Assembly (NCBI GenBank): GCA_002869145.1
Contig: PKTM01000010.1
Location: forward strand, 25,033 to 89,032
Source of the DNA: Denitrovibrio sp.
GTDB lineage: Bacteria; Chrysiogenota; Deferribacteres; Deferribacterales; Geovibrionaceae
Length of the DNA stretch: 64,000 nt
Direction of reading: 5' to 3'
Under the pieces are notes generated by a model. The model made no database searches. It saw nothing but the letters and a program-made list of their open reading frames with translations, and was not told where the DNA came from. The position numbers and the translations under genes are program-made. Below, one piece after another: positions 1 through 64,000 of this stretch (positions are counted from its first letter, which is position 1; every line of letters starts with the position of its first letter).

Positions 1-636
1 AAAAGAAAAGTTGCTGAATATAAGCTGGAGCTTAGAACAGGGGGCGACCCCTACCTAAAAGAAGGCTATACAAAGATTGCTGTTGTTGAAAAAGCAAATG
101 AAGACATTGCGCAGTCTGTGGTGGTGGTTTCAGATTACTCACCACCGATTGACTATGAAAAGCAACCTGAGCTTCTGAAAGAGCCTGTTAAGCTCGAAGG
201 TGAACCGGAAAAGAGGAAGGTGGACAAGAGAAACCTCATAACACCTGTGCTTACCGGAAACTACAGCATACAGTTTCTTGACATAAGTGAGGCTGATGCT
301 GGTAAAGTAAGGACTCTGGCTGAAAATAACGATTTTAATCTGACACTTATCGGTTCTACAAAAAAGTCTACCAGGAAGTGGCAGGTTTACAAAGATAGCG
401 ATAATTCTTCAAAAGTTATTGCCGGGCGTAATGTTAAATATTTAAGATCTTTTAATTCAAGATCTGAAGCTGTTAAGTATCTGCAAAAGAACAAAATAGC
501 CGGATTGGTTCATAGTGACACTACCTATTTCGACTATTATGATATGGAAGTTTGTTGTTTAGGCGAAGAAGCAGCAGAGAAATTAGCCAGAGGAAGCGGC
601 GTTTCTATGAATAAAGTTAAAATTATTAAGAAATAA
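1..636 (+). CDS. Hypothetical protein, 3' part (5' end outside window)
   Basis: The reading frame is open from base 1 to the TAA at 634-636, so the start lies upstream of the window; the first in-frame GTG codons near 118-127 have no ribosome site and are not chosen. The visible 211 residues have a charged linker rich in K, E and P (about residues 45-78), then a compact C-terminal domain of about 125 residues with alternating beta-like stretches. The first part (NYSIQFLDIS) loosely recalls a SPOR-type peptidoglycan-binding domain, but I do not recognise it. It is followed 62 bases later by ihfA, which has its own promoter. Function unknown. Confidence 0.6.
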   Translation, partial: KRKVAEYKLELRTGGDPYLKEGYTKIAVVEKANEDIAQSVVVVSDYSPPIDYEKQPELLKEPVKLEGEPEKRKVDKRNLITPVLTGNYSIQFLDISEADAGKVRTLAENNDFNLTLIGSTKKSTRKWQVYKDSDNSSKVIAGRNVKYLRSFNSRSEAVKYLQKNKIAGLVHSDTTYFDYYDMEVCCLGEEAAEKLARGSGVSMNKVKIIKK

Positions 637-648
637 CAACAAAAAGCG

Positions 649-677
649 TTGACGGGTGTTTTTTTAACAGATAAAAT
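649..677 (+). promoter_or_regulatory. Sigma-70-type promoter for ihfA-merR
   Basis: TTGACG (649-654) and TAAAAT (672-677) are separated by 17 bases, 21 bases before the ATG of the IHF gene; the ribosome site GGAGG lies between. Seen in sequence; promoter activity is inferred. Confidence 0.55.
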
Positions 678-698
678 CTTAATACTTGGAGGTTCGTT

Positions 699-974
699 AT
701 GACGAAAGCTGATATAGTTGAGTTGATTCACGAAAAACTTGGTCTTACAAAGAAGGACATCGCAAAAGTTGTTGATGAGCTTTTCAATGAAGTGAGAGAT
801 CAGATACTTACTAAAAACAATGTAAAAATTTCTGGTTTTGGAAATTTTGAAGTCAAAAAGCGCGGACGCAGAATAGGTCGTAATCCTAAAACTGGCGTAG
901 AGACTGTTATCGAGCCTAGAACAGTTGTAGTCTTTAGACCAAGCCAGATATTTAAAGACGAGGTAAATGACTAA
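699..974 (+). CDS. ihfA: Integration host factor alpha / HU-family DNA-bending protein
   Basis: This 91-residue protein is the usual length of the HU/IHF family. Residues 1-45 form the helical dimerisation part (MTKADIVELIHEKLGLTKKD). The conserved core ISGFGNFEVKKR follows, then the DNA-binding arm with GRNPKTGVE and the closing VFRPSQIFKDEV. The arm sequence and the following merR gene, a common partner of ihfA, favour IHF-alpha over HU. It acts in the nucleoid, bending DNA. ATG 699 is preceded by TTGGAGG at good spacing. The 3' end overlaps the MerR-family gene by 8 bases, so the two are co-transcribed and probably translationally coupled. Confidence 0.88.
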   Translation: MTKADIVELIHEKLGLTKKDIAKVVDELFNEVRDQILTKNNVKISGFGNFEVKKRGRRIGRNPKTGVETVIEPRTVVVFRPSQIFKDEVND

Positions 975-1272
975 GCTTTATTATAAAATAGGCGAAGTTT
1001 GCGAACTTACCGGGCTTAAACCATCTGTTTTACGTTTTTGGGAAAAAGAATTCAGACAGCTTCGTCCTACAAAATCTTCAGGTGGGCAAAGACTCTACAC
1101 TGATAAAAATGTTGAACTGGCAAAACGTCTAAAGGTTATGCTTTATGACGATAAGTTTACCATCGAAGGTGTGAAAAAAAGACTCGCAGAAGCAGAAGGC
1201 TTCGAGTCAGGTCTTTCAAAAGAAGAAATCAAAAGCGAACTTAAAAACATTATAAACATATTAAACTCCTGA
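967..1272 (+). CDS. MerR-family transcriptional regulator
   Basis: This 101-residue protein has an N-terminal winged-helix MerR DNA-binding domain (residues 3-72). YKIGEVCELTGLKPSVLRFW is the helix-turn-helix and GGQRLYTDKNVE the wing. A short amphipathic C-terminal helix follows, with no effector-binding domain and no metal-binding cysteines. Such short MerR proteins next to ihfA are common in diverse bacteria; the target is unknown. The gene overlaps ihfA by 8 bases, and its TGA stop is built into the stem of the following terminator. Confidence 0.85.
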   Translation: MTKLYYKIGEVCELTGLKPSVLRFWEKEFRQLRPTKSSGGQRLYTDKNVELAKRLKVMLYDDKFTIEGVKKRLAEAEGFESGLSKEEIKSELKNIINILNS

Positions 1273-1291
1273 GAAATCAGGAGTTTTTTTT
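1263..1291 (+). terminator. Rho-independent terminator of ihfA-merR
   Basis: Perfect 9-bp stem AACTCCTGA / TCAGGAGTT (1264-1285) with a GAAA tetraloop, running into eight T. The merR stop codon TGA lies in the left arm. Confidence 0.88.
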
Positions 1292-1320
1292 GTTAAGCAC
1301 TAGCTTATAGAGATGGCACA

Positions 1321-2196
1321 TTAATAGTCGTCATTATCAAATTCACTCTCTAACTCTTTGTCAAAATCATCTTTGAACTCTTCAACAAAATCATCAGTAT
1401 TATCTTCTGAGCTTAGCTTATTAAGATTTTGATTATTTTCAGTTACAATTTCGGTTTTTTCTTTTGGCATGTCTGACGGAGGTGCTGAGGTCTCTTTTTC
1501 AAGCTCGTCAAAAATGTTAAATGCATCATCGATATCATCAGTATACTCAGCCTTTCGTACTTCTTTGCCTGTTACAGTGAAAGCTTGTTTTGGTTTCATT
1601 AAAAAACTATCGACATATTCTACAAACTCTTCTTCAAGTTTTTTAACGTACTCTTCAAGCTCGCCTACCATTTTTTTCACATAGGCTTCATATTCATCAA
1701 TCACAACTTCTTTATACATTTTAAACTTACCTTCGATAGGGGTACATTCAATAAGCCCTTCTTTGAGAAAAATATCGTATGTTTTAGTGTCTTTTTCTGC
1801 GTTTATTAAGAATTTTGTCCCTTTTACGCCTATTACAGTACTTGTCAGTTTAATTTTAACGCCAGATACGCCACCGCGTTTTTTGATATGAAAAACTATT
1901 TTACCGTCCCAGGGTCTAAACTCTTCTTTATCCAGAATTGTCATAGTAGACTTTTCATCCAGTGCTATCCTGTCTCCGTTTAAAAGCTCAATAATAGCTG
2001 AGGAACCAGTTTTGGTAGATATTTTGTTTTTAAGATAAATAGGTGTGCCATTTTCTTTTACATCAATTGGTCTGGGAGAATCGCCTTCGAACATACTGAT
2101 TTTTCCTGAGTACTTTGAAATAATTCCGACTTGCTCAGCAGCAAACCCAAAGCCAAATGTCATAGCAATTATTATAAAAATAAGTATCTTTTTCAT
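1321..2196 (-). CDS. FecR-domain exported protein with acidic tail
   Basis: This 291-residue protein has a Sec signal peptide (MKKILIFIIIAMTFGFGFAA, cleavage about residue 20). A FecR-like beta domain follows at about residues 22-150, with the family pattern of a repressed beta sandwich: STKTGSSAIIELLNGDRIAL, then STVIGVKGTKFLIN. The middle (about 165-200) is a helical segment with repeated tyrosines (EYEAYVKK, EEYVKKLEEEFVEYV). The last 80 residues are very acidic and low-complexity, ending in D/E runs. No sigma factor or TonB receptor sits next to it, so a FecR signalling role is unlikely; it looks like a stand-alone periplasmic FecR protein. It is divergent from the LPP20/MltC cluster. The tyrosine-rich helix resembles the N-terminal region of the transglycosylase at 3396. 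Confidence 0.75.
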   Translation of the reverse strand: MKKILIFIIIAMTFGFGFAAEQVGIISKYSGKISMFEGDSPRPIDVKENGTPIYLKNKISTKTGSSAIIELLNGDRIALDEKSTMTILDKEEFRPWDGKIVFHIKKRGGVSGVKIKLTSTVIGVKGTKFLINAEKDTKTYDIFLKEGLIECTPIEGKFKMYKEVVIDEYEAYVKKMVGELEEYVKKLEEEFVEYVDSFLMKPKQAFTVTGKEVRKAEYTDDIDDAFNIFDELEKETSAPPSDMPKEKTEIVTENNQNLNKLSSEDNTDDFVEEFKDDFDKELESEFDNDDY

Positions 2197-2360
2197 TATT
2201 AAATCTCCATTACTTATTATGTCATAAATTTCATAAGCATGAAGGTAATAATTACTTTCTTTTTAAGTGCTATATATTATTCTTAATATAATTAATATGG
2301 AAATAGATTCATGTATATGGTAAATTTTTATATTAATATTTGATACATACGGAGGCTAAA

Positions 2361-2924
2361 ATGAAGAAAATTATTCTGATTCTTGCTGCTATCTCACTTC
2401 TTGCAATAGGTTGTACAAACAGTCAACCGAAGAAAGAACTTGCTGATCCATGTTTCGTAGGTGCTCCTCAGTGGGTTATTAATCCTGCTGTAGAGGGTGC
2501 TATTGCTGCTGCGGGCTCTGCACAGAAGTCAGCAGGTGGAATGCAGTTCACAAGAGATGCTGCTATGGCTAATGACAGAAGTGAAATTTCACGTGTTCTG
2601 GAAGTTAAAGTTAAAACAATGATGAAAGACTTTACACAGGTTACAGGTGTAGGCGACGCTCAGACAGTTGACAAGGTTACTTCATCTGTTTCTAAGCAGA
2701 TATCCAGCCAGGTTCTTCAGGGGACAATGCAGAAAGATGCATGGTTTTCACCTTGCGGTGAGCTTTATGTTCTAGTAGTACTTGACCCTACTAAAGTCGC
2801 CGATGCAACAAAGAAGAATGTTTTATCCAGTATGAAAAAGGATGAGGCATTATGGCAGCAGTTCCAGTCTCAAAAAGCTCAGAACGAGCTTGATGCTGCA
2901 GTTGACAAAGAGTTTGGCCAGTAA
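2361..2924 (+). CDS. LPP20-like outer-membrane lipoprotein
   Basis: This 187-residue lipoprotein has signal MKKIILILAAISLLAIGC, with lipobox LAIGC and Cys18 as the predicted lipidated residue. The mature part contains PQWVINP, a run of small residues (GAIAAAGSAQKS), a helix-rich middle, and a beta-like end (GELYVLVVLDP). These are features of the LPP20/LPOA-like family of small bacterial lipoproteins; the exact function is unknown. ATG 2361 is chosen over an upstream in-frame codon at 2340 because GGAGG sits 6-10 bases before it and the signal peptide starts there. A strong terminator follows. It is one of three related lipoproteins around the MltC-like gene. Confidence 0.75.
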   Translation: MKKIILILAAISLLAIGCTNSQPKKELADPCFVGAPQWVINPAVEGAIAAAGSAQKSAGGMQFTRDAAMANDRSEISRVLEVKVKTMMKDFTQVTGVGDAQTVDKVTSSVSKQISSQVLQGTMQKDAWFSPCGELYVLVVLDPTKVADATKKNVLSSMKKDEALWQQFQSQKAQNELDAAVDKEFGQ

Positions 2925-2940
2925 GATATTTTGATATATC

Positions 2941-2974
2941 AAAAAGGGCAGTCAGTCAGGCTGCCCTTTTTTTA
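2941..2974 (+). terminator. Rho-independent terminator after LPP20-like gene
   Basis: Stem AAAAGGGCAG / CTGCCCTTTT with a 9-base loop and a run of T to about 2974. It separates the first lipoprotein gene from the next one, whose ATG is only about 9 bases further on. Confidence 0.85.
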
Positions 2975-2982
2975 GGTGTAAA

Positions 2983-3399
2983 ATGAAAAAGATAGCTAAA
3001 TTATTCCTCTTTGGTCTTTTTTGCATTACCATTGCCGGCTGTGCAGGCACTTATGGTGATGGGCCTAAACTTATAGATGGTAAACCAGAGTGGTATTACA
3101 CACCTTCTAAAGACGGAAAGATAGGTGGTGTAGGTGTTTCCGGTATACATAAAGACGGCAAAACCGGTCAGAAAAAGCTCGCCGTTGAGCGTGCTCTTGC
3201 TGAGATAGCCAGACAGATGGGTGTAAAGGTGGAGAGCTACTCCAACCTTAAGTCCCAGACATCTGGAGGCAGTTCAGCCACCTCAGGTCAGTCGCACTCG
3301 TTTTTTACTGTTGATGGTCATACTGTTAATGCGCGCATAGAGCAAATGTGGGAAGATAGGTATTCCGGTGAATTGTATATATGGATGGTGACCAATTGA
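2983..3399 (+). CDS. Small LPP20-family lipoprotein
   Basis: This 138-residue protein has lipoprotein signal MKKIAKLFLFGLFCITIAGC (lipidated Cys20). The mature domain has KPEWYYTP, GGVGVSG, a helix (ALAEIARQMGVKVES), a Ser/Gly-rich loop (SQTSGGSSATSGQS) and a terminal beta strand ending SGELYIWMV. This GxP-W..., helix, then GELY-W-MV layout is shared with the genes at 2361 and 4588, so the three are divergent members of one family. AGGTG precedes the ATG. Its TGA overlaps the TTG start of the transglycosylase gene (TTGA), showing translational coupling. Confidence 0.72.
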   Translation: MKKIAKLFLFGLFCITIAGCAGTYGDGPKLIDGKPEWYYTPSKDGKIGGVGVSGIHKDGKTGQKKLAVERALAEIARQMGVKVESYSNLKSQTSGGSSATSGQSHSFFTVDGHTVNARIEQMWEDRYSGELYIWMVTN

Positions 3400-4574
3400 A
3401 AAAAGTCTTACTAGTTATCACTATACTTAGCTGCTTTTCTCTGGTGTCAGCTGACAGTTTTGAAGATTTCAAAAACCAGAACATGGGAGAGTTTGATAAC
3501 TCTAAACAGGAATTTTCCGCTTACAAAAAAGAGGTGGATAAGGCGTTTGAAGCCTATAAAAGCATTATGGAAGAGGAATTTCAGGCATATAAGGATCAGA
3601 TATCAAAAAAATGGGATTCCACAGAAGTTTCCACTAATACAAAATGGGTTGAGTATCTTAATAATTATAATATTAGAAAAATTGTCGACTTTGAATCAAA
3701 AGAGATTCAGATAGATATCATAGGTGGAAGTGACGCTTCCCTGAAGCCTGTTCTAAAGGATCTTTTGAAGGAAGATAGAGGTGATGCTTTCCGGCGTGAC
3801 CCTGTGTCGTTTAACACAGAAAAGAAGCTTAAAAAACAGATACCTAACGTTCAGTCTGGCAAGGTTAATGACGAACCTGTTATATCGAAGCTTTTTACTG
3901 AAAAAAAACTGAATGACAGTGAGAGTGAATCACTTGCTGAAAAGCTTATAAAAAACGGCGATATAAGAAAAGACAAACAGTTAAAAACTGGAAAACCCGT
4001 AGTAAGTTTGAAAGTTAAGCTGCCGGAAGATACGTACCAGAAATCTGCTGCAAAGGTAAAGCCTTATGTTGAGAAATACGCCAAAGAGTTCAATGTGAAT
4101 CCTGCGCTTGTTATGTCTGTCATATACAACGAAAGCAGGTTTAATCCTCTGGCAAAATCCTATGTGCCTGCATATGGACTTATGCAGATTGTGCCGAAGT
4201 CTGCCGGTATAGACGCCATTGCATTTCTGGAAGGGGAGAAAAGAGTGCTTGCACCTTCTTACCTCTATGATGCAGAAAATAACATAAAAGTAGGCGCAGC
4301 TTATCTGCACATACTTTATTACAGATACTTCAAAGGGGTGAACGACCCTTTAAGCAAGCTTTACTGCTCTATTGCTGCTTATAACACTGGAGCTGGAAAT
4401 GTTGCTTACGCTTTTAACAAAAACAACGGCGGCAGATACAGCGTGAAAAGGGCTCTGCCTGAAATTAACAGCATGGCTCCGTCACAGGTTTACAAACATT
4501 TGAAAACAAACCTCAGATATGATGAGGCGAAAAGATATATTGTTAAGGTTACAGAAAAAATCAAAGATTACTGA
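3396..4574 (+). CDS. MltC-like lytic murein transglycosylase
   Basis: This 392-residue exported protein cleaves the glycan strands of peptidoglycan. TTG 3396 is preferred over ATG 3381 because it gives a clean signal peptide (MKKVLLVITILSCFSLVSAD) and overlaps the preceding stop as TTGA. Residues about 20-190 match the plan of the MltC N-terminal domain (tyrosine-rich FSAYKKEVDKAFEAYK, then EEEFQAYKDQI). Residues about 210-385 are the SLT catalytic domain: YNESRFNP with the catalytic Glu, AYGLMQIVP, and AAYNTGAGNV. There is no lipobox, unlike E. coli MltC. It lies between lipoproteins of the LPP20 type, which suggests a joint role at the cell wall or outer membrane (inference). Confidence 0.85.
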   Translation: MKKVLLVITILSCFSLVSADSFEDFKNQNMGEFDNSKQEFSAYKKEVDKAFEAYKSIMEEEFQAYKDQISKKWDSTEVSTNTKWVEYLNNYNIRKIVDFESKEIQIDIIGGSDASLKPVLKDLLKEDRGDAFRRDPVSFNTEKKLKKQIPNVQSGKVNDEPVISKLFTEKKLNDSESESLAEKLIKNGDIRKDKQLKTGKPVVSLKVKLPEDTYQKSAAKVKPYVEKYAKEFNVNPALVMSVIYNESRFNPLAKSYVPAYGLMQIVPKSAGIDAIAFLEGEKRVLAPSYLYDAENNIKVGAAYLHILYYRYFKGVNDPLSKLYCSIAAYNTGAGNVAYAFNKNNGGRYSVKRALPEINSMAPSQVYKHLKTNLRYDEAKRYIVKVTEKIKDY

Positions 4575-4587
4575 AATGGAGCATCAT

Positions 4588-5199
4588 ATGAAAAAGACCT
4601 TTATTTTTATAGTGTCGGCTTTAATGCTGGTGGGCTGTGTCGGAGCAAAGAAACAACCTGTTATGCAGGATAATGCAAAGTCGCAGCAGATGAAAGCGGC
4701 TCAGGCCGAAGCTGAAATGGAAAGAGACATTGCTGCGGGAGAGCCAAGCCTTTCAATGCCTGCTCCGTTTCCTCAGGAACCTAAAGGTGTTATGCCCCCA
4801 TCAGCTAAACCAACTAAACTAGGCTCACTTAAACCCCAGACTAAATATCCTATAAAGAATGGTTTCCCAGTGTGGTTTTTCACTACGGTATATGATGGTT
4901 ATATAGGCGCTGTTGGCATAGCCCCAAAACAGGCTAGAGGTGGTTTTTCCGCTCAGAAGAGGGTGGCTAGAATGCAGGCTCAGAAAAATCTTGCTAAACA
5001 GATCAATGTACTTGTTAATTCAGAAGTGAATGTAGAAACACTTGGTGTTGATTCTTCGACTGTAAAGTACTACAGACAGAAGGTTACTTCACTTACCAAA
5101 GAACAGGTAGACCAGTATTTGACTGGATTTAAAACTATGGACGAATGGATAGATGAAAACAGCGGCGAATATTATATGTGGATGGTACTGAACAGGTAA
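4588..5199 (+). CDS. LPP20-family lipoprotein with Pro-rich linker
   Basis: This 203-residue lipoprotein has signal MKKTFIFIVSALMLVGC with lipidated Cys17. A helical, Ala/Glu/Met-rich and then Pro-rich linker (about residues 20-85) leads to the LPP20-like domain (about 90-203). That domain has FPVWFFTT, GYIGAVGIAP, a helix (QKNLAKQINVLV) and the closing GEYYMWMVLNR. ATG 4588 is preceded by GGAG at good spacing; an in-frame ATG at 4576 overlaps that ribosome site and is rejected. The C-terminal domain is clearly related to the gene at 2983. It starts 13 bases after the transglycosylase stop, so it is in the same operon. Confidence 0.72.
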   Translation: MKKTFIFIVSALMLVGCVGAKKQPVMQDNAKSQQMKAAQAEAEMERDIAAGEPSLSMPAPFPQEPKGVMPPSAKPTKLGSLKPQTKYPIKNGFPVWFFTTVYDGYIGAVGIAPKQARGGFSAQKRVARMQAQKNLAKQINVLVNSEVNVETLGVDSSTVKYYRQKVTSLTKEQVDQYLTGFKTMDEWIDENSGEYYMWMVLNR

Positions 5200-5318
5200 G
5201 TTTCTAGTGTGTAGAATTTCTTTAATCTTTTAGTGTATTTAAACTTGCATTTTTAGTACCTTGTCCAGTATTATATTATAAATGCTTGAAACGATTTAAA
5301 AAGCAGAAAGGATTTTTT

Positions 5319-5624
5319 ATGAAAATAATAGTTGACGAAATTGCTGAAGGGAAAGTTATTCGTCCTCACGGCAAGATAGACATACTCACATCAGCAGAAC
5401 TAAGGTCTATGCTGAATGACCTTACAAAGAAAAAGGTAATGAATATTGTCGTTGATCTTGAGCAGGTTACATACATTGATTCTTCAGGACTTGCCACTCT
5501 TCTTGAAGGACTGAAAAATCTTAAAGAGTATGATGGCAAGATGAAGCTTAGTAATGTTCCAGACCGTATTCAGAAAGTATTGTCCTTAATGAAACTTGAC
5601 ATGATTTTCGACATAGTAAAATAA
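5319..5624 (+). CDS. STAS-domain anti-sigma factor antagonist
   Basis: This 101-residue protein is a single STAS domain of the SpoIIAA/RsbV type. The phosphorylation site lies in YIDSSGLATL (Ser55/Ser56), after the strand NIVVDLEQV. Such proteins bind an anti-sigma factor or kinase when unphosphorylated. No partner kinase (RsbW-like) or sigma gene lies in this window, so the pathway is unknown. The ATG at 5319 follows AGAAAGGA; the in-frame codon at 5286 lacks a site and would add a non-homologous Lys-rich leader. A bidirectional terminator follows. Confidence 0.85.
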   Translation: MKIIVDEIAEGKVIRPHGKIDILTSAELRSMLNDLTKKKVMNIVVDLEQVTYIDSSGLATLLEGLKNLKEYDGKMKLSNVPDRIQKVLSLMKLDMIFDIVK

Positions 5625-5651
5625 ACAAGTTTTGAATATTTAAAGATATAA

Positions 5652-5681
5652 AAAAAGGCCGCTCATTGAGCGGCCTTTTTA
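5652..5681. terminator. Bidirectional terminator between STAS gene and cytochrome b
   Basis: A run of A, then stem GGCCGCTCA / TGAGCGGCC and a run of T (5656-5680). The A/T flanks let it work for both converging genes. Confidence 0.85.
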
Positions 5682-5704
5682 ATTTATAAACACAACCTTA
5701 ATTA

Positions 5705-6397
5705 CTAATCTTTAATATCAGCCTTCCATCCTGAGAAGATGGAACTGATGTCTCCGGCCTGAGTACGGAAGTCTACAAGCACGGCAGCGTAAAGGTGAGC
5801 CATCAGGAAAACACTTACAATAAAAATTGTGAAGTAGTGTAAATACCTGACCCATTGATTTGCCATAATACTGAACATGAACCCGAACATGCTGTAAAGT
5901 GTTCCGTTTGGATCATACTGTGCCCAGAGAGCCAGTCCGCTGAATATCTGGAATATAAACACAAGAAAAATGAATATATAAGCATATTGAGCCATAGGGT
6001 TATGAGTGAGAACATGTTTCGGTTTATTTTCAAGAAACATATAATATTTTAAATATTAAACAATATATTCTCTGTCTTTTTTGTTAAAAGGGTTGTAAAT
6101 GGTTTTTAAGGTGGAATATTTATTACCTACTATAGCCCACCACAAGCGAACAATAATGCTTACTGCAAAAATTATCCCGGTGAGATAGTGAATGTAGCGA
6201 ATTGTCCCCATCATGTATGGAGCATCTACAGGGTTTGGTCTAATAAATGGGTAGTGAATATACAGACCAGTAAAGATAAGGATGATAATACTTACAACGT
6301 TAACCCAGTGAGATATTCTCACAGGCCCTTCCCATACATATACAAAACCTCTGATAGGGCTGTCTTTATACGTACGTTTTTTCTTTAAGTGTGGCAT
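5705..6397 (-). pseudogene. Cytochrome b (HyaC/thiosulfate-reductase type), interrupted by in-frame TAA
   Basis: Reading from 6397 gives a 230-residue, four-helix diheme cytochrome b like the hydrogenase subunit HyaC. Such proteins pass electrons between a periplasmic enzyme and the quinone pool. The first part has WEGPVRISHWVNV, the GLYIHYPF helix end, and IRYIHYLTGI with haem-ligand histidines. The second has KPKHVLTHNPMAQYAYI, SGLALWAQ, and RYLHYFTIF with AHLYAAV. An in-frame TAA at 6056-6058 (codon 114) separates the two halves. The frame is identical on both sides, and the ten codons after the stop (YLKYYMFLEN) continue the family sequence. No ribosome site precedes the ATG at 6038-6040, so the second half is unlikely to be made alone. 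No hydrogenase subunit lies nearby. Confidence 0.75.
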
Positions 6398-6482
6398 GAT
6401 AATCCTCCATAATAGAGTTATATTTACATTTTATCTCTATTTTGCACCCATGTCTAATAAAATTTAATATGGAAGTAACTTA

Positions 6483-7061
6483 TTATTCTATAAGGTTTTC
6501 ATATTCTGGGAGTATACTATTCATGAAATATTTTACACTTTCAAGCTGAACATTGCTCAGTTTTGTCCGTATTTCGTCATATTTCTTCTTAAAAGGGGTG
6601 TTATTTCCCAGCTTAGTTTCTGTAAGACACTCAAGCATTGCGTCAATATTGTCAGCATATCTAAGTATTTGTCCCTCAAGAGATTCGTCCTTACCATCAA
6701 AAAGCATACGTCTGTAGATGTCAGTGTATGGCTCCTCCATTTTTGAAAAGAGCAGTTCCTCTGCTATCATTGTTTCTATATCGTCAACGGCTGTTTTCAT
6801 TTTTGGGGTCATATTTTTAACATTGCTAAGTATGTCCCCTGTGAAAGCTTCCACAAGATCGTGGTTCAAAGCTTTTTTGAACAGTATCTCCCAGTCAACA
6901 GTGTTTCCCTGCTGCTCTTCTATCACGCCAAGCATTTGAGCTATCTGTGTCACAAAGAAAGAGTGCTCAGAAACAGAAGAACGTATATGCATAAAATCGC
7001 TTGCCCATCTTCCAATGTTATTGAGTTTTCGTGCAGCATATAGATATTGAGCCAGTCCCAT
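6483..7061 (-). CDS. HD-domain 5'-nucleotidase (YfbR-like)
   Basis: This 192-residue protein has the metal-binding HD pattern of YfbR-type 5'-deoxynucleotidases: RSSVSEHSFFV (first His), ALNHDLVEAFTGDI (the HD pair) and a late Asp in RYADNIDAMLE. YfbR removes phosphate from deoxynucleoside monophosphates in the cytoplasm; substrate here is inferred. Length and ends match the family. It is transcribed alone, divergent from the EAL-HDOD gene, and ends with two consecutive TAA codons. Confidence 0.75.
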   Translation of the reverse strand: MGLAQYLYAARKLNNIGRWASDFMHIRSSVSEHSFFVTQIAQMLGVIEEQQGNTVDWEILFKKALNHDLVEAFTGDILSNVKNMTPKMKTAVDDIETMIAEELLFSKMEEPYTDIYRRMLFDGKDESLEGQILRYADNIDAMLECLTETKLGNNTPFKKKYDEIRTKLSNVQLESVKYFMNSILPEYENLIE

Positions 7062-7173
7062 AAATATCTACTAAGAATTATATTATAATTCACATGTTAT
7101 TAATGATGATTTTAGTGCTTATCAATGTTATATTAACAATAATACATTACAAATAAAATTAAATGTGAGAATA

Positions 7174-8358
7174 ATGCAGTTTGATAACTTTCTAGTAGGT
7201 AGACAACCTATTTTTGATAATGATGGAAACATCTTCGGCTATGAGTTCTTGTTTAGAAAAACGGGAACAGACGACAGGGCTGAATTTTATGACCCTGTAA
7301 CTGCTACGTCACGTGTTCTTATAAATATTTTTCAAAATTTCGGAGTAAAATCTCTGACATCAGAAAGAATGGCCTTCATAAACATTGACGACAATATTAT
7401 TATGCAGGATGTGCTTGATGTTCTTCCAAAAGAGAACCTTGTTCTTGAAATAGTTGAAACCACAAATGTCACTGTAGAAGTAATTAAGCGATTAGAGCAG
7501 TATTTCAACGATGGATATACATTTGCACTGGACGATTTTGTTCTGAGTGCTGAATACTTTCAGATGTTTATGCCTCTTTTTCCTTTTGTGCAGTACCTGA
7601 AGGTAGACATGAAAGACAATTGTATGGCGAAAATGGATAGAATTGAAAAAATCTTTCACGGCAGACATATGAAATTACTAGCTGAAAAAGTTGAGAGCAG
7701 GGCAGATTTTGAATTTGCCAACGACTGTGGTTTTGAGCTTTTTCAAGGCTATTTTTTTGAAAAACCCGCAGTAATTCAGAAAAAAAACATTGAACCATCA
7801 AAAGCTTGTATTTTACGCATTTTGTCTAAGCTTTCACAAAATTTTGAAATAGCAGATATAGAGTCTGAGTTCAGACTTCAGCCAGAGCTGACCCTGAAAC
7901 TTCTTAAGCTCATAAACACATGTTCTTACTCACTGCGCAACGAAGTGACCAGCATACGGCACGCACTGAACCTCATTGGCAGAGAGAGTATGCGAAAGTG
8001 GCTTACCATAATGCTCTACGCTGGCAAAAAGGGTGATCCTGTAAAGTCTACACTGCTTGAAACAGCTATGTTAAAAGCACATGTAATGGAGTTGCTTGCA
8101 ACAAGAACATATGGTCCAAACTACAAAGGTCTTGCTTATGCTTTTTTTATTGGTTTACTATCGCACCTTGACGTAATACTTTGTGTTACCAAAGAGGAGC
8201 TTCTGGAGATGATAAACGTCAGTCCAAATATCAATCGAGCACTGTTACAAAAGGATAATGAGCTTGGTGTTCTGCTTGGACTTTTAGAGGCTACAGACGA
8301 TGCGGAGAGCGATTTAAATAAAGATATTCTAAAAAAGCTGAATCTTGACGTAACATAG
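7174..8358 (+). CDS. EAL-HDOD (YuxH-type) signalling protein, ends early at TAG
   Basis: Residues about 1-200 form a degenerate EAL domain. The N-terminal VGRQPIFD and GYEFLFR are typical, but the catalytic EAL glutamate motif is not intact, so phosphodiesterase activity is unlikely. Residues about 200-390 form an HDOD domain (LKLLKLINTCSY, ALNLIGRESMRKWL). Two-domain proteins of this type are cytoplasmic signalling adaptors. ATG 7174 is chosen; GTG 7165 is the alternative. The frame stops at TAG 8356-8358, yet 22 more codons follow to TAA 8425-8427. These include KLNGLNWLADQ, which matches the helix that normally ends this family (pattern ALxWAxxL). The natural gene is therefore probably 7174-8427, with a nonsense codon at position 395. 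Confidence 0.78.
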   Translation: MQFDNFLVGRQPIFDNDGNIFGYEFLFRKTGTDDRAEFYDPVTATSRVLINIFQNFGVKSLTSERMAFINIDDNIIMQDVLDVLPKENLVLEIVETTNVTVEVIKRLEQYFNDGYTFALDDFVLSAEYFQMFMPLFPFVQYLKVDMKDNCMAKMDRIEKIFHGRHMKLLAEKVESRADFEFANDCGFELFQGYFFEKPAVIQKKNIEPSKACILRILSKLSQNFEIADIESEFRLQPELTLKLLKLINTCSYSLRNEVTSIRHALNLIGRESMRKWLTIMLYAGKKGDPVKSTLLETAMLKAHVMELLATRTYGPNYKGLAYAFFIGLLSHLDVILCVTKEELLEMINVSPNINRALLQKDNELGVLLGLLEATDDAESDLNKDILKKLNLDVT

Positions 8359-8457
8359 GTCACTGAAGCAAAACTGAACGGCCTGAACTGGCTTGCTGAT
8401 CAGCAAGACGTATATAAGTCTATGTAAGCACTTAGTATCTTTGGAGTATATTTATTC

Positions 8458-8664
8458 ATGAGTGTTAATATCGAAGAATCACTTTGTGCTCAATGTGTCC
8501 ATTTCAGGAGACTTATCATAGAAGAGATGAAGGTTTCCTTCACTCTGAAATGTGCCGCAAAGGGGCGGTACTTAAAAGCTGCAAAGAAATCCTGTGACCA
8601 CTACGAGCCTATGACTTGGGAGATGTTTCTCGAGCCGGAAAATGCTGAAGCTGAAAATAAATAA
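8458..8664 (+). CDS. Small cysteine-containing hypothetical protein
   Basis: This 68-residue protein has CAQC (residues 10-13), a further Cys in LKCAAKG and one in KSCDHYEP, a spacing that could bind zinc or an Fe-S cluster. GGAG lies 13-16 bases before the ATG. There is no signal peptide or membrane segment. I do not recognise a family. It is a single gene between the EAL-HDOD gene and the TRAP transporter. Confidence 0.55.
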   Translation: MSVNIEESLCAQCVHFRRLIIEEMKVSFTLKCAAKGRYLKAAKKSCDHYEPMTWEMFLEPENAEAENK

Positions 8665-8808
8665 CATTTTGTCTATAAGCCAGATCAATACTATCTAATA
8701 AATAATAATGCAAAAATTAAACCTGTCTTGCACGTTAAAAATAAGCATAAGTGTAAAATTAAAAAAAGTTCAGTGAAATTGTCTTTATGTTTGGTAACTA
8801 AAATAGAA

Positions 8809-8837
8809 TTGACAGTTGAATGTATGTTTGGTTTACT
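8809..8837 (+). promoter_or_regulatory. Promoter of the TAXI-TRAP operon
   Basis: TTGACA (8809-8814), a 17-base spacer, then TTTACT (8832-8837), about 30 bases before the ATG at 8867 with its AGGAGG site. The rest of the 8665-8866 gap is AT-rich, and I see nothing else in it. Confidence 0.55.
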
Positions 8838-8866
8838 TTAAATGTAAATCATTTTAGGAGGAAATA

Positions 8867-9895
8867 ATGAAAAGACTTGCACTTTTAGCACTTCTTGTTG
8901 TTTTTGTTTCTTTTGGTTGTTCACAGCAGCCAGCACAAGAGAGCAAAACAGAAGATGCTAAGCCATCAGGCGTTACATATGTAACAATCGGCACAGGCGG
9001 CGTTACTGGAGTTTACTACCCAACAGGCGGTGCGATTAGCCGTGTAGTTAACCAGAAATCTGCTGAATACGGCATCAAAGCTACTGTTGAATCTACAGGC
9101 GGTTCTGTTTATAACATTAACGCTGTTCTTGCTGGGGATCTTGAGTTTGGTGTTGCCCAGTCTGACAGACAGTATCAGGCATACAACGGCGAGGCTGAGT
9201 GGGCTGACAGAGGACCACAGAAGAAGCTTCGTGCTGTATTTTCTGTTCACCCAGAGTCCATAACCCTTATCGCTTCAGCAGAAAGTGGTATAAAAGGCGT
9301 TGAAGACCTCAAAGGTAAAATCGTAAACATTGGTAACCCAGGTTCCGGTCAGCTCCAGAACTCTAAAGACGTTCTCGAAGCTGCTGATCTTACTGAAGAA
9401 GATATTAAAGCTGAATACGCTAAGGCAGTAGAAGCTCCTGGTCTTCTTCAAGACGAAAGAATCGATGCATTCTTCTACACAGTAGGGCATCCAAACGGTA
9501 ACATCAAAGAAGCTACATCTGGACGTATCAAAGTTATGATAGTTCCTATCGTAGGTCCTTCTGTTGATAAACTCGTTAATAAGTATTCCTACTATGCTAA
9601 ATCAGTTATAGCTATATCTAACTACCCAACAGCTGTTAACGACAGCGATGTTGAGTCTGTTGGTGTTAAAGCTACTTTTGTAACATCAGAAGATGTAGCA
9701 GAAGATGTAGTTTATGCTATTACAAAAGAAGTGTTTGAAAACTTTGACGAATTCAAAAAACTGCACCCAGCATACTCTGTTTTAACAAAAGAGAGCATGC
9801 TTCAAGGTCTTTCTGCACCGATTCACAAAGGCGCTCTTAAATACTACAAAGAGGCTGGGCTTGATCAGTACATTAAACCTGAGCTTATGATGTAA
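8867..9895 (+). CDS. TAXI-family TRAP transporter solute-binding lipoprotein
   Basis: This 342-residue protein has lipoprotein signal MKRLALLALLVVFVSFGC (lipidated Cys18). The mature part shows the TAXI family pattern: YVTIGTGGVTGVYYPTGGAI, VESTGGSVYNINAV, LEFGVAQSDRQY and KGKIVNIGNPGSGQ, with glutamate- or carboxylate-type ligands known for the family. It captures the substrate outside the membrane and hands it to the fused permease at 9985. Its ribosome site AGGAGG is strong. A terminator follows before the permease gene, allowing more binding protein than permease to be made. Confidence 0.92.
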   Translation: MKRLALLALLVVFVSFGCSQQPAQESKTEDAKPSGVTYVTIGTGGVTGVYYPTGGAISRVVNQKSAEYGIKATVESTGGSVYNINAVLAGDLEFGVAQSDRQYQAYNGEAEWADRGPQKKLRAVFSVHPESITLIASAESGIKGVEDLKGKIVNIGNPGSGQLQNSKDVLEAADLTEEDIKAEYAKAVEAPGLLQDERIDAFFYTVGHPNGNIKEATSGRIKVMIVPIVGPSVDKLVNKYSYYAKSVIAISNYPTAVNDSDVESVGVKATFVTSEDVAEDVVYAITKEVFENFDEFKKLHPAYSVLTKESMLQGLSAPIHKGALKYYKEAGLDQYIKPELMM

Positions 9896-9918
9896 TTCAT
9901 AGCAAAGATTGACTATAT

Positions 9919-9955
9919 TGAGGGCAGTGCGATTTTCGCACAGCCCTCTTTTTTA
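9919..9955 (+). terminator. Terminator/attenuator between TRAP binding protein and permease
   Basis: Stem AGGGC-A-GTGCGA / TCGCAC-A-GCCCT with one mismatch, followed by TCTTTTTTATTTT. Its place inside the transporter operon suggests partial termination. Confidence 0.75.
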
Positions 9956-9984
9956 TTTTGTCATTATTTTATAAGGGGTTCAGC

Positions 9985-12024
9985 ATGGCTAGAAAAATGA
10001 AGACCGCAGAAGAGATACTGAAAGAGGAAACCGGGGAGGTTCGATCTTTACGAAAACATGAAAGTTATCTCATTTCAATATTAGCTATTGCTTGGGCAAT
10101 TTTCCAATTGTCTCTTGCCAGTTTTCTTATCATAGACGGTACTAAAGCACGAGCTATTCATCTGGCTTTTGCTATGGCAATACTTTACCTAAGTATGCCG
10201 GTTGTAAAAAAACCGCCTAATTTTCTTAAATATTTCGCTGCTACATACAAAATTCCTGTTAACGACTATATTTTTGCAATAGTCGGCGCAATTGCTGCTC
10301 TTTATATCGCTATCGATGCGGATGGGCTTGCAATGCGTGCAGGCTTCCCTATTGACAGAGATATTTTCTTTGGATTTTTAACCGTAATACTTCTTCTGGA
10401 AGCCACCAGACGTTCTATTGGCCCAGCACTTACTGTAATAGCTCTGGCATTCTCGGCTTACGCATTTTTGGGGCCGCACATGCCTCAGTTTCTTGCCTTC
10501 AAAGGAGTTTCACTTAACAAATATCTAAACCAGATTTCTCTCTCCACTGAAGGTATTTATGGTATTCCGCTTGGTGTTTCCGCGTCAATCGTTTATCTTT
10601 TTGTACTTCTGGGTTCTATGCTGGACAAGGCTGGAGCCGGTAAGTTTTTCATTGATATGGCTCTTTCTCTGCTCGGCAGATTCAAAGGAGGCCCTGCAAA
10701 GGCTGCTGTCGTTGCATCGGGTTTCACCGGACTTGTTTCAGGTTCCAGTATCGCTAATATCGTAACCACCGGTACATTTACTATTCCGCTTATGAAAAAA
10801 GTAGGCTATCCGGCTACTAAGGCCGCAGCTACTGAGGTTGCTGCTTCCACAGACGGTCAGCTTATGCCGCCTATCATGGGCGCTGCTGCTTTTATCATAG
10901 CCGAATATGTTAACGTGCCTTATATAGAGGTAGTGAAGGCTGCCGCAGTCCCTGCTTTTGTCTCATATTTTGCGTTATTTTACGTTACACACCTAGAGGC
11001 GAGCAAGCTTGGTATGAAAGGCTTGCCCCCTGAAGAGTGTCCTAAGTTTTTCGAGACTCTTAAAAATGGTATTCACTATTTAATCCCTATAGGCATGCTT
11101 GTTTACGAGCTTGTTATTGTTCGTCACTCACCTGAGATGGCAGCTTATAATGCTGTGCTTATACTTTCGGTTATCATCTTTTATCAGGAGATAAGAAAGG
11201 AATATAGCAAAGGTGAAAAGGATTTCATAAAAGCTATATGGAACTCTATAAAAGTTATTGCTAATGGACTCATCGGCGGATCAAGGAACATGGTGTCCGT
11301 TGCTCTAGCCACTGCCTCTGCGGGTATTATTGTGGGTGTTGTTGGCATGGGAATAGGAGGAATGATAACCCAGATAGTGGAAACACTTGCACAGGGTAAC
11401 ATCTTTCTTCTGCTTTTAATAACAGCTATAGCGAGTTTGCTGCTTGGTATGGGGCTTCACACCACAGCAACATATATAGTTATGGCATCTCTTACTGCAC
11501 CGATCATTGTAAATCTTGGAGCATCCTACGGGTTCTTCATCCCGCTTATGGCTGCACACCTGTTCTGTTTCTATTTTGGAATTTTGGCGGACGATACGCC
11601 TCCGGTGGGGTTGGCATCATATGCCGCTGCCGCCATTGCGGATTCGCCTCCTATAGCAACAGGTATACAGGGATTTTTGTACGATCTTCGAACAGCTGTA
11701 ATACCTTTTATGTTTGTTTTCAACACAGACCTGATACTTCACGAAATATACAGCTGGTGGCTTGGTCTGCTTATCTTTGTAATGGCTTGTTTTGCTGCTT
11801 TTTCATTTACTGCGGCTATTCAAGGGTGGTTTATCATCAGAAATAAGATTTGGGAAGTACCTTTTATGCTTGCTACAGCTTTTGTGCTTTTCCGACCGGG
11901 CACACTATTGCCATTGTTTGGCTTGGGTGAAGATATGAAATATATGATGTATTTAGTTGGAATGGGGATGTTTGGGCTTCTTGTTGTGGAACAGCTCTTC
12001 CGAGCAAGACTGGCTAGAAAATAA
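9985..12024 (+). CDS. TRAP transporter permease, fused 4TM/12TM subunits
   Basis: This 679-residue polytopic inner-membrane protein carries the small DctQ-like part (about residues 30-160) fused to the large DctM-like part (about 170-679), the usual arrangement in TAXI-TRAP systems. Family motifs include GLVSGSSIANIVTTGTFTIP, VAASTDGQLMPPIMGAAAF, LLGMGLHTTATYIV and ADDTPPVGLASYAAAAIA. Uptake is driven by an ion gradient (family knowledge). ATG 9985 follows AAGGGG; an in-frame TTG at 9958 lies in the preceding terminator and is rejected. A strong terminator follows. Confidence 0.92.
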   Translation: MARKMKTAEEILKEETGEVRSLRKHESYLISILAIAWAIFQLSLASFLIIDGTKARAIHLAFAMAILYLSMPVVKKPPNFLKYFAATYKIPVNDYIFAIVGAIAALYIAIDADGLAMRAGFPIDRDIFFGFLTVILLLEATRRSIGPALTVIALAFSAYAFLGPHMPQFLAFKGVSLNKYLNQISLSTEGIYGIPLGVSASIVYLFVLLGSMLDKAGAGKFFIDMALSLLGRFKGGPAKAAVVASGFTGLVSGSSIANIVTTGTFTIPLMKKVGYPATKAAATEVAASTDGQLMPPIMGAAAFIIAEYVNVPYIEVVKAAAVPAFVSYFALFYVTHLEASKLGMKGLPPEECPKFFETLKNGIHYLIPIGMLVYELVIVRHSPEMAAYNAVLILSVIIFYQEIRKEYSKGEKDFIKAIWNSIKVIANGLIGGSRNMVSVALATASAGIIVGVVGMGIGGMITQIVETLAQGNIFLLLLITAIASLLLGMGLHTTATYIVMASLTAPIIVNLGASYGFFIPLMAAHLFCFYFGILADDTPPVGLASYAAAAIADSPPIATGIQGFLYDLRTAVIPFMFVFNTDLILHEIYSWWLGLLIFVMACFAAFSFTAAIQGWFIIRNKIWEVPFMLATAFVLFRPGTLLPLFGLGEDMKYMMYLVGMGMFGLLVVEQLFRARLARK

Positions 12025-12031
12025 TTTAACA

Positions 12032-12057
12032 GGGGGCTCAAACGAGCCCCTTTTTTT
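12032..12057 (+). terminator. Terminator of the TRAP operon
   Basis: Stem GGGGCTC / GAGCCCC with a short A-rich loop and seven T. Confidence 0.88.
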
Positions 12058-12060
12058 AAT

Positions 12061-12075
12061 GGTATACAGTATACC
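12061..12075 (+). promoter_or_regulatory. Perfect palindrome, likely operator, before aminotransferase
   Basis: GGTATACAGTATACC is a 15-base perfect dyad (7-base arms, one central base) directly before GGGAG and the ATG at 12087. Its position over the ribosome site fits a repressor site or a short mRNA hairpin. Confidence 0.5.
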
Positions 12076-12086
12076 GGGAGTTATAA

Positions 12087-13382
12087 ATGAGTGAACCTGT
12101 AAGACCTGATATTAATTTGAACCTTAATGTCAGGGGACTGCCTCTGTCTGCGACTTTAGCAATAAATGAGCTGAGCAATTCTCTCAGACAACAAGGCAAA
12201 AAGATCTATAAGCTGGGGCTTGGTCAGTCACCTTTCCCAGTACCTCAGTGTGTTGTGGAAGAGCTTAAAAATAATGCTCATCAGAAAGATTATCTTCCTG
12301 TGCGCGGTCTTCCTGCTTTGCAGGAGTCTGTGTGCGAGTACTACCGTAAAACTCAGGGCTTGAGCTTTCAGGCTAAGAATATCCTGATAGGCCCCGGGTC
12401 GAAAGAATTAATGTTTCTGATACAGCTTGTGTATTATGGTGACCTTGTGATACCGACTCCGAGCTGGGTTTCATATGCTCCACAGGCTCATATCGTCGGC
12501 CACCATGTTAAGTGGCTATCCACATTAGAAGAGAACGACTGGCTGCTGATGCCTGAAGAACTTGAAACTCTTTGCCGTGAAGATCCGAACAAACCGAGAC
12601 TTGTTATCCTGAACTATCCAAACAATCCCACAGGGGGGACATATACAGTTGATCAGCTGAAAAACTTAGGTGAAGTTGCCAGAAAATATAAGGTTGTGAT
12701 GCTTTCTGATGAGATATACGGAGAGACAAACCATCAAGGAAACCATGTCTCCATTGCAAAATTTTACCCGGAAGGAACTATTATAAGCAGCGGACTTTCA
12801 AAATGGTGCGGAGCTGGAGGGTGGAGACTTGGAACTTTTGCATTTCCAGATACTCTTGAGTGGTTAATATCTTCAATGTCGTCAGTGGCTTCTGAAACAT
12901 TTACATCCACCAGTGCACCTATACAGTATGCTGCTGTGCGTGCTTTTAAGCTTGGCACAGATATCGAAACATATCTTTGGAACTCCAGAAAAGTGCTTCG
13001 TCAACTAGGCGGACTTATACATAAGATACTTACTGAGGCTGATGTAAAAGTCGCATATCCTAAGGGCGGTTTTTATATGTTCCCAAATTTCGAGAACTAT
13101 CGTGAAACGCTTAAAGCCAGAGGGATAACAAAACCTGATCAGCTTTGCCACAGACTTCTGAACGATGTTGGTGTCGCTATTCTTCCCGGGATAGCTTTCG
13201 GCAGACCAGAAACAGAGCTAACTGCTAGACTTTCATATGTGGATTTTGATGGTGCCAGAGTACTTTCAGCGCTTGAGACCATGCCAAAAGACTATGAGCC
13301 TGACGAAGCTTTTATCCGTCAGTATTGCGGTGAGAACATCATAGCAATGGAAAAAACCGTGGAGTGGCTTAAGAACGGCTAA
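12087..13382 (+). CDS. PLP-dependent aminotransferase, class I/II
   Basis: This 431-residue fold-type I enzyme is of the aspartate-aminotransferase group. KLGLGQSPFPVP, PVRGLPALQESV and ILNYPNNPTGG are the family blocks. LSDEIYGE holds the PLP-binding Asp/Tyr, SSGLSKWCGAGGWRLG the Schiff-base lysine, and ELTARLSYVDFDG the substrate-carboxylate arginine. It moves an amino group between an amino acid and a 2-oxo acid; substrate is not clear from sequence. Its position behind a TAXI-TRAP operon suggests that it may act on an imported amino or organic acid (inference). It has its own palindrome and GGGAG site. Confidence 0.87.
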   Translation: MSEPVRPDINLNLNVRGLPLSATLAINELSNSLRQQGKKIYKLGLGQSPFPVPQCVVEELKNNAHQKDYLPVRGLPALQESVCEYYRKTQGLSFQAKNILIGPGSKELMFLIQLVYYGDLVIPTPSWVSYAPQAHIVGHHVKWLSTLEENDWLLMPEELETLCREDPNKPRLVILNYPNNPTGGTYTVDQLKNLGEVARKYKVVMLSDEIYGETNHQGNHVSIAKFYPEGTIISSGLSKWCGAGGWRLGTFAFPDTLEWLISSMSSVASETFTSTSAPIQYAAVRAFKLGTDIETYLWNSRKVLRQLGGLIHKILTEADVKVAYPKGGFYMFPNFENYRETLKARGITKPDQLCHRLLNDVGVAILPGIAFGRPETELTARLSYVDFDGARVLSALETMPKDYEPDEAFIRQYCGENIIAMEKTVEWLKNG

Positions 13383-13396
13383 TTTTATAAAGTATA

Positions 13397-13418
13397 AAGG
13401 CTCGCATCTGCGAGCCTT
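13397..13418. terminator. Hairpin terminator between convergent aminotransferase and uspA
   Basis: Perfect 10-bp stem AAGGCTCGCA / TGCGAGCCTT with a 2-base spacer. The T-run is weak on both sides. Confidence 0.6.
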
Positions 13419-13421
13419 AGT

Positions 13422-13865
13422 TTATTTACTGATTTTTGTAATAAGGACACTTATTGGGCAATGCCGAAGAATCTTACCTGCGGTGCTTCCGTGAACAATC
13501 CTTTTGAAACCGCCGTCGCCGTGTGAGCCGAGCACGACAATATCGTAATCTCCACTCTCTATTTCATATAGCGATTCGATATAAGGAGTGCCGCGCCTGA
13601 TATTGCTTTCCCAATCGATATCTTTCAGAGCGGGGACATCATCTTCTAATTTATTAAATTTATCTTCAATTTCTACACTTATCTTCTTTTTAATCTCTTT
13701 GTACTGCTCTTCGTTAATGTATAGCTGAAACTGGCTTTGATCGTGTGCTACATGAAGAACGGTAAGCTTGCTTCCTTGGCATCTGGCAATATTAGCTGCT
13801 TCTTCAATTGCTTTTTTTGAATATTCGCTGAAATCTGTCAATGCAAGAATATGTTTATAGCTCAT
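13422..13865 (-). CDS. Universal stress protein, UspA family
   Basis: This 147-residue protein starts MSYKHILALTDFSEYSKKAI, with the usual strand-Asp at the nucleotide site. It ends with the ATP-binding pattern GSHGDGGFKRIVHGSTAGKIL (G-2x-G-9x-G-S/T) and CPISVLI. It is a cytoplasmic stress protein of the ATP-binding subtype. The start at 13865 has AAGGAG at the right spacing; a longer start 14 codons upstream has none. Single gene. Confidence 0.88.
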   Translation of the reverse strand: MSYKHILALTDFSEYSKKAIEEAANIARCQGSKLTVLHVAHDQSQFQLYINEEQYKEIKKKISVEIEDKFNKLEDDVPALKDIDWESNIRRGTPYIESLYEIESGDYDIVVLGSHGDGGFKRIVHGSTAGKILRHCPISVLITKISK

Positions 13866-13967
13866 AACAAACTCCTTATATGTTAATAATATTATATTAC
13901 TACTCATAGACTATTTCAATGTTAACTGTCTCGTTGCATTTTTTAACTTATATGGTATTGTGTATCC

Positions 13968-14426
13968 ATGATGTACACGAGAAAACACAAATTAATAGTA
14001 GTAATAATATTTTTCATATTATCAGTGTTTTGTTTTACTGAGGCGGGGCACGCTGCTGAAAAGTTTGTACGCAAATACAGCAAAGATATCGATCTGACAA
14101 ATGAACCTGTGAACACATCTGTCGGGCGGTATAATATTAAGGCTGATATGAGCAGACCAGCCACTCCATTCAGAGAGCTTGTTTTCCGTTTTCACATTGA
14201 ACGTAACGGACAGCCAGTGGAACTGGACAATGGTACATTGAAATTTAACATGGCTATGGATATGGGGCTTTATCAGGCAAGACTTCAGAAGGCTGCAACG
14301 GGATATTCCGCAAAGGTGACATTGCCGAAATGTATTTTTGGCGGACAAAGATGGTTTTTGAAACTTTCTATTGAAGAGGGAAATTTTTCTGCTGAAAAGG
14401 TTTTCCTGTTTGACATGGAAAAATAA
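13968..14426 (+). CDS. FixH-like exported protein
   Basis: This 152-residue protein has an N-terminal signal/anchor (KLIVVIIFFILSVFCFTEAG) and an extracytoplasmic beta domain of about 115 residues (REL-VFRFHIERNG, GTLKFNMAMDMG, YSAKVTLPKC, GQRWFLKLSIE). This fits the FixH/YtkA-like group, whose members help copper-oxidase assembly or bind metals. The NMAMDMG methionines may be metal ligands (inference). It overlaps the next gene by one base (TAATG). The two lie near, but on the opposite strand from, the cbb3 cluster. No clear ribosome site; two adjacent ATGs. Confidence 0.6.
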   Translation: MMYTRKHKLIVVIIFFILSVFCFTEAGHAAEKFVRKYSKDIDLTNEPVNTSVGRYNIKADMSRPATPFRELVFRFHIERNGQPVELDNGTLKFNMAMDMGLYQARLQKAATGYSAKVTLPKCIFGGQRWFLKLSIEEGNFSAEKVFLFDMEK

Positions 14427-15085
14427 TGGAAGAGCTCACCTATCTTGGGTTTTTAGCTATGGGTTTTTCTGTGGGATTCGGCCACTGTATAGGGATGTGC
14501 CACCCATTTGTTTTATATATTTCAGGCAGGTTTGTAGGCGAGCACAAAGGCTATACTAATCTTTTCATCCCACATATCAAATACAATCTAGGGCGTATCA
14601 CGACATATTCTATACTAGGGCTCATTGCTGGTTTTGCCGGTGACATGATGGAGATAGTAGGGCGTTTGGTCGGCATACAAAAGGGTGCAGCAATACTTGC
14701 AGGGATTTTTCTGGTACTTTACGGTTTGCTCTCTTTTACAGGTTACAATTTCATGAACAGACTGGAGCATAAGCTTGCGGGTGGAATGTTTGTGGAGCGT
14801 TTGAAAAAAATACAGCCGAAATCTCCATATCTGACAGGTGTAGTGCTCGGTTTGCTGCCGTGCGGCCCATTGTATGGGATGATTATTGCCTCAGCATCTA
14901 CAGCCAGCCCCGTACGTGGATTTCTGTCGATGATCTTGTATGGAGCCGGGACATCTGCTGCACTACTAGCAACTTCCGTTTTCGGGAATTATCTGATGTC
15001 CAGACGCAGTTTTTTCAATTTACTTACTTTAGTTTTAATGATATCCATGGGGCTGTTTTTCATATACTCAGGTATAAGGATGTAG
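14426..15085 (+). CDS. SafE/UreH-type membrane protein (TauE/SafE-annotated family)
   Basis: This 219-residue protein has about six membrane helices. GFGHCIGMCHPFVLYISGRF in the first helix carries the CxxxC pair typical of this family, and LLPCGPLYGMII holds the conserved Pro-Cys-Gly. Relatives of this fold (DsbD/UreH-like) are commonly encoded with cbb3 oxidase genes, where a copper or redox role has been proposed. The start overlaps the stop of the FixH-like gene (TAATG), so both are one unit. Likely role: metal handling for the oxidase encoded at 16-23 kb (inference). Confidence 0.75.
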   Translation: MEELTYLGFLAMGFSVGFGHCIGMCHPFVLYISGRFVGEHKGYTNLFIPHIKYNLGRITTYSILGLIAGFAGDMMEIVGRLVGIQKGAAILAGIFLVLYGLLSFTGYNFMNRLEHKLAGGMFVERLKKIQPKSPYLTGVVLGLLPCGPLYGMIIASASTASPVRGFLSMILYGAGTSAALLATSVFGNYLMSRRSFFNLLTLVLMISMGLFFIYSGIRM

Positions 15086-15160
15086 CTGTCAATATAATGG
15101 CTTCACATGAGGGATAAACAATGATTTTACAGTTTTGTGATGAAAACAAGGCTTTGACCT

Positions 15161-16024
15161 GTGAATAAAGGTGTTTTTTTTATAATAGGTGCCGCTATGC
15201 TCTGGGGCACCACTGGAACAACTCAGGCTTTTGCTCCTGTGGGCGCATCACCTATGACAGTAGGTGCTTTTCGTATAGTTATAGGCGGAATAGGACTTTT
15301 AGCAGTAGCTATTGCAGGTGGGTCTTTTTCCGGGTTCAGATGGAACATTTACCATGTTGTCATAGGCGCGGTAAGTGTTGCTGTTTATCAGATAACATTT
15401 TTTACTGCTGTAAAGCTGACAGGTGTTGCTGTGGGTACTATTGTCGCCATTGGCAGCGGACCTATCAGCGCAGGGATACTTGGAAGGCTTGTTCTCGGTG
15501 AAAAGTTAAATATGAGATGGTATCTGGCGACGCTTCTCGCTATAGCAGGCTGTGTCCTGCTTGTGCTTTCCGGCGGGAGTGATGTTAAAATTAATCCTCT
15601 GGGTATCGCATCTGCTCTTGGTGCAGGTTTTTCATATGCAATGTACACACTTATAGGAAAATTGATGCTGGAGCACAACAGAGGTAATGCAGTTGTTGCT
15701 GTTATGTTTTTCGGCGGCGCGCTGATAATGCTTCCGTTTTTGGTTATGAATGATGTTTCCTGGGTGCTGACAATGCAGGGAGCTGTCACAATGGTTCATT
15801 TGGGAATACTTACTACAACGCTTTCATACGTGTTGTTTGCAAAAGGGCTTAAGACAGTGACTGTCTCTAAAACCACTACTCTTTCTCTTGCAGAACCTTT
15901 AACGGCTGCTTGTTTGGGGATATTAGTTCTTGGAGAAAACCTGAACACTATGGTTGGCTCAGGTATTTTTCTTTTATTTATGGGTATTATGATACTGAGT
16001 GTGGAGAAGAGAAGAAGGGCTTAA
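15161..16024 (+). CDS. EamA/DMT-superfamily transporter
   Basis: This 287-residue inner-membrane protein has ten predicted helices in two EamA repeats. MLWGTTGTTQAFAPVGASP begins the first, PLGIASALGAGFSYAMYTL the second, and SLAEPLTAACLGILVLGE is the usual closing motif. Members export amino acids or metabolites; substrate unknown. The start is GTG 15161. It is convergent with ccoI, with only 24 bases between them and no obvious hairpin. Confidence 0.85.
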   Translation: MNKGVFFIIGAAMLWGTTGTTQAFAPVGASPMTVGAFRIVIGGIGLLAVAIAGGSFSGFRWNIYHVVIGAVSVAVYQITFFTAVKLTGVAVGTIVAIGSGPISAGILGRLVLGEKLNMRWYLATLLAIAGCVLLVLSGGSDVKINPLGIASALGAGFSYAMYTLIGKLMLEHNRGNAVVAVMFFGGALIMLPFLVMNDVSWVLTMQGAVTMVHLGILTTTLSYVLFAKGLKTVTVSKTTTLSLAEPLTAACLGILVLGENLNTMVGSGIFLLFMGIMILSVEKRRRA

Positions 16025-16048
16025 TAAGCTTTTTTAATTCTCAAAAAA

Positions 16049-18484
16049 CTATCTGGCAATCCTAAAAGAATTAAACACTACCAAAAGAGAACTGATACTC
16101 ATCAGTGCTGCTGAGAAAACAGGGTGTATTGTTCCTGTAACAGCGAGAGGCACAATGACTATGTTGTATGAAAACGCCCAGAACAGGTTCTGCTTTATCA
16201 CTCTGATAGTTATGACAGATGTATCAAAGACTGTGGATACCAGTTTAAGTTCGTCACGCATAAGGACTATATCTGAGCTCTCTATGGCTATATCTGTGCC
16301 TTGACCAATGGCTATGCCGACATCTGCTGTTGTGAGTGCCTGAGCGTCATTTATTCCGTCTCCCACCATTGCACATATACGGCCGTTTTTTTGAAATGAT
16401 CTGACAACGTCAGCTTTTTCAAAAGGGGTCACTTCTGCAATATATTCCAAATCAGGAACGTCAAGTTTTTCGACTAATTTCTCAGCAGCTAACGAGTTGT
16501 CTCCGGTGAGTATAACAGTCTTTACTCCTTTTTTGGTTAACTGGCGAAGCATTTCAGCGGAATCGTCTCTGATGGAATCAGAAAGTGTGATGAACCCTGC
16601 AAATATCCCGTCTATTGCGACACATGCGGCTGTGTACCCTTTAGAAATATGCTCTGTGACAAGCTCATTTGGCGTTTCTACGCCATTTTCTCTAAGGTAC
16701 TGAATTGTGCCTGCCAGAACTTCTTTTTCGTTTACAATACCAGAAAGCCCTTTGCCCGGATGTTCCTTGAAGTCTGATACAGGGAGAAAATCATCCAGAT
16801 ACTCATTAGTGATAGCTTTTGCTATCAGATGAGATGAGTTCTTTTCCAGAGATGCAGTGTAAGACAGGAGTGTAGGTTTATCGATGCCGTTAACAATTAT
16901 CTCTTCTACTTTAAGCTTACCTTTGGTGATGGTTCCTGTTTTGTCAAAAAGAACAGTTTTCGCTTTACTGAGTACCTCGATGGTATCACCTGATTTTGCC
17001 ACTGCGCCAAGCTTTGTTATCTTTGATGTGGCGATAAGTATTGCCAGCGGTGTTGCAAGTCCAAGTGCGCAAGGGCATGCTATTACAAGCACAGATACAG
17101 CATTCATTGTAGAAGTTAAAAGTTCTCCTGAGAAAAAATACCATCCGAAAAATGTTGAAAAAGCTATTATTATTATGACAGGTACAAACCAGCTCACAAC
17201 CCAGTCGGCAGTGTTTTGCAGTGGTGCTTTGGATGCCTGAGCATCTTCAACAGCCTGTACAATTCTGGAGAGAGTTGTCGTGGAACCAGTGTTTTCTACC
17301 AGAATGACTATCTTTCCGTTAACATTCCCTGTTCCTGCAAAGACCTTTGCGTCTTCGACTTTCATCTGTGGCAATGGTTCTCCTGTCAGCATAGATTCAT
17401 TTACCTCTGAGTTTCCGAAAACTACTGTGCCGTCCGCAGGTATAGAATCTCCGGGTAAAACTTCAAGGTAGTCACCGGGGCGTATCTGCTTAACAGGTAC
17501 AGTTTCGGAAACGATATTGCCAGTCTGATACGTTGACGGGTTAAATGATTGTAAATATCTGACTTGTGTAGGCTGATAAGTAAGAAGTTTCGAGATAGCA
17601 TTTGAGGTGCGTGCCTTCGCCCCTGATTCTATGTATCTGCCCAGAAGGATGAGCGTTATTATCATTGAGGTGGTGTCGAAATATACCTCTTTGTCAAGAA
17701 ACAGGGCGAAAATACTGTAAACATAGGCCGTACCTGAACCCATAAATATAAGAGTGTCCATAGTGGTGTGGCCGTTTTTAAGAGCTTTCAGAGAGTTTTT
17801 TATGAAAGGCATTCCTGAGTAAAACATAACAGGTGTAGCAAGAAGCCATGCGGTATACTGGAACATGGTGCGAAGTCCGCTGTCTATTCCATGAAAATAC
17901 CCGGCATAAAGAGCAACTGTGTATATCATAAGCTGCATAGAGAAAAATGCGCCTATGGAGAAACGAAAGAAATAATCTTTCTTCTCTTTTTCATATATGG
18001 AAGCTGTGGATGATTCGCTTATGGGCAGGGGGCAATATCCAATAGATGATATCCTGTCGATTATCTCTTTCAGGGTTATTATGCCTTTTGTCCAGCTTAT
18101 TTTAGCCTTGTGAGTGGCGTAGTTAACCCTTATGGATTCCACACCGTCCATTTTTGAAAGAAAAGACTCGATAAGCCATATACAAGCCGCACATCTGATT
18201 CCGGATAATGCTAAGCTCACTTCGTATCCTGTATCAGTCTCTTTAACTGAGTCTACGAAGAGCTCTTGTGAAACGTTTGATGTTAATACAGCGCCCGGTT
18301 CCCAGCTGGTGTCTCTTTTGTTGTAAAACTTAGAAAAACCTTCTTCTTGTAAGAGTTTATAAACGCCGGCACAGCCAGGGCAGCAAAAAGAACGTTCAGT
18401 TCCTTTTATATCCTCAACAATCGCCTGATTTTTATTGATCTCAAGCAGACAGTGACTACAGGCGACGGTCTTAGTATTGTCCAT
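16049..18484 (-). CDS. ccoI: Copper-transporting P1B-type ATPase CcoI/FixI
   Basis: This 811-residue membrane ATPase supplies copper for cbb3 oxidase. The N-terminus has a CcoI-type metal domain (ACSHCLLEIN, RSFCCPGCAGVYKLL), then a heavy-metal-associated domain with GIRCAACIWLIE (CxxC). Helices follow, with actuator TGEP, the transmembrane CPC motif ACPCALGLATP, phosphorylation loop DKTGTITKGK and hinge MVGDGINDAQAL. It is the last gene of the minus-strand oxidase cluster, 32 bases after ccoS. Confidence 0.93.
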   Translation of the reverse strand: MDNTKTVACSHCLLEINKNQAIVEDIKGTERSFCCPGCAGVYKLLQEEGFSKFYNKRDTSWEPGAVLTSNVSQELFVDSVKETDTGYEVSLALSGIRCAACIWLIESFLSKMDGVESIRVNYATHKAKISWTKGIITLKEIIDRISSIGYCPLPISESSTASIYEKEKKDYFFRFSIGAFFSMQLMIYTVALYAGYFHGIDSGLRTMFQYTAWLLATPVMFYSGMPFIKNSLKALKNGHTTMDTLIFMGSGTAYVYSIFALFLDKEVYFDTTSMIITLILLGRYIESGAKARTSNAISKLLTYQPTQVRYLQSFNPSTYQTGNIVSETVPVKQIRPGDYLEVLPGDSIPADGTVVFGNSEVNESMLTGEPLPQMKVEDAKVFAGTGNVNGKIVILVENTGSTTTLSRIVQAVEDAQASKAPLQNTADWVVSWFVPVIIIIAFSTFFGWYFFSGELLTSTMNAVSVLVIACPCALGLATPLAILIATSKITKLGAVAKSGDTIEVLSKAKTVLFDKTGTITKGKLKVEEIIVNGIDKPTLLSYTASLEKNSSHLIAKAITNEYLDDFLPVSDFKEHPGKGLSGIVNEKEVLAGTIQYLRENGVETPNELVTEHISKGYTAACVAIDGIFAGFITLSDSIRDDSAEMLRQLTKKGVKTVILTGDNSLAAEKLVEKLDVPDLEYIAEVTPFEKADVVRSFQKNGRICAMVGDGINDAQALTTADVGIAIGQGTDIAIESSDIVLMRDELKLVSTVFDTSVITIRVIKQNLFWAFSYNIVIVPLAVTGTIHPVFSAALMSISSLLVVFNSFRIAR

Positions 18485-18515
18485 GTATTACCTTTTCATA
18501 AAATATGACAATATC

Positions 18516-18665
18516 CTAGCTGTCTTCTTCATCATCGTCCAGCATTCGATATTTCGGCCCTTCGATATCTTCAAACTCACCGGATTTTGTAGCCCATAAA
18601 AAGATGAAAAGTACTATCACTCCTAGTATTAGAGAGATAGGTATCATCATGTAAAGTGCGCCCAT
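18516..18665 (-). CDS. ccoS: cbb3 oxidase assembly protein CcoS
   Basis: This 49-residue protein has an N-terminal membrane helix (MMIPISLILGVIVLFIFLWA) and the CcoS signature FLWATKSGEFEDIEGPKYRM, then an acidic end (LDDDEEDS). It is needed for cofactor insertion into cbb3 oxidase (family knowledge). It lies between the 28-residue microprotein (stop one base upstream of this ATG) and ccoI. Confidence 0.9.
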   Translation of the reverse strand: MGALYMMIPISLILGVIVLFIFLWATKSGEFEDIEGPKYRMLDDDEEDS

Positions 18666-18666
18666 A

Positions 18667-18753
18667 TTAACCCGCGTACTTCATTGCGAAATAAAGAGGC
18701 ACTCCTATCATAGCTACAAGCGAAATTATCATTACTAATGTTCCTATTCTCAT
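18667..18753 (-). CDS. 28-residue single-helix membrane microprotein in cbb3 operon
   Basis: Reading from 18753: a short peptide starting MRIGTLVMIISLVAMIG and ending YFAMKYAG, almost entirely one membrane helix. A strong GGAGG sits six bases before its ATG, and its TAA is one base before the ccoS ATG, so it is very likely translated. I do not recognise a family. It may be a small oxidase or assembly subunit (inference). Confidence 0.6.
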   Translation of the reverse strand: MRIGTLVMIISLVAMIGVPLYFAMKYAG

Positions 18754-18770
18754 GTTGTCCTCCAAAAAAA

Positions 18771-19205
18771 TTAGTTAATATAAAAACCCTTCTGCAGAAG
18801 GATATCTTTACCGCTTATTTTACTTTTTGCCTTCAGCACATAGTGTCCATAATTATCAAGACTGAATACAGTTGCATATTTTTTATGTCCTATTTCATTT
18901 GCTGTAATAGGTATTTGCCCCTGATTTGTGGCTGGTCTTGTAATGAAAAAATCTGATGATTCCATACTTACATTATCAGAGTAGTTTAGGGTGAACTCGA
19001 TATTTACGGTCTGACCCATTTTCTCTTGTTTCGTAATGTCCAGCTCTATGCTGTTGTCGCTGACAAACTTTTTTGTTTCGTCATACAGCAGTCCTGATTC
19101 ATAAGGGTGGTCTGTCACTTTGCCGTCAAAGTATTTAATGCCTAAATAAATTGATGGCGCTATTGTGATAAATCCTATGAGGAATATGATCAAACTTACT
19201 TTCAC
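18771..19205 (-). CDS. ccoH: FixH/CcoH-like oxidase assembly protein
   Basis: This 144-residue protein has an N-terminal membrane anchor (SLIIFLIGFITIAPSIYLGI), then the FixH pattern: DHPYESGLLYDETKKF, a beta domain with VNIEFTLNY and the end KDILLQKGFYIN. CcoH is a membrane protein that stays with cbb3 oxidase during assembly. It lies between ccoG and the microprotein/ccoS/ccoI, the usual GHIS order. Confidence 0.82.
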   Translation of the reverse strand: MKVSLIIFLIGFITIAPSIYLGIKYFDGKVTDHPYESGLLYDETKKFVSDNSIELDITKQEKMGQTVNIEFTLNYSDNVSMESSDFFITRPATNQGQIPITANEIGHKKYATVFSLDNYGHYVLKAKSKISGKDILLQKGFYIN

Positions 19206-19283
19206 TTTAATCTCCTTTAAAATTCTCTATCCACTTTCGAACATTTAAAATATTCTTTGCTCTGTCTCCAATTAGGGAGTTAG

Positions 19284-20501
19284 CTATTGTTTTCTTCTTA
19301 TGGGCTTTCTGAAGCTGAGCTCACTCTCCAGAGGTTCGCCTTTTTTATTGCTGCCAAATGACTGCATTTTAAGGCTTAAAATGGGTTTTTCTTTAAGCAT
19401 TTTAGTTGGTATAAAAAGAAATACTTTTTCTTTCAGGGTCTCTCCCGGTGCCAAAGAGAGAGGTTTTGGGTATTGTAACGTATAGTTTTCTAAATCTTTT
19501 ATTTTAAGCTCTACAGTAAGATTCTTTTCAGTAAGGTTTTTCAGCATTATCTCATATGAATTAATAATGTTTTCATCTTTTACCCTAGGCAGGAATGAAG
19601 AGTTCGGAAATACCTGAAACTCGTATGGTTTCACAGTGGCAAGCATAAAGATAAAGCCAGCCAGAAAGAGAGCTGTTATTACGCCTGTTATTAAAACATT
19701 GGAGCGGAAAGGTCTTTTAATATTGGAAAATCCGTAAATATAATCTATGAGGGTAGGGACATCTTCGTTTTCATTTGACATTGTTTCAGTACATGCTGTG
19801 ATGCACCTGCCGCAGTTTATACACTGGCTGTCCATCCCCTGACGAATATCTATTCCCACAGGGCATGTTATTACACAGGCGTTGCACTTAACACACTTAT
19901 AGCTTGTTTCAGGATCCATAGCGATGACGAGGGTGTGGTCATCGAACATAACAGATTGAAACTTGGAATAGGGACAAACCGTGGTGCAGAATTTGTATCT
20001 TACCAGTGTAAAGTTCAGGTAAGTTATTACAGTGAGAACTATTGTGAACCATAGCGTGGCTGAGTTAAGTGAACCTGTTGAGATATCTGAAAAGAAATTG
20101 TAAGGATACACAAAATACCACACCATTGATGCGCCAATAACAGCACTTATTATAAAAACTATTATATGATTAAAAAGCTTACTTATTATGCTTTGTTTTT
20201 TTTTGTCAAAGAACCTTGTGAAATTGAGTATTACTGTCTGGGGGCAGAGCCATCCACACCATATGCGTCCGTATAGCTGTGTTATAACTATTATCAAAAA
20301 AGTAATAAAGAACGTGAAAATGAGAACTATAAAGAAGTTCTCTATATATACAGTAGAACCGAAAACATGCAGAGCCAGAGTGTTTATGTCAAAACGTAGA
20401 GCACTTTCGCCGTTGATTTTGACAAATGGAATAGTAAGGTATAGGAGTGTCCAGAGGATCCTAACCAGCCATCTTTTCTGTTGAAGCTCAAGCTTCATCA
20501 T
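19284..20501 (-). CDS. ccoG: cbb3 oxidase accessory protein CcoG (FixG/RdxA)
   Basis: This 405-residue membrane iron-sulphur protein has several helices (TLLYLTIPFVKING, FFIVLIFTFFITFLIIVI) and YGRIWCGWLCPQTVIL, then two ferredoxin-type 4Fe-4S motifs: CVKCNACVITCPVGIDIR and CINCGRCITAC. A C-terminal immunoglobulin-like domain sits outside the membrane (about residues 300-405). It takes part in copper reduction for oxidase assembly (family knowledge). The start overlaps the end of ccoQ by 14 bases. Confidence 0.93.
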   Translation of the reverse strand: MMKLELQQKRWLVRILWTLLYLTIPFVKINGESALRFDINTLALHVFGSTVYIENFFIVLIFTFFITFLIIVITQLYGRIWCGWLCPQTVILNFTRFFDKKKQSIISKLFNHIIVFIISAVIGASMVWYFVYPYNFFSDISTGSLNSATLWFTIVLTVITYLNFTLVRYKFCTTVCPYSKFQSVMFDDHTLVIAMDPETSYKCVKCNACVITCPVGIDIRQGMDSQCINCGRCITACTETMSNENEDVPTLIDYIYGFSNIKRPFRSNVLITGVITALFLAGFIFMLATVKPYEFQVFPNSSFLPRVKDENIINSYEIMLKNLTEKNLTVELKIKDLENYTLQYPKPLSLAPGETLKEKVFLFIPTKMLKEKPILSLKMQSFGSNKKGEPLESELSFRKPIRRKQ

Positions 20502-20637
20502 CGTCGTCCATCATATTATATTTTGCCTGCTCTATCTTGTCTTTGTTCTTTTTGGAGTAATTGTAAAAAATGATTCCAACAAAGACTAATACAAGCACAG
20601 TGCCGTAAAGCAGAAATGATAAAGGTGTTCCAATCAT
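20488..20637 (-). CDS. ccoQ: cbb3 oxidase subunit CcoQ
   Basis: This 49-residue protein has one membrane helix (YGTVLVLVFVGIIFYNYS), then a basic stretch and an acidic end (YNMMDDDDEA), the standard CcoQ plan. GGAGG lies before the ATG. It overlaps ccoG by 14 bases, so translation is coupled. CcoQ stabilises the core oxidase. Confidence 0.82.
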   Translation of the reverse strand: MIGTPLSFLLYGTVLVLVFVGIIFYNYSKKNKDKIEQAKYNMMDDDDEA

Positions 20638-20660
20638 TATATAGCCTCCTTAAATAATAA

Positions 20661-20680
20661 GGGGCGGGGTTAGCCGCCCC
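20661..20680 (-). terminator. Hairpin between ccoP-like gene and ccoQ
   Basis: Stem GGGGCGG / CCGCCCC with a 6-base loop and a weak TTATTATTTA tail on the minus strand. It is inside the oxidase operon, so it is more likely a partial terminator or mRNA stabiliser than a full stop. Confidence 0.5.
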
Positions 20681-20693
20681 TTTAAAACTTTTG

Positions 20694-20888
20694 TTATTTA
20701 ACGTCTTTCATGACTTCTTCTAGCTGCTTCTCCTGAGACCAGCCGCTGAAGGCCGGAGTATAGGCGTATATATAATATATACCAAATACTATAAGTCCTA
20801 TAAAAAGGATCAGCCACCCGAGAGGAAGTACATTTTCAGTGTCTTCTCTATGAAACTCTTCTGGGTTATCAAATTCTTCCTGAATCAT
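20694..20888 (-). CDS. CcoP N-terminal membrane domain as a stand-alone protein
   Basis: This 64-residue protein matches only the N-terminal part of CcoP/FixP: a charged cytoplasmic start with LPLGWLILFIGLIVFGIYYI and the juxtamembrane W (FSGWSQEKQ). The two haem-c domains that normally follow in CcoP are absent here. A haem-c domain is instead found at the end of the CcoO protein just upstream. The stop is followed by a hairpin, so it is not a frameshifted remnant. It probably acts as a small helix subunit of the oxidase. Confidence 0.72.
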   Translation of the reverse strand: MIQEEFDNPEEFHREDTENVLPLGWLILFIGLIVFGIYYIYAYTPAFSGWSQEKQLEEVMKDVK

Positions 20889-20899
20889 AACGTACCTCC

Positions 20900-21790
20900 T
20901 TATTTATCTTTGAGACTGTTGATATATTCAACAATAGCCCATATCTTTTCATTGCTGAACTTGGCGGCATAACCAGGCATAGCGCCTTCAAATCCGTTTG
21001 CAATGATATAATATGTGTCATTACCAGGCATATCGTTCATGGAATAATCCACAAGTGAAGCGCCAATGTTTCCTTCTGCGTTAACACCGTGGCAACCAGC
21101 GCATTCGGCTTTGTAGAGTTTTTCACCCATAGCCACAGCGTCTGCGCTGCCTTTTAATGGGCTTTCTGCAGGGATAGCCGCATAGTCTACTGTTACGGCT
21201 GCTTCACGCGCTATAGATGTACCAAGTACCTGCATGTACGCAACGAGAGCGTCAAGCTTAGTAGATTCTTTAAGCTCTTGAACCTCTGCTTCTGTGTATG
21301 GGAAGCTGAGAGCATTCATAGAAGCTATGGTAGAGTCAGCGTTCACAGGCTGGTTCTTAAGCCATGGGTATGGAGGCATGTTAGACTTCGGATAGAAAGC
21401 CTGTGGGCTCTCAAAGTGCTGAATATGCCACTCATCAGGATATTTGCCGCCGATTCTTGCAAGGTCGGGACCTGTTCTTTTGGAACCCCAAAGGAATGGT
21501 CTGTCATATGCGAATTCGCCAGCTTTAGAATATGCACCGTATCTCATAACGTCAGCTTTGAGAGGGCGCACTGTTTGTGTGTGACAGTTGATGCAGCCTT
21601 CTGCCTGATAAATGTCTCTGCCTGCCAGCTCTAAAGCTGTGAAAGGTTTCAGACCATCAGTCTTAGGGTGCATACCTTCTGTAAACATAGGTACAAAAAC
21701 TGTTGCTATAGTACCTATAAGAACTGTAACAGCCGCTACTATTGAAAGCAGGAGGGCTTTGCTGTAAATAGAATTATCATTTTTACTCAT
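20900..21790 (-). CDS. ccoO: cbb3 oxidase subunit CcoO with extra C-terminal haem-c domain
   Basis: The 296-residue protein starts with a signal/anchor helix (ALLLSIVAAVTVLIGTIATV). The CcoO cytochrome-c domain follows, with haem site CINCHTQ and the CcoO blocks YGAYSKAGEFAYDRPFLWGS, RTGPDLARIGGKYPDEWH and SNMPPYPWL. After about residue 210 comes a second class-I cytochrome c domain (CAGCHG haem site, MPGYAAKFSNEKIWAIVEYI) resembling that of CcoP. Normal CcoO has only the first. ATG 21790 has AAGGAGG; the longer frame start has no site. Periplasmic electron entry to the oxidase. Confidence 0.9.
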   Translation of the reverse strand: MSKNDNSIYSKALLLSIVAAVTVLIGTIATVFVPMFTEGMHPKTDGLKPFTALELAGRDIYQAEGCINCHTQTVRPLKADVMRYGAYSKAGEFAYDRPFLWGSKRTGPDLARIGGKYPDEWHIQHFESPQAFYPKSNMPPYPWLKNQPVNADSTIASMNALSFPYTEAEVQELKESTKLDALVAYMQVLGTSIAREAAVTVDYAAIPAESPLKGSADAVAMGEKLYKAECAGCHGVNAEGNIGASLVDYSMNDMPGNDTYYIIANGFEGAMPGYAAKFSNEKIWAIVEYINSLKDK

Positions 21791-21800
21791 GCCGTCCTCC

Positions 21801-23204
21801 TTATGCAGCCTGCAGTTTAGCAAGATTTTCCTTGCCTTTTTTCATTGTCATATAAACGTTGTAGATAAAGAAAAGCATACCTACGACAAATATGACACCT
21901 GCTAATGTTCTCATCTGCCAGTATGGGTAGTTACGCAGCAGACTTTCCATAAATGTGTACTGAAGTGAACCATCCTCGGCAGTCATCTTCCACATAGCAC
22001 CTTGCTGAATACCAGTGATCCACATTGAGATGGACATCATAAGCTGTCCTATGAGCACTAGCCAGAAGTGAGTGTTAGCAATTTTTTCGCTGTAAATCTG
22101 TGTTTTATACATAGCCGGAAGCATGTAGTAAATTGATGCGCAGATAACCATAGTTACCCACCCCATTGTACCCATGTGCACGTGACCGGGAACCCAGTCT
22201 GTGTAGTGGATAAGGGAGCTGATAACTCTGATGCCCTGTGAAGGGCCTTGGATAGTCTGCAGACCGTAGAATGTAATACCGATGATAAAGAACTTTGTCA
22301 GATAGTGTGTTCTCATTCTGGACCAGTCTTTATCAACTGTAAAGTAACCATTCACAACAGATCCCCAGGAAGGAGCTATCAGAAACAGCGTAAATGCTAT
22401 ACCAAGTGTCTGTATCCAGTCTGGCAGCGGTGTGTAAACAAGGTGGTGAGCACCTGTCCACAGATATGCAAATATCAGTGACCAGAAAGATATTATAGAC
22501 AGTCTATGACTGAAAATAGGCAGCCCTGTAGATTTTGGGAGGAAGTAGTAGAACATTGCCAGAATAGGGGTTGTAAAAAGGAAACCCACTGCGTTGTGTC
22601 CGTACCACCACTCCACGTTTGCACTGTTTACCCCGGCGAAAAGGTGATAAGACTTAAATAGCGTAGCCGGGATGGCAAGGTTGTTTACTATATAAAGTAT
22701 AGCAACTGTTATTACCGTGGCAATAACATACCAGAGCGAAACATACATGTGTTTCTCTTTTCTGGTAAATATTGTCCCTAGAATGTTGATGGCAAAAATT
22801 ACCCAAAGGATAACTATCGCAATGTCGATAGGCCATTCGAATTCAGCATACTCAAGAGACTGGTTCATACCTGCAAGAAGTGATATCCCTGCAAGAGCTA
22901 TTCCGACATTGAAAAGCCAGAGATGGAAGCGTGCAAGCTTCGGTAGAACCAATGGTCGCTTAGTAAGCCTTATGACAATGTAGTAAAAAAGACCAAACTC
23001 TGCACCGATACCAAGACCGTATGCTAGAACATTGGTGTGGAAGGTTCTAAGTCTGCCGAATGAGAGATATTCGCCAAAGTTAAGTCTGGCATCCCACATT
23101 TGAGCAGAGATAAGAAGACCAGCCACAAGACCAATTACTCCCCAAAAGATGGCAGAGACTACAAACCCTCTTACCGTCTTATAGTCGTATTGATACTCGT
23201 TCAT
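21801..23204 (-). CDS. ccoN: cbb3-type cytochrome c oxidase catalytic subunit CcoN
   Basis: This 467-residue haem-copper oxidase subunit I has about twelve helices. Metal ligands are visible in RLRTFHTNVLAYG (low-spin haem His), VEWWYGHNAVGFLF (CuB His and the C-family Tyr environment), LWTGAHHLVYTPLP (CuB His pair) and DWVPGHVHMGTMGW (haem ligands). It reduces oxygen at high affinity in the inner membrane. Its ATG overlaps the stop of the Rrf2 regulator gene (ATGA). Confidence 0.95.
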   Translation of the reverse strand: MNEYQYDYKTVRGFVVSAIFWGVIGLVAGLLISAQMWDARLNFGEYLSFGRLRTFHTNVLAYGLGIGAEFGLFYYIVIRLTKRPLVLPKLARFHLWLFNVGIALAGISLLAGMNQSLEYAEFEWPIDIAIVILWVIFAINILGTIFTRKEKHMYVSLWYVIATVITVAILYIVNNLAIPATLFKSYHLFAGVNSANVEWWYGHNAVGFLFTTPILAMFYYFLPKSTGLPIFSHRLSIISFWSLIFAYLWTGAHHLVYTPLPDWIQTLGIAFTLFLIAPSWGSVVNGYFTVDKDWSRMRTHYLTKFFIIGITFYGLQTIQGPSQGIRVISSLIHYTDWVPGHVHMGTMGWVTMVICASIYYMLPAMYKTQIYSEKIANTHFWLVLIGQLMMSISMWITGIQQGAMWKMTAEDGSLQYTFMESLLRNYPYWQMRTLAGVIFVVGMLFFIYNVYMTMKKGKENLAKLQAA

Positions 23205-23650
23205 TCAGACCTCCTGCGGTTATTTAAATTAACCAATTTCTGATCATTATTCGTAAAAAGGAACTCTTTTATTTTAGCATTTTTAAGTCTTTCCTCGACA
23301 CTGTTTTGTATGTCGCTGAAAAGTGAATTAACTTTGCATATGCACATAAGCTGACAACCTACAGAAGTGCTGAGACACTGGTTCACCCTGGAAGTAAATC
23401 CCATAGCTATGAGAATATCGTAAATACTAGCGTTATAAACATCTTCGCTAACTGAAAGACCGCCATCCTTGCCGGTCTTAGTGATGAGGTAACCGCTATT
23501 TTTCAGTTTATTTACAATTTTTAAAACTATAGGTCTGGACAAGTACAGGCTTGCGCAGATTTCTTTTGTTTTAACCATTTTTTTTACAGTAGCGAGATAG
23601 ATGATTATCCTTAGTGCGTAATCCTCTTCTCTATGTATGAATGAATCCAT
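23201..23650 (-). CDS. Rrf2-family regulator with cysteine cluster
   Basis: This 149-residue protein has a winged-helix DNA-binding domain (YALRIIIYLATV, KEICASLYLSRPIVLKIVNK, GGLSVSEDV). A loop with four cysteines follows (NQCLSTSVGCQLMCICK), comparable to the Fe-S ligating loop of NsrR/IscR. That suggests sensing of oxygen, NO or iron-sulphur status. It is the first gene of the oxidase operon and overlaps ccoN by four bases, so it is probably an autoregulated controller of cbb3 expression. The start at 23650 is preceded by GGGG; the 16-codon longer frame start is not homologous. Confidence 0.85.
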   Translation of the reverse strand: MDSFIHREEDYALRIIIYLATVKKMVKTKEICASLYLSRPIVLKIVNKLKNSGYLITKTGKDGGLSVSEDVYNASIYDILIAMGFTSRVNQCLSTSVGCQLMCICKVNSLFSDIQNSVEERLKNAKIKEFLFTNNDQKLVNLNNRRRSE

Positions 23651-23724
23651 TGTATACCCCGCAAGTACACAATACCAAACGTTGTTAAATAAAGTCAACT
23701 TAAATGTGCAAAATTGTATACAAT
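23648..23724 (-). promoter_or_regulatory. Likely Rrf2 operator region of the cbb3 operon
   Basis: ATTGTATACAAT (23713-23724) is a perfect 12-base dyad, and ATTGTATAC recurs at 23648-23656 over the regulator start codon. Two copies of one half-palindrome flanking the promoter region fit autoregulation by the Rrf2 protein (inference). Confidence 0.5.
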
Positions 23725-23746
23725 ATTCATAAATATTGACATACGA

Positions 23747-24025
23747 TCATAATTTATTAAGCATCATCATGTCTAAATCTTTGTTGAGCCTAGATAAAGC
23801 CTTGTGCAGCTCCTTCATGACAAAATCATAACTTTTTTCGTCATGGTTTTTCACGCAGTTTGAACAGTCTTTGATTTTGTTAATGAATTCTGGATTTCCT
23901 CCGCAGTCTTTAAAGAAATAAAGAGGGCAGAAGCAGAAAAGACAATTTTGATTATCCAGACCGTGACAAGGGTAGTATTCACAGGCTTCGTTAGAAAAGT
24001 GTTTATAACTCAACAATATCTCCAA
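23747..24025 (-). CDS. Cysteine-rich small-domain protein
   Basis: This 92-residue protein carries the cysteine-rich small domain pattern (zf-like family): YKHFSNEACEYYPCHG, NCLFCFCPLYFFKDCGGNP and KDCSNCVKNH. Eight or more cysteines probably bind metal. Homologues occur in anaerobes and archaea, some near cobalamin genes; function unknown. A short helical C-terminus follows. Single gene upstream of the Rrf2 operator region. Confidence 0.72.
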   Translation of the reverse strand: MEILLSYKHFSNEACEYYPCHGLDNQNCLFCFCPLYFFKDCGGNPEFINKIKDCSNCVKNHDEKSYDFVMKELHKALSRLNKDLDMMMLNKL

Positions 24026-24155
24026 TATAAAACATACTTAAATATTTTAACATTAAATAAGATAATTGCGATACGAAATGTAGCTTTATGGTAATTAAAA
24101 AGATAAGACATGTATACTTATGGAAATGCTCGTAAGTGATAAAAAAACTTCTTTT

Positions 24156-24848
24156 TTAAGTCTCTGCTTGTTTGTCTTTGAGTTTTTTTAGAAGTTCGGA
24201 TTTTTGAAGCTCTTTTATAGCCTCAGAGGCTGTTTCGCTTGCGGCTTTAGTTTTGTCTTCTTTCATGGTTTTGGCTATTTTAACGGCTTTACGGTTATAG
24301 TGCAGGTTTCTTTTACCTATGTTTCTAAGTGCCCAGCTTACTGATTTGCGTACATAGTTTCTTTTATCACCGGATTCGCTTAAGATCAGTGAAAAGAACC
24401 CTTCGATATCTTTCTCTCTAAGGTCTGGCTGTTTCAGCGCATAATTTGCCATTGTTGAAAAACCTGCTCTTTTTATAAAAGGTTCGTCAGCTACGCACCA
24501 GAGAAGTATCTTCTGCATTGCAAAAGCTGTTTTGTGAACAAGGTTGTTGCAGAACTGATCGCAAAGATCCCATGAATTTATATCTTCCACCCAGTCATCC
24601 AGCAGATCGCTGTCTGAAAGAGCAGGGTCTGCAATAACAGTTGCGAGAATCCTTGCTTCGTGATTACCAGTTTTCCAGAGCTTTTCCGCCAGCTCCTGAT
24701 CGGTTCCTATCTCTTTTGCGATAGCTCGTATTTCAGGCAAAGTTACTCCGTATGCCAGAGAAGTGTTGATGCCGTATTTCGACATACCCTTAAGGTTATC
24801 TTCTTTGCCCAGTGAACTGAGTTTGTTTAAAATATCCTGTACTGTCAT
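24156..24848 (-). CDS. DNA alkylation repair protein (AlkD-like HEAT repeats)
   Basis: This 230-residue protein has the DUF1061/AlkD-like all-helical plan: MSKYGINTSLAYGVTLPEIR, LWKTGNHEARILATVIAD, INSWDLCDQFCNNLV, and KRNYVRKSVSWALRNIGKRN with the conserved W-A-L-R. AlkD-type proteins excise alkylated bases. The ATG overlaps the TGA of the upstream yyaL-like gene (ATGA), so they are one operon. A short A/T-rich hairpin follows the stop. Confidence 0.85.
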   Translation of the reverse strand: MTVQDILNKLSSLGKEDNLKGMSKYGINTSLAYGVTLPEIRAIAKEIGTDQELAEKLWKTGNHEARILATVIADPALSDSDLLDDWVEDINSWDLCDQFCNNLVHKTAFAMQKILLWCVADEPFIKRAGFSTMANYALKQPDLREKDIEGFFSLILSESGDKRNYVRKSVSWALRNIGKRNLHYNRKAVKIAKTMKEDKTKAASETASEAIKELQKSELLKKLKDKQAET

Positions 24849-26521
24849 CTGCCCAGATATCCCTTTAAAGCTTTAAAAAGAGTAGGGTGACCGCCAGCAT
24901 ATTTTATAAATCTGTCAGCGGCAAAATCAAGCATAGTTCTGTCTTTCGCTATGCCCATGACATCTGAATACTGTTCTAATATAAAAACAAGAAGTGTTGC
25001 AGGATTAGGTGTGGAATCATCAAAAGTATCGACAACATTTTTATGGTTATCCAGGTAGAAGATGCCTTTATCATAAAATTGATCCAGAGCACTCTCAGTG
25101 AATGAAGCCGCTTCAGAAAGGAATGTACGTTCTTTTGTAACTTCAAAGAAATCTAGCAGTGTTTTAATGGTATAAACGTAATCTTCCAAAGTGCCGGCAA
25201 CTGTAACGTCACCTTGATAATTCAGGCGGAAAAGTTTGTCCTCTACAATATGAAAATGGCGAAGCTTTCCAAGAAGCGAGGTAGCCTGTTCCATGTAGTA
25301 TTCTTTGCCAGACATCTCAAACATGCGAAGAAGTGAAGAACAAAATAGCATATTCTGAGACAAAATAACCTTTTCATCCTTAAGAGGCTTTGTGCGCTCG
25401 TTTACCTCTTTTAGTTTATCTAAATGTCCTTCTATCTTGATATAGTCATTATAGTCGTTTGTGTTAAGATTTATAACCCCTTCATGGAGTTCAATAAACT
25501 CTTTTACAGGTTCAATGTGCGCTTCTGACACAAGGTAATAGTAGCCTTCCACAAGTTTTCCTTCGGTGTTTAGACTGTCTGCGTCCATGGCTGTTATCAT
25601 GCCAAACTCTGTGCTGAACTCCGTAAGCATAAAATCTATGGTTTTTTCTGCTATTTTAAGATAGAGAGTATTGTCTGTCTTTCCAAACATGTCCAAGAGG
25701 AAAGAAGCGTTCTGGGCATTGTCATAGAGCATTTTTTCAAAATGAGGTACAGTCCATTCCCTGTCCACTGTGTATCGATAGAAACCACCGTAAATATGGT
25801 CGTAAATTCCTGTGGTACATAATTTATCTGCTGTCAGTATGAGGCTTTCCCGTATCTCTTCATCTTCGAAATATGTTAAAAGTGAGTTTAAAACTGGTAT
25901 GTTAGGAAATTTTGCATCCTTTCCAAGTCCGCCATATTGTTTATCGAACATATTTTGGAATATAAGTAAAATATCGCTTGTATATAAATCTACAAGATCT
26001 TCATATTTATGTTCGCTGCCGATAAATTTACTGTTGAACTTCTCAAAATTCATTGCATATTTTACAGCTTCTTCCGGGCTGTCTATAAATAAACTTCCTA
26101 ACTGTACTAATATTTTAGCAAATGAAGGCAGGTTAAATCTATCTTCTTTTGGAAAATATGTGCCTCCGAAAAACGGTCTTCCGTCAGGCAGAACAAAGAC
26201 ACTGAGAGGCCATCCGCCTTTTTTACCTGTTGCGTGAAGGTAGAACTGATACCTTTTGTCTACAGCAGGGAATTCTTCTCTGTCTACTTTTACCGGAATA
26301 AAATATTTATTTATGATTTTAGCAATCTCTGGATCTTCGAAAGATTCGTGAGCCATTACATGGCACCAATGACAGGAAGAATAGCCTATACTGAGAAACA
26401 TTGGTTTATTCTCACGTCTGGCCATTTTCAGAGTATCATCATTGTATGGCTGCCATGCAACAGGGTTATCCTGATGCTGTTTCAAATAAAGACTTTTTTC
26501 CCTGTGAAGTTCGTTATGCAT
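24845..26521 (-). CDS. YyaL-type thioredoxin-domain protein (DUF255)
   Basis: The N-terminal DUF255 domain (about residues 5-165) shows [32 protein letters not shown] with the CxxC-like active site, [12 protein letters not shown] and [22 protein letters not shown]. The remainder is a six-hairpin-like helical domain ([37 protein letters not shown]). At 558 residues it is shorter than the usual 650-700, but its end overlaps the next gene cleanly, so it is probably a natural short form. Function unproven in the family. Confidence 0.85.
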   Translation of the reverse strand: [558 protein letters not shown]

Positions 26522-26566
26522 TACTTATCCCTTGGTAACAGTAGTTATTATCAGTATAACGAAAGT

Positions 26567-26809
26567 TTATAGTCTTTCAAGGAATTTGACTATAATAAAG
26601 ACTACAACAAGGATGAAACCGAATACCTTGATTTTCCCAAAAAGTTTGTTTGGGGGCATGTTTATCTCTTTTATTCCTGTGAAATCTTCTTCTTTCATGC
26701 CTTGCTGGTGATAATCAGATGGCTTTAATCTATATAAGCAAACGGGGCACATACCGAATTCTGGGAATATATTATCTCCGCAATCGGGGCATCTTATGGT
26801 CTTTTCCAT
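26567..26809 (-). CDS. Zinc-ribbon protein with C-terminal membrane helix
   Basis: This 80-residue protein has two CxxC pairs at the N-terminus (RCPDCGDNIFPEFGMCPVC), a polar linker and one membrane helix (FGFILVVVFIIVKFLERL). It is a tail-anchored zinc ribbon of unknown function. It precedes the yyaL-alkD pair on the same strand with a 45-base gap. Confidence 0.68.
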   Translation of the reverse strand: MEKTIRCPDCGDNIFPEFGMCPVCLYRLKPSDYHQQGMKEEDFTGIKEINMPPNKLFGKIKVFGFILVVVFIIVKFLERL

Positions 26810-27188
26810 GATACACCTCTTTAAAGAGACGATAGCATTTTATGGATATATTGCAATAAGATAAATAAAAAAGACGAGTTGCATGCCCCCTTATGTAAAA
26901 GAATCCTTGGAAACTAAGTGGTATATACAATTTTGAAATCAATGTTTACGAAGCCATCTGGCTTTTGGCACTATTATGAGCGCAGACAAAGAAAACTATT
27001 TTGCAATAACTCTACCAAACTATTTAAATATATTTCTAAGTATAGGGATGATATTTCAGGATATGTTATTTTCTGTTAAATAAGTGAGCCTGAAAATTAC
27101 CATTTCCATTATTTGCTGAACAATATGACCAAAATGCTCAATATATGCTTTATCTTTACAATTATGTAAACAGCGATATAGTTTAATT
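26810..27188. other. Intergenic region without a recognisable gene
   Basis: 379 AT-rich bases between divergent genes. Only a TTTACA-ATTA-TGTAAA dyad near the kinase start stands out. I found no supported ORF, tRNA or strong hairpin. Confidence 0.5.
27155..27170 (+). promoter_or_regulatory. Dyad upstream of the sensor-kinase gene
   Basis: TTTACA-ATTA-TGTAAA, 6-base arms with a 4-base spacer, ends 18 bases before the kinase ATG at 27189, where a ribosome site would be expected but none is seen. Possible operator. Confidence 0.35.
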
Positions 27189-28802
27189 ATGAAAGCCATA
27201 CTGATGTTTTTTAAACCAAAAACTCTTCAGTCGAAAATTATTATGGTTCTCAGCCTCCTAGCTGTGCTAATGATTATGACTTTCGGGACTGCATCCCTGC
27301 ATATAATTGCAGATATACTAGAAACTCAAATCGGAAAGAGAGCCTTATCTGTGTAGAAAGCTGTGGCTGAGATCACAGAGGTTCGCATGGCTCTATTGAC
27401 TGAAGATCATTCTATAGATGTTCAGGGTATTGCTGAGAGGATAAGGGAGAAGACAGACGCAGAGTTTATAGTAGTAGGAGATAAACAGGGGCGCAGATAC
27501 TCTCACCCTAATCCTGAGAAGATAGGTAAATATATGGTAGGCGGGGATAATGCTCCGGCTCTTATGGAGGGTAAATCCTATATTTCAAAGGCTGTGGGGA
27601 CTCTAGGGCCATCTATCAGAGGTAAAGTTACAGTATTGGATTATCAGGGAAATATTATTGGAGTTGTCTCGACTGGATATTTAATCCGCAACGTGAAACA
27701 TATTATCAATACATATCAGATGACTGTAAAAGTGCTTATATTTTTTATGGTGATAGTCGGTTTTTTCTCTTCCGTTATAATAGCAAAAAGTTTTAAAAAG
27801 GCGATTTTCGGTCTTGAACCCTATGAGATAGCAAAGCTTTTTTTGGAGCGTAACGCCATAATTGAGTCTATTCGTGAAGGTATAATAGCTGTAAACGAAA
27901 AAGGCGTGATAACAATGATAAATCAGGCAGCTCTGACTATACTGGATACTGATAATGCTGATGAAGTGATCGGTAAAAAACTTGGCGCAACAATGCCGGA
28001 AAATATAATGATGCAAGTGCTTGCAACTGGAGAGCCAGTGAGCGATTTGGAAGCTGATCTTGGTGATGTGCGTACTGTCATAAACATGCTCCCAATAAAA
28101 AATGGTGATAATCAAATCGGCGCAGTTGCTTCATTCAGAAGAAAAGATGAGGTATACAGGCTGGCGAAAGAGCTTTCTAAGGTTAGAGACTATTCAGATA
28201 TGCTGAGGGCTCAGACACATGAATTTTCAAATAAACTGCATACTATATCAGGGCTGATACAGATAGAAGCTTATCAGGATGCTCTGGATATGATAACGAG
28301 TGAAGCTTCAGGCTATCAGGATTTTTATAAGCTTATGAACAGTATAGTTTCAGATCCTATGCTATCTGCCATTATAATAGGAAAATACAATTACGCTCAG
28401 GAACACGATATTAAAGTTATTATAGACACTGAAAGTATGATGAAAGATATCCCAAGAATAATTGATAGAGAGAAACTTGTTACTGTGATAGGTAATCTTT
28501 TCGATAACGCATTTGAAGCAGTGACAGCTTCTTGTGCTGAAGAGCGGAAAGTAAAACTTTTTATGATTGATATAGGTAATGACCTTATATTCGAAATAGA
28601 GGATTCCGGCTGCGGGATAAGCAATGATGCCGGAGAAGATATATTCAACAAAGGGTTTTCTACGAAGGCTGATCATGGCAGAGGCTATGGACTTCATCTG
28701 GTGAAAACTATTATTAGTGAGATGGAAGGTACGGTATCGGTTAGTGAAAGCGAGCTTGGCGGTGCACTATTTACCGTTGCAGTTCCTAAGCCGAAGGGGT
28801 AG
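27189..28802 (+). pseudogene. CitA/DcuS-type sensor histidine kinase, interrupted by in-frame TAG
   Basis: From ATG 27189 the frame encodes a helix (IIMVLSLLAVLMIMTFG) and IIADILETQIGKRALSV, then TAG at 27354-27356 (codon 56), then KAVAEITEVRMALLTE in the same frame. That is exactly where CitA/DcuS proteins have the helix entering the periplasmic PAS sensor. The rest is complete: sensor PAS (GDKQGRRYSHPNPEKIG), second helix, cytoplasmic PAS, His box AQTHEFSNKLHTISGL, and ATPase GNLFDNAFEAV, DSGCGI and GRGYGLHLV. Without readthrough, a GTG at 27363 could start a form lacking the first helix. It is followed four bases later by its response regulator. Confidence 0.78.
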
Positions 28803-28806
28803 ACAG

Positions 28807-29493
28807 ATGAAAGAGCTTACAGTTTTGATTGTAGAGGATGATATTAAAATATCCAAAATCCACAGCATGTTTGTAGAGAAGATCGAAGGGATTTCTGTGG
28901 CTGGGATAGCAAACAGCCTGAACGATGCAAAAAGCATGGCAGAGATACTGGAGCCTGATATTATATTGCTGGATCTGTATTTTCCGGAAGAGGGGAGCGG
29001 GATGGATATACTTCACAACCTCAGGAGTACAGGTAAACCGGTAGATGTTATATTGATTACGGCGGCTAAAGAAGCAAAATCATTGCAGGCTGCTCTTCGT
29101 GGTGGTGTTTTCGATTATCTTATTAAGCCTGTAGTTTTCGAAAGGTTCGAAGAGTCTCTGATGCGTCTGAAAGAACACAGGTCAGAGTTCGATCACATTG
29201 ATAGCATTGATCAGCAGGAAGTAGACGCATTTTTCAGTAAAAAAAGAGGAGCGCATACGAGTGATGAAGTCCCGAAGGGGATTGACATGCTTACTCTTAA
29301 AAAGATAAAAACAGCATTTGCAAAAGAGCCGGAAGATGGTTTCAGTGCAGAGGCAGTGGGGGAGCTGGTCGGTGTGAGCAGGTCGACAGCCAGACGCTAC
29401 CTGGAGTATCTAATCAGTATAGACTATCTGTTTGCAGACCAGATTTATGGTACTGTTGGCAGACCTGAACGTAAATATTTCAAAAAGAAGTAG
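28807..29493 (+). CDS. CitB/DcuR-type response regulator
   Basis: This 228-residue protein has an N-terminal receiver (LTVLIVEDDIKISKIH, phospho-acceptor Asp in DIILLDLYFPEEGSGMD, ITAAKE, and the Lys of FDYLIKPVVFERF). The C-terminal helix-turn-helix is of the CitB/DcuR kind (SAEAVGELVGVSRSTARRYLEYL, GRPERKYF). It pairs with the kinase gene just upstream and precedes tctCBA, so it probably controls tricarboxylate-type uptake; the palindrome at 29503 is a candidate target. The ATG lies four bases after the kinase stop. Confidence 0.88.
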   Translation: MKELTVLIVEDDIKISKIHSMFVEKIEGISVAGIANSLNDAKSMAEILEPDIILLDLYFPEEGSGMDILHNLRSTGKPVDVILITAAKEAKSLQAALRGGVFDYLIKPVVFERFEESLMRLKEHRSEFDHIDSIDQQEVDAFFSKKRGAHTSDEVPKGIDMLTLKKIKTAFAKEPEDGFSAEAVGELVGVSRSTARRYLEYLISIDYLFADQIYGTVGRPERKYFKKK

Positions 29494-29502
29494 GCTGATT
29501 CT

Positions 29503-29521
29503 GTTCATAAAGTTTATGAAC
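29503..29521 (+). promoter_or_regulatory. 19-base perfect palindrome before tctC, candidate response-regulator site
   Basis: GTTCATAAAGTTTATGAAC: 9-base arms around a single central G, about 120 bases before the tctC ATG. Its place directly after the regulator gene and before the regulated transporter suggests a binding site. Confidence 0.55.
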
Positions 29522-29639
29522 AAAATACGTTTTAAGCTTTAAAATCTCTTTATCCCCGAAAACTTTACATATTTTAAATATCAAATATTGTTTTACCTAG
29601 AGACACACTTAACAGATTTAAACCATTAGGAGGTTTTTG

Positions 29640-30632
29640 ATGAAAAGTTTCGGTAAAACAATCAAATTAGGACTCTTTGCAGTCCTTGCAGGACTTATGT
29701 TCTTTGCAGTATCTTTCCAGCCTGCTCAGGCTGCTGATGTAGACGAAATCCATTTCCTTATCCCCGGCGGAGCTGGCGGCGGTTGGGACGGTACAGCCAG
29801 AGGTGTTGGTAAAGCACTTCTCGATTCAGGTCTTGTAAATAAAGTTGGCTTTGAAAACATGTCAGGTGGTGGTGGCGGTAAAGCTATTAACCATCTCATC
29901 TCTACAGCCAGAAGACAGAAAAACACTATTATGGTTAATTCTACACCTATAGTTATACGTTCACTTACAAAAGTATTCCCACAGTCATTCCGTGACCTGA
30001 CACCAGTTGCAGCTGTAATAGCAGATTACGCGGCTTTTGTAGTTCCTGCTGATTCAAAATATACAAGCTGGTCACAAGTTATTGCTGATTTTAGAAACGA
30101 TCCTAACAGCGTTAAGATCGGCGGCGGTTCTGTAAAGGGAAGCATGGATCACTTAGTGCCTGCAATGGCTATCAAAGCAGCCGGCGAAGATACGCTTAAA
30201 CTCAGATACATAGCTTATGATGCAGGCGGAAAGGCTATGGCAGGACTTCTTTCAGGCGACACAAAAGTTCTCTCTACAGGTTACGGTGAAGCTCTCGGAC
30301 TTGCCAAGCAGGGTGAAGTGAGAATCCTAGCAGTTACATCAGATGAAAGACTCCCTGCAACTCCAAATGTTCAGACTCTTAAAGAGCAGGGGTACGACGT
30401 GGTTTTTGCAAACTGGAGAGGTTTCTTCGGCGCACCAGGTCTTGCAGAAGCACGTCAGCAGGAGCTTCAGGCTGTTCTTAAAAAGATGTATTCCACTAAT
30501 GAATGGGAAGATATCCGCACAAAGCGCGGCTGGCAGAACCTTTACAAGCCGGGTGCAGATTTCGTGAGCTTCCTTGAAGATCAGGAAAATAAGATCGGCG
30601 GTATCATGAAAGAACTCGGATTTATCCAGTAA
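29640..30632 (+). CDS. tctC: Tripartite tricarboxylate transporter binding protein TctC
   Basis: This 330-residue periplasmic protein has signal peptide LGLFAVLAGLMFFAV...QAA. The Bug/TctC pattern follows: DEIHFLIPGGAGGGWDGTAR, FENMSGGGGGKAINHL, VKIGGGSVKGSMDH, AYDAGGKAMAGLLSGD and ATPNVQTLKEQGYDV. It binds a carboxylate substrate outside the membrane for TctAB. AGGAGG precedes the ATG at 29640. A REP-like inverted repeat separates it from tctB. Confidence 0.9.
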   Translation: MKSFGKTIKLGLFAVLAGLMFFAVSFQPAQAADVDEIHFLIPGGAGGGWDGTARGVGKALLDSGLVNKVGFENMSGGGGGKAINHLISTARRQKNTIMVNSTPIVIRSLTKVFPQSFRDLTPVAAVIADYAAFVVPADSKYTSWSQVIADFRNDPNSVKIGGGSVKGSMDHLVPAMAIKAAGEDTLKLRYIAYDAGGKAMAGLLSGDTKVLSTGYGEALGLAKQGEVRILAVTSDERLPATPNVQTLKEQGYDVVFANWRGFFGAPGLAEARQQELQAVLKKMYSTNEWEDIRTKRGWQNLYKPGADFVSFLEDQENKIGGIMKELGFIQ

Positions 30633-30644
30633 TCAATAAAAATA

Positions 30645-30724
30645 TGTCAATCTGAGCAAAGTGAAGAGTCTGATCACTCTGATGCATCTCAGGAGCAGAT
30701 TCTTCGCTAAAGCTCAGAATGACA
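30645..30724. repeat. 80-base imperfect inverted repeat (REP/MITE-like)
   Basis: The left arm starting TGTCAATCTGAGCAAAGTGA and the reverse complement of the right arm, starting TGTCATTCTGAGCTTTAGCG, are near-identical over about 28 bases. The CTGAGC...GAAGA(G/A)TCTG pattern is like short palindromic repeats dispersed in many bacterial genomes. It sits inside the tctC-tctB spacer. Confidence 0.65.
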
Positions 30725-30748
30725 GTTGTATTTATAAAGGAGTTTTTT

Positions 30749-31228
30749 ATGGCTAGGGAAAAGCTCGGCGCACTTTTGATGCTTTTATTCTCTATCGCAT
30801 ATGGGATAGGAGCTATTAATATCCCTCTCAGTTTTCTTGCTCAGCAGGAGACATTCAGTTCACGCACCATGCCTATGGCTCTTGCTGTGGCTGGTATTGT
30901 ATTTTCTGTCGCTATTATTGTGCTGCCGACAGTAGACCCTGACGGAAAACCGTCTCTCGGAGATGTCACAAAGGGGATGGAATTCAGAAAGACGATATAC
31001 CTCATACTTCTTATGATCGCTTACGGTTTACTTATGAAGTGGATAGGTTTTTTAATAGCTTCTGCGATATTTCTTATGGTCGGTTTCCGAATTCTTGGTG
31101 AGAAAAGGCTGAAGATTATAGTTCTGGGGGCAGTGCCTCTGGTTATATTTTTATGGTTTATAATGTCGCTTCTGCTTGGCGTGTATATCGCTCCGGGTGA
31201 GATATTTTATATAATGGGGATAATATAA
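30749..31228 (+). CDS. tctB: Tripartite tricarboxylate transporter small subunit TctB
   Basis: This 159-residue protein has four membrane helices (LGALLMLLFSIAYGIGAINI; MPMALAVAGIVFSVAIIVL; IYLILLMIAYGLLMKWIGFL; VPLVIFLWFIMSLLLGVYI), the TctB plan. AAAGGAG precedes ATG 30749; the earlier in-frame codon at 30719 lies in the repeat. The stop overlaps the start of tctA (TAATG). Confidence 0.85.
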   Translation: MAREKLGALLMLLFSIAYGIGAINIPLSFLAQQETFSSRTMPMALAVAGIVFSVAIIVLPTVDPDGKPSLGDVTKGMEFRKTIYLILLMIAYGLLMKWIGFLIASAIFLMVGFRILGEKRLKIIVLGAVPLVIFLWFIMSLLLGVYIAPGEIFYIMGII

Positions 31229-32757
31229 TGTTTGAATCAATGTTATCCGGAATGTGGACGGGGATATCCTCCACATTTATCCCGATTAACATCGTAATGG
31301 TGCTTTTCGGATGTTTTATGGGAAGTTTTATCGGTATGATGCCGGGACTGGGGCCTATTACTGCGGTGGCTCTGATGATTCCTATTACTTACGGTCTCGA
31401 CCCGACCACAGGTATGGTGCTTCTTGCCGGAGTTTATTATGGAGCAATTTTCGGAGGCTCAACAGCCTCTATTTTGATAAATGCCCCGGGTGAGGCGGCC
31501 ACAGTTGCAACTGCTATCGACGGCTACCCACTCGCCAGACAGGGCAAGCCGGGGAAAGCTCTGGCAATAGCTGCATACTCTTCTTTTTCAGGCGGTACAA
31601 TTGGCGTTATAATGCTGATGCTTTTCGCTCCAGCTTTGGCGTCTGTTTCAAAAGGGTTTCAATCTGTAGACTATTTCGCGCTTATGATCCTCGGGCTTAC
31701 CGCTGTTTCCGCATTTGCCGGTAAGGGCGGTTTTATGAAGGCTATGCTGATGACTATTCTTGGTCTAATGCTCTCCACTGTGGGGACAGACCAGACATCA
31801 GGTACACAGAGATTTACATTCGGATCGCTGGAGCTTCTGGACGGTATAGAGTTTTTGATGTTGGCGATGGCTACATTTGCTCTGACAGAGGCACTGCTGC
31901 TGGTGCTGAAAAGAGATGAAAGTTCTGACAGCCTCGATCCGAAATCTATAGGATTTAAAGACCTGAAGGTGACCAAAGATGAGTTTAAACTTATAGCCCC
32001 TACAGTAGCAATATCCTCCTTGCTCGGATTCATCGTTGGTGTTCTGCCGGGGGCCGGGGCAACCCTCGGTTCCTTCATGTCTTACGGTATGGAGAGAAAT
32101 CTTGCTCCTAAAGAAGAGCAGGAAAAATTTGGAAAAGGTTCACTCAGAGGTCTTGCGGCTCCTGAAACAGGAAACAATGCTGCCTCCACAGGCTCTTTTG
32201 TGCCGCTTCTTACTCTCGGTATACCTGGGTCAGGTACCACAGCTGTTATGCTTGGTGCGCTTGTGGCATACGGTATCGACCCGGGGCCAAGGCTCTTTGT
32301 AGATAGGCCGGAGGTTTTCTGGGGTGTTATCATGTCTATGTACCTCGGAAACGTGTTCCTGCTGATACTTAACCTTCCTCTTATACCGTATTTTGCGAGA
32401 TTACTTGCGATACCAAGAGTTATAATGATTCCTGCAATCCTCTTCTTCTCTCTGATGGGAGTATATCTTGTAACATTTAACTCATTTGACATACAGATGA
32501 TGGTTATCTTCTGCGTGGCTGCACTGCTGCTTCGACTGATGAATATGCCGATGGCGCCATTACTCCTCGGTTTTATCCTGGGTGGGCTTATGGAGGATAA
32601 TCTACGCCGTGGACTAGCGATATACGATAACTCCGTATCTTTTATGTGGGAGCGTCCGCTGACACTCGGCATAAACATAGCCACTCTGGTAGTGCTGTTT
32701 TTCCCTCTTATCAGATCTTCGATAAAAGGACTATTTAGTAAAAAAGCGGCAGTTTAA
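31228..32757 (+). CDS. tctA: Tripartite tricarboxylate transporter large subunit TctA
   Basis: This 509-residue membrane protein has about twelve helices. It carries the two repeated family motifs GMMPGLGPITAVALMIPITY (about residue 33) and GVLPGAGATLGSFMSYGMER (about residue 270), plus ILINAPGEAATVATAIDGYP and PETGNNAASTGSFVPLLTLG. It is the permease of the uptake system, with TctB and TctC. One-base overlap with tctB, and a terminator follows. Confidence 0.93.
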   Translation: MFESMLSGMWTGISSTFIPINIVMVLFGCFMGSFIGMMPGLGPITAVALMIPITYGLDPTTGMVLLAGVYYGAIFGGSTASILINAPGEAATVATAIDGYPLARQGKPGKALAIAAYSSFSGGTIGVIMLMLFAPALASVSKGFQSVDYFALMILGLTAVSAFAGKGGFMKAMLMTILGLMLSTVGTDQTSGTQRFTFGSLELLDGIEFLMLAMATFALTEALLLVLKRDESSDSLDPKSIGFKDLKVTKDEFKLIAPTVAISSLLGFIVGVLPGAGATLGSFMSYGMERNLAPKEEQEKFGKGSLRGLAAPETGNNAASTGSFVPLLTLGIPGSGTTAVMLGALVAYGIDPGPRLFVDRPEVFWGVIMSMYLGNVFLLILNLPLIPYFARLLAIPRVIMIPAILFFSLMGVYLVTFNSFDIQMMVIFCVAALLLRLMNMPMAPLLLGFILGGLMEDNLRRGLAIYDNSVSFMWERPLTLGINIATLVVLFFPLIRSSIKGLFSKKAAV

Positions 32758-32781
32758 CAACAGATAATCTCACTAATATTT

Positions 32782-32812
32782 AAGCCCGGGGTTTTTGCTC
32801 CGGGTTTTCTAT
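32782..32812 (+). terminator. Terminator of tctCBA
   Basis: CCCGG / CCGGG stem with a T-rich loop and TTTTCTATTTTT tail. Confidence 0.7.
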
Positions 32813-32828
32813 TTTTAATGGTACATAC

Positions 32829-33542
32829 ATGGACAGCGAGATACTTTTAATAACAGTTATGTCTTTTGTGAGCGGCACAGTGACAGCCTCACTCGGTTTT
32901 GGAGCAGGACTGGTTCTCACTCCTCTTCTTACTTTTATAATGCCAGTAAAACAGGCATTAGCTGTAAGCGCGCTTGTCTTTCTTGTCACATCTGCTTCAA
33001 AAGCTTTAATCTACAGAAAAGATATCGACTGGCTGATATATAAAAAAGGGCTGGCTCTCGCTATGATTGGACTGGTCATCGGGGGATTTAGTGTTTCTGT
33101 GGTAAATCCTTTTTGGCTGGAGAAATTTTTAGGGTGCGCACTTTTATATTTTGCAATTAATGCAGTTTTGAAAAGAGATAATATGAAGTCTGTAATTCCA
33201 ACATCTTTGTTCCCAGTAATGGGAGGTTTTATGTCTATTATGACACATGCAGGCGGTGCTTTTTTCTTCCGATACTGCCGCATCAATAATCTGGGCAGGA
33301 TAGAGACAGTCGCCACACTTGCCGGGGCACACTTTACTCTGAATATATTCAAAGCGGTCTTTTTTACTGCAACAGGTTTTGCAGCTTCAAGTTATATATA
33401 TACTTTGATGCCTGCTTATGTTTCATCAGTTGCAGGCACATACATGGGCAGACATATATTAAAAAACCATATGAATGAAGATTTATTTGTTAAAGGTGTT
33501 GCTTTTGTTCTTATAGTGATGGCTATACGTTTTCTGACATAA
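32829..33542 (+). CDS. TSUP-family (TauE/SafE, YfcA-like) permease
   Basis: This 237-residue membrane protein has about eight helices. FVSGTVTASLGFGAGLVLTP near the N-terminus is the TSUP motif, and FMSIMTHAGGAFFFRYCR starts the second half. Members move sulphonates, sulphite or other organic anions; substrate unknown. It lies downstream of tctA after a terminator. Confidence 0.82.
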   Translation: MDSEILLITVMSFVSGTVTASLGFGAGLVLTPLLTFIMPVKQALAVSALVFLVTSASKALIYRKDIDWLIYKKGLALAMIGLVIGGFSVSVVNPFWLEKFLGCALLYFAINAVLKRDNMKSVIPTSLFPVMGGFMSIMTHAGGAFFFRYCRINNLGRIETVATLAGAHFTLNIFKAVFFTATGFAASSYIYTLMPAYVSSVAGTYMGRHILKNHMNEDLFVKGVAFVLIVMAIRFLT

Positions 33543-33559
33543 GGCTGAGTTTGTTAAAA

Positions 33560-33746
33560 CAGTGGGAGCGGTGACTAGTCGCCCCCACTGCAGATACGGG
33601 AATGAGGAGTTGGAAATATATGGTATTTTGCAAACGCCATATGTATTACACTTCAACGGCTAAGTTGAAAACATTTCTGTTTATAAACATTTAAAAGCTG
33701 CTCTACGGCAGCGTTTAAATGTGGCCTGCAACAACAGCTACAGGCC
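33560..33746. other. Hairpin-rich spacer between convergent TSUP and malic-enzyme genes
   Basis: At least three strong inverted repeats. 33560-33590: CAGTGGG...CCCACTG with inner GCG/CGC, likely the TSUP terminator. 33687-33722: ACATTTAAA-A-GCTGC paired with GCAGC-G-TTTAAATGT. 33723-33746: GGCCTG...CAGGCC. A weaker ATATGG...CCATAT lies at about 33618-33640. No ORF is supported. It could hold two terminators or a small structured RNA. Confidence 0.5.
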
Positions 33747-33853
33747 GCACACGCTTAATTCACACTAGCACTATTTCAAATGCTAACTTATTTATGCTTT
33801 ATCTTTGCTTTCTCTGTAGCATCCACTACAGCGATAGCAGCAAGGTTTACAAT

Positions 33854-36073
33854 TTAATTTACATCCACGCCTCTTTGAAGAACATGAACTGAACTTTGGA
33901 ATCCCTGAAGGATAGGGCCTATTGCTATACCGCCGCCAAGTCTCCAGAGGAGTTTGTAAGCGGAGTTACCAGCTTCCAGGTTAGGGAACACAAGAACTGT
34001 TGCATCGCCTTTGATCTCGGAAAACGGAAAAGCCTCATCAGCAATAGGAGCGTAGAGAGCTGTATCAGCCTGCATATCTCCATCTATCTTCAGATTTGGA
34101 TACTTTTCTTTCACCATAGAGACTGCATCAGTGATCTTAGTAGTTCTTGGCATTCTTACAGAACCGAAGTTAGAGAATGAGATCATACCAACTTTAGGCT
34201 CTATTTCAAATTTTGCACATGTATCGGCAGACTGGATAGCTATCTGAGCAAGTTCTTCTGCTGTTGGGTCTATGTTTACAGTTGTGTCTGCGCAAAGAAC
34301 TATTCTGTCACGGAAAACCATGAAGTGTGCACCTGATGGTCTTGTGTATCCCTCCTGAAGAGGAAGAAGCTCAAGAAGCGGTTTGATAGCATCTGGATAG
34401 TTTCTGGCGTATCCGTTAAGGAGACAGTCAGCATCACCATCTGCAACCATCATCGCTGCATAGTAGTCCTGAATACGAACAAGAAGTCTCTTCGCCTCTG
34501 CAGGTGTGAGACCTTTTCTCTGGCGGAGTTCCAGCATTTTCTTAGCGTAATCATCGAGTTTATCAGAGCGGACAGGGTTAACTATCTCTATCCCTTTAAG
34601 ATCGATATTCGCAGATTCTGCGAGAGCTTTAATTCTTTCTTCGTTACCAAGAACTATTGGGTAAGCGATACCTTCATCAACAAGCTTGCTTGCTGCACGG
34701 AGAATCTTCTCTTGCTCGCCTTCTGGGAATACAACTTTTTTCGGTTTCTGCTTAGCAACAGAGATGATGTGTCTTGTAAATTCCTTAGCGAAGGAGAGGC
34801 GTGATTCAAGGTAATCTTTATATGCATCGAAATCAGGGATATCTTTTTGTGCAACACCAGTGTCCATAGCTGCTTTAGCGATGGCAGGTGCAACCCATGT
34901 AAGAACCCTTGGGTCGAATGGTTTCGGGATTATATATTCAGGACCGAACTCGATTTTGTCCAAACCGTAAGCTTTACATACGCCTTCTGGTACTTCCTGT
35001 TTAGCAAGCTCCGCAAGTGCATATACAGCAGCAACTTTCATCTCTTCGTTGATAGCTTTTGCGCGAACGTCTAGAGCACCGCGGAAGATGAAAGGGAAAC
35101 CGAGAACGTTGTTTACCTGGTTAGGGTAGTCGGAACGGCCTGTTCCCATAATAGCATCGCCGCGTACTTCAGCGACATCTTCAGGGAGAATTTCAGGGTC
35201 AGGGTTAGCCATAGCCATAATGATAGGGTTGCGAGCCATGCTCTTAACCATATCTTTGCTTACAGCGTCTTTTACGGAAAGACCGAGAAATACGTCTGAT
35301 CCGTCCATTGCTTCTGCAAGAGTTCTTTTATCTGTGTCTATAGCGAACTCTTCTTTGTATTTGTTCATACCTTCTTTACGACCGGTATAAACTATACCTT
35401 TTGTGTCGCACATATAAATATTTTCAGGTTTAGCGCCCATAAAGATTACAAGTTTTCCAATAGCTATACCCGCAGCACCAGCTCCGTTAACAACTATTTT
35501 GATATCTTCCATCTTTTTGTCTATAAGCTCAAGAGCGTTGATGAGTGCAGCAACGCAGATAATAGCAGTACCGTGCTGGTCATCATGAAAAACAGGTATG
35601 TTAAGTTTCTCTTTAAGTGTCTCTTCTACATAGAAGCAGTCAGGTGCTTTGATGTCTTCGAGGTTGATACCGCCGAAAGTAGGCTCAAGCAGCTCACAAG
35701 CTTTAATGATGTCGTCAGGGTTTTGAGTATTAAGTTCTATGTCAAATACGTCAACGTCAGCAAATCTTTTGAAAAGTACGCCTTTACCTTCCATAACTGG
35801 TTTGCCGGCAAGAGCGCCTATGTTTCCAAGTCCAAGTACAGCTGTACCGTTAGACACAACAGCTACAAGGTTTCCTTTAGATGTATAGTCATATACTAGT
35901 TCTGGGTTTTCTTCGATAGCAAGACAAGGCTCCGCAACACCCGGTGAGTATGCGAGAGAAAGGTCTTTTTGTGTATAGCATGGTTTAGTGGCTATAACTT
36001 CTATTTTGCCTGGCTTTGGGAACTTATGGTAATCCAAAGCCTCCTGTTTCGTTGATTTTTTGTGTTCACTCAT
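33854..36073 (-). CDS. maeB: NADP-malic enzyme with phosphotransacetylase-like domain (MaeB), ends early at TAA
   Basis: The N-terminal half (about residues 1-430) is malic enzyme: [72 protein letters not shown] for NAD(P) and [12 protein letters not shown]. The C-terminal half is a Pta-like domain ([40 protein letters not shown]), as in MaeB. It converts malate to pyruvate. ATG 36073 follows AGGAGG. The stop is TAA at 33854-33856, yet 21 further codons in the same frame (IVNLAAIAVVDATEKAKIK...) run to TAA at 33788-33790. These match the normal family end (R-GV-V-x-IVN-AAIAVVDA). The natural gene was probably 33788-36073 with the nonsense at codon 740. Confidence 0.85.
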
Positions 36074-36112
36074 TATGTAGAACCTCCTAGTTTGTATGTT
36101 TTGCTTGTTTGG

Positions 36113-36141
36113 ATAATATAGCACGTGTAACTATAAGTCAA
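36113..36141 (-). promoter_or_regulatory. Promoter of malic-enzyme gene
   Basis: On the minus strand TTGACT (36136-36141), a 17-base spacer and TATTAT (36113-36118), about 40 bases before the ATG at 36073. Confidence 0.6.
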
Positions 36142-36549
36142 CTTCAAAGTTCGTTTTATCATTAATAATGCACAAATGTTCGTTAAATTTGTCTAAAATT
36201 TAGCATAGTTACTTATTGATAAAACCTATAATTATAGTGTTATGTTTTGACTTGCCTATAATTGAAGAATTGAATTTATTTATATTAATAGTGTATATTA
36301 TAGTTTTTATCTATAGTTTAAAAGTCCACTCAGATGGGCTACGTGTGTTAATATGAAATAATTTCAGCATATTATAGGTGTAAAAATATTGTTATTTTTG
36401 CTGTTATAGGCATGGGCGAAAAGTTGATATAATTATCTAAATACTGACTTTCATTATTTTCTGTGCTTGTGGTTATTATTTGTTAACTAAGGTTGGCAAA
36501 TTGACTAATTTTTTTTTTATAAAGCTCATTTCTGAATTATCAAGAAGCA
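36142..36549. other. AT-rich intergenic region
   Basis: About 400 bases with no supported ORF, RNA gene or strong hairpin; CCTATAATT occurs twice near 36225-36265. I see no remnant of a known gene. Confidence 0.45.
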
Positions 36550-36578
36550 TTGTGGATTCCTGTGAAATAGTGTATAAA
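36550..36578 (+). promoter_or_regulatory. Possible promoter of xerD operon
   Basis: TTGTGG (36550-36555), 17 bases, TATAAA (36573-36578), about 50 bases before the TTG start at 36631. Confidence 0.4.
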
Positions 36579-36630
36579 TAAATGACAGCACAAGATATTT
36601 CCGTTTTTACTCTCTGGAGGAGCTTTTTCT

Positions 36631-37518
36631 TTGGAAAACGTTAAATTAGTGTCAGACTTTACAAACTGGATGAAATACGAACTGGGGCTTGCGGAAAACA
36701 GTGTGAAGGCTTACAGGCAGGATGTGGAAAACTACATGGAATTCACAGCAAAAAATCTTTTAAAATGCGGTCCAGAGGAACTCGTTGCTTACATGACTCA
36801 CTTGAGGAAAAGTGGTTTCAGCATAGAAACTGTTCAAAGAAGGATATCCGGAATTTCAAGACTGTACGATTTTTTTATAATGGAACGCTTGGTGAAGACC
36901 AACCCAGTTGGTTTTATATCAAAGCCTTCAAAATGGGATAAGCTGCCTGTTTTTCTTAATTTTGATGAAGTTGAGAAACTTATCGCTGCGCCTGATGAAT
37001 CTTCTACTTTAGGATTTAGAGACAAAATGATATTTGAGACCTTGTATTCTACTGGAATGCGTATCAGTGAGCTTGTTGGGCTTAAGCTCTTAGATGTGGA
37101 TACACACAGGGGAGTTATGAAGGTGACAGGTAAAGGGAGTAAAGAGAGGCTGGTTCCTATGTACGATTCTTTAGAGGAAAAGATGAGAACATATGTGGAG
37201 CTTAGGCATAACCATCTTGTAAAAGACCGTGACGAAGGCTACCTTTTTTTGAGCAGAAACGGTAAAAAACTGGACAGAGAATACGTTTGGATGATGGTTA
37301 AGAAATACTGCACTAAGGCTGGGATAAAGAAAAACGTATCCCCACACACCTTAAGACACTCTTTTGCGACACATCTTTTGACAAACGGTGCGGATTTGCG
37401 CACAATACAGATATTTCTCGGGCATTCGGACTTATCCACAACCCAGAGATACACTCAGGTTACTGATGACAAAGCCAGAAATACACTTTTAAACTGTCAT
37501 CCACGTTTTAAGAGGTAA
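36631..37518 (+). CDS. xerD: Tyrosine recombinase XerD
   Basis: This 295-residue site-specific recombinase resolves chromosome dimers. The N-terminal SAM-like domain has FTNWMKYELGLAENSVKAYR. Catalytic residues are Arg in YSTGMRISELVGL, Lys in TGKGSKERLVPMY, His-x-x-Arg in SPHTLRHSFATHLL, His in FLGHSDLSTTQRY and the nucleophilic Tyr just after it. The start is TTG 36631 with a strong GGAGG upstream. It is not associated with an integrated element, and its length is that of housekeeping XerD. Confidence 0.9.
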   Translation: MENVKLVSDFTNWMKYELGLAENSVKAYRQDVENYMEFTAKNLLKCGPEELVAYMTHLRKSGFSIETVQRRISGISRLYDFFIMERLVKTNPVGFISKPSKWDKLPVFLNFDEVEKLIAAPDESSTLGFRDKMIFETLYSTGMRISELVGLKLLDVDTHRGVMKVTGKGSKERLVPMYDSLEEKMRTYVELRHNHLVKDRDEGYLFLSRNGKKLDREYVWMMVKKYCTKAGIKKNVSPHTLRHSFATHLLTNGADLRTIQIFLGHSDLSTTQRYTQVTDDKARNTLLNCHPRFKR

Positions 37519-37531
37519 TGATATTAAAAAG

Positions 37532-40174
37532 ATGAAGCGAGTGGCCATCACTCACAAAAATCCTGATTTCGACGCTATTTCAAGTGCATATGCCGCAGTC
37601 CTTTACCATGGACTGGACGGTATTATTACATCTACGTCATATGAGACCAGTGTAAAAGAATACATTACCACCGAGGATGTTAACCTGCCCATAGTCAATA
37701 TGAAAGAGAAGGATTTAGATGCGATAGATAAGCTTTATCTGCTTGTTATTACTGACTGTAAGCTTGCAAAGAGGCTGGAGCCGCTAAACAGACTGGTGGA
37801 AAAGGCTGATAAAGTTATCATATACGACCACCACCCCTCGCACGGGCAGGATCTAGAAGCTGATGAGGTTACTGTAGAGGAGATTGGCTCCACAACAACC
37901 ATACTTACCCATTTAATGAAAGAGAGAGGTATGCGTCTGAATTCGGCTGATGCCAGTACTCTTATGCTTTGTATATATGAGGATACAGGGATGCTTACAT
38001 TCACCAGCACCACTGTGAAAGACATGGAAGCTGCCACTTGGCTTCTTTCTCAGGGTGCAGATCTTTCAGTTGTTAGCGACTATGTAAAACGTGAGATGAG
38101 CAAAGATCATATCTTTATGCTGAACGAGCTTCTGACAAGTATGAGCCTTATACGAATCGGCTCAATCAGCGTAGGTGTTTCAACAGCATCAAGCGATAAG
38201 TATGTCGGGGAAGTGTCACAGCTGGCACATAAGATTATTGACATGGAGAGCCTTGACGCTCTTTTTATCCTTGTTCGAACTGGGGACAGGGTTGTTCTGG
38301 TAGCCAGAAGCAGGGCTGACGAGGTTAATGCCGCAACCGTTGCATATAACTTCGGTGGTGGAGGACACACCACAGCGGCTAGCGCCGTTATAAAAGATCA
38401 AACACTGCACGAGTGCACAAGCAAACTGAATCTTATCCTTCATGAAATAGTGAAGCCGGTTAAACTGGCATCTGATATTATGAATTTCCCAATAAAATCT
38501 CTTAAGGTGAGTGCTACTTTCAACGAAGCGATAGAGCTTTTTATGAAGCATAACCTTAACATGATGCCTGTTGTTGACAATGGAAAGGCTGTAGGACTTG
38601 TTTCCAGAAGAGACATCCTTCAGGGGCTGAAACACAAGCTGAATGATGAACCCATTAACTCTATTATGCAGGTGGAATTTGGCTTTGTTGAACCGGATGC
38701 GCCTTATTACGCTATTGAGGAGCTGATGCTTGGTTCAAACCAGAAGATGATAATAGTTCAGCAGGATGAAAAGATAAAAGGGGTTATAACCAGGACGGAT
38801 CTCCTTCGGCTTATGCACGAAGAGATATCTAAAATGCCGCGCTATAAGGACGGCAGACTGGTGAAAAACGAGATAAAAAGATTTAAAAATATATCAGCAG
38901 CCATGTCGAGTGTTATGCCTGAAAGAGTGCTGAAAGTTCTAAGTGACATAGGCGAGATGGCTGACAGAGACGGTAACGCATGCTATCTGGTGGGTGGTGT
39001 GGTTCGCGACATCCTTCTGCGTAAAAACAACGAAGATATCGATATAGTCGTTGAGGGGAGTGCTCCGTCTTTTGCCAGAAAATTTGCTAAAAAGTTCGGT
39101 GCAAGGGTGGCTATACACGCAAAATTTAAGACAGCAGTAGTTATCTTCCCTGATGATTTCAGAATAGATTTTGCAACAAGCAGGACAGAGTATTATAATT
39201 TTCCTGCATCTGCTCCAACAGTAGAGGATGCCTCCATCAGAAACGATCTTTTCCGCAGGGATTTTTCAATAAACGCTATGGCTGTGAAACTGAACAAAAA
39301 AGACTTCGGCACACTGCTTGATTTCTTCGGCGGTCAGCGTGATTTGTCTGATAAAAAAATACGGGTTCTTCACTCTTTGAGTTTTGTGGACGATCCTTCC
39401 AGAGCACTTCGTGCCATACGTTTTGCTGTACGTTTCGATTTTGTTATTGGTCCTCACACTGACAGGCTTTTCCGTCATGCGGTTAGCCTTAACCTTTTTG
39501 ACAGGGTGATAGGCCCCAGAATGTTTCTGGAGATTAAATATATCCTCTCAGAGAAAAACTACGACCAAGCGTTGAACATGATGAAGAAATACGATATGCT
39601 CCGTTTTTTCTCAAAAAAACTACAGCTTGATGATCGTAAAGAGCAGTATTTCGAGAGCCTGGAGATGGTAATAGATTGGTTCTCATTTCAGTTTGAGGAA
39701 GGGTTTGATGTTTATGTTTCACGGTTTATCATACTCTTCTGGAACCTGGAAAGATCAGACATTAAAGGACTTATGGAGCGTTTCCAGCTGGATGAGGGTA
39801 AAACCATAGAGCTGCTGGACAATTTTAAAGACACAAAGGATGTTGTAGCGGGCATTATCAGAAAAAGCATCACAAAACCCTCTCAGTTCACACATTATAT
39901 GCAGCGCCTCTCAATACCTTGTGCTATTGCAGCCTCAGTTGTTCTTGGCGAGGACTATGAAAAGCTCGTTAAGGACTATTTTACTACCTACAGGTTTGTG
40001 AAGCCGGATATTGACGGCAACGATCTTATAAATGAAAAAATAGAGCCGAAGAAGGTATATTCAAAAATACTTGAAAAGTTGAAAAATGAAAAGATAGACG
40101 GTATTTGCGAAGGAACTGAGCAGCAGCTGGCCAGAGCAAAAGTGCTGTCTAAAGAATTGGTGAAAAATGGCTAA
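37532..40174 (+). CDS. DHH - CBS - tRNA nucleotidyltransferase/poly(A) polymerase fusion
   Basis: This is an 880-residue three-part protein. Residues about 1-300 are a DHH/DHHA1 phosphoesterase (NPDFDAISSAYAAVLYH, IIYDHHPSHGQ, FGGGGHTTAASAVI). Residues about 310-420 are a CBS pair (ASDIMNFPIKSL, VGLVSRRDILQGL, KGVITRTDLLRLMHE). Residues about 450-880 are a class-II CCA-adding enzyme/poly(A) polymerase (YLVGGVVRDILLRKNNEDID, RRDFSINAMA, RALRAIRFAVRF). This fusion is known in several phyla; it adds or repairs tRNA 3' CCA and the DHH part may act as a nuclease. It overlaps phoH by 8 bases. Confidence 0.9.
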   Translation: MKRVAITHKNPDFDAISSAYAAVLYHGLDGIITSTSYETSVKEYITTEDVNLPIVNMKEKDLDAIDKLYLLVITDCKLAKRLEPLNRLVEKADKVIIYDHHPSHGQDLEADEVTVEEIGSTTTILTHLMKERGMRLNSADASTLMLCIYEDTGMLTFTSTTVKDMEAATWLLSQGADLSVVSDYVKREMSKDHIFMLNELLTSMSLIRIGSISVGVSTASSDKYVGEVSQLAHKIIDMESLDALFILVRTGDRVVLVARSRADEVNAATVAYNFGGGGHTTAASAVIKDQTLHECTSKLNLILHEIVKPVKLASDIMNFPIKSLKVSATFNEAIELFMKHNLNMMPVVDNGKAVGLVSRRDILQGLKHKLNDEPINSIMQVEFGFVEPDAPYYAIEELMLGSNQKMIIVQQDEKIKGVITRTDLLRLMHEEISKMPRYKDGRLVKNEIKRFKNISAAMSSVMPERVLKVLSDIGEMADRDGNACYLVGGVVRDILLRKNNEDIDIVVEGSAPSFARKFAKKFGARVAIHAKFKTAVVIFPDDFRIDFATSRTEYYNFPASAPTVEDASIRNDLFRRDFSINAMAVKLNKKDFGTLLDFFGGQRDLSDKKIRVLHSLSFVDDPSRALRAIRFAVRFDFVIGPHTDRLFRHAVSLNLFDRVIGPRMFLEIKYILSEKNYDQALNMMKKYDMLRFFSKKLQLDDRKEQYFESLEMVIDWFSFQFEEGFDVYVSRFIILFWNLERSDIKGLMERFQLDEGKTIELLDNFKDTKDVVAGIIRKSITKPSQFTHYMQRLSIPCAIAASVVLGEDYEKLVKDYFTTYRFVKPDIDGNDLINEKIEPKKVYSKILEKLKNEKIDGICEGTEQQLARAKVLSKELVKNG

Positions 40175-41114
40175 AGATACACTAGAGATATCAGAGACGC
40201 TTGTTCCGACCATCCTCGGAAACAAAGATACACACATAAGAATGTTAAATAATATTTTTTCGGTAAAGACAAGCGTTTTTGGCGGGATATTCACTTTAGA
40301 GGGTGATAAAACTTCTATAGAACTTGCCAGAAAGGCGCTGGAAGATATGGTGAGCATTGCAGCCACCGGAAAACTGACCACAGACAAGGTAACAGATATT
40401 CTAAGGATGGTATCCGACAAAACACCAGATGCCTGTGATGTGATGTCTGATTGCATAAAGGTTGCCGGCAGAGTGAAGAGGGTTAATCCGAAATCCTCAA
40501 CGCAGAGAGCTTATGTTGAAGCAATACGTAAAAACGACATGGTATTTGGAATAGGTCCGGCGGGTACTGGTAAGACATATCTCGCTATGGCTATGGGAAT
40601 ACATTATTTTCTGCGTAAAAAATGCGGAAAAATCATTCTTACCAGACCCGCTGTAGAGGCTGGGGAAAACCTGGGCTTTCTCCCTGGGGATATAAGTGAC
40701 AAGATAAACCCGTACCTTAGACCTTTGTATGACGCGCTTTACAGTATGATGGATTTTAGCAAGGTGACAGCGCTTTTGGAGCAGGGTGTAATAGAAGTAG
40801 CGCCCCTGGCATTTATGCGGGGCAGAACACTGAATGATGCGTTTATTATTTTGGACGAAGCTCAAAACACAACAGAGGAACAGATGAAGATGTTCCTTAC
40901 ACGGATGGGATTTCAGTCGAAGGTGGTGGTAACAGGAGACGTTACACAGGTTGATCTTCCCGCTAATAAGAATAGCGGACTAATTTTAGTACAGCAGATA
41001 TTGAAGGATATAAAAGGTATAAGTTTCCAGCAGTTCACAGAAAAAGATGTCGTACGCCACCCTCTGGTACAGAGGATTGTAAAAGCATACGACGGATATT
41101 ACGGAGATAAATGA
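40167..41114 (+). CDS. PhoH-like ATPase
   Basis: This 315-residue protein has an N-terminal KH-like region (about residues 10-80), then the PhoH P-loop domain. Walker A is GIGPAGTGKTYLAMAMG and Walker B AFIILDEAQNTT. LTRPAVEAGENLGFLPGDIS, FMRGRTLNDAF and VVTGDVTQVDLP are the remaining blocks. It is linked to RNA processing and stress by its fixed partner ybeY, which overlaps its stop here by four bases. Confidence 0.93.
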   Translation: MAKDTLEISETLVPTILGNKDTHIRMLNNIFSVKTSVFGGIFTLEGDKTSIELARKALEDMVSIAATGKLTTDKVTDILRMVSDKTPDACDVMSDCIKVAGRVKRVNPKSSTQRAYVEAIRKNDMVFGIGPAGTGKTYLAMAMGIHYFLRKKCGKIILTRPAVEAGENLGFLPGDISDKINPYLRPLYDALYSMMDFSKVTALLEQGVIEVAPLAFMRGRTLNDAFIILDEAQNTTEEQMKMFLTRMGFQSKVVVTGDVTQVDLPANKNSGLILVQQILKDIKGISFQQFTEKDVVRHPLVQRIVKAYDGYYGDK

Positions 41115-41569
41115 TGGATATAAATCTTCTTATCACAGATGAGCATGACAGTGGTGCAGAAACAGCACTTTTCAGCGCATGTGCCGAAGCTGTTTTCAGC
41201 GCTCTGGAGATAGGATTTGAGTCATGTGAAATATCGCTTCTTATAACAGACGATAAGCGTGTAAAAGAGCTGAATTCACAGTATAGAGGGAAAGATACAC
41301 CTACTGACGTACTCTCCTTCCCTATGAGCGAAGACCCTTTTAACGAAGGCGGTATGTTGGGTGATATAGCAATTTCTTACGAGAGAGCGAAGGAGCAGGC
41401 AGAAGAAGCAGCAATTATGGTTGAGCGTGAACTCGCGTTCCTTTTTATACATGGAGTGCTTCACCTTATGGGTTATGAGCATGAAAATGACCCTGACGAA
41501 GAGGAGGAGATGTTTGATCTTCAGGAGGAAATCCTGAGAAATCTATTAGAAAACGGTAAAGTACCTTGA
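41111..41569 (+). CDS. ybeY: Endoribonuclease YbeY
   Basis: This 152-residue protein has the zinc-binding motif HGVLHLMGYEH (HxxxHxxGxxH). DTPTDVLSFPM and LGDIAIS are the other family blocks. It takes part in 16S rRNA 3' maturation and ribosome quality control. The start ATGATG overlaps the phoH stop. Confidence 0.93.
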   Translation: MMDINLLITDEHDSGAETALFSACAEAVFSALEIGFESCEISLLITDDKRVKELNSQYRGKDTPTDVLSFPMSEDPFNEGGMLGDIAISYERAKEQAEEAAIMVERELAFLFIHGVLHLMGYEHENDPDEEEEMFDLQEEILRNLLENGKVP

Positions 41570-41609
41570 TATTGTGAATACGGTGTGATAAACAGAGTTA
41601 GTTTTCGCA

Positions 41610-41625
41610 GTCAGACGTGTCTGAC
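41610..41625 (+). promoter_or_regulatory. Inverted repeat upstream of the corC-like gene
   Basis: GTCAGACGTGTCTGAC, 7-base arms with a 2-base spacer, in the 136-base gap between ybeY and the CBS-transporter gene. Operator-like; no partner known. Confidence 0.4.
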
Positions 41626-41705
41626 AATACATTTAAATGGCAGGTAAATACTTTAAAAAATGGACTCGGGTAGTTCGTGTAATTTAAAATCCAGGAGTAG
41701 CTCAA

Positions 41706-43007
41706 GTGAGTGAATCAATTCTATTTGAGCTAATGGCAATTGGTGCCTGTGTACTTCTGTCAGGAGTCTTCTCAGGGAGCGAAACCGCTCTCACGTCACT
41801 TGGTGAGCTGAAAGTCAGACACATGATCGAAGAGGACAAAAAGGCAAGACCGCTCAGACTTTGGGTGGAGCATCCTAATAAGGTTCTCAATACAATCCTT
41901 ATCGGAAACAACATAGTAAATATTCTCGGCTCTGTTCTTGCAACTGACGTGTCTGCGAAAATATTCGGAGACTCAAGGATAGCCGCTGTTACAGGTGTAA
42001 TGACACTTCTTGTTCTCTTTTTCGGAGAGATAACACCTAAGACATTTGCAAAACATAATGCAGCAACACTAGCTCCATATGTAATTAGATTTCTGAAGAT
42101 ACCTTACTTCTTCTTTTATCCTTTCTCCTTCGGCATAAACAAACTGGTGAAAGGGATGATAATCATCACCGGCGGCAAGCTGGACAAGAATAAAAGCAGA
42201 ATAACAGAGGACGAGCTTGAATTTTATATCTCTGAAAGCGAGAAAGAAGGTATTATCGAAAACGGTAAAAGCCGTATGCTTCAGAATATTTTCGACATCA
42301 GCGAGATATATGTGAAAGAGGTCATGGTCCCTAGAACGGATATGGTAGCCATAGATATCACAGATCCTGTAGAAAGCTACATGGAAAAGATACAGTCATC
42401 AGAATTTTCAAGAATACCAGTATATGAAGAATCCATAGATAAGATTATTGGTATTTTGTATGTAAAAGACCTGCTTAGGTTCGTAAACGATGGTAAAACT
42501 TCTTTTGACCTGCGCAAGGTACTCAGAAAACCTTACTTTATCCCTGAAACCAAAAAGATAGATTCCATGCTCAGTGAGTTTCAAAAGAGCAGGACGCACA
42601 TGGCAGTTGTAATTGACGAATACGGCGGCGTGGACGGTATTGTGACACTTGAAGATATTCTGGAAGAGATCGTAGGCGAGATATGGGACGAATACGACAC
42701 AGAAGAGCACGAGGTCACAGAGATAGCTGACGACACATTTATTGTTGATGTCCGTATGGATATTGATGATTTTTGTGAAAAATTTGAACTGGATAAAACA
42801 CCTGAGATGGAAGAATACGAGACCTTGGGCGGTCTTGTGTTTGACATAGCAGAGAAAATACCTGAAGTAGGCGAGCAGTACGAATATGAAAAATATCAGT
42901 TTAAAATACTGAATAAGCACGAGAGAAGGCTTGATAAAGTGGAGCTTCGTAAGCTGGAAAATGAATCAGGCGATAAGGAGAACTCCTCAGACGATGAAAG
43001 AATTTAA
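41706..43007 (+). CDS. CNNM/CorC-family transporter-associated protein (DUF21-CBS-CorC_HlyC)
   Basis: This 433-residue protein begins with a DUF21 membrane domain of four helices (about residues 1-180; LLSGVFSGSETALTSL, NTILIGNNIVNILGSVLAT, GEITPKTFAK). A CBS pair follows (VMVPRTDMVAID, RIPVYEESIDKIIGILYVKD, VVIDEYGGVDGIVTLEDILE), then a CorC_HlyC domain at the end. Family members are linked to magnesium/cobalt export. The start is GTG with AGGAG upstream. It precedes era with a 14-base overlap. Confidence 0.9.
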   Translation: MSESILFELMAIGACVLLSGVFSGSETALTSLGELKVRHMIEEDKKARPLRLWVEHPNKVLNTILIGNNIVNILGSVLATDVSAKIFGDSRIAAVTGVMTLLVLFFGEITPKTFAKHNAATLAPYVIRFLKIPYFFFYPFSFGINKLVKGMIIITGGKLDKNKSRITEDELEFYISESEKEGIIENGKSRMLQNIFDISEIYVKEVMVPRTDMVAIDITDPVESYMEKIQSSEFSRIPVYEESIDKIIGILYVKDLLRFVNDGKTSFDLRKVLRKPYFIPETKKIDSMLSEFQKSRTHMAVVIDEYGGVDGIVTLEDILEEIVGEIWDEYDTEEHEVTEIADDTFIVDVRMDIDDFCEKFELDKTPEMEEYETLGGLVFDIAEKIPEVGEQYEYEKYQFKILNKHERRLDKVELRKLENESGDKENSSDDERI

Positions 43008-43881
43008 AACGGGTTTTATATCCATAATGGGCAGGCCTAATGTAGGCAAGTCAACACTTCTGAATGCACTTATGGGGGAAAAGATTGCCATTACCTCCTC
43101 CAAGCCTCAGACAACCAGAGCCAATATTCAGGGGATACTTACAGGTGAGGACTTTCAGCTTGTATTCATAGACACTCCCGGATACCACAAGGCGAAAGAC
43201 AATATCAACAAAATGATGGTACAGCAGGCAAAGGACTCTCTTGAGGCTGTAGATGCCATATATCTTCTGGTTCAGCCTGACGAGTTTATAGGTGCTGAGC
43301 TTCAGTCACTACTTAAAGTGCTGGATAAGGTTGATGCCGTTAAATTTCTTATAATAAACAAAGTAGACAACTATAAAAGAGAAGCAGTTTATGAAATGGC
43401 AAACAAGATGTTCCCGCAAATGGAGTTCAAACATGTTCTTCCGGTTTCCGCACTAAAAGGGACAAATGTTGATAAACTGCTGGAACTGACTCTGGAAGAG
43501 ATGGAGGCGGGAGAAGCAATTTTCCCTGCCGAAGAGATAACCACTCAGCCGGAAAACCTCCTTGTTGCGGAGTTCATCAGGGAGCAGGTTTTCAGACAGC
43601 TTTCGGATGAGATTCCTTATCAGATAGTTGTCGAAACAGAAAAAATTGAAGACAGAAGCGATGATTTGATGTATATTGCAGCATCTATAATTGTTAACCG
43701 AGACTCACAAAAAGGGATGGTGATAGGTAAGGGGGGCAAAATGCTGAAAGAGATCAGCACTGCATCCAGAGTCTCACTGTCCAATTTTTTTGGAGTTAAG
43801 ATTTATCTGGAACTTTATGTTAAAGTAAAAACGGGTTGGCAGACAAAAGATGAATATCTAAAGATGCAGGGGCTGTATTAA
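42994..43881 (+). CDS. era: GTPase Era
   Basis: This 295-residue protein has a GTPase domain with G1 GRPNVGKSTLLNAL, G2 TTRANIQGI, G3 DTPGYHKAK and G4 NKVD. A C-terminal KH domain has the GxxG-type VIGKGGKMLKEIS. Era binds 16S rRNA during small-subunit assembly. The start at 42994 follows AAGGAG; an upstream in-frame codon at 42931 would add 21 non-homologous residues. Confidence 0.95.
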   Translation: MKEFKTGFISIMGRPNVGKSTLLNALMGEKIAITSSKPQTTRANIQGILTGEDFQLVFIDTPGYHKAKDNINKMMVQQAKDSLEAVDAIYLLVQPDEFIGAELQSLLKVLDKVDAVKFLIINKVDNYKREAVYEMANKMFPQMEFKHVLPVSALKGTNVDKLLELTLEEMEAGEAIFPAEEITTQPENLLVAEFIREQVFRQLSDEIPYQIVVETEKIEDRSDDLMYIAASIIVNRDSQKGMVIGKGGKMLKEISTASRVSLSNFFGVKIYLELYVKVKTGWQTKDEYLKMQGLY

Positions 43882-43897
43882 GCTCCGGCTTATACAT

Positions 43898-43914
43898 AAC
43901 CCTAGGGTTTTTTA
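43898..43914 (+). terminator. Possible short terminator after era
   Basis: Palindrome AACCCTAGGGTT followed by five more T. The arms meet with no loop, so the hairpin is short. Confidence 0.35.
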
Positions 43915-43949
43915 CCTTACGGCAGCTTTTACATTAAGAGTGCAATATT

Positions 43950-45308
43950 ATGCTTACACAATCGCTAAGAGTAAAACTGGAAACAGTTAAAAAGCTCATC
44001 CGCAGAAACGCCAGACACCCTCTGGAAAATCTACTGACAAAACTTCACCCCGCAGATATTGCGTCTATTTATAAAAATCTCAGCGACCTTGAAAAAGAGA
44101 AGATATGGAACTATATCAGCGACAAATCTATAGTGGCTTCAGCTGTTTTAGAGCTGGAAGATTCTGATATTATAAACTTTTTTGAGAACCGCGCTATTAA
44201 AGAAATATTACCCATTATTGACGAAATGGAGTCCGATGATGCTGCGGACATAGTTCGTATGCTGCCGGATGACATGACACATGAGCTTCTGAAAGCTATG
44301 GGTAAAGACGAGATGAGCGAAGTTGAGACCCTGCTTACATATCCTGAAGACACCGCCGGTGCGATAATGAACACTGGTTTCTTCGCACTTAACGAGGATC
44401 TTACTGTAAAAGAGGCTACCAAAACACTGCATCAGGCAAAAGATATAGAGATGGTCTTCTATCTTTATGTCGTGGATTCAGAAGAGAAACTGACAGGAGT
44501 TTTATCACTGCGTCAGCTAATACTAAATCCGCCAGACACTCATCTCTCAGAGATTATGTAGAGAGATATCATAAAAGTTCAGACCGATGTGGATCAGGAA
44601 GATGTAGCCAAAATGGTTGAGAGATACGATCTGCTTGCTGTGCCTGTTGTTGACGAAGATTATCGTCTCTGCGGTATCATCACAGTTGATGACGTTATTG
44701 ATATTATCCGTGAAGAGGCCACTGAGGACATTTACCGCATGGCCGGTACCAGCGACGATGAGCTTCTTTTTGGACACAACTCCGCAAAAGTTGCAAGGGT
44801 AAGGCTTCCATGGCTGCTTATCACTTTTTTCGGTTCGCTTCTTTCTGGTGTTGTTGTGGCATATTTTCAAGGGAGTATAACCGAATTTGCTCTGCTTGTT
44901 CCTTTTATGCCTGTAATAATGGCTATGGCTGGTAACGTTGGCTCACAGTCTGCGACCATCCTCATACGAGGTGTTGCACTTTGTAAGATAAACCATGCAG
45001 ATATGGTTCGTGTCACCTTTAAAGAGATAAGGGTTGGTGCGATAATAGGACTCACATGCGGGCTTCTGCTTGCTGTTGTGGGATATTTGGTAGACGGTAC
45101 AGTGGTAATGGGGCTTGCTGTTGGTGTGTCCATGCTGTGCTCACTGACCATTGCAGCATTTACAGGCGCTTTTGTGCCTGCTACACTTATAAAGATGAAT
45201 TTTGACCCTGCGGTAGCTTCAAGCCCTTTCATAACAATGCTTAACGATATTATTGGGCTAGCTGTATATTTCGGCACCGCTGTTACTTTTTTCAGATACC
45301 TTGGATGA
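43950..45308 (+). pseudogene. mgtE: Magnesium transporter MgtE, interrupted by in-frame TAG
   Basis: The whole 1359-base frame gives the normal MgtE length (about 450 residues). The N-terminal helical domain has LLTKLHPADIASIYKNL and DDAADIVRMLPDDM. CBS1 includes YPEDTAGAIMNTGFFAL. CBS2 has DQEDVAKMVERYDLLAVPVV and TVDDVIDIIREEATEDIYRM. The C-terminal part has five helices with MAGNVGSQSATILIRG. TAG at 44559-44561 (codon 204) falls between the two CBS motifs, after HLSEIM and before RDIIKVQTDV, where the family runs on without a break. Sequence on both sides is otherwise intact. The final TGA overlaps the recO ATG. Confidence 0.85.
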
Positions 45309-46006
45309 GCAGAGAAAAATAAGAAGCTATCATATACAAACTGATCAGATACGCAGACAGTTCGGCCATAGGGTTTGCCTTCACAGAAGACTTCGGCAGG
45401 CTGAAGCTCTTTATACCTAAAGCATACACTAAAAAAGGCGGTGTAATGTGCTATATGCCTGGAATGCTGGATTTTTCGAAAAAAGACAGCGACCTTTCTA
45501 AGTTTTACAGTTTCTATAATAACACAGCTTATTACCATTATCTGAATAATCACGAAATAGTTATGCGGATGCACCTCGTATTTGAGATACTTGACGGCCT
45601 TTATGAACCTGAAATGGCTGACAGGAAGCTTTTTGATCTGCTGCTGAAATATGATGATGAAAACTACAGAAGGATTACTCCTTACATAATATATTTTATT
45701 CTGAAGCGTTCCGGTGTTATGTTCGACCTTGCGGCCTGCGAAAACTGTGGTACCACAGATGAAACTCATACGGTTGCTGAAAAAGGACTTTATTGCGACA
45801 CCTGTGCGTCACAGCTTGATATTTCAGGCTTTTGTGACAAAGAATCAGCCTATATTATAAAAAGCATGTCCAACAGCGCACTTTACAGAAACATTACAGT
45901 AAACAGGAAACAGGAACTGCAGGTGCTTAAAGCCCTTGCGGAATATTCTGCCCAAGTGATGGAAAAACCGCTGAAAAGTCTTAAAACAGTACTGAGCATT
46001 ATCTGA
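45305..46006 (+). pseudogene. recO: DNA repair protein RecO, interrupted by in-frame TAA at codon 6
   Basis: The ATG at 45305 overlaps the mgtE stop (ATGA). Codons 1-5 are MSREK, then TAA at 45320-45322, then EAIIYKLIRYADSSAIGFAF and TEDFGRLKLFIPKA in the same frame, the normal RecO N-terminal OB fold. The rest is complete, with the zinc pairs ACENCGTT and LYCDTCASQ. Total about 233 codons, the usual length. Without readthrough, only an internal start such as ATG 45446 remains, removing the DNA-binding OB fold. RecO loads RecA in gap repair. Confidence 0.82.
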
Positions 46007-46039
46007 GACCCATCGGTAAAATCTATACCCTTTATTTTC

Positions 46040-46068
46040 TTTACAATCAGTTTTATTTTGCTTAAAAT
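46040..46068 (+). promoter_or_regulatory. Promoter of fbp-nfo
   Basis: TTTACA (46040-46045), 17 bases, TAAAAT (46063-46068), 44 bases before the fbp ATG. Confidence 0.5.
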
Positions 46069-46112
46069 TAATAAGTATTTCACATTTAAACATTTTTAAC
46101 TGCGAGGGAGTC

Positions 46113-47111
46113 ATGGAAAAAGGCGTAACAAACCTGAACCGTTTTTTGCTTGAAGAGCAGAGAAAATATCCGGAAGCCACTGGCGGCTTCACAATTCTTA
46201 TCGAATCAATAGGGTTCGCATCAAAAATTATCAGCCGAGAAGTAAACAAAGCCGGTATCGTGAATATCATCGGAAGAGCTCAGTCTATGAATGTCCACGG
46301 TGAAGATCAGCAGAAACTTGATGTTTATGCTAACACTAAAATGATACAAGCTATTGATCATCTTGGTAAACTGTGCGGTATGGCATCCGAGGAGAATGAT
46401 GATCCTATTATGATTCCAGAAAAATATCCGAGAGGCAAATATCTAGCTGTATTTGATCCGCTTGATGGATCATCTAACATAGATGTCAACATCTCTATAG
46501 GTACAATATTCGGGATCTATAAGCGTCAGGATGACAAAAAAAGTGACGCTTGTATTGGAGATTTCTGTCAACCGGGCAAAGATATGGTCGCAGCAGGATA
46601 CATCCTGTACGGTTCATCTACTATGATGGTTTATTCGTCTGGTAATGGTGTTCATGGTTTCACACTGGATCCGAGCATAGGTGAATATATACTTAGCCAC
46701 CCATTTCTGAAAATGCCTGAGTCCGGTACTATATACAGCATGAACGAAGCTAATTATAACCGCTGGGATGATTCCACTAAGAAATTTGTAAGTCACCTTA
46801 AAAATCACAAAGAAAGAAAATATACTTCTAGATATATCGGCTCACTGGTAGCAGATTTTCATAGAAACCTGCTTAAAGGCGGGGTATTCCTTTATCCTGA
46901 AGATACAAATAACCCAAGAGGAAAGCTCAGACTCCTTTACGAGTGTGCTCCTCTTGCATACATTGCTGTTCAGGCCGGCGGTAAAGCTGTTAATGACACA
47001 CAGGACATTCTTGACATTGTTCCTGAGGGGCTTCACCAGAGAGAACCGCTTGTAATAGGTTCAAAATATGAAGTTGAGGCCTATATGAAGTATAAAAAAG
47101 GCGAGCTTTGA
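46113..47111 (+). CDS. fbp: Fructose-1,6-bisphosphatase class I
   Basis: This 332-residue gluconeogenic enzyme has the metal and active-site motif AVFDPLDGSSNIDVNISIGT and acidic site SEENDDPI. TSRYIGSLVADFHRNLLKGG with FLYPEDTNNPRGKLRLLYE are the substrate-binding blocks. Length and both ends are normal. GAGGGAG precedes the ATG. nfo follows 5 bases after the stop. Confidence 0.94.
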   Translation: MEKGVTNLNRFLLEEQRKYPEATGGFTILIESIGFASKIISREVNKAGIVNIIGRAQSMNVHGEDQQKLDVYANTKMIQAIDHLGKLCGMASEENDDPIMIPEKYPRGKYLAVFDPLDGSSNIDVNISIGTIFGIYKRQDDKKSDACIGDFCQPGKDMVAAGYILYGSSTMMVYSSGNGVHGFTLDPSIGEYILSHPFLKMPESGTIYSMNEANYNRWDDSTKKFVSHLKNHKERKYTSRYIGSLVADFHRNLLKGGVFLYPEDTNNPRGKLRLLYECAPLAYIAVQAGGKAVNDTQDILDIVPEGLHQREPLVIGSKYEVEAYMKYKKGEL

Positions 47112-47116
47112 TATAA

Positions 47117-47941
47117 ATGCTTATAGGTTCACACCAATCAATAAAAAAATCTATTGACCTAAGTATAAAGAGGGCACTTGCAGACGGCTGTGAGTGCCTT
47201 CAGGTCTTTGTAAAGAACAACAACAGATGGAAAGTGAAAAAGATATCTGAAGAAGAGGCTGAAAAGTTTAAATCAGCTTTATCAGAGTCTGGTTTAAAAG
47301 TCTGTACTCACGCATCTTATATCATAAACCTTGCATCTTTCAAAGATGATGTTTATGAAAAATCTATAAAATCTTATTACGATGAACTTTCCAGATGCGA
47401 CACATTAAATATTCCTTTTTATGTGATACATCCGGGGTCTCACCTTGAAAACGGAGAGGAAGCCGGGATAAAGCGTATATCAGAATCAATAGACAAGGCT
47501 TACGATAAGGGTTATAAGTGTATGACACTGCTTGAGATGGTTGCTGGACAAGGAACAAACATCGGCTACAGCATACAGAACCTGCTGGATATAATAGATT
47601 CATCTGCGCATACGAAAAAGATTGGCATCTGTCTTGATTCGGCACATATGTTTAGTGCTGGTTACGATATAAAAGATAATTATGACGAAGTGTTTACAGA
47701 GTTATTTGACGCCTTTGGCGACAAGATAAAAGTTTTTCACCTTAACGACAGCAAAAAGCCGCTTTCAAGCAAACTGGACAGGCACGAGCTGATAGGCAAG
47801 GGTGAAATAGGAACTGACTTTTTTAAAAAAGTTATTAACGACAAGAGGTTCAGCGAGATTCTCGGTATACTTGAGACTCCTGTGGATGAAAACTATAAAG
47901 AAGAGATAGAATTACTTAAATCCTTTAGGAGTCAACGATAG
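47117..47941 (+). CDS. nfo: Deoxyribonuclease IV (endonuclease IV)
   Basis: This 274-residue AP endonuclease is a TIM barrel. IGSHQSI at the start, FYVIHPGSHLENGEEAGI, LLEMVAGQGTNIGYSI, IGICLDSAHMFSAGYDI, VFHLNDSKKPLSSKLDRHE and IGKGEIGTDFF contain the three-zinc ligands. It cuts DNA at abasic sites. It is co-transcribed with fbp, with a 5-base spacer and a weak ribosome site. Confidence 0.94.
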   Translation: MLIGSHQSIKKSIDLSIKRALADGCECLQVFVKNNNRWKVKKISEEEAEKFKSALSESGLKVCTHASYIINLASFKDDVYEKSIKSYYDELSRCDTLNIPFYVIHPGSHLENGEEAGIKRISESIDKAYDKGYKCMTLLEMVAGQGTNIGYSIQNLLDIIDSSAHTKKIGICLDSAHMFSAGYDIKDNYDEVFTELFDAFGDKIKVFHLNDSKKPLSSKLDRHELIGKGEIGTDFFKKVINDKRFSEILGILETPVDENYKEEIELLKSFRSQR

Positions 47942-47970
47942 ATTTTGGCTTCCTGAAGACATATAATATT

Positions 47971-48060
47971 ATTTCCATGGATGGAAATCGGCGTGTGTAG
48001 CGAAGAATAACTTGTTATGCGCGAGCGTATTGGCATTTTTTTTCATGAATGAAAAAAATG
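47971..48060. repeat. Two-hairpin intergenic element (type A)
   Basis: ATTTCCATGGATGGAAAT (47971-47988; 7-bp stem, TGGA loop) is followed 32 bases later by GCGAGC and, 7 bases on, by a 12-bp stem hairpin at 48034-48060 (CATTTTTTTTCA-TGAA-TGA...ATG). The layout is like the element at 51544-51642. It may be a dispersed repeat or a structured RNA. Confidence 0.5.
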
Positions 48061-48082
48061 CTTAACAAATCGGAGAACTGAA

Positions 48083-49627
48083 ATGGATGTGACTGAAACT
48101 CCTGTTGTAACCATAATGAAAGATATTCTGAAACCTGACAAAATAATTGAAACACATGCTTCAACAGTTTTTATCAAAGATGATTTTGTTTACAAGGTCA
48201 AAAAAAATGTAGACTTTGGTTTTCTTGACTACTCTTCAAAAAAAAAGCGCAAAGCGATGTGTATAGTAGAAAAGGACCTGAATGAAAGGTTCTGTGACGA
48301 TATATATATAGAAGTTCTTAAAATAGCCAGACGTGAGAAAAACTTTGTACTGGTTCCTTTTGACAGCTCTCTGCTTACAGTTGACTACTGTCTTAAAATG
48401 AAGCGGATACCTGATAACGCTTTTCTTTCTAATAAATTAAAAAATAGTGAGATCACTTCAGAAGATGCTTTTGACATAGGTGTTAAAATAGCCGAACTTT
48501 TCAAAAGTGCAAAATCAGACCCTTTCGCCGCTGAACATAACGGCAGCGCAGCCATTGTCAGACAAAACTGTTTAGAAAACTTTCATCAGATGCGTGATTA
48601 TCATGGCAAATTTATTGATAAAAAGCTGGCTGATTTTATCGAAAAGCAAACGGTGAGGTTTCTGGATGAATTCCATGAACTGCTTGATCAAAGAGTCAAA
48701 GATGGCTTTGTTATCGATGGTCATGGCGACCTCCGCCTTGAACACATATACATAGAGGGTTCGCAGTTCGGGCTTATAGACTGCATAGAGTTTAACAAGC
48801 GCTTTCGCTATAACGATGTGATGTCTGAAATAGCTTTCCTATGTATGGAATCTGACCAGATAGGTGATACAGCCTTTTCTGACTGCCTAATGGACTGGTT
48901 CCTCAGTGTATATAACGATGATGCCAGTAGTAAGCTTATAAACTTTTACAATGCTTACAGAGCTTGTGTGCGGGCAAAGGTTGCCTGTCTGATGCTTTCA
49001 GGGAAGGATGAAAGCTGGGATATGTACGAAGCGAAAAAGAATGAGGCAGCGAAGTTTATAGATATGGCAGCTGTTTACTCCCTCAGCATGTTTGACACTA
49101 AGGCTATGATATTTTATGGACTGATGGCCAGCGGGAAAACAAAAAACGCACGCATCTTTGCTGAGACTTTTCCTGTAGAACATGTAAATACAGACGTAGT
49201 CCGCAAGCTTATGCATGGGATAGATCCCGACAGTAATGTCCATGTGGATTACGGCTCTGATCTTTATTCCAAAGAAAATTCTATTAAACTTTATGAAACA
49301 CTGGGAGCAATGGCACAGAGTAACAGAGACCTTGGGCGCATTACGCTCATTGACGGCAGTTTTAGCAAACTTGAATACATTGACCACTTGAAAAGTAATT
49401 ATAAAGGCGAATATATAAAAATGAGATTTTTTGCTCCTGATGATGTTGTTATGGACAGGTTAAAAAAGAGAATGGACAAAGTTACTGCATCAGACGGCAG
49501 ACCAGAGATATATGAAAAACAAAAGGCATCTGCCGAAGAGATAGGGGCAGATTTTGAGATAGAAACTACGGGCAAAACCGAAGACAACATCAGAGCCGTT
49601 ATTGGATACTTAATTGACAAAGCTTAA
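48083..49627 (+). CDS. Aminoglycoside-phosphotransferase-like / P-loop kinase two-domain protein
   Basis: This 514-residue protein has two parts. Residues about 1-330 are an APH-type kinase fold (VKKNVDFGFLDYSS, the catalytic block FVIDGHGDLRLEHIYIEG, GLIDCIEFNKRFRYNDVMSE). Residues about 340-514 are a P-loop AAA/zeta-toxin-like domain (MIFYGLMASGKTKNARIFAE; VNTDVVRKLMHG). This pairing is widespread and usually annotated as a bifunctional protein. There is no evidence for drug resistance and the substrate is unknown. It overlaps the next gene by 14 bases. Confidence 0.82.
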   Translation: MDVTETPVVTIMKDILKPDKIIETHASTVFIKDDFVYKVKKNVDFGFLDYSSKKKRKAMCIVEKDLNERFCDDIYIEVLKIARREKNFVLVPFDSSLLTVDYCLKMKRIPDNAFLSNKLKNSEITSEDAFDIGVKIAELFKSAKSDPFAAEHNGSAAIVRQNCLENFHQMRDYHGKFIDKKLADFIEKQTVRFLDEFHELLDQRVKDGFVIDGHGDLRLEHIYIEGSQFGLIDCIEFNKRFRYNDVMSEIAFLCMESDQIGDTAFSDCLMDWFLSVYNDDASSKLINFYNAYRACVRAKVACLMLSGKDESWDMYEAKKNEAAKFIDMAAVYSLSMFDTKAMIFYGLMASGKTKNARIFAETFPVEHVNTDVVRKLMHGIDPDSNVHVDYGSDLYSKENSIKLYETLGAMAQSNRDLGRITLIDGSFSKLEYIDHLKSNYKGEYIKMRFFAPDDVVMDRLKKRMDKVTASDGRPEIYEKQKASAEEIGADFEIETTGKTEDNIRAVIGYLIDKA

Positions 49628-50606
49628 CTACGAAATAACACAGGTGAACTCACCTTTTGAGGACACCGCTTTTTTTATGAGAAATGTTTACAAACCGGAT
49701 GCTCTTCTTTTCGACTGCGGGCGTATAGGAGCTCTTTCAAACAGCGATGTGCTCTCCATAACTGAGATATTAATCAGTCATACCCACATAGACCATTTTT
49801 ATGGCTTTGACAGAATATTAAGAGGAACATTGCTTTCAGGTAAGAAGTTCAGAGTTTTCGGCCCTCCGGGAATAATAAAGAATGTTCAGGGAAAAATAGA
49901 CTCATACACATGGAACCTGATAAAGAGTTACCCGGTCAGCTACGAGGTTATTGAGCTGAACGAAGATGAAAATGAGTTTAAAACAGCAGGTTTTTCAGCC
50001 GCAAACGGTTTCGAACGTGAAGAAGGGAGTATAAAACGCTCTGAGCTTCGCTTGAGCGGTGATTTCCGTCTTGATTTTACTTTTTTCGACCACAGAGTGC
50101 CTTCTGTGGGTTACCGTGTTACAGAGCCGCCTATGGTTTCTGTGGTGAAAGAAAAAATCGCTACTAACGGATTTGTTTCAGGGAAATGGCTGGCTGAGCT
50201 CAAAGACAAAGTGCTTGCAGGCGAACTGAGTGGAAAGATAGAAGCTGAAACCTCAGACGGCTTGAAACTTATGAGTGTCGGTGATGTGGCTGAAAAGATT
50301 ATCGAACCTGTTAAGTCCCAATCAGTAACATACATTACCGATATTGCTCCATCTTTTGAAAATGTTCAAAAGGCTATTAAATTTGCCAACGATTCAACAG
50401 TTTTGCTTATTGAGGGGATGTTCATGAAAAAGGACGTTCTTCATGCAAATTTCAAAAAACATCTTACACTTGATCTGTCAAAGTATATTTATCACGAAAG
50501 CGGTTCTGAGCTTGCACGTTTTTTTCACTTTACATCAAGGTATGATTCCTGCAAGAAAGAACTTTATGACATGCTTTACAAGGGTATGAAAGGTAAGATA
50601 CTTTAA
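49614..50606 (+). CDS. Metallo-beta-lactamase-fold protein, RNase Z-like
   Basis: This 330-residue protein has the metal motif ISHTHIDHFYGFDRILRG (HxHxDH type) and EGMFMKKDVLH. YHESGSELARFFHFTSRY replaces the usual exosite block, with a late His in the FHFTSRY stretch. It is like ribonuclease Z but divergent; the substrate is uncertain. The start is TTG 49614, overlapping the preceding gene by 14 bases. An in-frame ATG at 49677 would remove the first beta strand. Confidence 0.75.
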   Translation: MTKLNYEITQVNSPFEDTAFFMRNVYKPDALLFDCGRIGALSNSDVLSITEILISHTHIDHFYGFDRILRGTLLSGKKFRVFGPPGIIKNVQGKIDSYTWNLIKSYPVSYEVIELNEDENEFKTAGFSAANGFEREEGSIKRSELRLSGDFRLDFTFFDHRVPSVGYRVTEPPMVSVVKEKIATNGFVSGKWLAELKDKVLAGELSGKIEAETSDGLKLMSVGDVAEKIIEPVKSQSVTYITDIAPSFENVQKAIKFANDSTVLLIEGMFMKKDVLHANFKKHLTLDLSKYIYHESGSELARFFHFTSRYDSCKKELYDMLYKGMKGKIL

Positions 50607-50676
50607 CATGATATAATGTTTTATTATAAGAAACATTATAACTGTAATATTAATAATTTTTGTTCTGGTGATAATT

Positions 50677-51534
50677 ATGAATTCTCGAACGACAAAATAT
50701 GACCTTAATCCGTTTAAAGATCTTTCAGAAGTAGACAGCAAAGAGCTTCTTGATCTGGACTGGAAAAAGGCTGCGACAGAAGAGGTAAAACTTGACGACA
50801 ACTACCCTCAGTACGTAGTTAAAGGCGATGTTGGAATACTTATAATACATGGTTTTACAGGTTCGCCTCTGGAGATGCAGCCTGTAGCAGAATTTCTGCA
50901 AGAACAAGGGTATACAACTTATCAGGTAAGACTGGCAGGACACGGTTCAAAACCTGAAAACTTAAATCTTACAACCTATAAGGACTGGTATGAATCTGCC
51001 AGATACGGATATTTCGTTCTGAAGCGTACCTGTCGGAAGGTTTTTGTCATGGGTGAGTCTATGGGTGGGTTGGTTGCGCTTTCGGTGGCAGGTCTGAATT
51101 TTGCTGACGGAGCAATTCTCCTGGCTCCATGTATAAAAATGCGCAGCCGTATCACAAACCTTAGTCCGTTTCTCAGCCGTTTTATAAAAATGCTGCCGAA
51201 ATTTGAAGTGGCTGACTGGTCAAATGACCTCAGTGATATTTACTACGATAAATGGCCGGTAGTGGGAATTTACCAGTTACTTATGTATACTAGATATATA
51301 GAGGCAAATATGGATAAATTCGACTTCCCAGTGATAGCGTTTCAATTCATAAATGATGCTGTTGTTAGTGGAAAAGCTACTCGTGATTTTATTGCAAAAG
51401 CACCTTCTGCTGACAAAGAATATTTCGAATTTCCAGATAAAAAGATGCACAACCACATACTGGCCTCTGAAAAAAATGTTTACAGGTCTGAAATGTTCAC
51501 TAGAATAGGTGACTGGTTGAAAGAGAGAAATTAG
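50677..51534 (+). CDS. Alpha/beta hydrolase (carboxylesterase/monoacylglycerol lipase type)
   Basis: This 285-residue hydrolase has the oxyanion strand ILIIHGFTGSPLEMQPVAEF, nucleophile elbow MGESMGGLVALS, a late Asp in FQFINDAVVSG and His in KKMHNHILASEKN. It resembles bacterial carboxylesterase Est30 and monoglyceride lipases. The ATG at 50677 follows GGTG; GTG 50668 is an alternative start. The last 18 bases differ from a downstream copy of the gene end (see repeat 51490-51681), so its C-terminus LKERN may be recent. Confidence 0.82.
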   Translation: MNSRTTKYDLNPFKDLSEVDSKELLDLDWKKAATEEVKLDDNYPQYVVKGDVGILIIHGFTGSPLEMQPVAEFLQEQGYTTYQVRLAGHGSKPENLNLTTYKDWYESARYGYFVLKRTCRKVFVMGESMGGLVALSVAGLNFADGAILLAPCIKMRSRITNLSPFLSRFIKMLPKFEVADWSNDLSDIYYDKWPVVGIYQLLMYTRYIEANMDKFDFPVIAFQFINDAVVSGKATRDFIAKAPSADKEYFEFPDKKMHNHILASEKNVYRSEMFTRIGDWLKERN

Positions 51535-51681
51535 TTTCAGCAAAGGCACAGGATGTGCCTCACGGAGCAAAGCGTAGTGGGAGAGAGGCTTGCTTTTAAC
51601 AAGGCGAACTCTTAAGAAAAAACTTCAGGACGAAAGTTTTTTCTCTGGTTATCAGAAATGTTCACTAGAATAGGTGACTGG
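51490..51681. repeat. GGA-hairpin element flanked by a 27-base duplication of the hydrolase gene end
   Basis: Bases 51490-51516, inside the hydrolase gene, are repeated exactly at 51655-51681. The second copy reads on as a second gene end: SEMFTRIGDWLNKRG and a stop. Between the copies are about 138 bases with a GGA-loop hairpin (AGGCACAGGATGTGCCT, 51544-51560), GCGAAC, 7 bases, and a second hairpin (AAAAAACTT...AAGTTTTTT, 51617-51642) with AGGAC in its loop. This fits insertion of a short non-coding element with target duplication (inference). Confidence 0.6.
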
Positions 51682-51703
51682 CTGAATAAAAGAGGTTAAT
51701 GAG

Positions 51704-52519
51704 ATGGATAATAAAAAAATAGGCTTTATCGGAGCAGGCAATATGGCAGAGGCATTTGTTAAAGGGATGCTGAAGGCTGCTGGACCGCTTGATCTTGCCG
51801 TTAGCGATCTTAATACAAACAGGCTGGATGTTTTCCGCAATCAATATGGTGTGGAAGGTGTGACGAAAGATAACAGAAAAGTTGTTGAGTACGCAGATGT
51901 TATAATAATCGCTGTTAAGCCTCAAATAATACCTGCAATACTTGACGAGGTTGCAGACCTTGTCCTTGAAGACAAGCTTATTGTCTCTATAGCCGCAGGT
52001 GTCACCACTGCAACCATAGAAAAACACTTGCCTGACGGAACCAGAGTAGTACGGGTTATGCCCAACACACCAGCTCTTGTAGGTCTTGGCGCATTTGGTA
52101 TATGCAAAGGAAACAACGCTTCATCGGATGATATTGAGCTTGTTGAAACCATGATGAACACAGTGGGCATAAGCGTTGTGGTTGGTGAGGACAGAATGGA
52201 TGCTATCACCGGTCTTTCCGGAAGCGGTCCTGCTTATGTCTATACATTTATAGATGCTCTTGCTGATGCAGGGGTTAATATGGGGCTCACAAGGGTCAAC
52301 GCAACAAAACTGGCTGCTCAGACGGTACTTGGTGCTGCTGTTATGGTTCTGGAAACAGGGATACACCCTATGCAGCTGAAGGACAATGTAACAACTCCAG
52401 CGGGAACGACAATCTGCGCTCTGCACGAACTTGATAAGGGTGCTTTTAAATCTACTGTAATGAGTGCTGTTGAGGCTGCGACAAAGAAGGCTGAAAAGCT
52501 GGGTAAAAGTTCTAAATAA
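51704..52519 (+). CDS. proC: Pyrroline-5-carboxylate reductase
   Basis: This 271-residue enzyme has an N-terminal NAD(P) fold IGFIGAGNMAEAFVKGML, VIIIAVKPQII, VRVMPNTPALVG, and the C-terminal family signature (DNVTTPAGTTICALHELDKG). It reduces P5C to proline. It converges on hypD (P5C-producing hydroxyproline dehydratase), sharing a bidirectional terminator; proC beside hypD is a known hallmark of hydroxyproline use. Ribosome site GAGGT lies upstream of ATG 51704. Confidence 0.95.
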   Translation: MDNKKIGFIGAGNMAEAFVKGMLKAAGPLDLAVSDLNTNRLDVFRNQYGVEGVTKDNRKVVEYADVIIIAVKPQIIPAILDEVADLVLEDKLIVSIAAGVTTATIEKHLPDGTRVVRVMPNTPALVGLGAFGICKGNNASSDDIELVETMMNTVGISVVVGEDRMDAITGLSGSGPAYVYTFIDALADAGVNMGLTRVNATKLAAQTVLGAAVMVLETGIHPMQLKDNVTTPAGTTICALHELDKGAFKSTVMSAVEAATKKAEKLGKSSK

Positions 52520-52541
52520 TTCGTACAAATAAACAAAAAAT

Positions 52542-52571
52542 AAAAGGGGCATGTTTTTCATGCCCCTTTTT
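52542..52571. terminator. Bidirectional terminator between proC and hypD
   Basis: Stem AAAAGGGGCATG / CATGCCCCTTTT with a T loop; A and T flanks on both sides serve both converging genes. Confidence 0.88.
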
Positions 52572-52658
52572 GGTATAATTACTCTTAAGCCGACCAAAGG
52601 AAGGCGTAAAAAGTTGAAGTACAAAATGTACTATCAGCCTTGTGTCTTGCTAGGAGTG

Positions 52659-55013
52659 CTACCCCTGGTGTTCTGTACGTCTTATAATTTCTTCTTGAAG
52701 CTCATCAGTAATATCAACGAAATAGTCAGAATATCCTGCAACCCTTACAATAAGGTCACGGTAATTTTCCGGGTGAACCTGTGCATCCCGAAGTATCTCT
52801 TCGTCCATAACATTGAATTGTATATGGTGTCCGTCCATACGAAAATATGAGCGGACAAGTTTACAAACATTGTCTATACCTTCGTCTGTATACATGAATT
52901 CTTTGGAGAAACGCTGGTTTAGCAGTGTTCCGCCTGTGCGGATATGATCTATCTTCGCAGCAGATTTGATAACAGATGTAGGGCCGTGTCTGTCTGCTCC
53001 CTGAACAGGTGAAATACCTTCAGAAAGCGGTATTTTTGCCTTTCTTCCGTCCGGTAAAGCGCCTATGACACTTCCGAAATAAACGTGGGAAGTGGTTGGA
53101 AGAAGATTTATTCTGTGGTGACCGCCTTTAGAGTTTGGACGTCCGTTAACTGCATCGAAGAATATCTCAAAAATATCGGTCATTATATCATCTGCATAAT
53201 CATCGTCGTTGCCGTATTTCGGAGTGTCTTCAAGCAGTATTGTACGCAGTTCGTCATAGCCTTCGAAATCATCATCCAGAGCTTTTTTCAGGTCTGCAAG
53301 AGATATAAGGCTTTTATCAAAGACGTTATACTTTAAAGATGCAAGTGAGTCTGTGAGCGAGCCAAGTCCAACACCCTGAATGTAAGTGGTGTTATACCTT
53401 GCCCCTCCGGCATTGTAGTCTTTTCCGTTTTTAATGCAGTCCTCTGTAAGTAACGAGAGAAAAGGTACTGGAATATATTTTGCAAACAATTTTTCTATTA
53501 CAATATTGCCTTTTATTTTGATGTCTATGAAATAATTAAGCTGTTTCTTGTAGGTTATCATAAGTTCGTTAAAAGTTTTAAAATCAGTTGGCAGCTGTGG
53601 CCCTAACTGCTTATCTGTTAGCTTATCATAACCTCCGTTCAGAGTTATTTCTAATATCTTTGCCAAATTAAAATACCCAGAGAGGATGTATGATTCTGTT
53701 CCGAATGCCCCAGATTCTATACAGCCTGATGCGCCGCCGTTTCTGGCATCAACAATATCTTTACCCTGTCTCATAAGCTCCTGTATTATAGCATCAGTGT
53801 TAAATATGGAAGGCTGTCCGAAGCCTGTTTTTACTATATTAAGGGCACGCTTCAAAAACCTGTCGGGGTTCTTTTTGGATATCTGCACCATAGAGCTGGG
53901 CTGAAGAAGCCTCATCTCTTCAATAACTTCCAGAAGTACATAAGATAGGTCATTAACCGCATCGGAACCGTCCTCTTTGACACCGCCAATATTTATCAGG
54001 GCGAAGTCTGTGTAGGTGTTTGATTCTTTCGCTGTTATTCCTACCTTTGGAGGGGCAGGGTGGTTGTTGAATTTTATCCAGAAAGAGCAAAGCAGCTCTT
54101 TTGCGCTATCTTCAGTTATGCGGCCAGCTTCTAGATCTGCTTTATAAAAAGGGTAGAGGTGTTGATCGAGTCTGCCGGGGTTAAAAGCATCCCACGGGTT
54201 GGTCTCTGTAATAACACCAATATGGATGAACCAGTACATCTGTAGTGCTTCCCAGAAGGTTTCAGGCGCATTTCTAGGCACTCTCATGCAAATTGTGCTC
54301 ATCTCCTGAAGTTCCAGTTTTCGTTTGGTGTCAGTCTCTTTATCTGCAAGCTCTTTTAAGGCCTGAGCATTTCTCTCTGCAAAATTAATTATCGCCTCAG
54401 CAGCTATCTCCATAGCTTTCAGCTCTTCATTCTTATCGAAAGCATCAGTGTCGTTATAGAAATCCAAAGCTTTCTGAGCTTCTTTCACTTCATGTATAAG
54501 TCCCTGTAGCCCAGTTTTATATATTTTGCCTCCCATAACAGTGTGTCCGGGGGCGCGCTGTTCCTGAAACTCTGTGAAAACTCCTGCCTCGTAGGCGTTT
54601 TTCCATTCATCAGACATATGCATCATTACTTTTTCACGGTGGGATTTACCGTTCCAGTAAGGAAAAACAATATCGTCGTGCATTTTTCTGTTTTCGCTGT
54701 CTACTTTGAAAGAGACTTTCGGGCGGTTATGAAGCATGTCGAAGTCTTCTTTGGAGTGAATGCAAACTTCGGGGTAGGTGGGGGTCGCTTTTGCACGGGG
54801 ACCGCGTTCACCTACTATCAGCTCTCCATCTGCAAACCATAGCTTTTTTTTATCCATTATATGATAAAACGCTTTCGCACGCTGAACAGGGATAGAAAAC
54901 CCGTCAGCAGCGCCGCTTTCATAAAACTCTGTAAGCAGAACGCCTCTTTCTGATGAAACAGTCTCTATTGCATCCAGTGATTCATTTCTAAGTTTTTTTA
55001 TTCTGTCTGTCAT
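52659..55013 (-). CDS. hypD: Glycyl-radical enzyme, trans-4-hydroxy-L-proline dehydratase HypD
   Basis: This 784-residue enzyme is of the pyruvate-formate-lyase superfamily. The radical Gly lies in LIVRVAGYSDYF, and the active-site Cys with the general base Glu in NGGASGCIESGAFG. WDAFNPGRLDQHLYPFY, NNHPAPPKVGITAKESNTYT, RLLQPSSMVQISKKNP and TPKYGNDDDYAD closely match characterised HypD from memory. The CIE motif differs from choline lyase (CVEP) and glycerol dehydratase. It removes water from hydroxyproline, giving P5C. It is co-transcribed with its activase (5-base spacer, GGAGG inside the activase end) and convergent with proC. Oxygen-sensitive, so used under anoxia. Confidence 0.88.
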   Translation of the reverse strand: MTDRIKKLRNESLDAIETVSSERGVLLTEFYESGAADGFSIPVQRAKAFYHIMDKKKLWFADGELIVGERGPRAKATPTYPEVCIHSKEDFDMLHNRPKVSFKVDSENRKMHDDIVFPYWNGKSHREKVMMHMSDEWKNAYEAGVFTEFQEQRAPGHTVMGGKIYKTGLQGLIHEVKEAQKALDFYNDTDAFDKNEELKAMEIAAEAIINFAERNAQALKELADKETDTKRKLELQEMSTICMRVPRNAPETFWEALQMYWFIHIGVITETNPWDAFNPGRLDQHLYPFYKADLEAGRITEDSAKELLCSFWIKFNNHPAPPKVGITAKESNTYTDFALINIGGVKEDGSDAVNDLSYVLLEVIEEMRLLQPSSMVQISKKNPDRFLKRALNIVKTGFGQPSIFNTDAIIQELMRQGKDIVDARNGGASGCIESGAFGTESYILSGYFNLAKILEITLNGGYDKLTDKQLGPQLPTDFKTFNELMITYKKQLNYFIDIKIKGNIVIEKLFAKYIPVPFLSLLTEDCIKNGKDYNAGGARYNTTYIQGVGLGSLTDSLASLKYNVFDKSLISLADLKKALDDDFEGYDELRTILLEDTPKYGNDDDYADDIMTDIFEIFFDAVNGRPNSKGGHHRINLLPTTSHVYFGSVIGALPDGRKAKIPLSEGISPVQGADRHGPTSVIKSAAKIDHIRTGGTLLNQRFSKEFMYTDEGIDNVCKLVRSYFRMDGHHIQFNVMDEEILRDAQVHPENYRDLIVRVAGYSDYFVDITDELQEEIIRRTEHQG

Positions 55014-55018
55014 GCGTG

Positions 55019-55810
55019 CTAACCTCCGATCCGTACCCTTATTCCGTGGTTTTTAAAGAAGAGTTCAAGCTCTTTCATTCTTTCTTCTGTGGGCTGCTGT
55101 ATGTCTTCCATAAAATAGTCCATACCCAGTCGCCTGTATTTATCCCTGCCTGTTGAGTGGTAGGGGATCATATCCATCTGAAGATTTTCAAAACCAGATG
55201 CGAATTCTGCAAGTGCCTTAGTGTTATGCTCTGTGTCAGTTATCCCGGGGATAACAGGGAACCGAAGTCTTATATCACTTTCGGATTCATATATAGTTTT
55301 GAAATTCTTCAGTATCTGTTTATTAGACACTCCGCAGTATTTTTCGTGTTCTTTCACATCCATAAGCTTGATGTCAAAGAGGAATAGGTCAGTTATCGGG
55401 ATCACTTGTTTAAGCACATCTTCACTGACATAGCCTGTGGTGTCTATACATGTAAATATATCATTTTTTTTGCATTCTGAAAGCAGTAAAATTAAAAATT
55501 TATCCTGTAGAAAAACTTCTCCACCAGAAAATGTGACTCCACCACCGGATTCTTCGTAAAAGATTATATCTTTTTTAATTTCAGATATAACTTCCTTTAC
55601 GGTCATCTCTTTTCCTACTGTTTGGGTTGAGTGGTGAATTTTGCCGTCAAGCCTCAATTCTTTTTCGATGGACTGTATTTGAGGTGATCTGCTTTCTGGA
55701 TTGTGACACCATATGCACTTCATGGGACAGCCTTTAAAAAAAACAGTTGTTCTTATTCCCGGCCCATCATGCACTGCATAATGTTTTATGTCAAAGATGG
55801 TTCCTTTAAT
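55019..55810 (-). CDS. hypE: Glycyl-radical enzyme activase HypE (radical SAM), apparent ATT start
   Basis: The radical-SAM cluster motif is KGCPMKCIWCHNPESRS (CxxxCxxC). GGGVTFSGGEVFLQDKF, CIDTTGYVS, LFDIKLMD and PVIPGITDTEHN are the other family blocks. It installs the radical on HypD. Homology continues upstream of the first GTG (55774): KGTIFDIKHYAVHDGPGIRT is the normal family beginning. In that frame there is no ATG, GTG or TTG before a TGA; the only initiator-like codon is ATT (55808-55810), with GAAGGTG about 5 bases upstream. So translation either begins at the rare ATT or the ATG was lost. A shorter GTG 55774 start would delete the first strand. Confidence 0.82.
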   Translation of the reverse strand: MKGTIFDIKHYAVHDGPGIRTTVFFKGCPMKCIWCHNPESRSPQIQSIEKELRLDGKIHHSTQTVGKEMTVKEVISEIKKDIIFYEESGGGVTFSGGEVFLQDKFLILLLSECKKNDIFTCIDTTGYVSEDVLKQVIPITDLFLFDIKLMDVKEHEKYCGVSNKQILKNFKTIYESESDIRLRFPVIPGITDTEHNTKALAEFASGFENLQMDMIPYHSTGRDKYRRLGMDYFMEDIQQPTEERMKELELFFKNHGIRVRIGG

Positions 55811-55826
55811 ACTGCACCTTCAGAAA

Positions 55827-55867
55827 AGCTTATAGGGGAGCTAATATTTATGCCCCCCTGATAAGCT
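55827..55867 (-). terminator. Large hairpin between livF and hypE
   Basis: Outer arms AGCTTAT / ATAAGCT and inner arms GGGGAGC / GCCCCCC-like with one mismatch form a stem of about 14-16 bp, with TTTTC on the minus strand after it. Probably a terminator of liv or an attenuator before hypED. Confidence 0.6.
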
Positions 55868-55889
55868 GAAATATAGAAATATAGAAATA

Positions 55890-56606
55890 TTAACCCTTTT
55901 TGCCCAGATATGCTTCCTGAACTTTTGGGTCATTGAGTAGATCTTTTGCATTACCTTTAATAGTGACATGTCCAACGTCCAGTACATATCCCCTGTCGGC
56001 GAGTTTCAGTGCTGCTTTAGCGTTTTGCTCTACAAGGAGAACGGTAACGCCGGTGCTTGCAATTTTGTTAATCGCCTGAAATATCATATTTACAAGGATA
56101 GGAGCTATACCTAGTGACGGCTCGTCCAGAAGCAGAAGCTGAGGCTGAGCCATCAGTGCTCTGGATATTGCCAGCATCTGCTGCTCACCACCTGAAAGTG
56201 TTCCAGCGAGCTGCTTTCTTCTTTCCAGCAGTCTAGGAAAAAGCTCGTATATCCACTCCTGAGTCTCCTTGTCCGCACGTTTTTTTGTATATGCGCCAAG
56301 CCTTATGTTTTCCTCTACAGTGAGTGTTCCGAAAACCTGACGACCTTCCGGAGACTGGGATATACCCATTGCTACGATCTTGTGTGCAGGCACCTTTGTG
56401 ATGTCTGTGCCTTCATATATTATCTGACCTGACTTGGACTTTAAAAGGCCGCTTAATGTGCGCAGGGTTGTTGTCTTTCCTGCGCCGTTAGCGCCAAGAA
56501 TAGAGACAATTTCTCCCTTTTTCACATCAAAGCTGATCCCTTTTATAGCCTCAATACTGCCGTATGAGACGACAAGGTCTTTTACTTCAAGTAAATTCTC
56601 TGACAT
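55890..56606 (-). CDS. livF: Branched-chain amino-acid-type ABC transporter ATPase LivF
   Basis: This 238-residue ATPase has Walker A LGANGAGKTTTLRTLSGL, signature GTLSGGEQQMLAISRALM, Walker B LLLLDEPSLGIAP and H-loop-equivalent LLVEQNAKAAL. It is the second ATPase of a Liv/HAAT system. One-base overlap with livG. Confidence 0.93.
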   Translation of the reverse strand: MSENLLEVKDLVVSYGSIEAIKGISFDVKKGEIVSILGANGAGKTTTLRTLSGLLKSKSGQIIYEGTDITKVPAHKIVAMGISQSPEGRQVFGTLTVEENIRLGAYTKKRADKETQEWIYELFPRLLERRKQLAGTLSGGEQQMLAISRALMAQPQLLLLDEPSLGIAPILVNMIFQAINKIASTGVTVLLVEQNAKAALKLADRGYVLDVGHVTIKGNAKDLLNDPKVQEAYLGKKG

Positions 56607-57379
56607 TATTCATCCTCCTCGTCGTCGCTTCCAAGATACGCTTCGATAACCACAGGATCATTTTGTATGAAATCCGGGGTACCTTCACTGATTTTTTTAC
56701 CGAAGTTAATAACAGTGATGTAGTCCACAAGCTGCATTACCATGTCCATATCGTGCTCGATAAGAAGGACTGTTATGCCCATGTCACGTATCTTAAAGAT
56801 AAGCTCCACCAGCTCAAGGGTCTCATTGTCGTTAAGACCTGCTGCAGGCTCGTCAAGGATTAGAAGCTCAGGTTCAGTAGCCAGCGCTCTCCCTATCTCT
56901 ACACGACGCTGAATGCCGTATGGCAGAGAGTTGGTAGGAGTTTTAGCATATTTCATAAGGTTGAGAAATTCCATGATCTCACGGACTTTCATCCAGTTGT
57001 CATACTCATCCTTTTTAAAAAAAGGTGTATTAAGCAGTCCCTGATACCATTTTTGTTTGGATTTTTGGTGACGTCCGGAGACAATATTCTCAGCTACACT
57101 CATTTTACCGAAGAGTCTGATATTTTGAAAAGTTCTCACAATGCCTAGCCCTGCTATGTCGCAAGGATGCTTGCCTGTGATATTTTTTCCTTTCCATATA
57201 ATTTCGCCTTCCTCGGGCGTGTATATGCTGGTGATACAGTTGAAAGCAGTTGTTTTACCAGCTCCGTTCGGACCTATTATTCCATATATCTGCCCTGGTT
57301 CCACACTGAAGGAGAGGGCATCCATAGCGACAACGCCGCCGAATCTTTTTGTTACGTTTTTAAGCTCTAGAAGTGCCAT
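56606..57379 (-). CDS. livG: Branched-chain amino-acid-type ABC transporter ATPase LivG
   Basis: This 257-residue ATPase has Walker A GPNGAGKTTAFNCITSIY, the LivG block FGKMSVAENIVSGRHQKSK, signature NSLPYGIQRRVEIGRAL (degenerate, as usual in LivG), Walker B LLILDEPAAGLNDNET and LLIEHDMDMVMQL. An acidic end (DDEEDE) follows. Overlaps livM and livF by one base each. Confidence 0.93.
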   Translation of the reverse strand: MALLELKNVTKRFGGVVAMDALSFSVEPGQIYGIIGPNGAGKTTAFNCITSIYTPEEGEIIWKGKNITGKHPCDIAGLGIVRTFQNIRLFGKMSVAENIVSGRHQKSKQKWYQGLLNTPFFKKDEYDNWMKVREIMEFLNLMKYAKTPTNSLPYGIQRRVEIGRALATEPELLILDEPAAGLNDNETLELVELIFKIRDMGITVLLIEHDMDMVMQLVDYITVINFGKKISEGTPDFIQNDPVVIEAYLGSDDEEDE

Positions 57380-58320
57380 TACTTATCCTCCGTAACATAT
57401 TTCGGCAGTTTGCCGTATTTTGCAGGAAAAATACCCTGTGGACGAAGTACCATAGAAACTATCATTGCTATGCCAAAAACGAAATATCTGTAGGTCTCAA
57501 AACCTTTGAAAACCTCCGGCAGTACAAACATTATAAATGTACCTGCAAGGATACCGGGAATGGAAGCTTTTCCACCCACAAGTACGATTGCAAAGAACAT
57601 TACAGATGTCATGAAATCGAACGCACTGGGGCTTACCGCAGTGTACTGTATTGTGAATATAAAGCCTGCAAGACCTGCTATTGCAGCGCCTAGCGAGAAT
57701 GAAAATACTCTGTAAAAACGAGTGTTGATACCTATACTTTCTGATGCTATCGGATCTTCCTGAACATAGTGCAGAGCACGGCCAGCTTTACTCTTTTCTA
57801 GGTTTCTGATTACCAGAAGAGTGAGCAGGAGCAGAGTAAAGGCCATAAAGTAAACTATCATAGGATCATCAAGGTATAAGCCGAGCGCTTCAGCATCTAC
57901 ACCAAAGATACCATCATCTCCGCCTGTTAGTCCCAGAAAGTTGTTCCTGAGCATCTGAACAAAAACGATGTTGAAACCCACTGTAGCTACCAGGAGATAA
58001 TCCCCTCTAAGGTGAACAATAGGGCTTGAGATAACTATGGCTACTATGGCAGGAAGAAGTATTGCAACCTGTATTGCCATGAGAATATTCATTTCAAAGT
58101 GAACATTCATTATGGCAGTGGCATAGGCTCCCAGTCCAAAAAAGACTGCGTGACCCATATCGAACATACCTGCACGCCCCAGAACTATGTCAACGCTGAG
58201 CGCAACCACTGAGAAAATGCAGAATGTAGTCGCGATGGTTATCCAAAGGTTGTTACTGACAAACGGGATAAGAGCCATCACGGCAAAAAATACTATATAT
58301 GCTATTGTTGTTTTTTTCAT
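57379..58320 (-). CDS. livM: Branched-chain amino-acid-type ABC transporter permease LivM
   Basis: This 313-residue permease has about nine helices. SVDIVLGRAGMFDMGHAVFF and GLGAYATAIM are the family motifs, with RGDYLLVATVGFNIVFVQML and AAIAGLAGFIFTIQYTAVSP later. It pairs with LivH. One-base overlaps on both sides. Confidence 0.92.
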   Translation of the reverse strand: MKKTTIAYIVFFAVMALIPFVSNNLWITIATTFCIFSVVALSVDIVLGRAGMFDMGHAVFFGLGAYATAIMNVHFEMNILMAIQVAILLPAIVAIVISSPIVHLRGDYLLVATVGFNIVFVQMLRNNFLGLTGGDDGIFGVDAEALGLYLDDPMIVYFMAFTLLLLTLLVIRNLEKSKAGRALHYVQEDPIASESIGINTRFYRVFSFSLGAAIAGLAGFIFTIQYTAVSPSAFDFMTSVMFFAIVLVGGKASIPGILAGTFIMFVLPEVFKGFETYRYFVFGIAMIVSMVLRPQGIFPAKYGKLPKYVTEDK

Positions 58321-59222
58321 TATACCTTCTCCGCCACACGCTCTCCAAGTATCCCGGTAGGACGGAATATAAGGATTACGATCAGAAGTATATAGGTGAA
58401 AGCTTCAGCCCAGACTGATGAGACATAACCGGAAATGAGTGCTGTGAAAAGACCCAGCAGATAACCACCCACCATAGAACCGGGGATGTTTCCGATACCG
58501 CCGAGGATAGCTGCAATAAAAGCACTGAGACCGTAGTTCCAGCCAAGGGTGAACTCTATACCTCTGTAATATATGCCGATAAAAAGCCCGCCAACAGAAC
58601 CTAATACTGCACCAATAATAAAGATGATAGTTACTACCATATTTACATTGATGCCCATTAGTTTTGCAGCATCTTGGTTTATAGAGCTGGCTCTGATAGC
58701 AGTGCCGTATTTTGTAAAATTAATAAACATTGTGAGTGATACCATAAGTACTACAGTGAGTATGAGCATGAAAGCCTGAATGAATGTTATTGTAGCACCA
58801 AATATTACCCATGATGTCTCAGGGAATATTCCGATAGGGAATGTTAGAATGTTTGGACCCCAGTAGAGCATGATACCATTTTGTATCAGCATGGATGCTC
58901 CTAGGGCGGAAACTACAGCGGAAAGTCTTGGAGCGTTTCTTAGCGGACGGTATGCCAAACGCTCAAGAATAACGCCAGCTGCAGCGATTATTAAAGCTGT
59001 TATTAAGAATACCAGAATGATGATAAAAGCTTGCGGCATTCCTGAACCGACGAACTGTGTGTAAAGAACTAAACCTACATATGCAGATAGTGCCACCATG
59101 TCGCCATGAGCAAAATTGATAAGTTTCATAACGCCGTAAACCATCGTGTAACCGAGAGCTACTAGTGCAAAAATACTGCCGATGGTCAGTCCGTTGACGA
59201 TTTGCTGTATAAAAATATCCAT
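58320..59222 (-). CDS. livH: Branched-chain amino-acid-type ABC transporter permease LivH
   Basis: This 300-residue permease has eight or so helices. NGLTIGSIFALVALGYTMVY with VMKLINFAHGDMVALSAYV is the family start, and FIAAILGGIGNIPGSMVGGY the late EAA-like region. AAGGAA precedes the ATG. A hairpin separates it from livK. Confidence 0.92.
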   Translation of the reverse strand: MDIFIQQIVNGLTIGSIFALVALGYTMVYGVMKLINFAHGDMVALSAYVGLVLYTQFVGSGMPQAFIIILVFLITALIIAAAGVILERLAYRPLRNAPRLSAVVSALGASMLIQNGIMLYWGPNILTFPIGIFPETSWVIFGATITFIQAFMLILTVVLMVSLTMFINFTKYGTAIRASSINQDAAKLMGINVNMVVTIIFIIGAVLGSVGGLFIGIYYRGIEFTLGWNYGLSAFIAAILGGIGNIPGSMVGGYLLGLFTALISGYVSSVWAEAFTYILLIVILIFRPTGILGERVAEKV

Positions 59223-59248
59223 AAAATTTCCTTTGGTACTTTAATAAA

Positions 59249-59273
59249 CAGAGCCGCACTAAGTACGGCTCTG
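59249..59273 (-). terminator. Attenuator-like hairpin between livK and livH
   Basis: Perfect 8-bp stem CAGAGCCG / CGGCTCTG with a 9-base loop and TTTATTA on the minus strand. The place after a binding-protein gene fits partial termination. Confidence 0.65.
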
Positions 59274-59301
59274 AATGAATCGATTACTATTTGATTACAG
59301 G

Positions 59302-60414
59302 TTAGTCAACGCCGTAAGAGCCGTCAGCCTGTACATCGTATACATAGAAGATAGAGCCGAGACGCTCTCCAACTTCGTTCCATTTAAGCAGACCGGAGAA
59401 ACCTTTAAGCTCGTTGTTGTGGAGCCAGTTTGAAAGTTTCTTTGTGTCTGTTGTGCCTGTTTCTTATATAGCTGTAAGGAATGCGTACATGCCGTCAGCG
59501 TTGAGAAGAGCCCATGTAGAAGGCATTTTTTTGCCATACTCTTTTTCGTATGCAGCAAGGAATTTCTTCGCGCTGTCATAAGCAAGCATGTCTGGTGTAG
59601 GAACGTTGATAATCTTTGAACCTTCTGCAGCTGAACCTGCAAGGTTGATAAATTCTTCATTATCGTTTGCGTCACCACCTACGAATGCTGCGTCTATACC
59701 AAGCTGTTTCTGCTGAGCACGGAGAAGTCCGCCGTCAGAGTAGTAGCCTGCGAAATATATAGCATCAGGGTTCATAGACTTGATCTTTGTAAGAACTGGT
59801 GTGAAGTTCTGGCTCTTAGATTTGATTTTACTGTAGTCTATAACGTTTCCACCAGCTTTTTTGATCTCTGCTACAACAGAATCAGCAAGACCGGTAGCGT
59901 ATGATGAGAAGTCTGAAACAACAGCTATTCTGTCGAAATCTTTAAAGTTTACAAGGTAGTCAGCTGTGAAAACAGCCGCTGCAGAGTTAGGGTTAGAGTT
60001 TCTGAAGAATGTCCAGTAGCCTTCTTTTACAAGGTCGTCACTAGTACCGTCAGTTGTCTGAAGAACGCCTGCACGGAAGTAAGTTTTCTGAGCTGCAAGG
60101 GCTGCACAGGATGTATAAGAACCGATAACCATTATTACGTCTTTTTGAACAAGTTCTTTAGCGCAAATGGCAGCTTTCATAGCCTGGCCTTCGTCATCAC
60201 ATGTGAATACTTCAAGTTTTTTACCTAAAATTCCGCCTTTAGCGTTGTACTGCTTTGCAAGAAGTCTTGCGGCATTGTCGATTCCCTGACCTTCGTTTGC
60301 GTACTGGCCAGTGATAGGCGCCTGAACACCAATCTTGATTGTGTCTGCGATTGCTGTGCCAGCAAAAAGAGCTGATATAAGCACTGCAAGAGACAGGATA
60401 ACAAGTTTTCTCAT
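59302..60414 (-). pseudogene. livK: Substrate-binding protein LivK, interrupted by in-frame TAA
   Basis: From ATG 60414: signal peptide (LVILSLAVLISALFAGTAIA) and the Leu/Ile/Val-binding-protein fold (IKIGVQAPITGQYANEGQGI, FTCDDEGQAMKAAICAKELV, MVIGSYTSCAALAAQKTYF, DAIYFAGYYSDGGLLRAQQK). The frame stops at TAA 59464-59466 (codon 317) after DGMYAFLTAI. It then continues unbroken for 53 codons, ETGTTDTKKLSNWLHNNELK and FSGLLKWNEVGERLGSIFYV, ending with TAA at 59302-59304. This is the normal C-terminal lobe. Ligand by context could be proline or hydroxyproline, otherwise branched-chain amino acids. Confidence 0.85.
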
Positions 60415-60477
60415 AAATTCCTCCGAATTAGTTTTTCGTGCACTGAGCTATTGTATAGCACGGATTGTTTCATAACT

Positions 60478-60506
60478 ATTTTACTACAAGATCCGCACTT
60501 TATCAA
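60478..60506 (-). promoter_or_regulatory. Promoter of livKHMGF
   Basis: Minus strand TTGATA (60501-60506), 17 bases, TAAAAT (60478-60483), about 64 bases before the livK ATG. A CGTGC/GCACG inverted pair lies in the leader. Confidence 0.55.
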
Positions 60507-60515
60507 TTAATTAGC

Positions 60516-62150
60516 TTACTCTGCTTCAATATGGGGGTATCCTATGGATACCGGCGGTACAAAGTTTTCTTTAACAGTACGAGTGTTTACCCATCTGATA
60601 AGGTTAAGATAGCTTCCCGCTTTATCGTTTGTTCCGGAACCACGTCCGCCGCCGAAAGGCTGCTGACCAACAACAGCTCCTGTTGGCTTGTCGTTGATGT
60701 AGAAGTTTCCTGCGGAATCCTCAAGTATTTCAAAAGCAGTATTTATTGCTAAGCGATCCTGAGCAAATATCGCACCGGTAAGCGCGTATTCGTTGCCAGA
60801 GTTGCAAAGCTCAAGATACTCTTCGTATTTTGCATCATCATAGAATGTTACTGTGAGGACAGGTACGAAGATTTCTTCTTTGAATGTTTTAAACTCAAGA
60901 TTTTGTGTTGTGATAACAGTCGGCTCAATAAACCATCCTTTAGTATCATCGTAGTTGCCGCCGATAGCTATTTCAGCATCTGATGCTTCTTTAGCAAAGT
61001 CGATGTATCCTGTGATATCCTTGAAAGCTTTTTTAGAGACTACTGCTGTCATGAAGTTTGTGAAGTCAAAAGGAGATCCCATCTTGATAGTTCCGATAAC
61101 TTCCTTCATTTTTTTCATGTATTCGTCTTTCATAGAGTTTGGTATGTATGCTCTTGAGGCTGCGGAACACTTTTGTCCCTGATACTCAAAAGCTCCTCTT
61201 ACAGAAGCTGTGACTAGTGCATCCATATCTGCTGAGTTGTGAGCGAAGATGTAGTCTTTACCACCGGTTTCACCAACTATTCTTGGGTATGACTTGTAAT
61301 TCCAAACGTTCTTTCCGATAGTTTCCCATATAGTTTTGAAGGTGGAAGTCCCGCCTGTGAAGTGGATTCCGCCAAAATCGCGGTCTGAGAATATGATGTC
61401 AGACATTACGGATGACTTACAAGGGATAAAGTTGATGACACCGTCTGGAAGGCCAGCTTCCTTAAGTATCTTCAATATCAGGTATGGAACATAAACTGCA
61501 TCTGAAGAAGGTTTCCAGACAGCAGTGTTACCCATCATTGCTGGTGCTGTAGGGAGGTTACCCGCTATTGCTGTAAAGTTGAAAGGGGTGAGCGCTAGGA
61601 TAAAACCTTCGAGAGGTCTGTACTGAATGCTGTTCCAGAGGCCTTTCGAGTTGTGCATTGGCTGCTCAGAGTATATCTGCTGCATGTAGTGTACGTTGAA
61701 TCTAAGGAAATCAATAAGCTCACAAGCAGAGTCGATCTCAGCCTGAACAGCTGTTTTCCCTATGGAAAGCATTGTAGCGGCATTTATCAGTGCACGGTAT
61801 TTTGTGCTCATAAGCTCTGCCGCTTTAAGAAAGATGCCAGCTCTTTGGAACCATGGCATCTTGCCCCAAGCCTTTCTGGCGTCCATAGAAGCTTTTACAG
61901 CCTCTTTTACTTCATTTTCGCCCGCCTGATAATATTTACCAAGCTTAATGTTATGATCGAAAGGTGCTGTTATCTCAACAAAATTATCTGTTTTGACATT
62001 TTTACCGCCAACAATAACAGGGATCTCTATATATTGCTCAGAAAGTTCTTTCAGGGCGGCTTTAAGTTCTGCCTTTTCTTTACTGCCTTCACGGTATTCG
62101 AGAACGGGCTCGTTTACTGGTGCAGGTACTTTAAAAACACTGTTGTTCAT
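60516..62150 (-). CDS. pruA: L-glutamate gamma-semialdehyde (P5C) dehydrogenase
   Basis: This 544-residue aldehyde dehydrogenase belongs to the P5C dehydrogenase group. WFQRAGIFLKAAELMSTKYR, SIQYRPLEGFILALTPFNFT, HFTGGTSTFKTIWE (NAD loop), general base Glu in RIVGETGGKDYIFA, catalytic Cys in YQGQKCSAASRAYIP and GAVVGQQPFGGGRGSGTNDK are all present. It oxidises P5C/glutamate semialdehyde to glutamate. It lies directly downstream of proline dehydrogenase on the same strand. Confidence 0.94.
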   Translation of the reverse strand: MNNSVFKVPAPVNEPVLEYREGSKEKAELKAALKELSEQYIEIPVIVGGKNVKTDNFVEITAPFDHNIKLGKYYQAGENEVKEAVKASMDARKAWGKMPWFQRAGIFLKAAELMSTKYRALINAATMLSIGKTAVQAEIDSACELIDFLRFNVHYMQQIYSEQPMHNSKGLWNSIQYRPLEGFILALTPFNFTAIAGNLPTAPAMMGNTAVWKPSSDAVYVPYLILKILKEAGLPDGVINFIPCKSSVMSDIIFSDRDFGGIHFTGGTSTFKTIWETIGKNVWNYKSYPRIVGETGGKDYIFAHNSADMDALVTASVRGAFEYQGQKCSAASRAYIPNSMKDEYMKKMKEVIGTIKMGSPFDFTNFMTAVVSKKAFKDITGYIDFAKEASDAEIAIGGNYDDTKGWFIEPTVITTQNLEFKTFKEEIFVPVLTVTFYDDAKYEEYLELCNSGNEYALTGAIFAQDRLAINTAFEILEDSAGNFYINDKPTGAVVGQQPFGGGRGSGTNDKAGSYLNLIRWVNTRTVKENFVPPVSIGYPHIEAE

Positions 62151-62198
62151 TACTATACTCCTTGTTTACTATATTGGCTTTTTTGCAGCTATGGATGC

Positions 62199-62232
62199 CT
62201 TAGCAGGTTCGCCATTGCTTAGCAAAAGTTCG
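62199..62232. repeat. Pair of direct repeats in the prodh-pruA spacer
   Basis: CTTAGCAGGTTCG (62199-62211) and CTTAGCAAAAGTTCG (62218-62232) are in the same orientation, starts 19 bases apart (about two helical turns). They are flanked by a GGCTGCA...TGCAACC-like inverted pair on the minus strand. Possible regulator site or leader structure before pruA. Confidence 0.4.
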
Positions 62233-62271
62233 GGTTGCATCGTGTGCAGCCAATTAGCCGATATATATTTA

Positions 62272-63177
62272 TTACTTACCGCCTGTCAGGAAGCCTTTTA
62301 TTGCTGACCCGACAATGGCTGGGTTTTCTTTCAGTCTTCTGATGCTGTATGGAAGCCAGTCTTCGCCAAAAGGTGTGTATATGCGGAGAGTATGTCCGTC
62401 CGCAAGAAGTTTTTTGCGAAGCTCTGAGCGTACACCAAGAAGCATCTGAAACTCATACTCTTCTTTGGTGAGTTTGTGCTTTTTAATAAGATCGTATGCG
62501 CCGTCTATGAGCACATCGTCATGTGTGGCTATACCAACGTATGCCTTATTTTCGAAAAGCAGATCAAGGCTTTCAAGAAAGTTTTCCTGAACCTTTTTTC
62601 TGTTGTGATATGCTACTTTTTCAGGTTCTTTGTATATGCCTTTGCAAAGACGGATATTTGCCTTGTCAATATTAGCTGTAATGTTTCTAATGTCATCAAG
62701 GTTACGCTTCATGTAAGACTGTAGAACTGTTCCGCAGGAACCGGGCATATCTTTATTAAGCTTAAGGTAAAGATCTATTGTAAAATCTGTGTATGGATGG
62801 TCTTCCATATCTATTCTGACAAATACCTTTTTATCATAAGCATAAGAAATAACCTCTGTAAGGTTTTTTGTGCAGAAATCCATATCGAGAAGTGCTCCGA
62901 ATGCAGTGGGCTTGATAGATATGTTTGTACCGAGATTCTGAGAAACGATGTTGTCCAGTACAAGCTTATACATGTCTACTGTCGCTCTTGCCTTCTTCTC
63001 TTCCTTGTTGAACTCGCCAAGCAGGTCAATGGTTCCCAGTGCACCTTCCTCGTTGAGTTCTTTTGTGATACGAAAAGCGTCTTCAGGAAATTTTCCTGCG
63101 ACATACTTCTTTGCAAATGCACGTACAAGCGATTTTGGCATGAAAGGCATCATGTTTGCGATCATTGTGTTTATCAT
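62272..63177 (-). CDS. Proline dehydrogenase
   Basis: This 301-residue FAD enzyme of the monofunctional PRODH barrel type has TNISIKPTAFGALLD, VRIDMEDHPYTDFTID, IRLCKGIYKEPEKVAY and YVGIATHDD. RIYTPFGEDWLPYSIRRLKE carries the paired arginines that bind proline. It oxidises proline to P5C, passing electrons to the quinone pool. It lies between the XRE-cupin regulator and P5C dehydrogenase in one transcription direction. Confidence 0.92.
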   Translation of the reverse strand: MINTMIANMMPFMPKSLVRAFAKKYVAGKFPEDAFRITKELNEEGALGTIDLLGEFNKEEKKARATVDMYKLVLDNIVSQNLGTNISIKPTAFGALLDMDFCTKNLTEVISYAYDKKVFVRIDMEDHPYTDFTIDLYLKLNKDMPGSCGTVLQSYMKRNLDDIRNITANIDKANIRLCKGIYKEPEKVAYHNRKKVQENFLESLDLLFENKAYVGIATHDDVLIDGAYDLIKKHKLTKEEYEFQMLLGVRSELRKKLLADGHTLRIYTPFGEDWLPYSIRRLKENPAIVGSAIKGFLTGGK

Positions 63178-63196
63178 TTACTATATCTCCGAATAT

Positions 63197-63745
63197 TTAG
63201 AATGTTGGCGGCGTATTAACCCATAAAAGAGTTGTTTCACCGTCAAAAGTATTTTTCCATCTATGTGGAATGTTAGAGTTGTAAAGTGCACTATCACCTT
63301 CGTTCAGGATGATCACTTTTTTATCAAGAGTTATCTCTACCTGCCCCTTCATTACTATTACAAACTCTTCTCCGAGATGAACGTTATAGTCGTCACCACT
63401 GTATGCGTCTTTTTCTAGTATGTGGTATAGGGGTTCTAAAACAGAATTTGCTTCTCTTGGCTTCAGAGATTCATAGGTTACCTTAGAAGCTTTTGAGCCT
63501 AACCTGACTCTTTCGTCTTTGCGGACAACGACTGTGTCTTTCTCGCTTTCATCGTCACCAAAAAATGATGTGATAGTTACTCCAAGAGCGTCGGCTATTT
63601 TGCGCAGTGAGGCCACTGTAGGTGAAATAAGGTCTCTTTCGAGTTGTGACAAAAAAGAAATACTGCATCCGCTCAGCTTTGCCAGATCTCTCAGTGTCAT
63701 ACTGTGCTGAAGTCTGATTTCTTTAATTGATTTACCAAAATTCAA
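63197..63745 (-). CDS. XRE-family regulator with cupin domain
   Basis: This 182-residue protein has an N-terminal helix-turn-helix (IKEIRLQHSMTLRDLAKLSG, FLSQLERDLISPTVASLRKI) and a C-terminal cupin (EPLYHILEKDAYSGDDYNVH, GEEFVIVMKGQVEITLD, GDSALYNSNIPHRWKNTFDG). Such regulators sense a small amino-acid-type ligand. As first gene before prodh-pruA, it is the likely controller of proline/hydroxyproline breakdown. A palindrome (63770-63789) lies just upstream of its ATG. Confidence 0.9.
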   Translation of the reverse strand: MNFGKSIKEIRLQHSMTLRDLAKLSGCSISFLSQLERDLISPTVASLRKIADALGVTITSFFGDDESEKDTVVVRKDERVRLGSKASKVTYESLKPREANSVLEPLYHILEKDAYSGDDYNVHLGEEFVIVMKGQVEITLDKKVIILNEGDSALYNSNIPHRWKNTFDGETTLLWVNTPPTF

Positions 63746-63769
63746 AATATACCTCTGTTCTGCTTTATA

Positions 63770-63789
63770 TTGTTCATTATAGTGAACAA
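63770..63789 (-). promoter_or_regulatory. 20-base dyad before the XRE-cupin gene, candidate autoregulatory operator
   Basis: TTGTTCATTATAGTGAACAA has 7-base arms and a 6-base spacer, 25 bases upstream of the ATG at 63745. The rest up to 64000 is very AT-rich; I see no gene in it. Confidence 0.55.
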
Positions 63790-64000
63790 GAATAATATGT
63801 CAATTAAATATTTAATATTATCTTTTCAAAAGTTTTGAAATATTATAAATAATTGATAAGTAGAGAAAAACAAATAATATTTATTACTATTAACGAATGA
63901 TTAATATTTGAATTTTTAATAATTAAAGAAATTGAATGTTTAGATATAAGTAAAAATATTAAGATATTCATAACAATCTTAGGCATATTGTTCTGTTTAC

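Follow-up and report, generated by a model that had tools for sequence, protein, structure and literature searches.

For CsrA, both a CsrB repeat, CAGGA(U/A/C)G, and a SELEX consensus have been published (PMC7652899); every SELEX ligand kept the GGA, stems with more than 4 contiguous base pairs were in the minority, and CsrA sites tend to occur in pairs (PMC7652899, PMC4333381). The decoy small RNAs CsrB/CsrC and RsmX/Y/Z carry several hairpins with loops of this type in one short RNA (PMC7652899, PMC4333381), and TwoAYGGAY RNA (RF01731), predicted to bind CsrA, has two hairpins with GGA loops (PMC4333381), as do many copies of the element family described here. Two of its members lie in two intergenic spacers of a 64,000-nucleotide stretch of Denitrovibrio sp. 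DNA (contig PKTM01000010.1, positions 25,033 to 89,032), which we refer to as the window.

Results

A first-pass annotation of the window had read the two spacers as possible members of a dispersed repeat family or possible small RNA ligands of a CsrA-type protein, and had proposed a genome-wide model search as a check. The spacers are two copies of one dispersed family, and its extent is larger than that annotation saw. BLAST of element 2 against its own genome recovered 7 places besides itself (E values of 2.1e-12 to 1.3e-5) and 12 further, weaker places up to an E value of 10, while model R1, built from 6 copies, found 24 matches in that genome at E ≤ 10 (19 of them at E ≤ 1e-3), so that further copies are indeed present. 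The family is about 100 to 140 bp long and has 630 matches in 24 of the 50 Deferribacterota genomes searched. Model R2, built from 125 other copies that do not include element 1, finds both window elements among 13 window matches at E ≤ 5, and the next-best match after element 1 has an E value of 0.086. The spacer at 62165-62255, suggested earlier as a distant relative, is missing from these 13 matches, and we reject it as a detectable family member. Element 1 was at noise level under R1 (12.8 bits, E value of 0.14, third in the window), which would suit chance hairpins in two unrelated spacers; the R2 E values of 4.9e-18 and 4.3e-6, the 630 matches across the phylum, and the empty sites in relatives refute this explanation, and its probability is close to nil. 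All listed Rfam matches were far below the gathering scores, and membership in an existing Rfam family of CsrA-binding RNA type was rejected on that basis; TwoAYGGAY RNA (RF01731) was missing from the Rfam matches of 20 loci (E ≤ 5) and of the window stretch (E ≤ 10). The features of the two loci are as follows.

47965..48067, + strand: element 1, a diverged family member (R2 38.7 bits, E value of 4.3e-6; site empty in 11 of 11 relatives)
47971..47988, + strand: hairpin 1 of element 1, ATTTCC-ATGGAT-GGAAAT, whose loop ATGGAT has the ANGGAN form (sequence, folding)
48033..48061 (about), + strand: terminal A/T hairpin of element 1, with TGA, not GGA, in the loop (sequence, folding)
51487..51521, + strand: left gene-end repeat of element 2, the last codons of a hydrolase gene (50668-51534); 33 of 35 positions identical to the right copy
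51522..51651, + strand: element 2, the 130-bp segment between two gene-end repeats (R2 98.9 bits, E value of 4.9e-18; junctions from the repeat alignment; site empty in 11 of 11 relatives)
51544..51560, + strand: hairpin 1 of element 2, AGGCAC-AGGAT-GTGCCT (sequence, hairpin parse, folding)
51615..51644, + strand: terminal A/T hairpin of element 2, loop CAGGACGA, with CAGGACG in the loop (sequence, loop scan, folding)
51652..51686, + strand: right gene-end repeat of element 2, untranslated now as far as seen; it runs on like the hydrolase gene end of a relative (G001)

Sequence and folding bore out the hairpins of both elements at the positions first given for them, and the folding z-scores of the two elements are -3.28 and -2.47. 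By Pfam, the neighbors of element 1 are an AP_endonuc_2 gene (47117-47941) and a kinase-like gene (48083-49627). Hairpin 1 is followed by GCGAGC in element 1 and by GCGAAC in element 2, in each case with 7 bases after it; this spacing, proposed as a shared layout, is common to the two window elements but by eye is only loosely kept in the family.

For the family as a whole we analyzed 110 copies, which are the 125 R2 source matches minus 15 that were weak, partial, or adjacent tandem matches. The layout opens with hairpin 1, whose loop reads A(N)GGA, and continues through a linker that often contains GGA and a middle hairpin to an A/T-rich terminal hairpin, which has an A-rich left arm and a U-rich right arm, often bears a second GGA loop, and has stems that reach 17 pairs. 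An A/T-rich terminal hairpin could on its own be kept as a terminator, a point that stands against a CsrA-binding role. Stem sequences differ among most copies, yet the arms of each copy pair with one another; the terminal arms pair within a copy and hardly at all between copies in a comparison of 91 of the 110 copies, which were selected on the quality of the terminal hairpin and on GA at its loop, a choice that favors self-complementarity.

GGA is enriched in the loops. Hairpin 1 could be parsed in 107 of the 110 copies and has GGA in its loop in 83 of them, with TGA or CGA in its place in 16; the terminal loop contains GGA in 74 of 110 copies, compared with 2 of 103 control hairpins taken from across the window, a set from which the two elements were not removed. 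TGA or CGA occupies a further 22 of the 110 terminal loops, a frequency not clearly above background because 15 of the 103 control hairpins have these triplets as well, and the remaining 14 loops have none of the three. In all, one-fifth to one-quarter or more of the loops are without GGA. Both parsed loops carry GGA in 44 of 110 copies and at least one does in 100, although the parse misread a few hairpins (e.g., CTTC-ATGGAT-GAAG was taken with the loop GAA). Per element, GGA occurs 4.2 times, versus 2.4 in shuffles.

The sites of both window elements are without an element in every one of 11 relatives; therefore, both elements are insertions. Elsewhere, by eye, the end of the rsmH gene is filled in 4 of 12 genomes and that of the enolase gene in 6 (7 if a partial copy is included), and the conservation of orthologous copies is mixed. 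Direct repeats with a local score of at least 25 flank 36 of the 110 copies, and mismatched flank pairs reach that score in only 2 of 544 cases. Five of these 36 loci consist of tRNA clusters or tandem arrays; once these are removed, long and variable target-site duplications remain at 31 of 110 copies, including element 2. The insertion ends of element 1 are not fixed, and it has no clear flanking repeat. Across the family, the duplications span 24 to 105 bp and in most cases repeat the end of the gene upstream. Of the 54 codons that differ between left and right repeats, 42 carry synonymous changes, in a count that left out 5 of 32 repeats lacking a usable frame, for which an arbitrary frame gives 2 synonymous and 10 other changes; repeat alignment and codon comparison skipped loci L024, L104, L116, L131, L133, L140, and L146.

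Placement was scored for 108 of the 110 copies by a longest-open-frame rule that misassigns some genes. An upstream frame in the sense orientation is present for 72 of these, and in 38 of the 72 its stop codon lies between -8 and +18 bases from the model start, many copies beginning right at the stop codon. Several further copies, also in sense, fall within rRNA operons, and the four examined lie between 16S, tRNA, 23S, and 5S genes. Insertion and placement of the elements both rest on sequence comparison, and the placement suggests that they belong to the 3' ends of mRNAs and are not small RNA genes in their own right.

The host has a CsrA gene adjoining FliW. Among 31 genomes, all 15 that bear elements by R1 have CsrA, and 10 of the 25 with CsrA have no R1 match. 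Many family loops match both published motifs, the CsrB repeat and the SELEX consensus. That the elements act as small RNAs binding a CsrA-type protein is plausible from these features; the loops and the distribution of CsrA stand in favor of the original proposal, but TGA or CGA stands in 16 of the 107 parsed hairpin 1 loops and in 22 of the 110 terminal ones, another 14 of the 110 have neither these nor GGA, and the placement points to mRNA 3' ends.

Discussion

We read the family as mobile elements that are transcribed as 3'-end RNA and would bind CsrA, probably in the role of decoys, and give this reading a probability of about one-half. It draws support from the dispersed copies, the lineage-specific insertions, the gene-end duplication at about one-third of copies, the hairpins that persist as stem sequences change, the GGA loops far above background, and the presence of CsrA in all 15 element-bearing genomes, whereas the deviating loops, set against the invariance of GGA in SELEX, terminal stems of up to 17 pairs, the 10 CsrA genomes with no R1 match, and the mixed conservation of orthologous copies count against CsrA binding. 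The elements insert at gene 3' ends, mostly in sense, and so would join an mRNA 3' region or an rRNA precursor; we infer that the element RNA presents at least two CsrA-type hairpins and would bind a CsrA dimer. Acting together from many transcripts, the copies would titrate or buffer CsrA alongside FliW, its protein antagonist. Each element may in addition determine how stable the transcript is that it ends, and recombination between the flanking gene-end repeats could remove an element exactly and leave the gene unharmed.

A serious, if less probable, competitor has the hairpins acting as DNA, the family being a miniature mobile element that folds as single-stranded DNA and is recognized in that form, by the loop, by a transposase or recombinase, with no role for CsrA. 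Mobility is evident from the flanking repeats and the empty sites in relatives, long variable duplications (8 to 514 bp) are known for IS1549/IS1634 (PMC2266710), and the tolerance of TGA and CGA in the loop fits a protein other than CsrA; however, the sense orientation of 72 of 108 copies to the upstream frame, with many starting at the stop codon, and the sense copies in rRNA operons count against it, and by eye no consistent pair of terminal inverted repeats was seen at the repeat-copy junctions. Nor is there a general driver among the enzymes searched for: a search for the Y1 transposase (PF01797), the RAYT type included, came up empty in 8 of 12 related genomes, including the copy-rich G003, G004, G006, and G008, one for reverse transcriptase (PF00078) did so in 8 of 12, including G003, G006, G008, and G011, and both enzymes are absent from the element-bearing G003, G006, G007, G008, G010, and G011, so we rejected both in that role. 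REP sequences, which RAYT (Y1) transposases move, carry GTAG or a tetranucleotide of the GTGG/GGAG type at the base of a single conserved palindrome (PMC2817692); by eye, none was seen at the base of either hairpin. A search of viral contigs for a phage carrier with one exact pattern gave 0 matches, although exact patterns are a poor probe because a similar one matched only 2 genome contigs.

Portable bidirectional terminators or 3' stabilizers, with loops of no special meaning, would explain the A/T-rich terminal hairpin with its A-rich left and U-rich right arms and the location at stop codons, but GGA loops at both ends, far above background, and copies within rRNA operons, where a terminator would do harm, make this quite improbable. 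As to the origin of the repeats, we also considered tandem duplication of gene end plus element followed by loss, which is consistent with right-hand repeats that continue into a truncated or second element at L073, L030, L143, and L098, as expected of [gene end + element] arrays; the empty sites in relatives still demand an insertion beforehand. Template switching with a back-step during replication, likewise considered, agrees with the variable length of the repeats but is at odds with the synonymous bias.

The reading of the family as CsrA-binding 3'-end elements could be extended to a new class, in which the mobile element is itself a regulatory RNA. Such an element would spread to gene 3' ends with neither a Y1 transposase nor a reverse transcriptase dedicated to it, and its 24- to 105-bp duplications would keep the gene and render the insertion exactly reversible. 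At each new site it would acquire a different terminal stem while its loop is retained, related species would exchange it at identical gene ends, and with its siblings it would form a genome-wide CsrA buffer beside FliW. We regard this fuller proposal as speculative and, taken whole, unlikely. If the elements do bind CsrA, they would constitute a distributed sponge built from mobile repeats, and this in an organism with FliW as well. According to a 2020 review, whether FliW and small RNAs act jointly on CsrA had yet to be determined for any species (PMC7652899), and this family would make such joint action directly testable in Seleniivibrio and its relatives.

Irrespective of CsrA, small repeats with 24- to 105-bp gene 3'-end duplications and mostly synonymous differences point to a mode of spreading for which we found no description among the open-licence PMC papers listed by our literature searches. 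Parts of the pattern have counterparts. IS1549/IS1634 share long, variable direct repeats of 8 to 514 bp, for which a 2008 review had no mechanistic model (PMC2266710), but they encode a DDE-type transposase, whereas the units of this family have no coding capacity. YPAL/RU-2, like ERIC, RUP, RPE, and Correia, is one of the small MITE-like repeats of bacteria, noncoding interspersed units of less than 200 bp; YPAL/RU-2 itself has target duplications that vary from 3 to 26 bp and is without the TA ends (PMC2229807); here the duplications are 24 to 105 bp and usually gene 3' ends, the loops are RNA-like with GGA, and they are kept as the stems change. RrA, RrB, and RrF of Escherichia coli are CsrA-interacting RNAs from rRNA operons (PMC8144298), but they sit between dual terminators at the operon ends, whereas the copies examined here lie between the 16S, tRNA, 23S, and 5S genes and belong to a dispersed family. 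Finally, CsrB/CsrC and RsmX/Y/Z are described as single-locus small RNA genes of Gammaproteobacteria, in contrast to the dispersed mobile units found here, which have few sites each and are joined to gene 3' ends in Deferribacterota that possess FliW.

A dispersed family of hairpin elements

The first-pass annotation had described hairpins in two spacers, 47971-48060 and 51544-51642, and these are present at both, within the following elements:

47965-48067: element 1, intergenic
51522-51651: element 2, between two gene-end repeats

Its further proposal of a dispersed repeat family holds well beyond the window. A BLAST search of the source genome (2.88 Mb, 29 contigs) placed element 2 at seven loci besides itself (E values 2.1e-12 to 1.3e-5), including a tandem pair, and at 12 weaker ones; an alignment of six copies showed, for 15 of 30 predicted pairs, one or more sequences in which both sides had changed and still paired. 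The first covariance model (R1) gave 24 matches in the source genome at E ≤ 10 and, at E ≤ 1e-3, matches in 15 of 31 genomes, the source genome included. A second model (R2), trained on 125 R1 matches over 100 loci, recovered element 1, a copy absent from its training set, at 38.7 bits (E 4.3e-6), and at E ≤ 1e-4 it returned 630 matches spread over 24 of the 50 genomes searched in the phylum (counts summed from the table), with no match in the remaining 19 genomes outside the families tabulated.

R2 matches at E ≤ 1e-4, by family
Window's family: 448 matches, 12 of 12 genomes
Second family: 175 matches, 11 of 15 genomes
Third family: 7 matches, 1 of 4 genomes

An exact pattern also matched two contigs, one from Seleniivibrio woodruffii and one from Deferribacteraceae bacterium UBA6793. 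The family to which the window belongs is Geovibrionaceae (Deferribacterota), which includes Seleniivibrio. The third-best R2 match in the window (2869-2975, 17 bits, E 0.086) resembles an ordinary terminator. Elsewhere in the window, at 52659-55774 (minus strand), a 784-aa ORF looks glycyl radical enzyme-like by eye from its translation, and its 251-aa neighbor resembles, also by eye, the radical-SAM activase of such an enzyme.

Structure and conservation

The elements open at the 5' end with hairpin 1, whose loop reads A(N)GGA(N). A linker, in which CGGAG is frequent, leads to a middle hairpin and then to an A/T-rich terminal hairpin; AGGAC, AGGAA, and ACGAC are among the loops of the latter. 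The 107 parsed first loops comprised 83 with GGA, 16 with TGA or CGA, and 8 others, 4 of which are parse slips of an ATGGAT hairpin. Terminal loops contained GGA in 74 of 110 copies versus 2 of 103 window hairpins (P ~6e-27), and TGA or CGA in 22 versus 15; elements averaged 4.2 GGA each, compared to 2.4 in dinucleotide shuffles, and folding z-scores of six elements ranged from -2.5 to -5.3. Most first loops that depart from AGGAN read ATGAN or ACGAN. AAGAN was never seen among the 107 copies, although G-to-A would be expected as the commonest mutation. The ATGAN and ACGAN loops may represent a distinct functional type of loop or, alternatively, ATGGAN and ACGGAN loops that lost one G.

Within a copy, the terminal arms were 97.6% complementary (91 copies, selected for a good hairpin) but only 54 to 67% complementary across copies whose left parts were 70 to 90% identical, indicating that in most cases the stem changes from one insertion to the next and the type of loop is retained. 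Copies whose left parts agree at 90% or more, in the main orthologous or tandem ones, have the stem in common (arm identity 89 to 93%).

Some same-site copies are conserved above nearby coding DNA across species: at enolase, 103/105 versus 318/340 (G007 and G011, two of the 11 other genomes of the family, which are given G numbers here) and 96/105 versus 298/340 (G007 and G010), and at rsmH, 96/96 versus 552/600, the 600 bases preceding the element differing at 48 positions between G007 and G011. A near-identical element lies in what by eye is an apparent tRNA gene cluster in three species (L116 in G007, L133 in G011, L140 in G010), with pairwise identities of 105/105, 104/105, and 104/105. 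Other locus pairs showed elements less conserved than their downstream flanks (for example, L125 and L119, 125/140 versus 344/350; L123 and L137, 125/138 versus 335/350). Constraint is mixed, and selection at the RNA level is possible.

Insertion at gene ends

By-eye readings of four gene ends distinguished filled from unfilled sites. In all 11 other family genomes, the 330 bases shown after the hydrolase gene (the element 2 site) lack an element; the next gene follows immediately in 10 of them, and the downstream sequence differs in G003. The AP_endonuc_2 gene end (the element 1 site) likewise has no element in all 11, the next gene overlapping or starting within ~35 bases. At the rsmH end, G001, G007, G009, and G011 have an element and the other 8 genomes have none; at the enolase end, G004, G006, G007, G009, G010, and G011 have one, G008 has a part copy, and the other 5 are empty. 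Filled and unfilled species both occur within a single genus.

A crude script placed an upstream open frame in sense in 72 of 108 scored copies, 38 of these with the stop codon -8 to +18 bases from the model start. The four copies examined in one genus (G004, G006, and G008) within rRNA operons, where elements would yield very high, growth-coupled RNA levels, are as follows:

L049 (G004): 23S-5S gap, sense
L066 (G004): tRNA-23S gap, sense
L068 (G008): tRNA-23S gap, sense
L052 (G006): 16S-tRNA gap, sense

Direct repeats (local score of at least 25) flank 36 of 110 copies versus 2 of 544 mismatched flank pairs (P ~3e-28), 31 remaining once 5 in tRNA clusters or tandem arrays are removed; none was found at this score in the other 74, and element 1 apparently also lacks one. 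A stricter pass retained 32 repeats of 24 to 105 bp (median, 53; 9 identical), adjoining the element with gaps of a few to ~20 bases and usually comprising the upstream gene's last codons, often with the stop codon. Those of element 2 (51487-51521 and 51652-51686) are identical at 33 of 35 positions, and the sequence after the right one continues to resemble the end of this gene in G001. At enolase in G004, G006, and G007, gene end and element are repeated together in tandem. Several elements (L104 and L108 in G009, and other loci) have near them a distinct dispersed repeat, of the form CGTCATTGCGAGGAACG...GAAGCAATCTC; at L104, a ~136-bp stretch containing it is present on both sides of an element.

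Among the 27 of 32 repeats with a coding frame, 42 codon changes between repeat copies were synonymous and 12 were not, against the ~25 to 40% synonymous that we estimate for neutral drift of the right copy (P 6e-16 versus 0.25 and 2e-8 versus 0.4, changes taken as independent). Most of the divergence between the copies thus appears to have arisen when both were still coding, through exchange between relatives or frequent swapping of the two copies. No Y1 transposase or reverse transcriptase is common to the element-rich genomes. Long variable duplications (8 to 514 bp) are described for IS1549/IS1634 in an excerpt of PMC2266710, and duplications of 3 to 26 bp for YPAL/RU-2 in an excerpt of PMC2229807.

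These mobile elements at gene ends form a real and sizeable family whose members have CsrA-type hairpins in pairs; at the level of sequence, the evidence supports the family itself, insertion, gene-end duplication in about one-third of copies, and the hairpin structure.

Possible relationship to CsrA

The source genome encodes a single CsrA, with its antagonist FliW directly upstream. CsrA was found in all 15 element-bearing genomes among the 31; six genomes without it had zero R1 matches, and ten had CsrA but no R1 match (P 0.011, relatedness ignored). We infer that the elements may be transcribed, function as RNAs, and bind CsrA. The suggestion that they are small RNAs binding a CsrA-type protein is plausible: CsrB-like loops and CsrA in the host favor it, but loop composition and stem length depart from SELEX ligands. 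In PMC7652899, GGA is invariant in SELEX ligands and most have no more than 4 contiguous pairs, whereas GGA is missing from many element loops and the longest terminal stems have 17 pairs. CsrA sites tend toward pairs (portions of PMC7652899 and PMC4333381), and many element loops match the SELEX consensus RUACARGGAUGU as well as the CsrB repeat CAGGA(U/A/C)G, both as given there.
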